This document shows, piece after piece, positions 1-37,064 of a stretch of DNA of 37,064 nucleotides. Within the stretch, counting starts at the first letter, position 1, and the number at the start of each line of letters is the position of its first letter. The position numbers and the translations under genes are program-made. This stretch comes from Paracoccaceae bacterium (GTDB lineage Bacteria; Pseudomonadota; Alphaproteobacteria; Rhodobacterales; Rhodobacteraceae): positions 1 through 37,064 of the forward strand of contig JAFIEO010000025.1 of the NCBI GenBank assembly GCA_020832445.1, given 5' to 3'. The notes under the pieces are model-generated. The model searched no databases, was not told the DNA's origin, and saw only the letters and a program-made list of their open reading frames with translations.

Positions 1-82
1 GGGGGTTTCGGGGGGGGGTCCCCTGCGGGGCGGGGCGGCCCCCCGGCGCGGGCCCCCACACCCCCTTTCGCATAGGGGAAAT
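1..82. other. G/C homopolymer-rich window edge
   Basis: Dense runs of G followed by runs of C with no supported gene; the sulfotransferase stop codon lies just beyond. The C runs can pair with the G runs, so a hairpin is possible, but the sequence quality of such a stretch at an edge is doubtful. Confidence 0.4.
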
Positions 83-925
83 TCAGCTGCCAAGCCCCGC
101 CCAATGCGGCGCATGCGGGTCCGCCAATCGCTGGTTTATCACCGCCAGATCAAGCGCCCCCGGTGCGCGCGCGTCCGGGGCAAACCGGTCATATCCGAAC
201 AACTCGAAATCCCAGCGATACAATTCCTGCATCAGATGCAGGCTAAGATCATCGAAATACTCGGCCAGCGGCGCGGCAGGTTTTGGCCCGCTGTTGAACC
301 GCGGGACCATTTCGGGCCTGTGCGCCTGCGGTATGTGCTCCAGCACCGGCACAATCCCGCTGTCCCAATCCTCTATGCGGAACAGATGGCTGAAGGCCAC
401 GCCATTCAACGTGACTGCACGCAAATGCTGCGCCTGCGCGGTCCAGTGCCGGTCGAACCAGAATCGCTGGCGAAACACATGCACATCGCGCACAAACAGC
501 AAAAACCGCCGGAATGCAGGCACAGGGTCGGCACCTTCGCGCAGATCAGCCCCGTAGCGTTCCCAAAGCATCTGGCGCAATGTCCCGCGATAGGGCTTGC
601 CATCGCGTTGCAACGTGCAAATCTTCTCCTGAAAGGTGGACAATATCCGCGCAAACGGGTTGCGCACCGCCGAAAACACGAACGCCTGTCCCGCCCGCGC
701 AGGCCCCATCAGATCGGGCGCGAACGGCCATTTGACAACACCTTGCGCAGCATCATGAATGTCGCCGTCGAAAAACCTGCCATGGTCCGCATGATAGACC
801 AGTTGCGCCAAGGTCGAGCAGGCCGCTTTGGGTACTTCACGGTAGACCACACCCCCGTCATGGGCCAGCCAGCAGCCATCATACCGCTGCGGTGCCAGAT
901 CCATCCCGCTCGAATGCTCCATCAT
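83..925 (-). CDS. sulfotransferase family 2 protein
   Basis: A 280-residue protein resembling the Golgi-type/HNK-1 carbohydrate sulfotransferases (sulfotransferase family 2), which move a sulfuryl group from PAPS to a hydroxyl on a glycan or similar acceptor. The 5'-phosphosulfate-binding loop is visible as VPKAACSTL (residues 31-39), and the 3'-phosphate site as SAVRNPFARILSTF (residues 85-98, with R88 and S96 as the expected contacts). The C-terminal part ends in an aromatic-rich ELYRWDFELFGY stretch common in this family. Two adjacent ATGs (925 and 922) could start it. There is no signal peptide. The next gene is divergent and unrelated, so context does not reveal the acceptor. Family assignment is firm, substrate unknown. 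Confidence 0.8.
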   Translation of the reverse strand: MMEHSSGMDLAPQRYDGCWLAHDGGVVYREVPKAACSTLAQLVYHADHGRFFDGDIHDAAQGVVKWPFAPDLMGPARAGQAFVFSAVRNPFARILSTFQEKICTLQRDGKPYRGTLRQMLWERYGADLREGADPVPAFRRFLLFVRDVHVFRQRFWFDRHWTAQAQHLRAVTLNGVAFSHLFRIEDWDSGIVPVLEHIPQAHRPEMVPRFNSGPKPAAPLAEYFDDLSLHLMQELYRWDFELFGYDRFAPDARAPGALDLAVINQRLADPHAPHWAGLGS

Positions 926-1011
926 GTGCCTGCCTGTCCACTTTCAGGGGTGACGCCCTGCCCCGTTATGCGTACCTTGCGCGCCAGACCCATTCATTGC
1001 AAGAGGACGCG

Positions 1012-1395
1012 ATGCCCTACATCTATGACGATCAGAACATCTTCGCCAGAATCCTGCGCGGCGAAATCCCCTGCAACAAGGTTCTGGAAACCGAACATTC
1101 GCTGGCCTTCAGTGATATCGCCCCCAAAGCCCCCCATCATGTGCTGGTCATCCCCAAAGGTCCGTATGTCTGCCATGATCATTTCGCGCTCGATGCCACG
1201 GATACCGAAATTGTGGATTTCACCCGCACAATCGGCCGGATCTGTGCGCAACTTGGCGTCACCCCCGGCGCGGACGGGGCCGGATACCGGCTGATTTCCA
1301 ATGCCGGCAATGATGGTGTGCAAGAAGTCCCGCATCTGCATGTGCATATACTCGCAGGTCGCAATATCGGCCCGATGGTGATGGCCCGCGATTAA
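1012..1395 (+). CDS. HIT family protein (histidine-triad nucleotide hydrolase/transferase)
   Basis: A 127-residue cytosolic protein of the histidine-triad superfamily, which hydrolyses or transfers nucleoside phosphoramidates and related nucleotides. The triad reads HLHVHIL (H108, H110, H112), preceded by the usual SNAGNDGVQEVPH segment; the N-terminal half has the family pattern FARILRGEIP and the strand HHVLVIPK. The length matches the HinT-like branch. I chose the ATG at 1012 because it has AGAGGA about 6 bases upstream and begins at the conserved N-terminus; further upstream codons in the frame are not family-like. It stands alone upstream of a tRNA gene. The physiological substrate cannot be told. 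Confidence 0.88.
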   Translation: MPYIYDDQNIFARILRGEIPCNKVLETEHSLAFSDIAPKAPHHVLVIPKGPYVCHDHFALDATDTEIVDFTRTIGRICAQLGVTPGADGAGYRLISNAGNDGVQEVPHLHVHILAGRNIGPMVMARD

Positions 1396-1444
1396 GAAAC
1401 GGCCTTGACGCGGACAGCCAGACTGCGTATCCGCTTGGCCCAGA

Positions 1445-1518
1445 GGCGAGTTGGCGGAGTGGTTACGCAGCGGATTGCAAATCCGTGAACACCGGTTCGA
1501 TTCCGGTACTCGCCTCCA
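1445..1518 (+). tRNA. tRNA-Cys (GCA anticodon)
   Basis: The 74-nt sequence folds as a full cloverleaf. The acceptor arms GGCGAGT and ACTCGCC pair perfectly, followed by discriminator T and an encoded CCA (1516-1518). The anticodon arm is GCGGA-TTGCAAA-TCCGT with GCA at 1477-1479, and the T arm is CCGG-TTCGATT-CCGG. A T run follows directly and may help terminate the transcript. Confidence 0.95.
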
Positions 1519-1628
1519 TTTTTTTTCAATCACCTGACCAGATTCCGCCTACACGCAAATTTTGCGTGTCAAAAGCCGTTTCAAGATTCCTGTCCTGGCT
1601 TCGTTTTGTTGCTATCCGACGGACTGCC

Positions 1629-2279
1629 TTAACGCTGTATCTTTTGCGGCACCGCTACATGCCGGGCGTAAATGTATATCATCCAGCCCAGCATGACCGC
1701 GTTCAGGATATGCCACATGAAATGCGTGCCCAGCGGGAACCCGTCACAGACACTGGCATCGGCCATGCGGAAGCCAAGTGACACGCATAAAAGCGCCGCG
1801 CCGCCCAGCAAGCCTTTTCCAACGGGCGTCTGGCGCAGCCATGCCCCGTAGCCCGCGATCAGTATGGCCACACTGAAATAGGCTGCATTTGCCCCCGCAG
1901 CAGGCCAGACCAGCCCGACCGCCCATGACACCCCAGCCGCATAGGGGATGAACAGCGCGCCCACAATCAGCGCCAACCACCCCGGTGCGCGCAAGTAGTC
2001 GCGCGTCGCGGCAAACAGATATAACAGGATAAACACCACGATAGGCAGCACATCCAAAAGCCCTGCCCAGGCGGTTGCATGGGTGTGCCACAAAAACGAT
2101 CCGACCCCGATTGCGACCAGCACAACAGCCATCAGCCGGGCAAGCACATGGCAACGGGTATGCGGCCAGACCACGGCAGCGGCTATCACAAACGCAACAT
2201 TTGTCACGGCATTGACAGGTTCGGCCCAATAGGAAAAATCTGTTCTTTCACAATAGGCTATGATTTGCTCTTGCCACAT
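1629..2279 (-). CDS. ceramidase-family integral membrane protein
   Basis: A 216-residue protein with about seven hydrophobic segments that fits the ceramidase domain family, part of the CREST superfamily of membrane hydrolases (alkaline ceramidases, Per1, PAQR receptors). The CREST signature residues are all visible: S61 and H65 in GSFLWHTHATAW, D76 in LLDVLP, and H186 and H190 in GTHFMWHILNAV near the C-terminus; in alkaline ceramidases such residues bind a catalytic zinc. The N-terminal CERTDFSYWAEPVNAVTN is also family-typical. Its natural substrate in a bacterium is unknown; a role in amide-linked lipid turnover would be inference. It ends near the tRNA-Cys gene and starts just 6 bp from the tadA stop, so it may be transcribed with tadA. 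Confidence 0.8.
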   Translation of the reverse strand: MWQEQIIAYCERTDFSYWAEPVNAVTNVAFVIAAAVVWPHTRCHVLARLMAVVLVAIGVGSFLWHTHATAWAGLLDVLPIVVFILLYLFAATRDYLRAPGWLALIVGALFIPYAAGVSWAVGLVWPAAGANAAYFSVAILIAGYGAWLRQTPVGKGLLGGAALLCVSLGFRMADASVCDGFPLGTHFMWHILNAVMLGWMIYIYARHVAVPQKIQR

Positions 2280-2285
2280 TGGAAC

Positions 2286-2738
2286 CTACCGCAACTTGCC
2301 AAAAAACGATTTCAGCAAGGCTTCCGCGTCACTGACACACAAGCCTTCGTATATTTCGGGAACATGATGACATTGCGCATGCGCAAACACGCGCGCGCCT
2401 TGCGCAACACCGCCGGATTTCGGGTCTGACGCGCCGTAATACAGCCGCGATATCCGTGCATGCGCCATGGCCATGGCGCACATGGCGCATGGCTCCAGCG
2501 TGACATACAGATCATAGCCTGTCAGCCGTTCCTGCCCCAACGCCGTACAGGCCGCGCGAATTGCCAGCATCTCGGCATGTGCGGTCGGATCATGCAACTC
2601 TCGTGTGCGATTGCCCGCCGCCGCAATCACCCGCCCGCCCGGATGGGCAATCACCGCGCCCACGGGCACTTCGCCGCGCTGTGCTGCGGCCCGCGCCTCG
2701 GTCAGCGCCAGTTGCATATGACTGCGAAAGGGACTCAT
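2286..2738 (-). CDS. tadA: tRNA adenosine(34) deaminase TadA
   Basis: This enzyme deaminates adenosine 34 to inosine in the anticodon of tRNA-Arg(ACG), allowing one tRNA to read three arginine codons. The 150-residue protein has the cytidine-deaminase-like zinc motifs HAE (H54, E56) and PCAMC (C84, C87), plus the TadA-typical segments GEVPVGAVI, DPTAHAEMLAIR and YGASDPKSG. Length and motif spacing agree with TadA rather than guanine or cytosine deaminases. It lies immediately upstream of the ceramidase-family gene on the same strand. Confidence 0.9.
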   Translation of the reverse strand: MSPFRSHMQLALTEARAAAQRGEVPVGAVIAHPGGRVIAAAGNRTRELHDPTAHAEMLAIRAACTALGQERLTGYDLYVTLEPCAMCAMAMAHARISRLYYGASDPKSGGVAQGARVFAHAQCHHVPEIYEGLCVSDAEALLKSFFGKLR

Positions 2739-2828
2739 GCCCCCTCAGATGGCCTGCGCGCGCGCGCGATACAAGCAAAATGAATTCCAGATTTCATCTT
2801 GCCTCAAATACTCAAACCTTACGCCACA

Positions 2829-3929
2829 TCAACCCGCGCGCGTCCAGACCTGCATGACATCGCCGCCCACAGGCTGCACCTGCGCCAGCCTGAAGCGCGG
2901 CGCGTCGTCAAGCTGCGACAGACCCAACGCGCCAAGTCCGGCACGCCCCTCGGACCCGATCAGCTTGCCTGCGCTGAACACCACCATCTGATCCACCAGC
3001 CCTGCGCGCAGCAGACTGGCGGCAAGTGCCCCGCCGCCTTCGCAAAACACCCGCGTCAGCCCCTGTGCGGCAAGGGTTTGCATCATCGCAGCCGCGTCCA
3101 GCCCATGATCGCCATCTGCAAGCGGACAGGCCAGCGTTTTTGCCCCTGTCCCCTGCCATGCTGCCACGCGTTCAGCGGGCGCCTGCGGGCCATGCAGCAC
3201 CCAGACAGGCGCGTCCCCCGCGGTCCGGCCCAAACGGCTGTCAATGCACAGATCAAGCCGTGGCACGGCAACAACCCGCACGGGCTGATGTCCGGTCCCA
3301 AGCCCCCGCACCCGCAAATCGGGATCATCGGCGCGCGCCGTGCCCGCCCCCACCAATACCGCGTCGTGACGCGCGCGCATGGCGTGGACTACGCGGCGCG
3401 CATCCGGTCCCGTGATCCAGCGGCTTTCGCCCGTGGCGGTGGCAATCCGCCCGTCCAGTGTCATGGCCAGCTTCAGGGTTACAAAGGGGCGGTTTTGCGT
3501 CAGGCGCAGCAAAAAACCGGCATTTGCCACATAGGCGGCGGCGGCTTCGACCCCTTCGACCACATCCAGACCGGCGGCGCGCAGCATGGCATGCCCGCGC
3601 CCTGCCACACGCGGATCGGGGTCCGTCAACGCGGTGACAACACGCACCACCCCTGCGTTTATCAGGGCATTGGAACAAGGCGGCGTCTTGCCATGATGGG
3701 CGCAGGGTTCCAGACTGACATAGGCCGTGGCCCCGCGCGCATCACATGCCGCCAGCGCCATTGCTTCGGCATGGGGGCGCCCGCCCGGCTGGGTCCAGCC
3801 ACGCGCCAGAATGCGCCCGTCCCTGACGATCACGCAACCAACGGCAGGATTGGGCCAGACGCGCCCCAGAACGCGCCGGCCCAGCGCGATGGCCAGACGC
3901 ATAAAGGCGGGATCAATCCTGTCAGGCAA
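2829..3929 (-). CDS. ribD: bifunctional riboflavin deaminase/reductase RibD
   Basis: RibD performs two successive riboflavin steps: deamination of diaminohydroxyphosphoribosylaminopyrimidine and NADPH reduction of the ribose side chain. The N-terminal deaminase domain (about residues 1-145) has zinc ligands H53 (HAE) and C76/C85 in EPCAHHGKTPPC, with WPNPAVGCVIV near the start. The reductase domain (about 150-366) includes RPFVTLKLAMTLDGRIAT, SRWITG and CEGGGALAASLL. The start is a TTG at 3929: a stop codon lies just upstream in frame and AGAGG is about 11 bases before it; a downstream ATG (codon 10) would shorten the conserved N-terminus. It lies 3 bp after nrdR, so the two are co-transcribed. 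ribH is 6 kb away with its own riboswitch. Confidence 0.92.
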   Translation of the reverse strand: MPDRIDPAFMRLAIALGRRVLGRVWPNPAVGCVIVRDGRILARGWTQPGGRPHAEAMALAACDARGATAYVSLEPCAHHGKTPPCSNALINAGVVRVVTALTDPDPRVAGRGHAMLRAAGLDVVEGVEAAAAYVANAGFLLRLTQNRPFVTLKLAMTLDGRIATATGESRWITGPDARRVVHAMRARHDAVLVGAGTARADDPDLRVRGLGTGHQPVRVVAVPRLDLCIDSRLGRTAGDAPVWVLHGPQAPAERVAAWQGTGAKTLACPLADGDHGLDAAAMMQTLAAQGLTRVFCEGGGALAASLLRAGLVDQMVVFSAGKLIGSEGRAGLGALGLSQLDDAPRFRLAQVQPVGGDVMQVWTRAG

Positions 3930-3932
3930 GGT

Positions 3933-4400
3933 CTATTCGGCCTCTTTGGGTTCGGGGCGCAATTCGGAAACAAATTTGTCAAAATCATCCGCTTCCTGAA
4001 AATTCTTGTACACGCTGGCAAAGCGCACATAGGCAACCGTGTCGATCCGCGCCAGCGTTTCCATGACAATCTCGCCGATCATCTTGGACGGGATGTCGGT
4101 ATCGCCCAGCGATTCAAGCCGCCGGACCATGCCAGAAATCATCTGGTCTATGCGTTCATGCTCGATCGGGCGTTTTTGCATCGCAATCCGGATGGAGCGT
4201 TCCAGCTTCTCGCGGTCAAACGCCTCGCGCCGTCCATTGGTCTTGACGACGACCAGATCGCGCAGTTGCACGCGTTCATATGTTGTAAAGCGCCCCCCGC
4301 ATGCCGGACAGAAGCGTCGCCGCCGGATGGCGCCATGATCCTCGGCGGGGCGTGAATCCTTCACTTGCGTGTCGGTATTGCCACAGAACGGACAGCGCAT
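3933..4400 (-). CDS. nrdR: transcriptional repressor NrdR
   Basis: NrdR is a nucleotide-sensing zinc-ribbon/ATP-cone repressor of ribonucleotide reductase genes. The 155-residue protein begins MRCPFCGN and has a four-cysteine zinc ribbon (CPFC and CPAC), then RFTTYERV, and an ATP-cone of about residues 50-140 including [16 protein letters not shown] and [11 protein letters not shown]. The start at 4400 is preceded by GGGAGAGG at good distance; longer readings upstream contain no family-like sequence. The nrdR-ribD order is frequent in Alphaproteobacteria. I saw no ribonucleotide reductase gene in the window. Confidence 0.95.
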
Positions 4401-4682
4401 GACCTCTCCCTCGGGTTTGTACGGGTGACTGACGCAAGAACTATAGGCAAACCGCGACGGCTTGGGTAGCGTGAAATGCCTGCCACCAGATACGGGCGCT
4501 GCGTTGTTGCATGCCGGACTCAGGGGGCATCTTGCGGGGTGCGGGCGGGGCGGCGCACTGACCCTGCCGCGCGGGCGCTGTGTCAGGGTCAGGGTCAGGG
4601 TCGGGGAATTCCAGATGGGCGCGCGGCAGAATGCGGCAAGCTGGCCCTTGTCTTGGCCGCGAACCAATGGCAATGAACGCCC
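4401..4682. other. intergenic region between nrdR and an SDR gene
   Basis: This 282-bp divergent region must hold the start signals of both neighbours. The left part carries the nrdR ribosome-binding site. The middle is G-rich and holds a short TCAGGG repeat. I could not recognise a convincing sigma-70 promoter or a paired NrdR box. Confidence 0.4.
4558..4606. repeat. short TCAGGG tandem repeat with inverted partner
   Basis: Three exact copies of TCAGGG (4583-4600) followed by a degenerate fourth. The first copies also pair with CTGACCCTG at 4558-4566, giving a 9-bp inverted repeat with CAGGGTCAG (4584-4592). A simple sequence tract prone to slippage; function unknown. Confidence 0.6.
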
Positions 4683-5357
4683 ATGACACACGAACACCAC
4701 AAAAAGCTTGCCCTCATCACGGGCGCATCGCGCGGCCTTGGCGCTGCATTGGCACAAACCCTTGCCGGGGCGGGCTGGCATGTTGTTGCCGTCGGGCGCA
4801 CCCTGGGCGCGCTGGAAGAACTGGACGACCGCATTCAGGCATCGGGCGGCACCGCGACACTGGCGGCGCTGGACATCACCAATGATGACGCCATGCGCCA
4901 TTTGTGCCGCGACATACATGACCGCTGGGGCGCGCTGGACCTGTGGGCGCATACGGCCATTTACGCCCCGCCCATGACCCCCGCCGACCATGTGCCGCTG
5001 AAGGACTGGGAAAAATGCGTGGGCGTGAACATGCGCGCCACGGGTTTTTTGATTCCCATGATCGCGCCCCTGCTGGTGGCCGGGGCCGGGCGTGGCACTG
5101 CGCTGTTTGTCGATGACCCTGCCGCCTATGGGCGGTTCATGGGGGCATATGGCGCATCAAAAGCCGCACAAATGACATTGGCGCGCGCCTGGCAGGACGA
5201 AAGCACCAAGACCGGCCCGCGCGTAGTCATTGAACCCTGCGCGCCTATGCCAACCGCCACCCGCGCACGCTTTTTCCCCGGCGAAGACCGCGCGCAACTG
5301 ACGCCGTGTGCCGATGAAGCGGCACGACTGACGGCGATCTTGCACGCTGACGGCTGA
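4683..5357 (+). CDS. SDR family NAD(P)-dependent oxidoreductase, atypical active site
   Basis: A 224-residue Rossmann protein of the short-chain dehydrogenase/reductase superfamily. The cofactor loop TGASRGLG is at residues 13-20, the adenine-ring Asp follows as LDIT (64-67), and the catalytic YxxxK is Y156-GAS-K160. The usual serine 12-13 residues before the tyrosine is missing; the strand reads [10 protein letters not shown], with aspartates 144-145 in that area. The NNAG motif is replaced by AHTAIYAP. The protein may therefore be a divergent or non-canonical SDR; substrate unknown. It is divergent from nrdR and is followed by a hairpin, so it is probably monocistronic. Confidence 0.75.
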
Positions 5358-5370
5358 CAGGTAATGCACC

Positions 5371-5396
5371 GATTTGGGCGCAATGACGCCCAAATC
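5371..5396 (+). terminator. hairpin after the SDR gene
   Basis: GATTTGGGCG and CGCCCAAATC form a perfect 10-bp stem with a 6-nt loop 13 bp after the SDR stop codon. There is no T run behind it, so it may be a weak terminator or an RNA-stabilising stem. Confidence 0.4.
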
Positions 5397-5412
5397 CCGC
5401 CACAATAAACAA

Positions 5413-5432
5413 CTAATTTTACGAATAATTAG
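5413..5432. promoter_or_regulatory. AT-rich inverted repeat upstream of the tad genes
   Basis: CTAATT and AATTAG are 6-bp inverted arms separated by 8 bp in an otherwise GC-rich region, about 80 bp before the first tad-type start. It could be an operator or an AT-rich promoter element; no cognate factor is evident. Confidence 0.25.
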
Positions 5433-5509
5433 ATGTTTGGAGCGCCGCCCGTAATCGGGTGCGCCGGCCGCTGTTTTACAGCTGCCTTGTTGGTAACAGG
5501 TGCGATTTA

Positions 5510-6823
5510 ATGCTTGAACGAACCCGCCGTTTTCCGTTTTCATTCAGCCATCGTCTGGCGCTGTTTCAGCGCGCCGAAGATGGGGCAATTCTGGTTTTCG
5601 GGCTGTTTGCCTTCGTGATCATGCTGATGGTTGGTGGCGTTGCGGTCGACCTTATGCGCTATGAGGCGCACCGCGTCCACATGCAGGGCACTGCCGACCG
5701 CGCGGTTCTGGCTGCCGCCATGCTGCGCGACAACCCCGCCAACCCCCGACCCGAGGATGTTGTTCAGTCCTATTTCGATGCCGAAGGGCTGGGTGATCAT
5801 GTGCGTGGGCGCATTGATGTTCAGGAATCCGCATCACAGGGGCGCACGGTTACCGTCACACCAGAAGGGCGCATGAACACATTTTTCATGCGGTGGAGCG
5901 GGGTCGACACCCTGAACATGGCCACACCTGCTGCCGCAAGCGAAGGTCTGGCGACAGTGGATATTGAAATCGTCATGGTGCTTGATGTGTCGGGGTCGAT
6001 GATGGACTTCAACCGCATGGAAAACCTGCGAACAGCCTCTATCGATTTTGTCGAGGATCTGCTGGGCAACAGCCATAATGGCAATGTCGCCATTACATTC
6101 GTGCCCTACAGCACCGAGGTTATCATGCCTGCGGGCACGCTGGGGTATTTCAACAATCTGGCCGATCCGCATTCAGGGTCCATGCACAATGCGTTCTGCA
6201 TCGATTTCTCAACATGGGACAGCGTGACGGACACCATCAATACCCCCATGTTCCGCCGCAACTGCGACCTGAATTCGAACACCGAATACCTGATCACGGA
6301 TATGCCCATCCGGCCCTATGTCAACGACGTCAACACGGCCGTGAACTACATCAATTCGCTTGGGCCAAACTGGGGCACATCCATTGATCTGGGCCTGCGC
6401 GCAGGTGCAATGTTCTTTGATCCGACCATGCGCCCGATCATCGACCATCTGATTTACAATGGCGACGTTGACTCGATCTTTGCCAACCGCCCGCATGACT
6501 GGGACCGCCCTGCCACTGCGCGCGCCGTGGTCCTTATGACAGATGGCGAGAATTGCTGCTTTCACCCGGGCCACCCGGCCACGCGCAAACCCGATCTGGA
6601 AACACAAGATGCCGACACAGTGTCGGTATGCAATGCGCTGAAAGCGCAGAATGTGCAAATCTACGGCGTGGCGTTTGAGGCGCCCGCAGGTGGGGCAGCG
6701 CTGATGGAAGCCTGCGCATCATCGCCCAACCATTTCTTCAACAGCAGCGGCGAAGAACTTATTGCGGCATTCCAGTCCATCGCCACGCATGTGCAAACCT
6801 ATTCGCTGCGGTTGACACGATGA
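5510..6823 (+). CDS. TadG-like pilus assembly protein with VWA domain
   Basis: A 437-residue protein of the TadG type, expected to be anchored in the inner membrane with its bulk in the periplasm, as an accessory of Tad/Flp pilus assembly. The N-terminal part has basic residues, the pseudopilin-like junction EDG-AILVF (G25) and a single membrane segment (about 26-48). A von Willebrand factor A domain starts near residue 150, with the metal-binding MIDAS motif D159-V-S161-G-S163; VVLMTDGEN is the later VWA strand. I chose the ATG at 5510; an upstream GTG at 5459 adds 17 residues without family features. It overlaps the next gene by 4 bp (ATGA). No tad ATPase or platform genes are seen nearby, so it must act with a machine encoded elsewhere. 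Confidence 0.8.
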   Translation: MLERTRRFPFSFSHRLALFQRAEDGAILVFGLFAFVIMLMVGGVAVDLMRYEAHRVHMQGTADRAVLAAAMLRDNPANPRPEDVVQSYFDAEGLGDHVRGRIDVQESASQGRTVTVTPEGRMNTFFMRWSGVDTLNMATPAAASEGLATVDIEIVMVLDVSGSMMDFNRMENLRTASIDFVEDLLGNSHNGNVAITFVPYSTEVIMPAGTLGYFNNLADPHSGSMHNAFCIDFSTWDSVTDTINTPMFRRNCDLNSNTEYLITDMPIRPYVNDVNTAVNYINSLGPNWGTSIDLGLRAGAMFFDPTMRPIIDHLIYNGDVDSIFANRPHDWDRPATARAVVLMTDGENCCFHPGHPATRKPDLETQDADTVSVCNALKAQNVQIYGVAFEAPAGGAALMEACASSPNHFFNSSGEELIAAFQSIATHVQTYSLRLTR

Positions 6824-7371
6824 CACAGATATTTTGCCCAAAAAACTGGCTGCGCCGCTTTCGCCACAATGACGATGGCGCGGCGACAGTCGAATTTGTT
6901 ATCCTGTTCCCGCTGGTTCTGGCCATGATGCTGGGCGCCATCGATCTGGGCATCACCATGGCGCGTCAGGTCATGCTGGACCGCGCGGTGGATATTACCG
7001 TGCGCGATGTGCGCCTTGGCACGATCGGCACAAACGGGTCGGACCGTATGTCGGACCTGATTTGCGCCAACAGCATGATGCTGCCAAATTGCATAGACAA
7101 TATTACCGTAGAAATGATGCCGGTGAACACATCGGATTTCTCGGGTCTTGACGGGCCATTTCCCTGCATTGACGACCAGCAGGCAATCACCCCCGCCGTG
7201 ACGTTCAACCCCGGCGCTGGTGGGGGGGTGCAGGAATTGATGCTGCTGCGCATTTGCGTTGTCGCCGAACCCTTCTTGCGCGTGACCGGCCTGTTTTCCG
7301 GTCTGGATATTAACCCTGACGGACAACTTGTGCTGACCAGCCGCAGTGCTTTTGTCAATGAACCAAGGTAA
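6820..7371 (+). CDS. TadE-like pilin/pseudopilin
   Basis: A 183-residue TadE-like protein. Its N-terminus has the prepilin form: a short basic leader, then G20-AATVEF with glutamate at the fifth position after the predicted cleavage site (E25), followed by the hydrophobic helix VILFPLVLAMMLGAIDLGI. TadE-type pseudopilins are processed by the TadV-like prepilin peptidase and support Flp pilus assembly. The periplasmic part carries several cysteines (LICANS, LPNCID, FPCIDD, LRICVV) that could pair. It overlaps the preceding TadG-like gene by 4 bp, and the next pilin-like gene follows after 6 bp, so the three form an operon. Confidence 0.8.
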   Translation: MTQIFCPKNWLRRFRHNDDGAATVEFVILFPLVLAMMLGAIDLGITMARQVMLDRAVDITVRDVRLGTIGTNGSDRMSDLICANSMMLPNCIDNITVEMMPVNTSDFSGLDGPFPCIDDQQAITPAVTFNPGAGGGVQELMLLRICVVAEPFLRVTGLFSGLDINPDGQLVLTSRSAFVNEPR

Positions 7372-7377
7372 AACGCC

Positions 7378-9357
7378 ATGAATTTTCATATGAATTACCG
7401 CCCGCTTGTCACGCGCCTGATGCGCCCGCTCACGCAGTTTCGCGCCGATATTCGCGGGTCTGTCAGTGTGGAACTGGTTGTGGTTCTGCCAATTCTGATT
7501 TTCGCCTATGTGGCAAGTCTGGTGTTTTTTGACGCCTTTCGCGCGCGCAAGGATGCACAGGCCGCGGCGCTGACTGTGGCCGATTTGTTGTCGCGCAACA
7601 CCGAAGCCGTGACCACAGCCTATATGGATGGCCTGAACGAAGTGTATGATTTCCTGACATCGGGTGATCAGGAAACGCGGTTGCGCATGTCATCTGTCAT
7701 GTGGGATCATGTTGCCGATGAACCGCAGGTCATGTGGTCCTATGGCACGCGCGGGTTTCTGTCGCTTGAAGATTATGCCGCGATCACCGCCGAGGATGAC
7801 AGGGCCGAGGATTTTGCCGCAAGCCGTGGCCTGTCAAATGCAAGTGCCAGTCTGGCGCAGGCAAATGGCGGCGGGCCTGGCCTTGCTGTGGCGCAGGCGC
7901 GGATCAACGCGCGCCTTGGCAGTATTGATTCAGATGCGCCCGAATATGACCCTAACGCACATGGCCGGTTCGCCAGCGCCGACCTGCACGCCCCTGTTGC
8001 CGATCTGAACGGGCGCATTCCGCCCATTCTGCCCGGTGAAGCACTGCTGTTGGTCGAAAGCTTCAGCATGTGGCAGCCGCTATTTACACAGATTCTTCCG
8101 TCAACGCGGTTGACGCCGATTGCCATAACACGCCCGCGTTTTTCGCCCTTCATCAATTACGAAGGCAACGCCGAGAATTTCCCCGAAGGATTGCCCGAAA
8201 TAAACCCCGAAGTCGGCGTTCCCGAAGCCCCGATTGAAGAAGAGGACGAAGAGGAACTGCCCACAGAGCCGGAAACCAATGTCACAATCATTGACACTGA
8301 TTTCACTGGCGGCAATCTGGCAGGCTGGTCCACCGACAAGGTAACGCAAACCGCCAACCCTGCGATCGGCAATTTCCTTGGCCCGTTTGGTGGCGAAACC
8401 TGGGCCAGCCCCGTGACCTATGCGGTCAATCTGGGCGAGCAGTCAAAATCCGCACAGTTTGAATTCGACCTGTTCATCATCGACAGTTGGGACGGTTACA
8501 ACATGTCATGGGCGCGGCCCGAAGGCGAAATGCTTGCGATCACCGTGAATGGCCAGTCCATTTCCAGCGAAGCGTTTCAGGCAGGCCCATGGGGCAACAT
8601 GACAGCCACGCGCCGCACTGTGGCATCACGCGCTGAAGGGCGCTTCACCACCACAATGACCCTGCTTGAAAGCAACCAAAACCATTGGGGCAGCGGCTGG
8701 ACCGACCAGATCTGGCGGGTGGTCATTGATGTGGAAAACCCGTCCAATACCTTCACGCTGGGTTTTGCCGCCAATCTGGATGAAGCGATCGACAATGAAT
8801 CCTTTGGCCTGCTGAATTTCCAGCTGACTGCGGAACGTGGCCAGCATGGCAGCCACTTCATCCCGCCTGCGACCATCGGGCTGAACAACACCAACCGCTT
8901 CCCCCGCTATGCCGGCTGCCCCGATACACGCCTGTCCGCCAAGACGCATAGCTTCAGCGTGGATGATTTGTGGTCGCCGGAACTGCGCCACATGGCCCGT
9001 GCGGGCGGTGGCCAGCGCCTGACCAGTTGCTCAGGCTTTGGCGGCTGGCTCAGCCCCTATAGCAGCTATTTCGACGCAAATCCCAGTTTTGTCATCAATT
9101 ACGACAAACAAGGCACGGACTGGGATGGCAGCCGCCTGCGCATTGAGACGGATGACGGTAATTCAGGCTTCAGCTGCGATTCATCAATTCTGGTTCGCGA
9201 TCCGTATGGCCAATGGCATTTCAACGAAGATATCAGCAGTTGGAACTATAATGCACGCCTGAATCTGGGGCACCTTCCCAGTGGGGACATTCACGTCTGG
9301 GTCGGGCGTTGGTCATCCGGCCGTTGCAACACTGATATCAGATTCAGCAATTACTGA
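7378..9357 (+). CDS. TadE-like protein with long adhesin-like C-terminal extension
   Basis: A 659-residue protein, far longer than ordinary TadE (about 150-200). Residues 1-60 have the prepilin form: basic leader, then G27-SVSVEL with E32 at position +5, followed by a hydrophobic helix. Residues 60-275 are helix-rich TadE/TadG-like sequence. A strongly acidic linker (EEEDEEELPTEPE, about 285-300) leads to a beta-rich domain (about 305-490; DLFIIDSWDG, EGEMLAITVNG). The last 100 residues, with DPYGQWHFNEDI, NARLNLGHLPSG and IHVWVGRW, resemble the PPC-like beta-sandwich modules found on secreted bacterial proteins. I infer a surface-exposed pilus-associated protein, possibly an adhesin or tip component. 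It is the third gene of the tad-type operon. Confidence 0.7.
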   Translation: MNFHMNYRPLVTRLMRPLTQFRADIRGSVSVELVVVLPILIFAYVASLVFFDAFRARKDAQAAALTVADLLSRNTEAVTTAYMDGLNEVYDFLTSGDQETRLRMSSVMWDHVADEPQVMWSYGTRGFLSLEDYAAITAEDDRAEDFAASRGLSNASASLAQANGGGPGLAVAQARINARLGSIDSDAPEYDPNAHGRFASADLHAPVADLNGRIPPILPGEALLLVESFSMWQPLFTQILPSTRLTPIAITRPRFSPFINYEGNAENFPEGLPEINPEVGVPEAPIEEEDEEELPTEPETNVTIIDTDFTGGNLAGWSTDKVTQTANPAIGNFLGPFGGETWASPVTYAVNLGEQSKSAQFEFDLFIIDSWDGYNMSWARPEGEMLAITVNGQSISSEAFQAGPWGNMTATRRTVASRAEGRFTTTMTLLESNQNHWGSGWTDQIWRVVIDVENPSNTFTLGFAANLDEAIDNESFGLLNFQLTAERGQHGSHFIPPATIGLNNTNRFPRYAGCPDTRLSAKTHSFSVDDLWSPELRHMARAGGGQRLTSCSGFGGWLSPYSSYFDANPSFVINYDKQGTDWDGSRLRIETDDGNSGFSCDSSILVRDPYGQWHFNEDISSWNYNARLNLGHLPSGDIHVWVGRWSSGRCNTDIRFSNY

Positions 9358-9699
9358 CCTATCCTGCGCGTCGGCGCGAACCGGCCTTGTGCTTCCTGAA
9401 CACGCGACATCCAGCGCGTCAGATGGAAGGACAAGGCCGGTTTTGGCCTGTTTGCACACATTCGCGCTTGGACAAAGCCCGCGCCATAGGTCGGGCCGGG
9501 GTCTGCCGGTCCGGCGTCGGTGAAGTTACTTTATGCCGGCTGCATACCCCAGGATCATGGGCTTGGACTGTCATCAGCCAAATCGGCAGTCCGCGGGACG
9601 GCCAGACCTATGGCGTGGGCCAGCTGCGCCCTTGATTCCGCGCCTTTGGGCACCCCTTTCAGGCAAGGACTGAACACAACATCCCCGCCACTTGCGCGA
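9358..9699. other. intergenic region between tad genes and ribH
   Basis: A 342-bp convergent stretch between two genes that both end here. It contains a long inverted repeat near its left end and no open frame with protein-like character or a ribosome-binding site. I see no RNA gene in it. Confidence 0.5.
9379..9445 (+). terminator. long inverted repeat followed by T run
   Basis: AACCGGCCTTGT (9379-9390) and ACAAGGCCGGTT (9431-9442) are perfect 12-bp inverted arms. Inside them CTTCC/GGAAG and TGA..CGCG/CGCG..TCA can extend the pairing, giving one long interrupted hairpin about 20 bp after the tad operon stop, with TTTT at its end. Likely transcription terminator; an unusually long arm-to-arm distance leaves doubt. 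Confidence 0.45.
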
Positions 9700-10170
9700 T
9701 CAGGCAGCGGCACTCGCAACCACCTGCGGCAGCGCGTCATGCAGGTGCGTTACCTGAAGCGCGGCATCGGCGGCTTCGCGGCCTTTTTTTGCGAAATGGT
9801 CATGAAAGAACGCTTCATGTTCCGCAGATGGCTGGAAATGATGCGGCGTCAGCGACACCGACAGCACCGGCACACCGGTTTTCAAACCCGCCTCCATCAG
9901 GCCGGATACAACCGCCTGCGCCACGAAATCATGGCGGTAAATGCCGCCATCGACCACCAATGCGGCGGCGGCAATCGCGTCATACCCGCCCGTTGCCGCA
10001 AGTCGTTGCGCCAGAAGCGGCATTTCAAACGCACCGGGCACATCAAAGCAGTCGATTTCGGCATCGACACCAAGTTCGGCCAGCCGCGCGCGAAAACCCG
10101 CAAGCGCCTGATCCACAATATCCGCATGCCAGCGCGCCTTGATAAAGGCAAATTTTGGGGATTTTGTCAT
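9700..10170 (-). CDS. ribH: 6,7-dimethyl-8-ribityllumazine synthase (RibH2-like)
   Basis: Lumazine synthase condenses 5-amino-6-ribitylaminouracil with dihydroxybutanone phosphate in the penultimate riboflavin step. The 156-residue protein starts MTKSPKFAFIKARWHADIVDQ, has the substrate-binding segment DVPGAFEMP, and HHFQPSAEHEAFFHDHFAKKG near the end. The FIKARWHADIV N-terminus resembles the RibH2 type known from Brucella and rhizobia (a decameric form) rather than the capsid-forming RibH1. The start at 10170 follows GGAG at proper spacing. It is a lone gene behind an FMN riboswitch; nrdR-ribD lies 6 kb away without one that I can see. In species with RibH2, a second RibH1 often exists in a ribBA operon; none is in this window. 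Confidence 0.9.
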   Translation of the reverse strand: MTKSPKFAFIKARWHADIVDQALAGFRARLAELGVDAEIDCFDVPGAFEMPLLAQRLAATGGYDAIAAAALVVDGGIYRHDFVAQAVVSGLMEAGLKTGVPVLSVSLTPHHFQPSAEHEAFFHDHFAKKGREAADAALQVTHLHDALPQVVASAAA

Positions 10171-10240
10171 AGCTCCAGATCCTTTCAACATGACAGAATC
10201 CCAGAGCGTCAGGGCCGGACGGACCCGCGCCCGACCGTCC

Positions 10241-10368
10241 CCATTCTCTCCCATCCGGACTATGACCGTCGGCCCCGGAATTTCACCGGATCTGCTGACC
10301 CTTTCAAATAAGAAAGGCGCTCGCGGGCTGTAACCGCCGGTGGGGAATTGCACCCCGCCCTGAGAATG
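10241..10368 (-). promoter_or_regulatory. FMN riboswitch (RFN element)
   Basis: On the minus strand the conserved blocks of the RFN element appear in order: AGGGCGGGGTG, then ATTCCCCACCGGCGGT, AGCCCGCGAGC, then GATCCGGTGA, ATTCCGGGGCCGACGGT and ATAGTCCGGATGGGAGA. This is an almost textbook FMN aptamer. It ends about 70 nt before the ribH start codon, so flavin mononucleotide should repress ribH expression, either by terminating transcription or by hiding the ribosome-binding site. Confidence 0.95.
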
Positions 10369-10429
10369 GCAGTCAGGTAGGCCGTGACGCAACGCTTGTC
10401 AATCACTGAACCGGGATCGCGGGCACGGG

Positions 10430-11140
10430 TTATTGCGCGGCAGTATCACGCACGCCCAGCGCCGCGCGCAGATCGGCCGCAGGGGATTTTGCGTCATTCA
10501 GTTGCAGCGCGGATTCAAGATGATGCAAATGATGCTCCATCAGGTCTGCTGCGCGGGCGGTGTCGCGCGCCTCGATGGCATTGACAATGGCTTCGTGTTC
10601 ATCGGGACCACAGGTCTGGGTGGTTTCACTTTGATACATCGCTGTGATCAGGGATGTTCTGGTGGTCAGGGTGCGCAGAATTTCGCCAAGGAAGCGCGCA
10701 TCGGTCAGCCGCGCGATCAACAGATGAAATTCCCCCGACAGCCGGATGATCGCTTCGCTGTCCTGCCCTGCATGCGCGGCGCGTTCTTTTGCGACATGTT
10801 CGCGCAATGCCGCAATATCCGCATCTGTGGCCGTTTCGCACAACCGTTCGACCAGACGTTTTTCAATGAAACCGCGCGTATAGAAGGCATCGCGCGCTTC
10901 GCTGACACCGGGTTCGGCAATGCAGGCCCCACGGTTGGGAACCAGTGACACCAGCCCGTCCTTTTCCAGCAACGCCAGCGCCTGCCGCACCCGCGCCCGA
11001 GAGACGCCAAAGACTTCGGCCAGATCTTCTTCCTTCAGGCGCGCACCCGGTCGCAGACTGCGCTGCACCACAGCCATCCAGACCCGATCACAGATCAGAA
11101 GGACGGAGTCGTTATTCGTTACATCTGTCAGCCAAGGCAT
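10430..11140 (-). CDS. GntR family regulator, FadR/FCD subfamily
   Basis: A 236-residue regulator with an N-terminal winged helix (about 10-75; RLKEEDLAEVFGVSRARVRQ is the recognition region) and a C-terminal FCD ligand-binding domain (about 85-215). FCD metal-binding histidines are plausible in EFHLLIA, PDEHEAIVNAI and EHHLHHL. Such proteins usually sense small organic acids and repress neighbouring catabolic or transport genes. I chose the ATG at 11140; ATGs at 11152 and 11176 are also possible, and none has a clear ribosome-binding site. It is divergent from the racemase-like gene. The shared palindrome lies in the gap and again before the ABC transporter, so it likely controls both and itself. 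Confidence 0.85.
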   Translation of the reverse strand: MPWLTDVTNNDSVLLICDRVWMAVVQRSLRPGARLKEEDLAEVFGVSRARVRQALALLEKDGLVSLVPNRGACIAEPGVSEARDAFYTRGFIEKRLVERLCETATDADIAALREHVAKERAAHAGQDSEAIIRLSGEFHLLIARLTDARFLGEILRTLTTRTSLITAMYQSETTQTCGPDEHEAIVNAIEARDTARAADLMEHHLHHLESALQLNDAKSPAADLRAALGVRDTAAQ

Positions 11141-11220
11141 CTGATTACCCATGTCGTTGCATATGCTTACTGCCATAACGCGCGAATGCAAAGCCGGTTC
11201 AGGCAACTGCACAGAACCCG

Positions 11221-11252
11221 CCGCATTGTCGACAATAAAGTTGACAATGCGG
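11221..11252. promoter_or_regulatory. candidate GntR operator (composite palindrome)
   Basis: A perfect 12-bp palindrome, ATTGTCGACAAT (11225-11236), is nested in a larger inverted repeat with 10-bp arms CCGCATTGTC (11221-11230) and GACAATGCGG (11243-11252). This gives three ATTGTC/GACAAT half-sites. FadR-type GntR proteins bind short palindromes with a TNGT...ACNA core, which this fits. The same 12 bp recurs at 17756-17767. Confidence 0.65.
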
Positions 11253-11269
11253 CGGGAAACCAACACAAT
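11241..11269 (+). promoter_or_regulatory. sigma-70 type promoter for the racemase-like gene
   Basis: TTGACA (11241-11246), a 17-bp spacer, and CACAAT (11264-11269) form a good promoter reading toward the racemase-like gene. The -35 box is also part of the right arm of the operator, so a bound repressor would block RNA polymerase. Confidence 0.55.
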
Positions 11270-11308
11270 TCACTTGTTCCATCACGCGCCCGACCAGAAA
11301 GATGCACC

Positions 11309-12055
11309 TTGCAGTTATTCGTATACAACCCCAATTCCAGTGCCGCCATGACAGCGCTTATTGCGCGTCAGGCCAGGGCTGCGGCAGATGCGGGCGTGAC
11401 AATCATGGCAGGCGGGGCATCTGCGCCGGTCCCGCCCAGCATTGAAGGGCATCATGACGCGGCCATGGCCGTTCCCCCCATGCTGGACGCGCTGCGCCGT
11501 GCCGAAGCTGCGGGGGCGGATGCGCATGTGATCGCCTGCTTTGACGACCCCGGCATCGCGGCTGCGCGCGAAGTGGTGCAGGGACCGGTCATCGGAATTG
11601 CGCAGGCTGCGATGCAGATCGCCAGCCTTCTGGCCAGCCGCTTCAGCATTGTCACCACCCTGCCCCGTTCGGTGCCCATAATCGAGGATCTGGCCCTGCA
11701 TTACGGCATGTGTCACGCCCTGCAAGCGGTGCGCGCGGTTGACCTGCCTGTATTGTCGCTGGACGCGGACCCAGACCATGCGCGCGCCCTGTTGCGCAAC
11801 GAGATCATACACGCGCGCGACCATGACAGGGCCGAGGCGGTTATTCTGGGCTGCGCCGGCATGTCCGACATGTGCCAGACGCTGAGTGATGAAACCGGCA
11901 TTGCCGTGATAGACGGGGTGCATGCGGCGGTGCGTCTGGCGGGCGCATTGGCGGGCGGCGGCTACAAAACGGCCAAAACAGGGGCGTATGGCTGGCCACG
12001 CGACAAATCGGACGACCAGCATCACGTCAGCCCGCTGCGCAAACCTGCGCAATAG
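11309..12055 (+). CDS. hydantoin/Asp-Glu racemase family protein (HyuE-like)
   Basis: A 248-residue cofactor-independent racemase of the Asp/Glu/hydantoin racemase superfamily. The two catalytic cysteines are clear: C77 in IACFDDPG and C182 in LGCAGMSD, both segments typical of hydantoin racemases (HyuE) and close allantoin racemases. The N-terminus VYNPNSSAAMT matches the family's INPNSS start. I place the start at TTG 11309, just upstream of this motif and about 40 bp after a likely promoter. No hydantoinase or carbamoylase gene is nearby; the neighbours are a GntR regulator and a peptide-type ABC importer, so the racemase may act on an imported compound. The exact substrate is open. Confidence 0.8.
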   Translation: MQLFVYNPNSSAAMTALIARQARAAADAGVTIMAGGASAPVPPSIEGHHDAAMAVPPMLDALRRAEAAGADAHVIACFDDPGIAAAREVVQGPVIGIAQAAMQIASLLASRFSIVTTLPRSVPIIEDLALHYGMCHALQAVRAVDLPVLSLDADPDHARALLRNEIIHARDHDRAEAVILGCAGMSDMCQTLSDETGIAVIDGVHAAVRLAGALAGGGYKTAKTGAYGWPRDKSDDQHHVSPLRKPAQ

Positions 12056-12137
12056 CACGCCCGCCACGCGATCGCACCCGACGGGCCAGCGCGGACCGGC
12101 ACCTGTCGGGCACATAAGACCCGGCCCGCGCTGACGC

Positions 12138-13133
12138 CTATATGGCGGTTTGCGGTTCAAGTGTTTGCGCCAGCCTAAGGCAGCGCGCCTGATGGGTTGC
12201 GCCAATCTGCTGCATCTGAACCGCACCTTTTGTGCAGTCCGCATCGGCCAGAAAGCACCTTGGCGCAAACGGGCAGCCTTGTGGCAGGTTCGCCAGATCG
12301 GGGGGTGCGCCGGGTATCGCTTCCAGCCTTTCGCCTTTGACCATTGCCCCGTCGGCGCGGCTTTTCAGCAGGCCCAGCGTGTATGGGTGGCGGGGGGTGC
12401 GGATCAACTCGCGCGCCGTGGCCTGTTCGACGATCTGGCCTGCATACATCACGGCAATGCGGTCGGCCACTTCCACCGCCGCGCCAATGTCATGGGTCAC
12501 AAAAATGATCGACAGGCCCAAATCGCGCTGCAATTCGCGCAGCAGCAACAGAACCTGAATTTGCACGGTGGCATCAAGTGCGGTGGTGGGTTCATCGGCC
12601 AGCAGCAGTTTGGGCCTGCATGACAGCGCCAGCGCAATCATCGCGCGCTGGCGCATGCCGCCGGACATTTCATGCGGGTAATTGTCCAGCCGCGATTTGG
12701 CCGACGGAATGCGCACGCGTTCAAACAACTCCAGTGCGCGGGCGCGGGCCGCATCGCGGCTTATGGGTTCATGGCGGCGGATGGTTTCGACAATCTGGTC
12801 GCCCAGCGAATAGACAGGGTCCAGCGCCAGCAAAGGTTCCTGAAAAATCATCGCGGCCTGCGCACCGCGCAGCGACGACATTTCGCGCGGGGTCATTTTC
12901 AGAATGTCGCGGCCGCCCAGTTCGATACTGCCTTGCAGTTTCGTACGCTTTTCAGGGTTCAGCCGCATGATCGCGCGCATGGTGACCGATTTTCCCGAAC
13001 CGGATTCACCGATCAATGCGACAGCTTCGCCCTGCGCGACATCAAGCGACACATCATTGACCGCACGCACGGGCCGCGTGCCGCCGGTGAAGGCAACGCC
13101 AAGATTGCGGATGGAAAGGAAAGGGGCATTCAT
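12138..13133 (-). CDS. peptide-type ABC transporter ATP-binding protein (DppD/OppD-like)
   Basis: A 331-residue nucleotide-binding subunit of a peptide/nickel-type ABC importer, working at the cytoplasmic face of the membrane. Walker A is GESGSGKS (about 42-49), the Q-loop is IFQEP, the signature is MSGGMRQR, Walker B is LLLADEP, and the switch histidine is in FVTHD. The C-terminal oligopeptide extension with cysteines ([12 protein letters not shown]) is present, as usual for Dpp/Opp ATPases. It is the last gene of the cluster and its start overlaps the stop of the second ATPase gene by 4 bp. Confidence 0.9.
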
Positions 13134-14152
13134 TCTGCGGCCTCCTGTCGGGATGGGGCGACATAGCCGGATGCGGGGTCATGCGCATGGCATGCCACCA
13201 GATGACGCGCCGCGCGCTGCGTCAATGCGGGAACCTGCTGCGCGCAGACATCGGCGGCGACAGGGCAGCGCGTGTGAAAACGGCAGCCCGAAGGCGGGTC
13301 AATCGGGTTGGGCGGGTCGCCCGTCAGCGCGGGTTCCTGTGTCCGGTTGTCAGGGTCCATCGACGGCATGGACGACAACAGCGCACGCGAATAGGGGTGC
13401 AGCGGCGTATCATAAAGCGATTCCGCCGTGCCGATTTCGGCCACCTGCCCCAGATACATCACCATCACCCGGTCGGAGACAAACCGCACCACATGCAGAT
13501 CATGACTGATGAACACATAGGTCAGGCCAAATTCGGCCTTCAGGTCGGCAAGCAGGTTCAGAACCTGTGCTTCCACCGATTTGTCCAGCGCCGACACAGC
13601 TTCATCCAGAATAATGACCTTGGGGCGCAGCGCCAGCGCCCGCGCCCGCTCGATTTTGCCGGGGTGGGGCTGGCCGCCCGACAATTCATGTGGATACCGG
13701 CCCGCAAAGCGCGCAGGGTCCAGCCCGACACGGTCCAGCAGGTCATGCGTGCGCGACAGTGCTTCTTGTGCAGGGGTTCCGTGAACACGCGCGCCAAAGG
13801 CGATGTTGTCCTCAATGGTCAGGCGCGGGTTCAGCGACGAATAGCTGTCCTGAAATACCATCTGCACCTGACGGCGATACGCCTTCAGCGGAAGTTCGGG
13901 ACTGCCCACCAGCTTGCCATCGAAATAGAGCGCGCCCTGATCGGGGTTGATCAGATGCATCAACAGCCGCGCCGTGGTGGATTTTCCACAACCCGACTCG
14001 CCCACAACGCCCAGTGTTTCACCGGCAAACACTTCCAGATCGACACCATCGACGGCATGCACATTCTTGACGGTCCGGCCAAGGATGCCGCCCTTGATGG
14101 GGAAGTATTTGCGCAATCCGCGCACGGTCATTATGGCCCCTTGCGTGGTCAT
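13130..14152 (-). CDS. peptide-type ABC transporter ATP-binding protein (DppF/OppF-like), odd signature region
   Basis: The second ATPase (340 residues) of the importer. Walker A GESGCGKS (51-58), Q-loop VFQDSYSSLNP, Walker B VIILDE (179-184), DEAVSALD and the switch FISHD are all present, as is the C-terminal cysteine-bearing peptide-transporter extension. The ABC signature LSGGQ (157-161) is followed by PHPGKIERARAL instead of the usual RQR(V/I)xIARAL: the two arginines are gone and two residues are added. The DNA there (13640-13669) contains near-tandem 6-bp units, so slippage may have contributed. The start at 14152 overlaps the permease stop by 4 bp. Family certain; activity of this ATPase uncertain. 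Confidence 0.88.
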   Translation of the reverse strand: MTTQGAIMTVRGLRKYFPIKGGILGRTVKNVHAVDGVDLEVFAGETLGVVGESGCGKSTTARLLMHLINPDQGALYFDGKLVGSPELPLKAYRRQVQMVFQDSYSSLNPRLTIEDNIAFGARVHGTPAQEALSRTHDLLDRVGLDPARFAGRYPHELSGGQPHPGKIERARALALRPKVIILDEAVSALDKSVEAQVLNLLADLKAEFGLTYVFISHDLHVVRFVSDRVMVMYLGQVAEIGTAESLYDTPLHPYSRALLSSMPSMDPDNRTQEPALTGDPPNPIDPPSGCRFHTRCPVAADVCAQQVPALTQRAARHLVACHAHDPASGYVAPSRQEAAE

Positions 14153-15036
14153 TGGCGCACCTCCATCGCGGACCGCAGCCCGTCGGACAACATGTTGAAC
14201 GAAATCGACACCATGAAAATCATCGCGCCGGGCAAGGCTGCGACCCATGGTTGCACATAGATGGCCGTGCGCAGGGTGTTCAGCATCAGCCCCCATTCAG
14301 GGCTTGGCGGACGCACCCCAAGACCCAGAAATGACAGACCGGATGCAAGGATCATGCTGACCGCAATCAGCGATGTGGCATAGACAAAGATCGGCCCCAG
14401 AACATTGCCCAGCACATGGACCCGCACAATGGTCAGGGCATCTGCCCCCGATGCGCGCGCCGCTTCAATGAAATCGGAACTGCGCAGCCGGGTGGTGACA
14501 GATTCCGCCACCCGCGCAATCGGCGGGATGAACACCACTGTCAACGACAACAGCGCGTTGCCCAAGCCCGCCCCCAATGCGCCCGACAATGCCACAGCCA
14601 GTAACACGGACGGAAACGCATAGAACACATCAATGGTGCGCATGATGATGGTATTTGTCCAGCCCCCCGCATAGCCTGCGATGATGCCAACAGCCGATCC
14701 GATGATGAACGCCAGCACCACCGGCGTAACCCCCATCAGCAACGACAGGCGCCCGCCCCAGATCAGTCGCGACAGCATATCGCGGCCCAACTCGTCCGTG
14801 CCCAGCAAATGCCCTTCAGTTCCGATGGGTTTCAGGCGGTTGGTCAAACGCCCGTCCAGTGGGTCCAGCGGCGCGACCAGCGGCGCAAAGATTGCCGCCA
14901 GAACCAACAGCAGCAGCACCGCAGCCGCCGCCATCGCGGTTTTGTCGCGCACCAGCCGCGCCCCCACGTTCTGCCAGTAGCCTGCGCTGCGCACGGCATC
15001 CAGCGGCTGCAATTGCGTCAAGGAAATATCAGCCAT
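14149..15036 (-). CDS. peptide-type ABC transporter permease (DppC/OppC-like)
   Basis: A 295-residue inner-membrane permease with the OppC N-terminal segment (first membrane helix about 36-57) and a binding-protein-dependent transport domain. The EAA coupling motif is visible as DFIEAARASGADALTIVRVHV, which docks onto the ATPases. The family's GTDELGRD segment is present near residue 95. The start lies 6 bp after the DppB-like stop codon, and the stop overlaps the next ATPase start, consistent with translational coupling. Confidence 0.92.
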   Translation of the reverse strand: MADISLTQLQPLDAVRSAGYWQNVGARLVRDKTAMAAAAVLLLLVLAAIFAPLVAPLDPLDGRLTNRLKPIGTEGHLLGTDELGRDMLSRLIWGGRLSLLMGVTPVVLAFIIGSAVGIIAGYAGGWTNTIIMRTIDVFYAFPSVLLAVALSGALGAGLGNALLSLTVVFIPPIARVAESVTTRLRSSDFIEAARASGADALTIVRVHVLGNVLGPIFVYATSLIAVSMILASGLSFLGLGVRPPSPEWGLMLNTLRTAIYVQPWVAALPGAMIFMVSISFNMLSDGLRSAMEVRQ

Positions 15037-15042
15037 GTTGCA

Positions 15043-15993
15043 TTACCTTTTGATGCGGGGGTCAAGTGCGCTTTGCAGCACATCCACGGCCAGATTCAGC
15101 ACCACGAAAAACAGCGCCAGAACCAGAATAGTGCCCTGCAACAGCGGCAGGTCGCGCTGAAAAATGGCCGAGTTCAGCAGCATGCCCGTTCCGGGCCAGC
15201 TGAACACAGTTTCAATCAGGATGGACCCGCCCAGCAGATAGCCAAGCTGCACCCCCATCACGGCCAGCGCCGTGGGGGCCGCGTTCTTGACGACATGCAA
15301 GAACACGCCAAATTCCGACAGCCCGCGTGCGCGCAGTCCGATCACGAATTCCTGCGCCAGAATTTCCGCCACCAGCGCACGCACTGTGCGCGCGATGATG
15401 CCCATGGGTATGACACTCATCGTCAGGGCGGGCAGCACCATGTAGCTGAGATGCACCATGTCGAATTTCCACTGGCTGGACCCGCCGGGGCCTGCGCCCG
15501 CCGCAGGCAACCAGCCCAACTGCGCCGAGAAGATGATCACCAGCACCATACCCAGCCAGTAATGCGGCACCGACACGCCGAACACGGCGGCCGCAGACGC
15601 GGCCTTGTCCAGTGGCGAGTTGCTGAAATAGCCTGCCACAAACCCGAAAAAACACCCCAGCACGAAGCCAATGAATGTCGCCACCGCCGCCAGCATCAGT
15701 GTATTGGCAACAGCCCGCATGACTTCGGTGGTCACAGGGCGTCCGGTGGCGATGGATGTGCCAAGATCGCCTTGCAGCGCGCGCCCCAGCCATAAGATGA
15801 ACTGTTCGGGATAGCTGCGGTCAAACCCGTAAAGCACACGAAGGCGGTTTTGCAGATCGACCGAGGCATCGGCAGGCAGAATCGAGATCAGCGGATCGCC
15901 GGGGGAAATATGCACCAGCGCAAAACAGACCACTGCGACCCCCAACAAAACGGGCGCCGTATAGATTATGCGTCGCAAGGTGTAGCCAAACAT
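15043..15993 (-). CDS. peptide-type ABC transporter permease (DppB/OppB-like)
   Basis: A 316-residue permease beginning MFGYTLRRIIYTAPVLLGV, the standard DppB first helix, with LYGFDRSYPEQFILWL, the EAA motif EFVIGLRARGLSEFGVFLHVVKN and the family C-terminus DVLQSALDPRIKR. It should form the channel together with the DppC-like subunit. It follows the binding-protein gene after 72 bp that contain a strong stem-loop, a common arrangement that lets the binding protein be made in excess. Confidence 0.92.
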   Translation of the reverse strand: MFGYTLRRIIYTAPVLLGVAVVCFALVHISPGDPLISILPADASVDLQNRLRVLYGFDRSYPEQFILWLGRALQGDLGTSIATGRPVTTEVMRAVANTLMLAAVATFIGFVLGCFFGFVAGYFSNSPLDKAASAAAVFGVSVPHYWLGMVLVIIFSAQLGWLPAAGAGPGGSSQWKFDMVHLSYMVLPALTMSVIPMGIIARTVRALVAEILAQEFVIGLRARGLSEFGVFLHVVKNAAPTALAVMGVQLGYLLGGSILIETVFSWPGTGMLLNSAIFQRDLPLLQGTILVLALFFVVLNLAVDVLQSALDPRIKR

Positions 15994-16029
15994 GGGCTGT
16001 CCTTTCGGATGGCAAGCTGGGGTCAGGGA

Positions 16030-16058
16030 ACAGGCCCCGGATCAGATCCGGGGCCTGT
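16030..16058 (-). other. stem-loop between binding-protein and permease genes
   Basis: ACAGGCCCCGGAT and ATCCGGGGCCTGT pair over 13 bp with a 3-nt loop, directly after the binding-protein stop codon on the minus strand. No T run follows. Such hairpins protect the upstream mRNA from 3' exonucleases or partly stop transcription, raising the ratio of binding protein to membrane subunits. Confidence 0.6.
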
Positions 16059-16065
16059 GTGGTGC

Positions 16066-17694
16066 TTATTCGATATCCATCGGCGCAATGTCGATGAACC
16101 AGCTTCTGGGCTGGACAACCCCTGTCACACGCGTGGACATGGCGCGCGGCCCCGCGTCATGGGCCACCCAGACAAAGGGCGCTTCTTCCACCAGCCGTTT
16201 GTGCAGCCGCCCCAAAGCTTCGTCGCGGGCGTCATCTTCAAACGTGGTGCGCGCATCGGCAATAAGCGCGTCGAATTCGTCATTGCCGAAATAGCCCCAG
16301 TTGTTGGACACAGGCGGGAATGTCCCTGTTGAACTGAAGCGCACCATTGCAAAGAACGGGTCCATGGTGGCAAAGGTCACGTTGATGGCATGTGCGCCAT
16401 TCGCGCTTTCATCGGTCGCCCCGCGCCGCCAGTTGGTGAACAGCGTGTTCCATTCGATGACATCCAGTTCGACATCGAAATAACAATCCCGCAGCGCCTG
16501 TTGCAGATATTCGTTCATGGGGATGGGTTGCATCTGCCCCGACCCCGAAGCTGATGTCTGCACCTTCACACTCAGCGGGTTTTCTGCCGAAAAGCCTGCT
16601 TCCGTCATCAGGCGCTGCGCTTCATCCAGATCATAGCGGATGTCGAATTCCGGATTGCCCCACCATGGGTGCGTCGGGTCAACAGTGCCCTTGGGAATGC
16701 CCATATAGCCGCCCAGCAGGATTTGCAGGTCTTCGCGGTCAAAACACAGGTTGGCGGCATGGCGCACGCGTCTGTCCAGCCATGGCGACCCTTCTGCAAA
16801 GGACAGTTGCCATGGCCAGACATGGGGCTGCGGGTTGGCATAGATGGTGAAGCCACGCGATTCAATCTGGGGAATGGCATCAGGCGCGGGCGCTTCGATC
16901 CAGTCCACCTGTCCCGACAACAACGCCGCCGTGCGCGCATTGGCTTCGGGCAGCGGCACCAGAACCACACCATCCAGTTTGGGCGTGCGATCGGGGTTCC
17001 AGTAGTCAGTATTGCCTGCCAGTTCCAGCCGTTCGCGCGGCACAAACCCTGTCACGCGGAACGGGCCGGACCCGGACGGATCGGCCGCAAAAGCCGCCCA
17101 TGCGGATTCCGCATCGCCGGTTTCATCGAATTTCGCCTGCCAATGGCTGGGCGACGCCATGAACAGGTTGGTCAGGTTGATGGGCAGAAAGCTGTCGGGT
17201 TCCGATGTCGTCAACTCGACAGTGAATTCGTCGATCACTTGCGCCGAACGCAAGGTCGGCATGCGCGATGCGGTCACACCCACCTGACTTGCATCAAAAT
17301 GGGGCGCGTCTTCGTCCAGCACTTTCTGGACATTCCACACCACTGCTTCGGCATTGAACGGGCTGCCATCATGGAAGGTGACATCATCGCGCAGGGTGAA
17401 GGTCCATTTGGTGGTATCGTCCGGGTCCACCGTCCAGTCTGTGGCCAATGACGGAATAACGACAGAGGCTTCGTCTTCCTTGCTCAGGTCCCAGGCTGTC
17501 AGACTGTCATAGATGGTCATACCGGTGAAACGGTTCCCCTCGAACCCCTGATCAGGCTGGCCAAGGGTGCGCGGAATATCTGCTGCGGTCATACCAATGC
17601 GTAAAATCTTGTCCTGCGCATGCGCCACAACCGGAACGGACAGGACTGTGGTTGCAAGCAGGGCTGCGGTAAGGGTGAATTTGGCGTGCGCCAT
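16066..17694 (-). CDS. ABC transporter substrate-binding protein, SBP family 5
   Basis: A 542-residue periplasmic binding protein of the peptide/nickel (SBP_bac_5) family. A Sec signal peptide occupies about residues 1-26 (MAHAKFTLTAALLATTVLS..., cleavage after AHA). Family motifs include WTFTLRDDVTFHDGSPFNAEAVVWN and GSGPFRV. The rest reads as the standard three-domain fold. It is the first gene of a five-gene transporter operon; a palindrome identical to the one next to the GntR gene lies 62 bp upstream of its start. Family members bind peptides, amino-acid derivatives, opines or glycosides; the racemase neighbour hints at an amino-acid- or hydantoin-type ligand, which is inference. Confidence 0.92.
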   Translation of the reverse strand: MAHAKFTLTAALLATTVLSVPVVAHAQDKILRIGMTAADIPRTLGQPDQGFEGNRFTGMTIYDSLTAWDLSKEDEASVVIPSLATDWTVDPDDTTKWTFTLRDDVTFHDGSPFNAEAVVWNVQKVLDEDAPHFDASQVGVTASRMPTLRSAQVIDEFTVELTTSEPDSFLPINLTNLFMASPSHWQAKFDETGDAESAWAAFAADPSGSGPFRVTGFVPRERLELAGNTDYWNPDRTPKLDGVVLVPLPEANARTAALLSGQVDWIEAPAPDAIPQIESRGFTIYANPQPHVWPWQLSFAEGSPWLDRRVRHAANLCFDREDLQILLGGYMGIPKGTVDPTHPWWGNPEFDIRYDLDEAQRLMTEAGFSAENPLSVKVQTSASGSGQMQPIPMNEYLQQALRDCYFDVELDVIEWNTLFTNWRRGATDESANGAHAINVTFATMDPFFAMVRFSSTGTFPPVSNNWGYFGNDEFDALIADARTTFEDDARDEALGRLHKRLVEEAPFVWVAHDAGPRAMSTRVTGVVQPRSWFIDIAPMDIE

Positions 17695-17755
17695 TATGTG
17701 ATCTCCTGTTGGGCCGTTTTGTCGTCGAATGAATTGGTGTCAGGTTGCCTACAAG

Positions 17756-17767
17756 ATTGTCGACAAT
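17756..17767. promoter_or_regulatory. second copy of the candidate GntR operator
   Basis: ATTGTCGACAAT, identical to 11225-11236, lies 62 bp upstream of the binding-protein start codon. The match of a full 12-bp palindrome at the two ends of one gene cluster supports a shared regulator, most simply the GntR protein encoded at 10430-11140. Confidence 0.65.
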
Positions 17768-17951
17768 TTAAAGACTGAGATCGTTCCCCATATTCAGTCA
17801 AGTTTTTTTGCAAAGGGGCACCCACATACCGCGAAGTCTGACGACACGCATAAAATTCGAACAGCACACCCCGCCAGCGCCCATGAATTGGGCAGTGCCG
17901 GAACGCAGGCGCACTGTCCGGCTGCGCGGCAGGGCGACACATCGAATCCGG

Positions 17952-17976
17952 GGAACCCTAAGGGAAGTTTCGCGTT
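17952..17976 (+). promoter_or_regulatory. EcfG-type promoter upstream of csbD
   Basis: GGAAC, 16-bp spacer, CGTT: an exact match to the known consensus of the alphaproteobacterial general-stress sigma factor EcfG. The predicted start of transcription is about 35 nt before the csbD start codon. Confidence 0.8.
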
Positions 17977-18017
17977 CTATTCCCATGATCCAATTGCAAC
18001 ACGCACAGGAGTTTGAG

Positions 18018-18215
18018 ATGAACTGGGATATTGTTGAAGGTAAATGGAAGCAGTTTACAGGGTCCGCCAAGGAAAACTGGGGCAAGCTGACTGATGATGA
18101 TTTGAATCAGGCTGCGGGCAAGCGTGACCAGCTGGTGGGCAAGATTCAGGAAAAATACGGCGTCGCCAAAGATGAGGCCGAAAAGCAGGTCGATTCGTGG
18201 TCGTCCAAGCTGTGA
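18018..18215 (+). CDS. CsbD family stress protein
   Basis: A 65-residue hydrophilic, helical protein of the CsbD family (UPF0337): MNWDIVEGKWKQFTGSAKE, then WGKLTDDDLNQAAGKRDQL and a KYGVAKDEAEKQVD tail. CsbD-like proteins are induced by general stress in many bacteria; the molecular function is unknown. AGGAG lies 8 bp before the ATG. An EcfG-type promoter sits just upstream, in agreement with stress induction. Confidence 0.92.
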   Translation: MNWDIVEGKWKQFTGSAKENWGKLTDDDLNQAAGKRDQLVGKIQEKYGVAKDEAEKQVDSWSSKL

Positions 18216-18231
18216 CAGTTGAAATGGCGTA

Positions 18232-18251
18232 ATCCCGCGATAGCGCGGGAT
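18232..18251 (+). terminator. hairpin after csbD
   Basis: ATCCCGCG and CGCGGGAT form an 8-bp GC-rich stem with a 4-nt loop 16 bp after the csbD stop codon. The T run behind it is short (CTTT), so termination may be partial and the downstream DUF883 gene could receive read-through. Confidence 0.5.
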
Positions 18252-18334
18252 ATGCGCTTTAGACACCACACTTTTTTCAATGAAATTTAAACCGGCCGCG
18301 TAGCGCATACGCACGTCCCGGCAGGAGGCTTGAA

Positions 18335-18736
18335 ATGTCCAGACAACCCGAAGCGAAGCTGAAGCAGGAAAGCAAGGAAACCGCCGCAAATGTGAAAAGA
18401 CACGCAGATGCCGCGGCAGATGAAATCTCTGATCTGGCCGATCTGACCTATGAGGAGTTGAAAGAGCAACTCGCCCTTGTCAAATCCGACCTTGCAGAAC
18501 TGACCGAAGCCACCAAACAGGCCGGTTATGCGAAAGCCCGACAGGCCAAGGCAAGGGCGCGCCGCACCGGCCGCCGCGCAGTCAGCATGGCCGAGGATGG
18601 CTATGACTATGCCACCGACCAGATTGATGAAGCGCTGGAAAGTGCCGAAACCTTCACCAAGGAACGCCCTGCAATGGCGATGGGCATAGCTGCGGGTGCT
18701 GGGTTCTTGCTGGCACTGGCCCTGTCGCGCCGCTGA
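18335..18736 (+). CDS. DUF883 family protein (ElaB/YqjD-like)
   Basis: A 133-residue protein with a long charged helical region (about 1-105) and a single C-terminal membrane segment, RPAMAMGIAAGAGFLLALAL, ending in RR. This is the ElaB/YqjD layout; in E. coli such tail-anchored proteins are stationary-phase induced and YqjD binds ribosomes. GGAGG precedes the ATG. I see no EcfG-type box of its own, so it may be read from the csbD promoter. It overlaps the next gene by one base. Confidence 0.82.
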   Translation: MSRQPEAKLKQESKETAANVKRHADAAADEISDLADLTYEELKEQLALVKSDLAELTEATKQAGYAKARQAKARARRTGRRAVSMAEDGYDYATDQIDEALESAETFTKERPAMAMGIAAGAGFLLALALSRR

Positions 18737-19113
18737 TGTTGCAAACCGTTCAGCATATGAAACGCCAAGCCCAATGGCATGGCAGCAATATCGCGCTTGC
18801 ACTTGTTGCGGGCGCGATGTTTGCCGTGGGCATCGGGTTTATGGTGGCCGCCATCTGGATGATGCTTGCGCAACAGTTCTCGGCATTGATTGCAACTTAT
18901 GCAATCGGGTTGGTGTTTCTGGGGCTGTCAGGCATCTTGCTGCTTGTAAAGCGCCTGCGGCGCGCGCCGCCAATCCCCAGCCTTGATGCACAGCTGCGGG
19001 CGAATGCAGCGCAGGGGCGGGCCTATCAGCCAAGGGGCGAATTTCCCGCCCTGCTTGAAGCGTTCCTGTTTGGCGTGAACACTTATGTTCAGGTGCGCAA
19101 CCGCCGCCGCTAG
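18736..19113 (+). CDS. putative phage-holin-family / YqjE-like membrane protein
   Basis: A 125-residue protein with two membrane segments (about 19-43 and 51-72), followed by a basic cytoplasmic tail (VKRLRRAPP). It fits the small superfamily in which YqjE and holin-like proteins are grouped; in enterobacteria yqjE also sits directly behind the DUF883 gene yqjD. No phage genes are around, so a lytic role is unlikely. Its start overlaps the DUF883 stop by one base, giving a tightly coupled pair. Confidence 0.7.
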   Translation: MLQTVQHMKRQAQWHGSNIALALVAGAMFAVGIGFMVAAIWMMLAQQFSALIATYAIGLVFLGLSGILLLVKRLRRAPPIPSLDAQLRANAAQGRAYQPRGEFPALLEAFLFGVNTYVQVRNRRR

Positions 19114-19114
19114 G

Positions 19115-19210
19115 GCAGTTTCAGAAAAAGTTGACAGGCTTTTTCGGTTCGCAATTGCGCCAAGAAAGCTTCATGCGTTTCTGGCGATTCACCAAAAGCC
19201 GAAACGCTTT
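19115..19210 (+). repeat. dispersed intergenic repeat, copy A
   Basis: About 96 bp that recur, in the same orientation and about 80% identical by eye, at 27382-27481. The most conserved parts are a hairpin (GAAAAAG, 8-nt loop, CTTTTTC) and the block TCTGGCGATTCA followed by AAAAGCC. It begins directly behind the stop codon of the YqjE-like gene. Confidence 0.7.
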
Positions 19211-19235
19211 AGGCTACCACACATACAGCCCGACC

Positions 19236-19270
19236 AAAGCCGCCGCGCCATTCACTGGAGCGGCGGCTTT
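19236..19270 (+). terminator. bidirectional terminator hairpin
   Basis: AAAGCCGCCGC and GCGGCGGCTTT form an 11-bp stem with a 13-nt loop between two convergent genes. On the plus strand the stem is followed by TTTATTT and on the minus strand its other side ends in TTT, so it can serve both. Confidence 0.75.
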
Positions 19271-19411
19271 ATTTGTGCCAGACATATGGAAATAAGGGTG
19301 GTCCGTTTCATCATGGCGAACGCATGTTGCGAAAAATCGCGGCGATGCACCCGCGCGCGCCTGCGCCGCAAGGCGCGGCGTTATGCATTGGCACGGTCCC
19401 AGCGGGGGGGG

Positions 19412-20581
19412 CTATCGCGGCGGGGCTGGCACGCGGGGCTGTGTGTCATCAGACAGCAGGTTCGCCACCTTCGCGGCACCGGGGAACTGCTCCAGTATGA
19501 CACGCATCATCACAAGCAGGGGGACCGCAATCAGCATTCCCAAAAACGACCACATCCATGCCCAGAATGCCACCGACAGAAACACCAGCACCCTGTTCAT
19601 GCGCAAACGCCGCGCCAGCCAATGCGGGGTTATCAACTGCCCTTCCAATGCGGTCAGGGTGAAATAGGCCAATGTCACCATCAGCACGCTTTGCAGATCA
19701 TCAAACCACAGAATCGCAACCATGCTTGTCAGCACAACACCCGTCACAGCACCCAGATAGGGGATGAAGTTCAGCGTGAATGCCAGCACCGCAAAAAGCA
19801 GCGGCACCGGCATGCCCAGCGCCCACATGGCCACGCCCACACAAACCCCAAGCCCCGCATTTATCAAGGTAACGGTTCCCAGATACCCGCCAAGATCGCG
19901 TTCAATCTTGTACAAGGTGTTGATCGCGATGCGCTTGTCGGAAAACGCGCCAAAACTCTGGACAATTTTCAGATAGATCAACTCGCTTGAGGACAGCAGG
20001 AAAAACAGCAAGATCAGCATGAACAGCACCTGCGCCACTTTTGCAGGGGCTTCTGCCAGATAGGTCAATGCACCGCTGGCCGTGGTCAGCAAAAAATCCG
20101 CACTGCCGCCATCATCCGCGTCTTGCAGGGCTTCAGTCGCACTTTGGCGCAGATCGGGAACAAAACCCTGTTCACTTTCGCCCAGCGTGTTCATCAGGTT
20201 TAGCATCGCACCCTGAATGGCCGTCAAGCGCCGGGTGATATCACGGACAATATCGGGCATGTTGTCGGCAAGCTGCATCACAGGGCCACTGAGCAGCACG
20301 AACACGGCGGCAATACCGGCCATCAGCCCCAGAACCAACCCTGCGGCAACCGGCGTGCCGGGCAAACCCAGCCCCAGCAGACGGCGCTGCAACGGCATGA
20401 ACACGAAAAACAGCAATACCGCCGTGACCACCGGCAACAAAAAATCGCGCGCATAATGGACCGCGCCCAGAACCAGAATAATGAAAATGCCCGTCAGCAC
20501 CATAGATGCGCGCGGGCTGCCGTCCACCTTGGCAAGGGATCGACCAAGGGATTTGCCCGACCGGCTGTCTGACAGGGGCAT
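19412..20581 (-). CDS. AI-2E family transporter (PerM-like), copy 1
   Basis: A 389-residue membrane protein of the AI-2 exporter/PerM family: paired hydrophobic helices at the N-terminus, a central soluble stretch (about 110-190) and a C-terminal block of helices including FIPYLGAVTGVVLTSMVAI and the family's ALEGQLITPHWLARRLRMN. Members export small molecules or act as sodium/proton antiporters; the substrate here is unknown. The start at 20581 follows AGAGG. An exact EcfG-type promoter lies about 50 bp upstream. A second family member lies at 21229-22323. Confidence 0.88.
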   Translation of the reverse strand: MPLSDSRSGKSLGRSLAKVDGSPRASMVLTGIFIILVLGAVHYARDFLLPVVTAVLLFFVFMPLQRRLLGLGLPGTPVAAGLVLGLMAGIAAVFVLLSGPVMQLADNMPDIVRDITRRLTAIQGAMLNLMNTLGESEQGFVPDLRQSATEALQDADDGGSADFLLTTASGALTYLAEAPAKVAQVLFMLILLFFLLSSSELIYLKIVQSFGAFSDKRIAINTLYKIERDLGGYLGTVTLINAGLGVCVGVAMWALGMPVPLLFAVLAFTLNFIPYLGAVTGVVLTSMVAILWFDDLQSVLMVTLAYFTLTALEGQLITPHWLARRLRMNRVLVFLSVAFWAWMWSFLGMLIAVPLLVMMRVILEQFPGAAKVANLLSDDTQPRVPAPPR

Positions 20582-20634
20582 AATGATCCTCTTGGGTTTG
20601 GAGAAGGCAGGGAGAAGGCGCAGATACATTGATA

Positions 20635-20659
20635 AACGCGGGCAAGGGCACGCGGTTCC
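20635..20659 (-). promoter_or_regulatory. EcfG-type promoter for AI-2E transporter 1
   Basis: On the minus strand GGAAC, 16-bp spacer, CGTT. It gives a leader of roughly 45 nt before the start at 20581. It stands back to back with the plus-strand site at 20711. Confidence 0.8.
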
Positions 20660-20710
20660 CGACATATGCACAAGGTGGCGGACACCGGCACAAACGCCCC
20701 ACCCCGTCGC

Positions 20711-20736
20711 GGAACCCAAAGGAGTGTCCATGCGTT
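20711..20736 (+). promoter_or_regulatory. EcfG-type promoter for the small membrane protein
   Basis: GGAAC, 17-bp spacer, CGTT on the plus strand. The implied leader to the start at 20863 is about 120 nt, longer than for the other genes of the set. Confidence 0.75.
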
Positions 20737-20862
20737 GAACAGGTGACGGACCCGCCACGCCTGCGTGTATCTGCGGGGGTTGCAGGTCAGACGCCGGCAC
20801 TCTGGGGCGGCACAATCGCCACCCACAGCAGGACCGCCGGCCTTGAAAGGAAAGGAACAGAT

Positions 20863-21135
20863 ATGAGTGCTCCTGACACAAATCTGAAAAAGCAGACATG
20901 GCGCCACCGCGGGCCGCTAGTCGGCATGGCGCTGGCAGTCATTCTGGCGGTCGCGTTTCTGGGGTGGTTGCTGGTCAGAATGCTGGTTGTCGAACCCGAA
21001 CAGCCAACACAAGCACCGGCTGCGCAAACGGAAAGTGACACTGGCATTCCGGCCGAAGGCACTATAACCGGCCCGGCGAACGAGCCTGAGGACGCGCCCC
21101 AGATCATTGATGAACCGTCCGCGCCTGCTGACTGA
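20863..21135 (+). CDS. small single-pass membrane protein of unknown function
   Basis: A 90-residue protein I do not recognise. Residues 1-18 are hydrophilic and basic, about 19-41 form one membrane helix (VGMALAVILAVAFLGWLLV), and the remainder is proline-rich and acidic (EPEQPTQAPAAQ, NEPEDAPQIIDEPSAP), probably disordered and periplasmic. AAAGGAA precedes the ATG, and a strong terminator follows the stop. An EcfG-type promoter upstream places it among the stress genes. Confidence 0.75.
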   Translation: MSAPDTNLKKQTWRHRGPLVGMALAVILAVAFLGWLLVRMLVVEPEQPTQAPAAQTESDTGIPAEGTITGPANEPEDAPQIIDEPSAPAD

Positions 21136-21185
21136 CAGGCTTGCGCCCTGCCCACAGGCCGCGCGCGCAGCGCAGTGAACCGCTT

Positions 21186-21215
21186 AAGGCCCCTGTTGAT
21201 GACAGGGGCCTTTTT
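21186..21215 (+). terminator. rho-independent terminator
   Basis: AAGGCCCCTGT, a 5-nt loop, and ACAGGGGCCTT form an 11-bp stem followed by a T run ending at 21215. It closes the small-membrane-protein transcript. Confidence 0.9.
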
Positions 21216-21228
21216 GTATCAGGGCGCA

Positions 21229-22323
21229 TTACCTACCACTGCCTTGATACAAGCTGCTTTGCCGGTAGCGCTGCGCACCAAATCTGACAATCACACCTGT
21301 CGCCGCCGCCAGCGGAACGGCCATCAATGCGCCCACAAACCCGAATACCGTGCCAAAGGCAATCACCGCGAAAATCAGCCAGACCGGGTGCAGGTTGACC
21401 GCATCACCAACCAGACGCGGCACCAGAATTTCGCTTTCGGCAAACAGACCGATCGCATAAATGCCCAGCACGGCGGCAATCCAGACCGGATCGCCCCAGA
21501 ACTGCCACATCGCAATCCCCACGCCCAGTGACGTGCCGATGAACATACCAACATAAGGAATGAACGACACGGCCCCCGTCACCGCACCCACGGCAATGGC
21601 AAACGGCAACCCCACCAATGACAATGCCGTGCTGTAATACACAATCAGGATCGAGCAGACCATCACCTGCCCGCGAATATAGCCCGCCAGCGCCGCGTCA
21701 ATGTCATGGGCCAGCCCGCGCAGGGTGGGCGCCTGCGGTCGCGGCAACAAACTGTCGACCGATGCAATCAGGCGCGGCCAGTCAATCAACAGATACACCG
21801 TGACAACCGGCATCACGACCCAGAACATCAGCACCGACAGCAACCCGGACACGCTTCCCGCCATCTGTTCGGTTACATCCGGCAAGGTGCCGCGCAGTGT
21901 CTCCAGCGCCTGCCCCACCAGATCCCCGACCCCGGTGAAGCGGGCCTCGACTGCGTCGGGGATGGTGTCTTCCAGTTGTTCTTCGACCTCGGCCCAGCTG
22001 TCAGGCAACATGCCCATCAATTCGGCCCCTTGTGCAAACACCAGCGGCACCATGCCGCCCACCAGCGCCAGCAATGTGCCAAAGGTGGCCAGGGCCACAA
22101 GCAATGCCGCGATCACCCGCGACAGTCCGCGCCGTGTCAGCGCACGCACTGCGGGATCAAGGAAATACGCAAGGATCAGCGCAATCACAAAAGGCAACAG
22201 CATCGACGACAACAGCCACAAAAGCCCCCCTGCAACAAGGGCGATGCCCACCCACGCAAAGAATTTGCGATAGGGCTGCATCGTGTTTTCGGGCGCATCG
22301 CGCTGCGGGTCATGGGCCGTCAT
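21229..22323 (-). CDS. AI-2E family transporter (PerM-like), copy 2
   Basis: A 364-residue second member of the AI-2E/PerM family, with the N-terminal helix pair, the DWPRLIASVDSLLPRP segment, the GYIRGQVMVCSILIVYY helix, FIPYVGMFIGTSLGVGIA and a C-terminal GDAVNLHPVWLIFAVIAFG block. It is clearly diverged from copy 1, so the two are paralogues rather than a recent duplication. I found no EcfG-type box upstream of this copy. Substrate unknown. Confidence 0.88.
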   Translation of the reverse strand: MTAHDPQRDAPENTMQPYRKFFAWVGIALVAGGLLWLLSSMLLPFVIALILAYFLDPAVRALTRRGLSRVIAALLVALATFGTLLALVGGMVPLVFAQGAELMGMLPDSWAEVEEQLEDTIPDAVEARFTGVGDLVGQALETLRGTLPDVTEQMAGSVSGLLSVLMFWVVMPVVTVYLLIDWPRLIASVDSLLPRPQAPTLRGLAHDIDAALAGYIRGQVMVCSILIVYYSTALSLVGLPFAIAVGAVTGAVSFIPYVGMFIGTSLGVGIAMWQFWGDPVWIAAVLGIYAIGLFAESEILVPRLVGDAVNLHPVWLIFAVIAFGTVFGFVGALMAVPLAAATGVIVRFGAQRYRQSSLYQGSGR

Positions 22324-22396
22324 CAGTTATTCCTTTGTGTTCGTGGCATCTCGGGTGCGGCGGTGTTCCAGCCCCGGACATTTGCCGTATTTTTCT

Positions 22397-22421
22397 GGAA
22401 CCAATCGGAATTGGGCGCGTT
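22397..22421 (+). promoter_or_regulatory. EcfG-type promoter with no downstream protein gene
   Basis: GGAAC, 16-bp spacer, CGTT on the plus strand, within the 236-bp gap between two minus-strand genes. Nothing on the plus strand downstream looks like a protein gene until well past a strong terminator at 22485-22528. Confidence 0.7.
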
Positions 22422-22426
22422 TCAGT

Positions 22427-22528
22427 ATTGTCCCTGTTGGGGCATCGGGCTTTTGTCCTGCCTGATGTCTTCCAGTCCCGACTTGCCCATCCTGTGGCCG
22501 ATTGGCGTTCAGGATGGGCTTTTTCTTT
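22427..22528 (+). ncRNA. candidate stress-induced small RNA
   Basis: About 100 nt lie between the EcfG-type promoter at 22397-22421 and a rho-independent terminator. The terminator is GCCCATCCTG (22485-22494) paired with CAGGATGGGC (22510-22519), followed by TTTTTCTTT. Both genes flanking this segment are on the opposite strand, so the promoter and terminator have no other evident client. A 32-codon frame starting at 22465 runs through the terminator, lacks a ribosome-binding site and is not convincing. I infer a trans-acting or regulatory RNA; targets unknown. Confidence 0.55.
22485..22528 (+). terminator. rho-independent terminator of the candidate sRNA
   Basis: A 10-bp perfect stem with a 15-nt loop and a T5-C-T3 tail on the plus strand. 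On the minus strand the stem is not followed by a T run, so it does not look like the terminator of the oxidase operon that ends at 22560. Confidence 0.8.
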
Positions 22529-22559
22529 GGCACCGGCCCCGCCTGCTGCACCATCCCCC

Positions 22560-22874
22560 CTAACAACTGGTGATCATCAGCGCCGGAAACAGGGTGAACG
22601 CCGTAGCCCCCAGCCCGATCCATGCACCCGCGCGCGGCATATATTGCGACAACGCAGGTCCGGCAGGCAGCGCGCGCAACAGCACCACATGACCCAGCAA
22701 CCCCAGCACACACACCGCAATCAGCCCCATGCGCGCGCCCGTGCCCAGCGTTTCGGGGGCCAGACTTTCCGCAGGTGGCTGACCCGCGCAGGCGACCCCG
22801 TGCAGCGCATAAACTGCGACGAAGACGACGGCCCACAGGGTCGGGCCAGCCAGTGACAGCGCAACCCACTTCAT
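22560..22874 (-). CDS. small membrane protein at the end of the oxidase operon
   Basis: A 104-residue protein with three membrane segments (about 4-27, 56-76 and 84-103). I do not recognise a family. The start at 22874 overlaps the stop of the fused oxidase subunit gene (ATGA), the same coupling used by the four genes before it, which suggests a part in the oxidase complex or its assembly. Confidence 0.6.
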   Translation of the reverse strand: MKWVALSLAGPTLWAVVFVAVYALHGVACAGQPPAESLAPETLGTGARMGLIAVCVLGLLGHVVLLRALPAGPALSQYMPRAGAWIGLGATAFTLFPALMITSC

Positions 22875-25429
22875 GCGACACCTGCCTGCACCACAAAAAC
22901 TGCCGCAGTGATTATGGCCGTAATCGCGGTAAAGGCCTGCCAGCTTGCCCATGCAGGGATCGCACCAACACCCGTGTGCGGCGAAATTTCGCCACGCCGG
23001 AACTGGTCGGCGGTGAACGCGGCCATCGCACCCGCCACCACCACATGCAGCCCGACATAGCCCGCCATGGCCGCACGCAGCGCATCACGCGCATGGGCGC
23101 GCGGGTCGTCCAGTTGCGTGACCAGCCATGCCAGCACGACAAGCGCCACAAGGTTGCACACCAACCCCGCCCATGACGCCCAGCGCCCTGCCCGCCCCCT
23201 GGTCAACAACCGCGCGGCACCTGCGCCCAACGCAAGTGCAGCGGCAATGCCCGCCAGACCAAGGGCCACTGAACTGTTTTGCACCAGTGCGGGCGGTGGC
23301 GGCGGCCCCTGGGTGACGACTGACAAAAACGCCAGCCCGAACAGCAGCGATGCAAACAACGCGCCATCCGCCACCAGAAGCGCATGCACCCCGCTTTGCG
23401 CCAGGGTCGGGCGCGTTGCGCGGTGATGCACCGGCACCGTTGTCCCCGGTGCAATCGTGACCGCGTGCAAATCCCCCAAGGGCGCCATGCCGCGCACCCA
23501 TATCCAGACCAGCACTGCAACCGGCAGCAACGCAACAGCCGCGATCGCATACAGGCTGGCCAGCATCAACAGCACAAACACCGCGATGGACCCCGCCAGC
23601 ACCAAAGGCAGCGCCGTGTTGCCCGGCAGCACCGCAACATGACAGGGCCGCGCAGCGCCCGCGCTGGTGACAAGCACTTCACGCCGCCCGCGCGGCGCAC
23701 CGGCCAGCGCACCGATCCCGCGCGCCAGCGCCTGAATGACATCGCGCGCAGGCCCGCCCTGATGGCGCACCAACGGAAGCGAGGCAAAATTGTAATTGGG
23801 TGACGGCACCGGCATCGCCCAGTCCAGCGTCGGCGCGCGCCACGGGTCGCGGCGCGCGCGTTTGCCAAGGCTGGCCTGCAAGATCAGATCCAGCGCAAAC
23901 ATGGCGAAACCGATGGTCAGCACGAACCCGAAGATCGACGATGTCAGATTCAGCGACATCCATTCGGGATTGTCGGGATACACATCAATCCGGCGCGGCA
24001 TGCCCAGCAGACCAGTCAGGTGCATGATGAAAAACGTGCCATGGAACCCCAGCAGAATGACCCAGAACGCGGCCTCTCCCAGCCCGTTGACACGTGCCTT
24101 GCCGGTGATCAGCGGCATCCAGTATGTGGCCGCCGCCATCATGGGAAACACAAACCCGCCGATCAGCACATAATGCAGATGCGCCGTCACAAAGGCCGTG
24201 TCATGCGCCTGCCAGTTGAAGGGGACGATGGCCAGCATCACCCCCGTCAGCCCCCCCATCACGAAGGTCAGGAAAAACCCCAGAATATGCAGCATCGGCA
24301 AATGCAGCTCTGGCCGCCCCTTCCACATGGTGCCGATCCACGCGAACACCTGCACCGCTGTGGGCACCGCCACCAGCACCGATGCGGCGGAAAAGAACGC
24401 CAGCGCCATATGCGGAATGCCCACCGTGAACATGTGGTGCACCCATAGTCCGAAGGACAGGAACACCAGCCCCAGAATGGCGGCCACAATCGCGCCATAG
24501 CCCAGAATGGGCGTGCGGCACATAACGGGAATGATGGTGGACATGGCCCCTGCCGCAGGCAGAAAGATGATATACACCTCCGGGTGGCCAAACAGCCAAA
24601 ACAGGTGTTGCCACAACAGCGGGTCCCCCCCGCGGGCCACATCGAAAAACGGCCAGTCAAAGGCGCGCTCCACCTCCAGCAGCACCGACCCCGCAATCAG
24701 TGGCGGAAACCCCACCAGCATCATCGCACTGGTGCCCAGCATATACCACGCAAACAGCGGCATTTCGGTCAGCTTCATCCCCGGTGCGCGTTGGCGCAGA
24801 ATGGTGACGGTAATTTCCACCGCCGCCGCGATGGCCGAAATTTCCACGAAGGTCACCCCCAGCAGCCAGACATCGGCATTTATGCCGGGGCTGTGCGTGG
24901 CATCGGACAGCGGCGTATACATGAACCAGCCGTCGCGCGGGGCCACACCGAACAAAAGCGCCGTCAGCATGATCAGCCCGCCAAACAGATAGCACCAATA
25001 CCCCAGCGCGGTCAGGCGCGGGAATGCCATATCGCGCGTGCCCAGCAGTTTCGGCAACAGCCAGATGCCCAACCCCTCCAGCATGGGAATGGCAAACAGG
25101 AACATCATGATGCTGCCATGCATGGTGAATATCTGGTTATACAGTTCTGTATCCAGAAACGCGCCCTGCGGGGTGGCAAGCTGCGCGCGGATCAGCATCG
25201 ACAAGATGCCGCCAATGGCAAAGAACACAAACGCCGTCGCCATAAAACGCAGGCCCAGCGTTGTGTGACTAACTGCCGTCACCTGCCCCCAAAACCCGCG
25301 ATCATTGGCCCAGACGCGCGCCAATTCGCGGTGCAACTGCAAGGCGCGTTGCGGCGGGTTGGCGCGAATATCTGCCGGTGCGGTGCCGTCAGACAGCGGG
25401 GGCGGGTTTGGGTTTGGGGCGTCGGTCAT
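22871..25429 (-). CDS. ctaD: cytochrome c oxidase, fused subunits I and III
   Basis: An 852-residue haem-copper oxidase core subunit fused to a subunit III domain. Residues 1-560 are subunit I: low-spin haem ligands H104 (FTMHGSIMMF) and H419, high-spin haem ligand H417 (TAHLHYVLIGG), copper-B ligands H282, H331 and H332 (GHPEVY, WVHHMF), the cross-linked tyrosine Y286 and the D-channel glutamate E284; D133 occupies the D-channel entrance. Where A1 oxidases carry the K-channel lysine (TGIKVFSW), this protein has TAVQVFAW, with Q360. Residues about 600-852 form a five-to-seven-helix subunit III-like part (TLAQSGVHALLVADGALFASLLFG). The enzyme should reduce oxygen with electrons delivered by subunit II. 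It overlaps both neighbours by 4 bp. Confidence 0.9.
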   Translation of the reverse strand: MTDAPNPNPPPLSDGTAPADIRANPPQRALQLHRELARVWANDRGFWGQVTAVSHTTLGLRFMATAFVFFAIGGILSMLIRAQLATPQGAFLDTELYNQIFTMHGSIMMFLFAIPMLEGLGIWLLPKLLGTRDMAFPRLTALGYWCYLFGGLIMLTALLFGVAPRDGWFMYTPLSDATHSPGINADVWLLGVTFVEISAIAAAVEITVTILRQRAPGMKLTEMPLFAWYMLGTSAMMLVGFPPLIAGSVLLEVERAFDWPFFDVARGGDPLLWQHLFWLFGHPEVYIIFLPAAGAMSTIIPVMCRTPILGYGAIVAAILGLVFLSFGLWVHHMFTVGIPHMALAFFSAASVLVAVPTAVQVFAWIGTMWKGRPELHLPMLHILGFFLTFVMGGLTGVMLAIVPFNWQAHDTAFVTAHLHYVLIGGFVFPMMAAATYWMPLITGKARVNGLGEAAFWVILLGFHGTFFIMHLTGLLGMPRRIDVYPDNPEWMSLNLTSSIFGFVLTIGFAMFALDLILQASLGKRARRDPWRAPTLDWAMPVPSPNYNFASLPLVRHQGGPARDVIQALARGIGALAGAPRGRREVLVTSAGAARPCHVAVLPGNTALPLVLAGSIAVFVLLMLASLYAIAAVALLPVAVLVWIWVRGMAPLGDLHAVTIAPGTTVPVHHRATRPTLAQSGVHALLVADGALFASLLFGLAFLSVVTQGPPPPPALVQNSSVALGLAGIAAALALGAGAARLLTRGRAGRWASWAGLVCNLVALVVLAWLVTQLDDPRAHARDALRAAMAGYVGLHVVVAGAMAAFTADQFRRGEISPHTGVGAIPAWASWQAFTAITAIITAAVFVVQAGVA

Positions 25430-26094
25430 GGCCTGTCCTGCGTCGCGTCGGGGTCGGCGGGGGGCCAGTCATCATGTGCGATCACCTCAAAGCGCATGGC
25501 CGCATGCCCCAGCCCGCAAAATTCTGCACACAGCCCGTCAAACCGGCCAGCACTGTCGGCCTGAACGCGCAGGCGGTTCACACGGCCGGGAATGGCATCA
25601 ATCTTGCCGCCAAGGCGCGGCACCCAGAACGAATGGATCACATCTTGTGACGTGATCAGAATATCCACCGGCTGGCCTGCGGGAATATGCAGCGTGCCTT
25701 CGCCTTCGACCAACTGGCCGCCGGCACCATCATGGGCGAATTCCCAGCCCCATTGAAACGCATGCGCGCGCACAGTCACTGCGCCATCGTCACGCGGCAA
25801 AATGCGTTCGCCCACCCACAACCCTGCGGCCAGAACCATGCTTAAAACCGCCAGCGAGAACCACAGGCCCAGACCAAATACCCAGCGTTTTTGTGTGGTT
25901 TCGCGGGGCCGCCCGAACGCGACCGCAAGCAGCACCAGCACAAAGACAGTGATCAGCCCCGCGCCTGCGAACATGCCCCACCACAGCCATGCAATATCGC
26001 GCGCGATATGCCCGCCGGGGTCCAGTGTGGACAGCGGCCCCGAACACCCGACCAACGCTACGGGCGCGGCCCATATCGCATACCGCACCGTCAT
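25426..26094 (-). CDS. coxB: cytochrome c oxidase subunit II
   Basis: A 222-residue subunit II that accepts electrons from cytochrome c through its binuclear copper A centre. The signal sequence ends in a lipobox-like VALVGC (C17), so it may be lipid-anchored. Two membrane helices follow (about 36-60 and 73-95), then a cupredoxin domain. All copper A ligands are visible: the histidine in DVIHSFWVP, and CAEFCGLGHAAM (two Cys, Glu, His, Met). VRAHAFQWGWEF is the aromatic electron-entry segment. No cytochrome c domain is attached, so it is not a caa3 fusion. Its start overlaps the CopD-like gene stop by 4 bp. Confidence 0.92.
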   Translation of the reverse strand: MTVRYAIWAAPVALVGCSGPLSTLDPGGHIARDIAWLWWGMFAGAGLITVFVLVLLAVAFGRPRETTQKRWVFGLGLWFSLAVLSMVLAAGLWVGERILPRDDGAVTVRAHAFQWGWEFAHDGAGGQLVEGEGTLHIPAGQPVDILITSQDVIHSFWVPRLGGKIDAIPGRVNRLRVQADSAGRFDGLCAEFCGLGHAAMRFEVIAHDDWPPADPDATQDRP

Positions 26095-26597
26095 AAGGGA
26101 TCAAGCCGCGCTGGAATGGTATGTCCGCGCGGCTCGCGCAGGAATTCGGGGAACAGCGCAATCAGATCATCCAGCGCGGGCTTGGCCAGCACCAGCCACA
26201 GCACCAGCCCCATCAGGGGAACCAGTATCACCAGCGCCAGCGCGGCAGGTGGCAGGCGGTAGGCATTGCGCCGCTCTCCCGCCAGCACGATCACATGCCC
26301 CAGCCATGCATGCACCACCACCATACCGGACACGGCAACCAGCTTGGCCAGCATCCAGATATCCAGCACTTCAAGGGCAAAAATCAGCACCGTTCCCGCA
26401 GAAATGGCAATAACCGCAGCGGGCGTCAGCACCAGCCTGTAGGCGTGATGCGTCAGCCAGCGGAATTCGGTGAAGCCTGCCTGATCGCGCGCGGCATAAT
26501 CACGCCTGTGCGTCTGGATGACGATCGGCAGCAAGATCAGCCCGGCGCACCAGACCGACAACGCGGCGATATGCAGCGCCTTGAGCAGGGCAATCAT
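26091..26597 (-). CDS. CopD-like/HemJ-like membrane protein of the oxidase operon
   Basis: A 168-residue protein with four membrane segments. LLKALHIAALSVWCAGLILLP near the start and FRWLTHHAYRLVLTPAAVIA place histidines within helices in the manner of CopD or UPF0093/HemJ-like proteins; ISAGTVLIF and WLGHVIVLAGERRN follow. It is likely needed for copper or haem supply or for assembly of the oxidase; this role is inferred from context. The start at 26597 overlaps the CtaG-like stop by 4 bp. Confidence 0.65.
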   Translation of the reverse strand: MIALLKALHIAALSVWCAGLILLPIVIQTHRRDYAARDQAGFTEFRWLTHHAYRLVLTPAAVIAISAGTVLIFALEVLDIWMLAKLVAVSGMVVVHAWLGHVIVLAGERRNAYRLPPAALALVILVPLMGLVLWLVLAKPALDDLIALFPEFLREPRGHTIPARLDPL

Positions 26598-27316
26598 GCG
26601 CGCGCCCCCTGCCACAGGGCCTGCCATATCATGATCGCGGCCAGAATGCCCAAGGGCACCATCCCCGGCACCCACATGATCAGGCCCGCCAGTTGCTGAT
26701 CTTCCAGCGCGCTGAACCCGAACCGCGGCGCATGGGCCAGATGTTCCATGTAAAACGCGCGGGGGGCGAAGGTCAGCAACGCGCCAAGCACCCCCATCTG
26801 GCCCACAAGTGACACCAGCCAGACCAGACCGGCAACATTATCACGCCGCTGCCCCAGAAGGGCCGACCAGAACATCCAGCCTGGCATGATCAATGCCAGC
26901 TGCAACCCCCAATAGACCGATGCACTGTCCCATGCAGCGCTATAGATCACCGGCAAATGCCACAGCCATAATGCGCCCGACAGCATAAGAAACACCAAAG
27001 CCTGCGGGCCGCGTCGCAACGGAAACGCCAGCGCAAGCGCCGGTGCCAACAGCACAATCACCACCAGATGATGCAGCGTGCGTGCGGAAAACAGCGCAAC
27101 CGTCATTGCACATAGCGGCGACACGAACGCCAGCACGGCTGCAAATATGGCAACCCCGAAGGCGCGCTTGCGCAGGACGCCCTGATCACGCAACTGCCAA
27201 AAGCCGCCTATGGCCAAAGCGCCAAGGCAGCCGATCAGCACGGGGTCAAGGTTCCACGCCGTGATCCATGCATGCGGGTCAGGCGCCGGTCCGCAATAGG
27301 GAAGGTCAGGTTTCAT
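26594..27316 (-). CDS. cytochrome c oxidase assembly protein, caa3-type CtaG family
   Basis: A 240-residue protein with about seven membrane helices, of the caa3_CtaG family (distinct from the Cox11-type CtaG). Recognisable parts are SPLCAMTVALFSARTLHHLV, the WLWHLPVIYSAA segment and EDQQLAGLIMWVPGM near the end. Members are needed for assembly of terminal oxidases, probably in copper delivery. The start at 27316 follows GGAG. It is the first gene of the oxidase operon; an EcfG-type promoter lies about 35 bp upstream. Confidence 0.85.
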   Translation of the reverse strand: MKPDLPYCGPAPDPHAWITAWNLDPVLIGCLGALAIGGFWQLRDQGVLRKRAFGVAIFAAVLAFVSPLCAMTVALFSARTLHHLVVIVLLAPALALAFPLRRGPQALVFLMLSGALWLWHLPVIYSAAWDSASVYWGLQLALIMPGWMFWSALLGQRRDNVAGLVWLVSLVGQMGVLGALLTFAPRAFYMEHLAHAPRFGFSALEDQQLAGLIMWVPGMVPLGILAAIMIWQALWQGARA

Positions 27317-27348
27317 CACACTCCAGTGTTGACCATGTCTTGTGATCC

Positions 27349-27374
27349 AACGCAGCGCGGGGCGTCGCGGTTCC
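27349..27374 (-). promoter_or_regulatory. EcfG-type promoter for the oxidase operon
   Basis: Minus strand GGAAC, 17-bp spacer, CGTT. The predicted transcription start is about 26 nt before the CtaG-like ATG. Exact consensus. Confidence 0.75.
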
Positions 27375-27381
27375 GCCAAAA

Positions 27382-27481
27382 GCAAGTTCAGAAAAAGCTG
27401 ACAGACTTTTTCGGGTCGAAATTACGACAAATCAGAAACTTAGTGTCTATCTGGCGATTCAACGAAAAGCCGGAACACTTT
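27382..27481 (+). repeat. dispersed intergenic repeat, copy B
   Basis: About 100 bp matching 19115-19210 in the same orientation. The first 49 bp differ at about 8 positions; the hairpin GAAAAAG...CTTTTTC and the block TCTGGCGATTCA are kept. The middle has small insertions. The two copies flank the AI-2E and oxidase genes as direct repeats about 8.2 kb apart. Confidence 0.7.
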
Positions 27482-27499
27482 GACCGCGCACGACATGAC

Positions 27500-27526
27500 A
27501 AGGGCGCGGCAAATGCACGCGCCCTT
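27500..27526 (-). terminator. hairpin behind the 25-residue peptide gene
   Basis: AAGGGCGCG and CGCGCCCTT form a 9-bp stem with a 9-nt loop about 25 bp after the small gene's stop. It lacks a T run, so it may be a weak terminator or a stabilising stem. Confidence 0.35.
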
Positions 27527-27549
27527 GGTCACCAGATTAATGGGTGCGA

Positions 27550-27627
27550 TCAGAACACACCGAACAGAAACAACAGAATAATCAACGGAATCGGAACGCC
27601 GATCGCCCACAATAATATTCCACGCAT
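27550..27627 (-). CDS. 25-residue membrane peptide
   Basis: A tiny gene that reads MRGILLWAIGVPIP, then LIILLFLFGVF and TGA. Nearly the whole peptide is one hydrophobic helix with a proline kink. Supporting evidence is strong for its size: an AAAGGAAG ribosome-binding site 6-8 bp before the ATG, an exact EcfG-type promoter ending about 50 bp before the ATG, and a hairpin after the stop. Similar MRGILLW-type peptides are, as far as I recall, annotated as hypothetical proteins in other proteobacteria. Function unknown; likely inserted in the inner membrane under stress. Confidence 0.65.
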   Translation of the reverse strand: MRGILLWAIGVPIPLIILLFLFGVF

Positions 27628-27676
27628 CTTATCTTCCTTTCGCTGTCAAAACAGGTTTCATTTGCGTCGTGTACAT

Positions 27677-27701
27677 AACGGGCAAGACTTCCCAAGGTTC
27701 C
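27677..27701 (-). promoter_or_regulatory. EcfG-type promoter for the 25-residue peptide
   Basis: Minus strand GGAAC, 16-bp spacer, CGTT, exact consensus; predicted leader about 45 nt. Confidence 0.8.
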
Positions 27702-27732
27702 GAAATACTTTCTCAAATCATTGATAAAAAAC

Positions 27733-27761
27733 AAAAAGCCCCGCCGGAAACCGGCGGGGCT
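27733..27761 (-). terminator. rho-independent terminator of the PRC-barrel gene
   Basis: On the minus strand AGCCCCGCCGG, TTT loop, CCGGCGGGGCT (11-bp stem), followed by TTTT-G-TTTTTT. A strong terminator about 43 bp after the PRC-barrel stop codon. Confidence 0.92.
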
Positions 27762-27803
27762 GCTTGGTATGTTCACAGGGAGGTTTCCCTGACCGATATC
27801 GGA

Positions 27804-28736
27804 TTACCCTTCGTATTCAGGCAGGCTTTCCAGTTGTTCTTGCGTCATCGAAACGTCAACACGCACGTCGCCATCGGCGTCACTCCACAGGATGTCGACG
27901 TCACCGACTTCAAGGGCGATGGTGTGGCTTCCAAGGCCAAGAAACCCGCCCACATCAATGACAAGATGGGTCATGGTGCCATCATCGGCCATAACAACGT
28001 CATCGACCGTGGCGATATTGTCGCCTTCGCCACCATAGACATCAGCACCCAGCAGGTTTTCAGCGGTGCGGTCTTGCTCGGGCATTTCGCTGTAGCCGTC
28101 CATCGCGGGGGTCGCGGACTGTTCGGTCATGGCATCGCCTTGCCCTTGCATGCCCGTATTCTGACCGGCGGACGCATCATCATAGACCTGCGCTTCATAG
28201 CCGATTGTCAGTTGCTCTTCGTCCCATTCCGGCAGGGCTTCAAGCTGGTCCTGGCTCATGGCGGCCACGACAAAGAAATCGGACAGGTCTTCTGGTGCGG
28301 TCTCATCGGCCACGAAATACAGATCGCTGATATCAACCATCACAGTGCGTGCGCCCAGACCCAGGAAACCACCGACATCAATCAAGACGCCGCGAACTTC
28401 GCCGTCCTTGGTCATGACAATGTCCTGAATATCGCCGACATTTTCCCATGTGTCGCGTTCGGACACAAAGGCATCACTGCTTTCCCAGCGCATGCTGGTA
28501 CGATCCCATGCACTGGTATCTTCGGCAGCGCGGTCCTGTGTCAGGGTGCGGGTTTGTTCGGTGTCCAGCGTGTACAGGTTCTTGCCGGTAAAATCAGATG
28601 ACAGGAATGCCGGAATGAACTGGCCGGACTCTGTCATGGCGGCTGCGTCACCATTCATTGTGGTGTCGCTTGTCTGTGCAACTGCCCCCATCGAGGTTAC
28701 AGCAACAATGGCGGTGGTAAGCATAAGCTTGTTCAT
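27804..28736 (-). CDS. exported tandem PRC-barrel protein
   Basis: A 310-residue protein with a Sec signal peptide (MNKLMLTTAIVAVTSMGAVA, cleaved near AVA-QT) and two PRC-barrel domains. Each carries the same core: VGDIQDIVMTKDGEVRGVLI then DVGGFLGLGARTV (about 100-135), and TVDDVVMADDGTMTHLVI then DVGGFLGLGSHTI (about 245-275). A Gln/Met-rich, acidic linker joins them. PRC-barrels are small beta-barrels found in RNA-processing and photosynthetic proteins; periplasmic tandem forms are common in Alphaproteobacteria with unknown function. TAGGAGAG precedes the ATG at 28736. A near-consensus EcfG-type promoter lies upstream and a strong terminator downstream, so it is a single-gene unit. Confidence 0.85.
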   Translation of the reverse strand: MNKLMLTTAIVAVTSMGAVAQTSDTTMNGDAAAMTESGQFIPAFLSSDFTGKNLYTLDTEQTRTLTQDRAAEDTSAWDRTSMRWESSDAFVSERDTWENVGDIQDIVMTKDGEVRGVLIDVGGFLGLGARTVMVDISDLYFVADETAPEDLSDFFVVAAMSQDQLEALPEWDEEQLTIGYEAQVYDDASAGQNTGMQGQGDAMTEQSATPAMDGYSEMPEQDRTAENLLGADVYGGEGDNIATVDDVVMADDGTMTHLVIDVGGFLGLGSHTIALEVGDVDILWSDADGDVRVDVSMTQEQLESLPEYEG

Positions 28737-28786
28737 ACTATTCTCTCCTAAGTTGTATCTGGCCTTCTCAAAGGCTCTGCACATAC

Positions 28787-28811
28787 AACAGCCCGTTGGC
28801 AGCAAAGTTCC
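28787..28811 (-). promoter_or_regulatory. near-consensus EcfG-type promoter for the PRC-barrel gene
   Basis: Minus strand GGAAC, 16-bp spacer, TGTT (one mismatch to CGTT). Position relative to the start codon is like that of the exact sites. An AT-rich stretch lies just upstream. Confidence 0.6.
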
Positions 28812-28934
28812 AATTTTTCTAAAAAATAATAATTATAACAATATCTTATCAAAAATAACGCAAAACAACACCAAGCCAGCTATGGCCTGATGCGATCTGC
28901 AAAATAATTATGGATACCGGGCGCTTGGGTTGTG

Positions 28935-29156
28935 TCAGCGCCGTTCGCGCGAGCGTTCGCGCGCAGGTTTGTCACCCACATCGTCCAAGGCGCCTGACGG
29001 TGCCTGATCAAGATGCTCAATCGGGTGCATACCCAGATCCGCAGTCTGGTCCGTAGGGTATGGCTGGGTTTTATCTGCCCCTTCGGCCTTCAGCTTGTGT
29101 GCTTTCTTGGTATAGTCTTGCTGGGTCTTGTTCGGGGTATTTTCAGGTGTGCTCAT
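28935..29156 (-). CDS. 73-residue hydrophilic protein of unknown function
   Basis: A 73-residue protein with no recognised family. It is hydrophilic and probably disordered: MSTPENTPNKTQQDYTKKAH, then KLKAEGADKTQPYPTDQTAD, a short LGMHPIEHLDQAPSGAL stretch and an arginine-rich end (RERSRERR). I chose the second of two adjacent ATGs (29156; the other is 29159) because AAAGGG is better spaced. An exact EcfG-type promoter with 17-bp spacer lies upstream. Possibly a stress-protective or regulatory small protein; that is inference from context only. Confidence 0.65.
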   Translation of the reverse strand: MSTPENTPNKTQQDYTKKAHKLKAEGADKTQPYPTDQTADLGMHPIEHLDQAPSGALDDVGDKPARERSRERR

Positions 29157-29198
29157 CATCCGCCCTTTCAAGGTCGTATTGCGTGGCATTCATGTAAA

Positions 29199-29224
29199 AA
29201 CGTCTGCCAGCATGAAACGGTTCC
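29199..29224 (-). promoter_or_regulatory. EcfG-type promoter for the 73-residue protein
   Basis: Minus strand GGAAC, 17-bp spacer, CGTT; predicted leader about 35 nt. Confidence 0.75.
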
Positions 29225-29262
29225 TGCCAGGGCGCACATATCGGCGACATTGCGCCCGCAGT

Positions 29263-29290
29263 AAAAAAAACGCTGGCCCGAAGGCCAGCG
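29263..29290 (-). terminator. rho-independent terminator of the PLDc_N gene
   Basis: Minus strand CGCTGGCC, TTCG loop, GGCCAGCG, followed by eight T. A compact and very strong terminator with the stable UUCG tetraloop. Confidence 0.95.
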
Positions 29291-29335
29291 CAAGGTATGC
29301 CGATTGGGCGTCACCATTCGACACGAGGGAAAGTT

Positions 29336-29518
29336 TCAGCCTTTCTTGGGACCGGCGATGAACCAGATGATCAGGCCGACAACGGGAAACAGCAGAACAA
29401 GCAATATCCACAAGACCTTTTGTCCCTGACTGGACCCTGACCCCAAGATCGACACAGCCGCCCAGATGACCAGCGCCAGATGGATAATACCCAGAAAACC
29501 TGTGAAATTCGCATTCAT
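29336..29518 (-). CDS. PLDc_N domain membrane protein
   Basis: A 60-residue protein with two membrane helices (about 6-24 and 33-54) of the phospholipase D nuclease N-terminal family: VLWILLVLLFPVVGLIIWFI followed by AGPKKG. Members are short integral membrane proteins, sometimes fused to other domains, of unknown biochemical role. Two ATGs (29527 and 29518) are in frame; the second fits the GAAGAGG site far better. It has its own exact EcfG-type promoter and a strong terminator, so it is a single-gene stress unit. Confidence 0.82.
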   Translation of the reverse strand: MNANFTGFLGIIHLALVIWAAVSILGSGSSQGQKVLWILLVLLFPVVGLIIWFIAGPKKG

Positions 29519-29555
29519 AGAATTCATGCCTCTTCAGTTAAACCATCTGACACCA

Positions 29556-29580
29556 AACGCGTTCATGTGCATTCGGTTCC
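29556..29580 (-). promoter_or_regulatory. EcfG-type promoter for the PLDc_N gene
   Basis: Minus strand GGAAC, 16-bp spacer, CGTT; predicted leader about 30 nt. Confidence 0.8.
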
Positions 29581-29601
29581 GCAAAAACATCAGGTTACAG
29601 C

Positions 29602-29694
29602 TTACCCCATGACAGCCTGTGCCAACCAGCCTGCAAGGGCGACAGCCAGCGCAATCATCGACAGTGCAAAGATAAGGGCAAGTTTCGGGCGCAT
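29602..29694 (-). CDS. putative 30-residue membrane peptide
   Basis: A short frame reading MRPKLALIFALSMIALAVAL, then AGWLAQAVMG and TAA. It has a basic start and a single helix, like many real small membrane proteins. It begins 4 bp after the stop codon of the ferric-reductase-like gene, so translation could be coupled, but there is no visible ribosome-binding site. A chance frame cannot be excluded. Confidence 0.4.
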   Translation of the reverse strand: MRPKLALIFALSMIALAVALAGWLAQAVMG

Positions 29695-29698
29695 GATG

Positions 29699-31099
29699 TC
29701 AGACCAGTTCAAAAATTTCATAATCGATATGGCGGTCCCGAACCCCAAGCCGGTTCAGATCACCGCGCAAGGACGCAATCATCGGGGCAGGACCACATAA
29801 AAGATGCGGCCAGTCGCGCGTGTCAGCCGCAAGATGGCGTGTCAGAATGTCGAAATCAATCTGGCCCTGCTCGCCCTCCCAATCGTCAGGCGGGTCGTCC
29901 AGAACATGCACCAGCGTCAGGTTCAGCCGCTTGCGCAAAACGTCCAGTTCATCGCGAAACGCCATATTGTCCCATGTGGGGTTCCCATAGATCAAGATGA
30001 TCGGGCGCGGGTCGTTGCGCGCATCCAGCGCATGCAGATTTGACAGGATTGGGGTAATGCCCACCCCGCCGGCAATCATGACAAACCCCTGCGCCCCCGC
30101 CATCCGGTCCACGGAAAACGCGCCATATGGTCCATCCACATAGGCACGCGCGCCGATTTCAGTTTGCGCCAGTTCAGTGCTGTGATCCCCCAGCGCCTTG
30201 ATTGCAAAAGACAGGTTCGGCCCCTTTTCAGGCGCGGTGGAAATGGTGAACGGGTGCTCAATCATGCCATAAGGGGACCGGTCGATTTTCAGCCATGCGA
30301 ATTGTCCCGGTTTCCAGCGTGTCAGGGCGCGGCCTTCGGGGGCAAGTTCCAACCGGCGCACGCCGCCGCCTTCATCATGATTGGCCACAACGCGCCACGG
30401 GTTGCGCGATTGCATCCATGGACGGATCAGCCGTGTAAACACCAACAGCCCGACCCAGCCCAGCGTTGCGCCAAGCCACAATGCACGCTTTTCGGCAGTA
30501 TCCGTCAGGTTACCCACGCCCAGAACATGCGCAATCGCGGCCACAAACCCCGTGATCGCCAGCGCCAGATGCAGCTTGCGCCACCATTCATAGGACAGCC
30601 CCAGCAGCTTGCGCCATTGCGATGTGACAACAAGGCCCGCAAAACACAGCAGCGACACGCGGCCTGCGGTCAACTCCCACCGCGCCTGAAGCGGGTTCAA
30701 CTCGCCAAGTGCAGGTTGATGAAAGACATAGAGCACCGCAAAATGCGCCCCCATCAACGCCAGCGCGCCCCAGCTAAGGTAACGGTGTGTCAGATAGACA
30801 ATATCGGCCCCGAACGGATGCGTAATCCAGCGCAGCCGCCCCGTCAGCGCGAACTGCAAGGTAATCATCGCCAGCGCGCCAAACCCCAGCCCCATGCTGA
30901 AATCCCATGTCAGGCCACCGGATGGCACGGCCTCGCCCACGAAGACGATCACTGCAAACGGCACACCCAGCGCCAGCAAGCCCAGTGCCAGCACCGCACC
31001 GGCATGGGCGATGACAACCAGACGCCGGTCATGACGCGGCTGATACCGGCGCGCAACGGTGGTGCTTGCGCCGCCGGTTCGTGGGGAAATTCTGTTCAT
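29699..31099 (-). CDS. ferric-reductase-like transmembrane flavoprotein
   Basis: A 466-residue protein with an N-terminal membrane part of about six helices (ferric reductase-like domain, haem-binding histidines plausible in LTHRYLSW, GAHFAVLYVFH and KLHLALAITGFVAAIAH), and a C-terminal ferredoxin-NADP reductase-like part (about 235-466). HPFTIST is the FAD-binding motif, GGVGITPIL the nicotinamide-nucleotide site, and YEIFELV the terminal segment. It would pass electrons from NAD(P)H through FAD and haem across the membrane to a metal or oxygen. I chose ATG 31099: an in-frame GTG at 31117 would fall inside an exact EcfG-type promoter whose predicted start site is at 31101 or so, implying a leaderless or nearly leaderless mRNA. 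Confidence 0.85.
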   Translation of the reverse strand: MNRISPRTGGASTTVARRYQPRHDRRLVVIAHAGAVLALGLLALGVPFAVIVFVGEAVPSGGLTWDFSMGLGFGALAMITLQFALTGRLRWITHPFGADIVYLTHRYLSWGALALMGAHFAVLYVFHQPALGELNPLQARWELTAGRVSLLCFAGLVVTSQWRKLLGLSYEWWRKLHLALAITGFVAAIAHVLGVGNLTDTAEKRALWLGATLGWVGLLVFTRLIRPWMQSRNPWRVVANHDEGGGVRRLELAPEGRALTRWKPGQFAWLKIDRSPYGMIEHPFTISTAPEKGPNLSFAIKALGDHSTELAQTEIGARAYVDGPYGAFSVDRMAGAQGFVMIAGGVGITPILSNLHALDARNDPRPIILIYGNPTWDNMAFRDELDVLRKRLNLTLVHVLDDPPDDWEGEQGQIDFDILTRHLAADTRDWPHLLCGPAPMIASLRGDLNRLGVRDRHIDYEIFELV

Positions 31100-31107
31100 C
31101 CTTGTCC

Positions 31108-31133
31108 AACGTGGCACCAGCCGTGCCGGTTCC
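31108..31133 (-). promoter_or_regulatory. EcfG-type promoter for the ferric-reductase-like gene
   Basis: Minus strand GGAAC, 17-bp spacer, CGTT, in the 47-bp gap after the DUF2231 gene. The -10 box ends only 8 bp before the ATG at 31099. Confidence 0.7.
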
Positions 31134-31146
31134 CTGTGCTGTGAAA

Positions 31147-31656
31147 TCAGGATGGGTCTTCAGGCATTTTTGTGCCGATCTGATAATCAAACACCAGCTT
31201 GCCCCCATGCCAGCCTGTGATCGCGGTCAATCCCGCCGCCACGGCCGACAGGCACAACCCCAGTGGCAGAACGGCTTCTTCAGGCTGACCAATGCGAAAG
31301 GCCCAATTCGCCCCGATCAGCGACAGCAGCATGACCGCCAGAACAAAATGCGTCCAGCTTGCCGAACGGTTGCGGATACCACGCACGACAAGCAATTCCA
31401 CCGTGCCGGTAATTCCGGCAATGACGCCCATCAAAAACGCGCCGAATGCCGCCCAGCCTGCAACCCGTGTCCAGAACGCGTCGGCAGTCCACCAATACAG
31501 CAGGTCTGCGCCCAGCAAAGACATTGTAAGGGCGATGGGAAACGCAACCAGCATTGCATGCAAAGGGTGGCCAGCAATCGCAATGCGCGATTCCGTTGCC
31601 AACAGGGCGCGGTGTTCTTCGACCGGATCGGTGAAGCGGGAATTCTTCGGGGCCAT
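31147..31656 (-). CDS. DUF2231 family membrane protein
   Basis: A 169-residue protein with four membrane helices. GHPLHAMLVAFPIALTMSLL (about 29-48) is the family's opening signature and ITGWHGGKLVFDYQIG its closing one. DUF2231 members are often found with redox or haem proteins; a haem-binding role through the GHPLH histidines has been suggested, unproven here. AGGAAAG precedes the ATG. It lies directly upstream of the ferric-reductase-like gene and may be co-transcribed with it, which fits a redox partnership. No EcfG-type box is seen before it. Confidence 0.85.
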   Translation of the reverse strand: MAPKNSRFTDPVEEHRALLATESRIAIAGHPLHAMLVAFPIALTMSLLGADLLYWWTADAFWTRVAGWAAFGAFLMGVIAGITGTVELLVVRGIRNRSASWTHFVLAVMLLSLIGANWAFRIGQPEEAVLPLGLCLSAVAAGLTAITGWHGGKLVFDYQIGTKMPEDPS

Positions 31657-31751
31657 GGGTTCGCTTTCCTGGATCGGGGTTCCTTTTCAGGTGTCAGGGC
31701 CACATTGCGCAGCCCGCAAAGTTCCGCAGTCACGTGCACGGCAGGGTCGCT

Positions 31752-33479
31752 TCAGGGCAACGCCGCGGTCTGCGGTGCCTGTTCGGCGACACGCAGACAA
31801 ACCTGCCAGCCGTCGCATCCGTTCCGCACGCTGGGGCCTATTTCTATATCGCCGTGAATCTGAAGCGCGAAAGCGGTCATCAACTCCCGTCCCAGCCCAT
31901 CGCCCGGCAATTGCTCCAGCGGTTCCGACACGGAATTCCACACGCTAAGTTCGGCAAACCCGCCCTTGCTGCGCAGGCTGATATCCAGCTGGCTGGTCCC
32001 GCCCTGCGGGCCGGACGCATATTTCAACGCGTTGGTCAGTGCTTCGGCAAATAACAATGATGCCGGAATGATCTTGTCATGGGCCAGATCCACTGACTCA
32101 AACTGTTTCGTCACGGTCAGATCAGCCGCGTCCGCTTTTGCCAGCGACAGTGTCTCTTGCAAAATACTGTCAAAGAAACTGGCCGCATAGCGTTCGGCAA
32201 TGCGGTCTTGTTCGTAAAGCGTGCGGTGAATAGTGGCCAGCGACCGGACACGCGCCTGAACACCTTGCAAGATCTGGCGTGCATCGGGATCGTGCAGGCG
32301 GCGCATCTGCAAATTCAGGATAGACCCGATAAGCTGTAGGTTGTTTTTCACTCGGTGGTGAATTTCCTTCAGCAGAATGGTCTTTTCTGCAAGCGCTTCT
32401 TCGCGCTCGCGTTCGTCACGGCGGATCAGCAACGCCATTTTGGAAAAGGTTGAATCGATTTCGCGCAGTTCAGTCGGTGCCTCATCGGGCAGGCGCTGAA
32501 ATTCTGCACGGTTGCCCAAAGCAAAACGCCGCAACTGCGAATTCAGCCGCTTCAAGTGGCGTACAACCATGTAATCAACCGCAAACATCACCACGGCCAA
32601 TGATGCAAACCACATCAGGACAGGAAAGCTTAACCGCCACAGGTTCATCGCAGCCGCAAACGGCAATTGATCACTGGACCAGCTTCCCAAGGCATAAAGC
32701 TGGCCGGGAATAACCTCTGCTATGGTGAATGTGCGGCTTTCGCCGTTCTCGCTGATGCCGCGCAAGACACCGTTGCGCACATCCAGCAAGGAATTCAGCG
32801 TCCCGCCATCAGGCAGCATATCCACGGAATCGGCATTGTCCGCACTGGTCAGTGTGTCGCCTGATGCATTGACCAGATATGTCATGCGCAGCCCGGTCTG
32901 CTGGTCCGGTTCTGTGCCAATCAAGGTGAATGTATGCCGCGAAATCGAGATGCTGACATATCCCACAAAATCGCCATCATCATAAACCGGCCTGTTGGCC
33001 AGCACGACGGGCCGCCCCGTGATCGCCCCTGATGGCTGAAAACTGAAAAAGCTGCGCGGGTTTTCCATATCCGCCTGCAAGGTCGGGGAATCTCTGAAAT
33101 CCACTTCGTCGCCCTGCGATACACAGCGCATTACACCGTCACGCGCAATGAAACCTGCGAAAGCATACAGACCGGTCGCATCGACAAATTCCCGCAAAAA
33201 CCCTGAACACGCCGCAGTATCATCCAGACGGTCCAGCAACAGCGGCGTCAACCGGTGCGCTGACAACATTGCACTTTCCAGCAACCCGCGTTGTCCCGCA
33301 ACCGCATCGGCAGTGCGCGAAACAAGCATCGCATCATCCGACCGCGCCTGTTCGCGCAGCGACTGATATTCGGAATAGATGGAAATCGCCCCCAAAGGGG
33401 CAAGCGCCAGCGTCATCAGAATTGCCAGACGGGTCGCCAACTTGTCATTGAACTCGAACACTGCCAATGCTTGTTTCAA
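31752..33479 (-). CDS. membrane sensor histidine kinase (HisKA_2/HWE-like), candidate PhyR kinase
   Basis: A 575-residue sensor kinase. Two membrane helices (about 15-37 and 283-304) enclose a 245-residue periplasmic sensor region, probably a double-Cache-like fold (for example VYDDGDFVGYVSISISR). A HAMP-like linker leads to the dimerisation box KEIHHRVKNNLQLIGSILNL, with the phosphoacceptor at H374/H375, then a HATPase domain (FAEALTNALKYA; GDGLGRELM). Kinases of this HisKA_2/HWE type are the usual activators of PhyR in the general stress response. The start is a TTG at 33479, 13 bp after the ecfG stop; AAGG abuts it, so the exact start is uncertain. Operon context nepR-ecfG-kinase supports a role in PhyR phosphorylation. 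Confidence 0.88.
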   Translation of the reverse strand: MKQALAVFEFNDKLATRLAILMTLALAPLGAISIYSEYQSLREQARSDDAMLVSRTADAVAGQRGLLESAMLSAHRLTPLLLDRLDDTAACSGFLREFVDATGLYAFAGFIARDGVMRCVSQGDEVDFRDSPTLQADMENPRSFFSFQPSGAITGRPVVLANRPVYDDGDFVGYVSISISRHTFTLIGTEPDQQTGLRMTYLVNASGDTLTSADNADSVDMLPDGGTLNSLLDVRNGVLRGISENGESRTFTIAEVIPGQLYALGSWSSDQLPFAAAMNLWRLSFPVLMWFASLAVVMFAVDYMVVRHLKRLNSQLRRFALGNRAEFQRLPDEAPTELREIDSTFSKMALLIRRDEREREEALAEKTILLKEIHHRVKNNLQLIGSILNLQMRRLHDPDARQILQGVQARVRSLATIHRTLYEQDRIAERYAASFFDSILQETLSLAKADAADLTVTKQFESVDLAHDKIIPASLLFAEALTNALKYASGPQGGTSQLDISLRSKGGFAELSVWNSVSEPLEQLPGDGLGRELMTAFALQIHGDIEIGPSVRNGCDGWQVCLRVAEQAPQTAALP

Positions 33480-33492
33480 CCTTGTTGAGTTA

Positions 33493-34068
33493 TCAAAATC
33501 CGTTGGGTGCGCCAGCCATCACCATCGCAACAGATTTATCTGTTGAATCAGGAAGTTCACCTTTTTCAAGATGCAGAATTTCCACCAATGCCTTGCGCGC
33601 ACGGTTGGCGCGGCTTTTTATCGTGCCGGGGGCGCAACCACAGGTTTGCGCGGCTTCCTCGATGGAAAACCCCATGGCACCGACAAGAATAAGCGCCTCT
33701 CGCTGCTCGACCGGCAGAAGTTTCATCGCGGCGTTCAACTCTTGCAGGGCAAGGCGGCCGTCATGGTCGGGCTTGGACGCCATACGCGCGGCGAACACCC
33801 CTTCCCCATCGGACACTTCACGCGATTGCTTGCGGCGTTTTGACAAATAGGTGTTGCGCAAAATCGTGAACAGCCAGGCACGCAGGTTCGTGCCCTCGTT
33901 ATATTGTGAAAATTTGCTCCATGCCTTTAGCACAGTTTCCTGCACCAAATCATCCGCGCCCGACACGTCCCCTGTCAGGCCACGCGCGAAGGCGCGCAGG
34001 GCTGGCAAATGGGTGACAATTTCATCGCGCGGATCCGTAAATTGCTGGTTCTCCGGGGTATCGCTCAT
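33493..34068 (-). CDS. ecfG: general-stress ECF sigma factor EcfG
   Basis: A 191-residue extracytoplasmic-function sigma factor of the EcfG type, which directs RNA polymerase to general-stress promoters. Region 2 covers about residues 20-90 (DDLVQETVLKAWSKF; NLRAWLFTILRNTYLSKRRK) and region 4 about 115-165 (LPVEQREALILVGAMGFSIEEAA, then APGTIKSRANRARKAL). Its start overlaps the nepR stop by 4 bp, as is usual for this locus. The sigma factor is held inactive by NepR until phosphorylated PhyR captures NepR. Many matching promoters are found in the surrounding 18 kb. Confidence 0.93.
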   Translation of the reverse strand: MSDTPENQQFTDPRDEIVTHLPALRAFARGLTGDVSGADDLVQETVLKAWSKFSQYNEGTNLRAWLFTILRNTYLSKRRKQSREVSDGEGVFAARMASKPDHDGRLALQELNAAMKLLPVEQREALILVGAMGFSIEEAAQTCGCAPGTIKSRANRARKALVEILHLEKGELPDSTDKSVAMVMAGAPNGF

Positions 34069-34253
34069 TTTTCCCCCGCCTTCTTTTGCGCATCTTGTTG
34101 TCGAAGCGCGTCCAGAAGATCAGTCAGGGATTTTGGCAACTCCTCGGAAGCCGCGTCACTGTAAAGCCGCTTGAGGTTTTCATCAATCTGCTTGGAAACA
34201 GCCGGTGCGATGTCCTTTCTGTTTCCATTTCTTTTCCCACTCATAATCGACAT
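34065..34253 (-). CDS. nepR: anti-sigma factor NepR
   Basis: A 62-residue protein with the NepR core: QIDENLKRLYSDAASEELP followed by KSLTDLLDALRQQ, two helices that bind EcfG or, under stress, the sigma-like domain of PhyR. The flanks are short and charged. I chose ATG 34253 because AAAAGG is close upstream; ATG 34244 would remove three residues. It is the first gene of the nepR-ecfG-kinase unit and is transcribed from one face of the palindromic promoter at 34331-34368. Confidence 0.9.
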   Translation of the reverse strand: MSIMSGKRNGNRKDIAPAVSKQIDENLKRLYSDAASEELPKSLTDLLDALRQQDAQKKAGEK

Positions 34254-34330
34254 ACAGCCTTTTGCTCCACAAATTTCACTCTGGCAGCTTCCGATCTGCT
34301 GCGCAACCATCGCAGCAATCGTGACAACCT

Positions 34331-34368
34331 TTTGGAACCAAACGCCTTGCACTGCGTTTGGTTCCAAA
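34331..34368. promoter_or_regulatory. palindromic bidirectional EcfG-type promoter
   Basis: TTTGGAACCAAACGC (34331-34345) and GCGTTTGGTTCCAAA (34354-34368) are perfect 15-bp inverted arms around an 8-bp centre. Read rightward it gives GGAAC (34334), 16 bp, CGTT (34355) toward phyR; read leftward it gives GGAAC (34365), 16 bp, CGTT (34344) toward nepR. The -35 of each promoter overlaps the -10 region of the other. Leaders are about 80 nt on both sides. Both units would be autoregulated by EcfG and would compete for the same DNA. Confidence 0.88.
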
Positions 34369-34448
34369 GAATGTTTGTTTTTCATATGTGCCTGAAACGG
34401 GCCGAAAGTAGGGAAGTTCAAAGAATGCCGGAAGTTCAAGGAGAGAAC

Positions 34449-35243
34449 ATGTCTATGTCGATGCGTATTGCGAAGGAACTGCCCTATTTGCGCCGGTATG
34501 CGCGGGCACTGACGGGCAGCCAGCAAACCGGCGACAGATATGCCGCCGCCACATTGGAAGCCATACTTGAAGACAGATCCCTGCTTGATAACGAAATCGC
34601 GCCCAGACTGGCGCTGTTCCGGGCATTTCATACCGTGTGGCAGACAACCGGCGCGCCGGTCAGCGAAGAGGTCGGCACCGGAACCGAGGCCCGCGCACAA
34701 TCGCTGCTTGCCAGCCTGACCACCAACACACGAGAGGCGCTGTTGCTCCGCTCGCTTGAGGAATTTAACTACGCTGACATCGCGCAGGTCATTCAGGTCA
34801 CCGAGGATGAGGCCCGCGAACTGGTGTCGATTGCCTATACCGAAATGTCGCGTTCGGTGCAGGGACGCATCCAGATTATCGAAGACGAGCCGCTGATTGC
34901 GCTGGATATCAAAAGCATTGTCACCGAGATGGGCCATGACGTCACCGGGATCGCACGCACCCATAAAGAAGCAGTGGCACTGGGCCAGAAGACACGGCCT
35001 GACCTTATTCTGGCAGATATTCACCTTGCGGACGACTCCTCTGGTGTGGAAGCGGTCGCTGAACTGCTGCGCGACAACGCAGACATTCCGGTGATTTTCA
35101 TCACTGCCTATCCCGAACGCCTGCTGACCGGTGAAAAGCCGGAGCCTGCCTTCCTGATCACCAAACCGTTCGAGGAAGAACAGGTTCGCTCCGCAGTGTC
35201 GCAGGCAATGTTCTTTGCGTCTACGAAAACGCTGAACGCCTGA
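34449..35243 (+). CDS. phyR: anti-anti-sigma response regulator PhyR
   Basis: PhyR is the master switch of the general stress response: when phosphorylated, its sigma-like domain binds NepR and frees EcfG. The 264-residue protein has the sigma-like domain at about 1-135 (LPYLRRYARALTGSQQTGD; TREALLLRSLEEFNYADIA) and a receiver domain at about 140-260, with acidic pocket E145-D-E, phosphoacceptor D190 (LILADIHLAD), the FITAYPE threonine and the TKPF lysine. Length and domain order are exactly those of PhyR. AAGGAGAG precedes the ATG. It is divergent from nepR, sharing the palindromic promoter. Confidence 0.95.
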   Translation: MSMSMRIAKELPYLRRYARALTGSQQTGDRYAAATLEAILEDRSLLDNEIAPRLALFRAFHTVWQTTGAPVSEEVGTGTEARAQSLLASLTTNTREALLLRSLEEFNYADIAQVIQVTEDEARELVSIAYTEMSRSVQGRIQIIEDEPLIALDIKSIVTEMGHDVTGIARTHKEAVALGQKTRPDLILADIHLADDSSGVEAVAELLRDNADIPVIFITAYPERLLTGEKPEPAFLITKPFEEEQVRSAVSQAMFFASTKTLNA

Positions 35244-35250
35244 ACCAGAT

Positions 35251-35285
35251 CGTCGGCAAGCCCGAATTACAACGGTTTGCCGACG
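35251..35285 (+). terminator. hairpin after phyR
   Basis: CGTCGGCAA and TTGCCGACG form a 9-bp stem with a 17-nt loop 7 bp after the phyR stop, followed by GTTTC. A likely but not strong terminator. Confidence 0.5.
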
Positions 35286-35432
35286 GTTTCACCAAACCGA
35301 AAATGCAATTCAAGCGTCAACTCACTCAAACAAAGAAAATATTTCTTTACATCTGAAAATTCCTGAAAAAGATAACTCATTCATTTTAATTCAGATATTC
35401 ACTATGTAAATAATTCGTGTCAATCAATACTT

Positions 35433-35457
35433 GGAACCAACAGCCCCGTCATCCGTT
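35433..35457 (+). promoter_or_regulatory. EcfG-type promoter for the DUF1328-DUF2383 pair
   Basis: GGAAC, 16-bp spacer, CGTT on the plus strand within an AT-rich stretch; predicted leader about 43 nt to the start at 35507. Confidence 0.82.
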
Positions 35458-35506
35458 TCATTTTCATATGCCGACATATCGGCGCTGAAAAATGAAAGGA
35501 AACACT

Positions 35507-35680
35507 ATGCTAGGCTGGGCACTTACTTTTCTTATCGTCGCGCTGATTGCAGCAGCACTTGGTTTCACCGGCATCGCAGGTGCAGCATCGTCGATTGCAC
35601 AGATCCTTTTCGTAATTTTCCTGATCCTTTTCGTCGTTGCCATGATCGCTCGTGCTGTTCGTGGACGCCCTCCGTTGTAA
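35507..35680 (+). CDS. DUF1328 family small membrane protein
   Basis: A 57-residue protein with two membrane helices (about 3-25 and 34-50), matching the DUF1328/UPF0391 (YtjA-like) family: [20 protein letters not shown] then [29 protein letters not shown] precedes the ATG. The function is unknown; homologues are commonly stress-induced. An EcfG-type promoter upstream drives it together with the DUF2383 gene 31 bp downstream. Confidence 0.9.
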
Positions 35681-35711
35681 TGCACGATTAACCCCACATG
35701 GGAGAATCATC

Positions 35712-36221
35712 ATGAAAGCCACTGACATCAAACACTTGCACCCAAAGGTTGCCGCAGGCGCCGCAGACGCGCCCACGCAGCCCGCCAACTCCGCACCAAA
35801 CCCTGATGACGACCGCATACACCTGATTGGCGAAGTTCACACACGCGTTCTGGATACAATCGCAGGCTTTGAAAAAGTCGTCGAAAAAGCCGAACCGGAA
35901 TTCAAACCTGTTGCAGAAACCTTTTTGTATATGCACAGAAAGCACGAAAGCGAACTAACCGCATATTTGCAGAAATGCGGATATGCGCCTGAAAATGACG
36001 GGTCGTTTTTTGGCACTGTGAATAAGGCTGTCGTTGAAATGCGATCCTGGTTCGAGGATGTTTCCGAAAACATCATGGACCGCATTATTCAAGGCGAAAA
36101 ACATGTTCTGGAAGCATATGAAAACGCGCAATCAGTCGGGCAAACTGTTGAAGCAAACGCCATGCTTGCCAAGCATATGGCCGAATTGAACGCGATGATG
36201 CAAAAAAACGCACATGTCTAA
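35712..36221 (+). CDS. DUF2383 / PA2169 family four-helix-bundle protein
   Basis: A 169-residue protein with a disordered N-terminus (about 1-32) and a helical-bundle domain of the DUF2383 family (IHLIGEVHTRVLDTIAGFEK, MHRKHESELTAYLQKCGY, IIQGEKHVLEAYENA). The fold resembles ferritin-like bundles, and histidines and glutamates on the helices could bind metal, though this is not established. GGAGAA precedes the ATG. It follows the DUF1328 gene closely and is followed by a terminator, so the two form a stress-inducible pair. Confidence 0.82.
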   Translation: MKATDIKHLHPKVAAGAADAPTQPANSAPNPDDDRIHLIGEVHTRVLDTIAGFEKVVEKAEPEFKPVAETFLYMHRKHESELTAYLQKCGYAPENDGSFFGTVNKAVVEMRSWFEDVSENIMDRIIQGEKHVLEAYENAQSVGQTVEANAMLAKHMAELNAMMQKNAHV

Positions 36222-36232
36222 ACGCAGATATC

Positions 36233-36259
36233 TCAGGCCGCCGGTAACAGGCGGCCTGA
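36233..36259 (+). terminator. terminator after the DUF2383 gene
   Basis: TCAGGCCGCC and GGCGGCCTGA pair over 10 bp with a 7-nt loop, followed by TCTGTTTT. Confidence 0.7.
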
Positions 36260-36518
36260 TCTGTTTTGGCGCGTTTGAACCTGGCATACATCACTAAAAC
36301 ACATCGATTGCGGCGGCAAACGGGGAAGATCAGCTTGGCGCAAACACCCAGCCCTTGCGAACAAACCAACGCTTCACCGCGCCGCCCGTCAGGCCATTTT
36401 ATACATAATATTCATGAACGGAATGGAAGGTGGCGCACCAAAGCGGTAGAAGATGATTACTGGAAAGTTTTTTTAAACAGTAGGTTACGGTGGCAGGAAT
36501 TTGGTTCGGTGCCCTTAG
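36260..36518. other. gene-free stretch before the insertion sequence
   Basis: About 260 bp with no supported gene. A 137-codon frame crosses it but lacks a ribosome-binding site and runs into the transposase in another frame. It has a T7 run near 36470 and no EcfG-type box that I could find. Confidence 0.45.
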
Positions 36519-37064
36519 TGCTACAGTTGCATATGATGTGGATATCTGATTCATTCCCGCCTGAACGATTGTGGAGGATTGATGATGTCCGTATCGGACT
36601 GGGCTGGAGCGGTTTCGGATTGGCGCGCCGCGCTCGATGGAATGAAGGCGCGGATTGCATCTGCCTTCATCAGGTCTGAACAGCGTGCATCTGCCGGGGC
36701 CTTTATCGATGGCCTCTTGTCCGGGGCAGAACGCAAGACAGGTTGGATGCTGGCTGAGGAAGCTGGCCTGGCGCGGCCTTACAAGATCCAGTCATTGCTG
36801 GGTAGGTCGAGCTGGTCTGCAGATGCTCTGTGTCAGCGAGTTCGCGACTACGCGCTTGATGCCCTTGCTGATCCGGATGGGGTTCTTGTGGTTGATGAAA
36901 CAGGTTTCCTCAAGAAAGGCACTCATTCGGTTGGCGTCGCGCGGCAATATTCCGGCACAGCGGGACGGATTGAGAACAGTCAGATCGGTGTGTTTGCGAG
37001 CTATGCCAGCCGCTGGGGGCACGCCCTGATCGACAGAAGGCTGTATCTGCCGAAATCCTGGGCC
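36519..37064 (+). mobile_element. IS701-like insertion sequence, left part
   Basis: The transposase gene at 36582 belongs to the IS701 group. A likely left end is TGCTACAGTTGC at 36519, directly after TTAG, which fits the YTAR-type target duplication of this family. The right end lies beyond the window, so the inverted repeat cannot be checked. Confidence 0.5.
36582..37064 (+). CDS. IS701 family transposase, partial
   Basis: The first 161 codons of a DDE transposase, open at the window edge. Family-typical sequence includes SEQRASAGAFIDGLLSGAER, KTGWMLAEEAG and the first catalytic aspartate in VLVVDETGFLKKG, followed by VGVARQYSGTAGRIENSQIG and VFASYASRWGHALIDRRLYL. GGAGG lies just before the first of two adjacent ATGs (36582, 36585). 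No stop or frameshift is seen in the visible part, so the element may be intact and active. Confidence 0.9.
   Translation, partial: MMSVSDWAGAVSDWRAALDGMKARIASAFIRSEQRASAGAFIDGLLSGAERKTGWMLAEEAGLARPYKIQSLLGRSSWSADALCQRVRDYALDALADPDGVLVVDETGFLKKGTHSVGVARQYSGTAGRIENSQIGVFASYASRWGHALIDRRLYLPKSWA

Follow-up and report, generated by a model that had tools for sequence, protein, structure and literature searches.

A single 32-bp site between the divergent nepR and phyR genes of a Rhodobacteraceae bacterium holds two complete EcfG promoters that run in opposite directions and are interlocked with each other, and of the 113 divergent nepR/phyR loci scanned in the family, 99 have such interlocked antiparallel promoters. 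This element is probably a bidirectional EcfG promoter, in which two complete promoters would be served by one holoenzyme at a time. The site lies in a stretch of 37,064 nucleotides, hereafter called the window, which is an entire contig (G000:C85). Around it, the layout of the general stress response partner switch is recognised by Pfam domains and open reading frames (Table 1): phyR diverges from nepR-ecfG, and a kinase gene of the HWE/HisKA2 type is located close by. The closest named relative of the PhyR protein, at 91%, comes from Roseinatronobacter sp. HJB301, near-identical records possibly being excluded from this comparison.

The divergent, EcfG-driven locus as such is already known. 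The nepR-ecfG and phyR units are usually divergent and both EcfG-dependent (PMC4814048, PMC8103513), and it was suggested that this co-regulation preserves stoichiometry (PMC4814048). The window resembles the canonical alphaproteobacterial EcfG/PhyR/NepR locus in the divergence of nepR-ecfG and phyR, in its EcfG-type promoters and in the nearby kinase; it differs in that its two promoters share one 32-bp site, whereas the available sections of those two accounts (PMC4814048, PMC8103513) do not mention promoter overlap. The consensus GGAAC-N16-17-C/GGTT was used to predict EcfG promoters at two stress-response loci of Rubellimicrobium thermophilum (PMC12148442), and the available part of that account mentions no overlap of promoters either. 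Titles and abstract openings contained no account of palindromic, overlapping, bidirectional or back-to-back phyR/nepR promoters, and PMC4167512, PMC9648850 and PMC5964349, judged by their relevant passages, are not about interlocked phyR/nepR promoters. Within the literature searched, the interlock is without description; absence from print is not claimed.

Table 1. Switch genes, promoters and inverted repeat of the window (positions in nucleotides)
Feature	Position	Strand	Remarks
HWE/HisKA_2 sensor kinase	31752..33479	-	PF07568, PF07536; downstream of ecfG
ecfG, ECF sigma factor	33493..34068	-	Pfam PF04542, PF08281; 4-bp overlap with nepR
nepR, anti-sigma factor	34065..34253	-	Pfam PF18557, E 7.5e-11
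Inverted repeat, perfect	34331..34368	.	15-bp arms 34331-34345 TTTGGAACCAAACGC and 34354-34368 GCGTTTGGTTCCAAA; 8-nt centre 34346-34353
EcfG promoter toward phyR	34334..34358	+	-35 GGAAC 34334-34338, N16, -10 CGTT 34355-34358; exact match
EcfG promoter toward nepR-ecfG-kinase	34341..34365	-	-35 34361-34365, -10 34341-34344; exact match
phyR, anti-anti-sigma response regulator	34449..35243	+	Pfam PF22029, PF22233, PF00072
One-way EcfG site	35433..35457	+	Precedes DUF1328 gene (ORF 35492-35680, PF07043); no interlocked partner; could serve as internal control

A preliminary description, made from the sequence alone, had reported perfect 15-bp arms around an 8-bp centre, a complete GGAAC-N16-CGTT promoter on each strand, each -35 box adjoining the opposite -10 box, and a position between nepR and phyR. 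All of this held: the arms are 100% complementary, the EcfG (ECF15) consensus GGAAC-N16/17-C/GGTT is satisfied exactly on both strands, the opposing -10 and -35 boxes lie 2 bp apart on either side of the element, and the neighbouring genes agree by Pfam. The observation is real and goes beyond chance. Save for the 8-bp core, the two promoters are identical over a stretch that begins three bases ahead of the -35 box and ends ten bases beyond the -10 box, and because of this near-identity they are predicted to be of near-equal strength. With the distance from -10 to +1 assumed to be 7-9 nt, the phyR transcript is predicted to start at about 34365-34367 on the plus strand, at or just past the opposing -35 box, and the nepR-ecfG-kinase transcript at about 34332-34334 on the minus strand; at 8 nt, the two starts would be 33-34 bp apart. 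A promoter scan of positions 34200-34520 found no E. coli-type sigma-70 promoter.

The window contains 13 perfect EcfG sites, and only two of them, the phyR/nepR pair, are interlocked, so interlocking is a feature of this pair and not of EcfG promoters in general. As a side observation, 12 of the 70 GGAAC-N16/17-CGTT matches in the organism's own genome fall in this 37-kb contig (window 1-37064), which makes up 0.9% of the genome, while the genome-wide total of 70 is below the 227 matches of the same pattern read backwards as a control. This contig has the look of a stress-response island whose own regulon surrounds the switch genes. EcfG-type sites are also present at 27349, 27677, 29199, 29556 and 31108, within a region (22874-31656) that encodes a cytochrome oxidase cluster (COX1, COX2, CtaG), a PRC-barrel protein, a ferric-reductase-like oxidoreductase and a DUF2231 protein; judged by these sites, it is possibly a respiratory module under stress control. 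The end of the contig falls within a DDE transposase gene (PF13546, 36579-37064), which is likely to have caused the assembly break.

Conservation was examined in a sample of 248 Rhodobacteraceae genomes, in which a PhyR threshold of E 1e-30 gave 120 PhyR places in 112 genomes. The distribution of PhyR is thus patchy (112/248), and at the same threshold the protein was not found in G179, the one further member of the window's genus among the 248 genomes. Seven of the 120 places were dropped, five without divergent nepR/ecfG (L052, L094, L243, L255, L256) and two at a contig end (L254, L258), leaving 113 scannable divergent loci in groups of 99 (window included), 11 and 3; for G114, the half of the locus on another contig (L257) was used in place of the truncated PhyR place. 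When each promoter was allowed a single mismatch at most, an interlocked EcfG pair was present in 90/99, 8/11 and 1/3 of these loci, nearly all from separate genera, and both promoters are perfect in 52 of the 90. In dinucleotide-shuffled gaps (50 rounds), the interlock arose on average in 0.04 of the 99 loci, with a maximum of one. NepR went undetected in nine of the 99 loci, where divergence was marked by ecfG, and seven of these nine interlock.

Specificity for the locus was examined by a genome-wide scan for the strict composite GGAAC-NN-AACG-N9-11-CGTT-NN-GTTCC. It occurs in 38 of the 248 genomes, once in each, and all 38 sites map to the phyR 5' end (by coordinate comparison, with G114, G022, G054 and G015 read directly); read backwards, the same composite occurs in none of the 248. 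Since loci were selected on box matches, the information in the box columns, which is near-maximal, is inflated, and it is the shuffles and this genome-wide pattern scan that provide independent evidence.

Among 37 named loci, 33 were scanned (L166-L197 and L198) and four weak matches (L199-L202) were left out. The interlock is present in 30 of the 32 Rhodobacterales-type loci (L166-L197), many of which are metagenome bins and one of which, from Neomegalonema, may belong to another family; the locus scan found none in Rhizorhabdus (L198). The phyR/nepR/ecfG locus also occurs on plasmid-named records of Roseicitreum, Dinoroseobacter, Ketogulonicigenium and Roseobacter litoralis (L203, L204, L205, L209), and three of these four plasmid-borne loci interlock (Dinoroseobacter shibae, Ketogulonicigenium and Roseicitreum), the one of Roseobacter litoralis being without the pair. 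At one mismatch, 14 of the 113 family loci (about 12%) have no interlock. Among the nine of these that belong to the group of 99, L062, L074 and L101 interlock once two mismatches are allowed, L022, L087, L104 and L105 have minus-strand sites only, L096 shows an offset-2 overlap, and L071 has nothing. These 14 loci, together with that of Roseobacter litoralis, indicate that the interlock is not essential.

Outside the family, other layouts prevail. PhyR reached the threshold in 64 of 385 genomes of a class-wide sample, at 74 places, of which 60 were scanned (58 non-family, 2 family) and ten more were scanned in addition (one of just 135 bases); G000, G055 and G075 had already been sampled, and the partial G484 was left out. 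No promoter pair was found within the limits set in 26 of the 58 non-family loci. The commonest paired layout consists of -35 boxes that face each other at 6-10 bp (12 loci: L106, L107, L108, L112, L117, L124, L129, L130, L131, L133, L137, L165), followed by an offset-2 overlap (8), wider facing pairs (7) and something else (2). The interlock occurs in three of the 58, twice in family f42 and once in f149; a further f42 interlock at L156, where the program picked another pair, stands outside this count. All three fall among the 32 non-family loci with divergent nepR/ecfG (3/32) and none among the other 26, which may include other gene orders or a too-divergent NepR. The ten further non-family loci contained no interlock, and neither did the named loci of Sinorhizobium meliloti pSymB (rsiA1/rsiB1) and Methylobacterium bullatum (L206, L208), whose facing -35 boxes are 5 bp and 9 bp apart, respectively. 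Facing promoters thus resemble the interlocked ones in gene pair, consensus and narrow spacing, but differ in that their -35 boxes face each other, their -10 boxes point outward and their core boxes do not overlap. Taken at the level of sequence, several families appear to serve phyR and nepR by a pair of EcfG promoters held to a narrow geometry, which in Rhodobacteraceae is the interlocked one.

Several other candidate patterns were set aside. The strict composite was found in just two of the 385 class-wide genomes, the window's own and G450; this apparent rarity reflects a sample with only five Rhodobacteraceae genomes, the window's own included. The G450 composite (L003:1501-1532), from another family, is located upstream of an ORF that by eye resembles a receiver domain, and on its opposite side the ORF list of G450 has no gene that starts divergently. 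The offset-2 'superposed' overlap, which at one mismatch is seen at three other sites of the window, is largely a by-product, as GGAACC reversed reads GGTT, a valid -10 box. One exact match in viral contigs (L005) has phage-family ORFs next to it that lie on one strand; by estimate, a single hit among that many contigs is compatible with chance, and it was dropped.

The -35 element is read as a duplex by domain 4 of ECF sigma factors, and domain 2 opens the -10 element. The EcfG holoenzyme would bind the element in either orientation, yielding phyR mRNA rightward or nepR-ecfG(-kinase) mRNA leftward. As the predicted starts are at or just past the opposite -35 box, the open bubble would reach that box, and the two promoters are not expected to be occupied at once; whichever of them holds an open complex, the opposite -35 would be melted or covered, which allows only one orientation at a time. 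Mutual exclusion of two polymerases is thus expected from geometry, and activity in both directions we infer from conservation. Under stress, freed EcfG would act at this one site and induce the two arms of the partner switch at the same time. The output ratio of the arms would follow the relative strength of the two orientations, about 1:1 by sequence in the window (where differences are confined to the 8-bp core and the transcribed flanks), and the summed output would be capped at the capacity of one promoter.

This behaviour was explored by a minimal kinetic calculation. When the affinities are set to 1 and 3, rising holoenzyme moves the output ratio of independent promoters from 3:1 to 1:1, whereas exclusive promoters stay at 3:1, with the total capped at one promoter. 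In simulations, initiation counts in the two directions correlated at -0.09 to -0.35 for exclusive promoters, compared with 0.01 to 0.03 for independent ones. Lower noise did not emerge from these simulations: of three settings, exclusion gave a higher per-direction Fano factor in two (0.82 vs 0.54 and 0.94 vs 0.76) and a lower one in the third (0.88 vs 0.96). At low occupancy, the exclusive and independent designs are nearly alike in output and differ only near saturation. High occupancy is plausible for EcfG promoters with consensus boxes under full stress. It is also plausible, and sound in kinetic terms, that competition fixes the stoichiometry of the partner switch, as the preliminary description had proposed, and we hypothesise that selection keeps an output ratio that would be independent of holoenzyme; that interpretation is partly supported.

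The nearest known parallel is provided by bidirectional sigma-70 promoters of E. coli, in which a short near-symmetric sequence likewise gives rise to divergent RNAs (Warman et al. 2026, PMC12825309). In those promoters, opposing polymerases cannot bind together (PMC12825309); in the window, exclusion is expected from geometry. The E. coli promoters share a symmetric -10 element, with starts most often 18, and also 10 or 23, bp apart (PMC12825309). In the interlocked loci, by contrast, the -10 boxes are separate in 90 of 90, lie 10-11 bp apart and stand each beside the opposite -35, and the starts are predicted to be separated by about 33-34 bp; the sigma factor is of the ECF type and is encoded at the locus itself. 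Basal activity was too low for competition in five E. coli bidirectional promoters tested (PMC12825309), which speaks against a role of competition; the near-equivalence of the two designs at low occupancy in our calculation agrees with this. Competition can occur there when one direction is strongly activated, and interference between the two directions was associated with less cell-to-cell variation (PMC12825309).

The strongest alternative accepts both promoters and denies that their competition was selected. Two EcfG promoters would simply be needed at this locus, and their overlap would be a frozen accident of a single ancestral origin, followed by lock-in; such an account leaves the promoter reading intact and is at odds with competition as a selected function. 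It could well be correct, though we stop short of calling it probable. The high frequency in the family (99/113), against mostly other layouts elsewhere, fits one origin with lock-in, and the nearly equal output of exclusive and independent promoters at low occupancy points the same way. Moving one promoter would damage the other, so an interlock, once formed, could not drift apart. Against this stands the pattern of change among the 90 interlocked loci: spacers (16 or 17) and the gaps from box to adjacent box (1-3) occur in six different combinations, yet the distance between the -10 boxes stayed at 10 bp (44 loci) or 11 bp (46 loci) throughout. In addition, the interlocks in f42 and f149 could be separate origins. 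By an estimate based on protein alignment, 49 to 198 nt separate the two gene starts, and nine of the ten loci among the 99 with gaps above 140 nt still interlock, so compaction does not force the overlap. The interlock may be conserved through lock-in, neither promoter being movable without breaking the other, and competition may be either a selected function or the harmless result of an old locked-in arrangement.

It is improbable that just one direction is a real promoter and the other match incidental. At one mismatch, L074 and L101 show the plus side only and L022, L087, L104 and L105 the minus side only, as such a reading would have it. Across the interlocked loci, however, the two sides are about equally kept: mismatches fall in 20 and 24 of 90 loci, and the promoter is perfect in 70/90 toward phyR and in 66/90 toward nepR. 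This evenness, together with the count of 99/113, bears out the claim of the preliminary description that two opposing EcfG promoters occupy one site. Both units are, moreover, EcfG-controlled in Alphaproteobacteria (PMC4814048, PMC8103513).

The element is conserved in its geometry and not in its palindrome. The preliminary description had suggested comparing the symmetry among relatives and had proposed that a dimeric protein could use the extended arms or that a cruciform may form. A regulator operator or cruciform laid over the promoters would fit the perfect 15-bp arms, the single-strand DNA fold of the window repeat (z -6.4) and three inner columns (+5, +7, +8), in which the two halves agree above shuffled partners (z 2.6-3.1). 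When the boxes are used as anchors, however, the 15-bp arms of the window are the longest among the 90 interlocked loci, whose median is 7 bp. In the closest named relatives (L166 and others), both promoters are kept and the perfect symmetry is broken; what relatives share is the promoter arrangement. Half-to-half agreement in 14 flank columns is about that of shuffled partners (z -0.8 to 2.0, the outermost column being highest), and the capacity to fold, which four relatives show as well (z -3.2 to -5.1), arises as a by-product wherever boxes are opposed. We attribute the inner-column excess, short of proof, to relatedness and 1-bp register shifts, for which the shuffle does not control. An operator or cruciform is very improbable on these grounds, and the perfect palindrome is read as incidental, a likely by-product of two interlocked promoters plus a few extra matches. 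The family loci also share a T-rich triplet upstream of each -35 box (-14 to -12 from it), inside the early transcribed region of the opposite promoter, which is possibly an upstream contact element.

An intrinsic terminator-type hairpin is hardly credible: a scan picks out a stem at 34330-34369 with T-rich sequence after it on the plus strand (0.5 expected in shuffles), but between two divergent genes there is no transcript of a gene to be ended, and the full arms are not common to the relatives compared. The operator or cruciform and the terminator were rejected, as was the idea that the gap hides an E. coli-type sigma-70 promoter.

The partner switch poses a question of design, namely how a sigma factor, its anti-sigma factor and the anti-anti-sigma factor are kept in proportion while the sigma factor induces all three. 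A conserved promoter that works in two directions from one site would be a concrete and cheaply testable mechanism for such proportion, with natural controls at hand in the 14 of 113 family loci without the interlock and in other families with a different layout. It would also extend bidirectional promoters to ECF sigma factors, in a geometry unlike that of the sigma-70 cases (PMC12825309). The broader proposal, which is tentative and which we would not call likely, is that promoter geometry is a working part of the alphaproteobacterial partner switch and that its two branches in Rhodobacteraceae are mutually exclusive event by event. If this is true, the ratio of PhyR to NepR-EcfG would be independent of free EcfG, the two branches would anticorrelate, and other orders would have met the same problem by facing -35 boxes.
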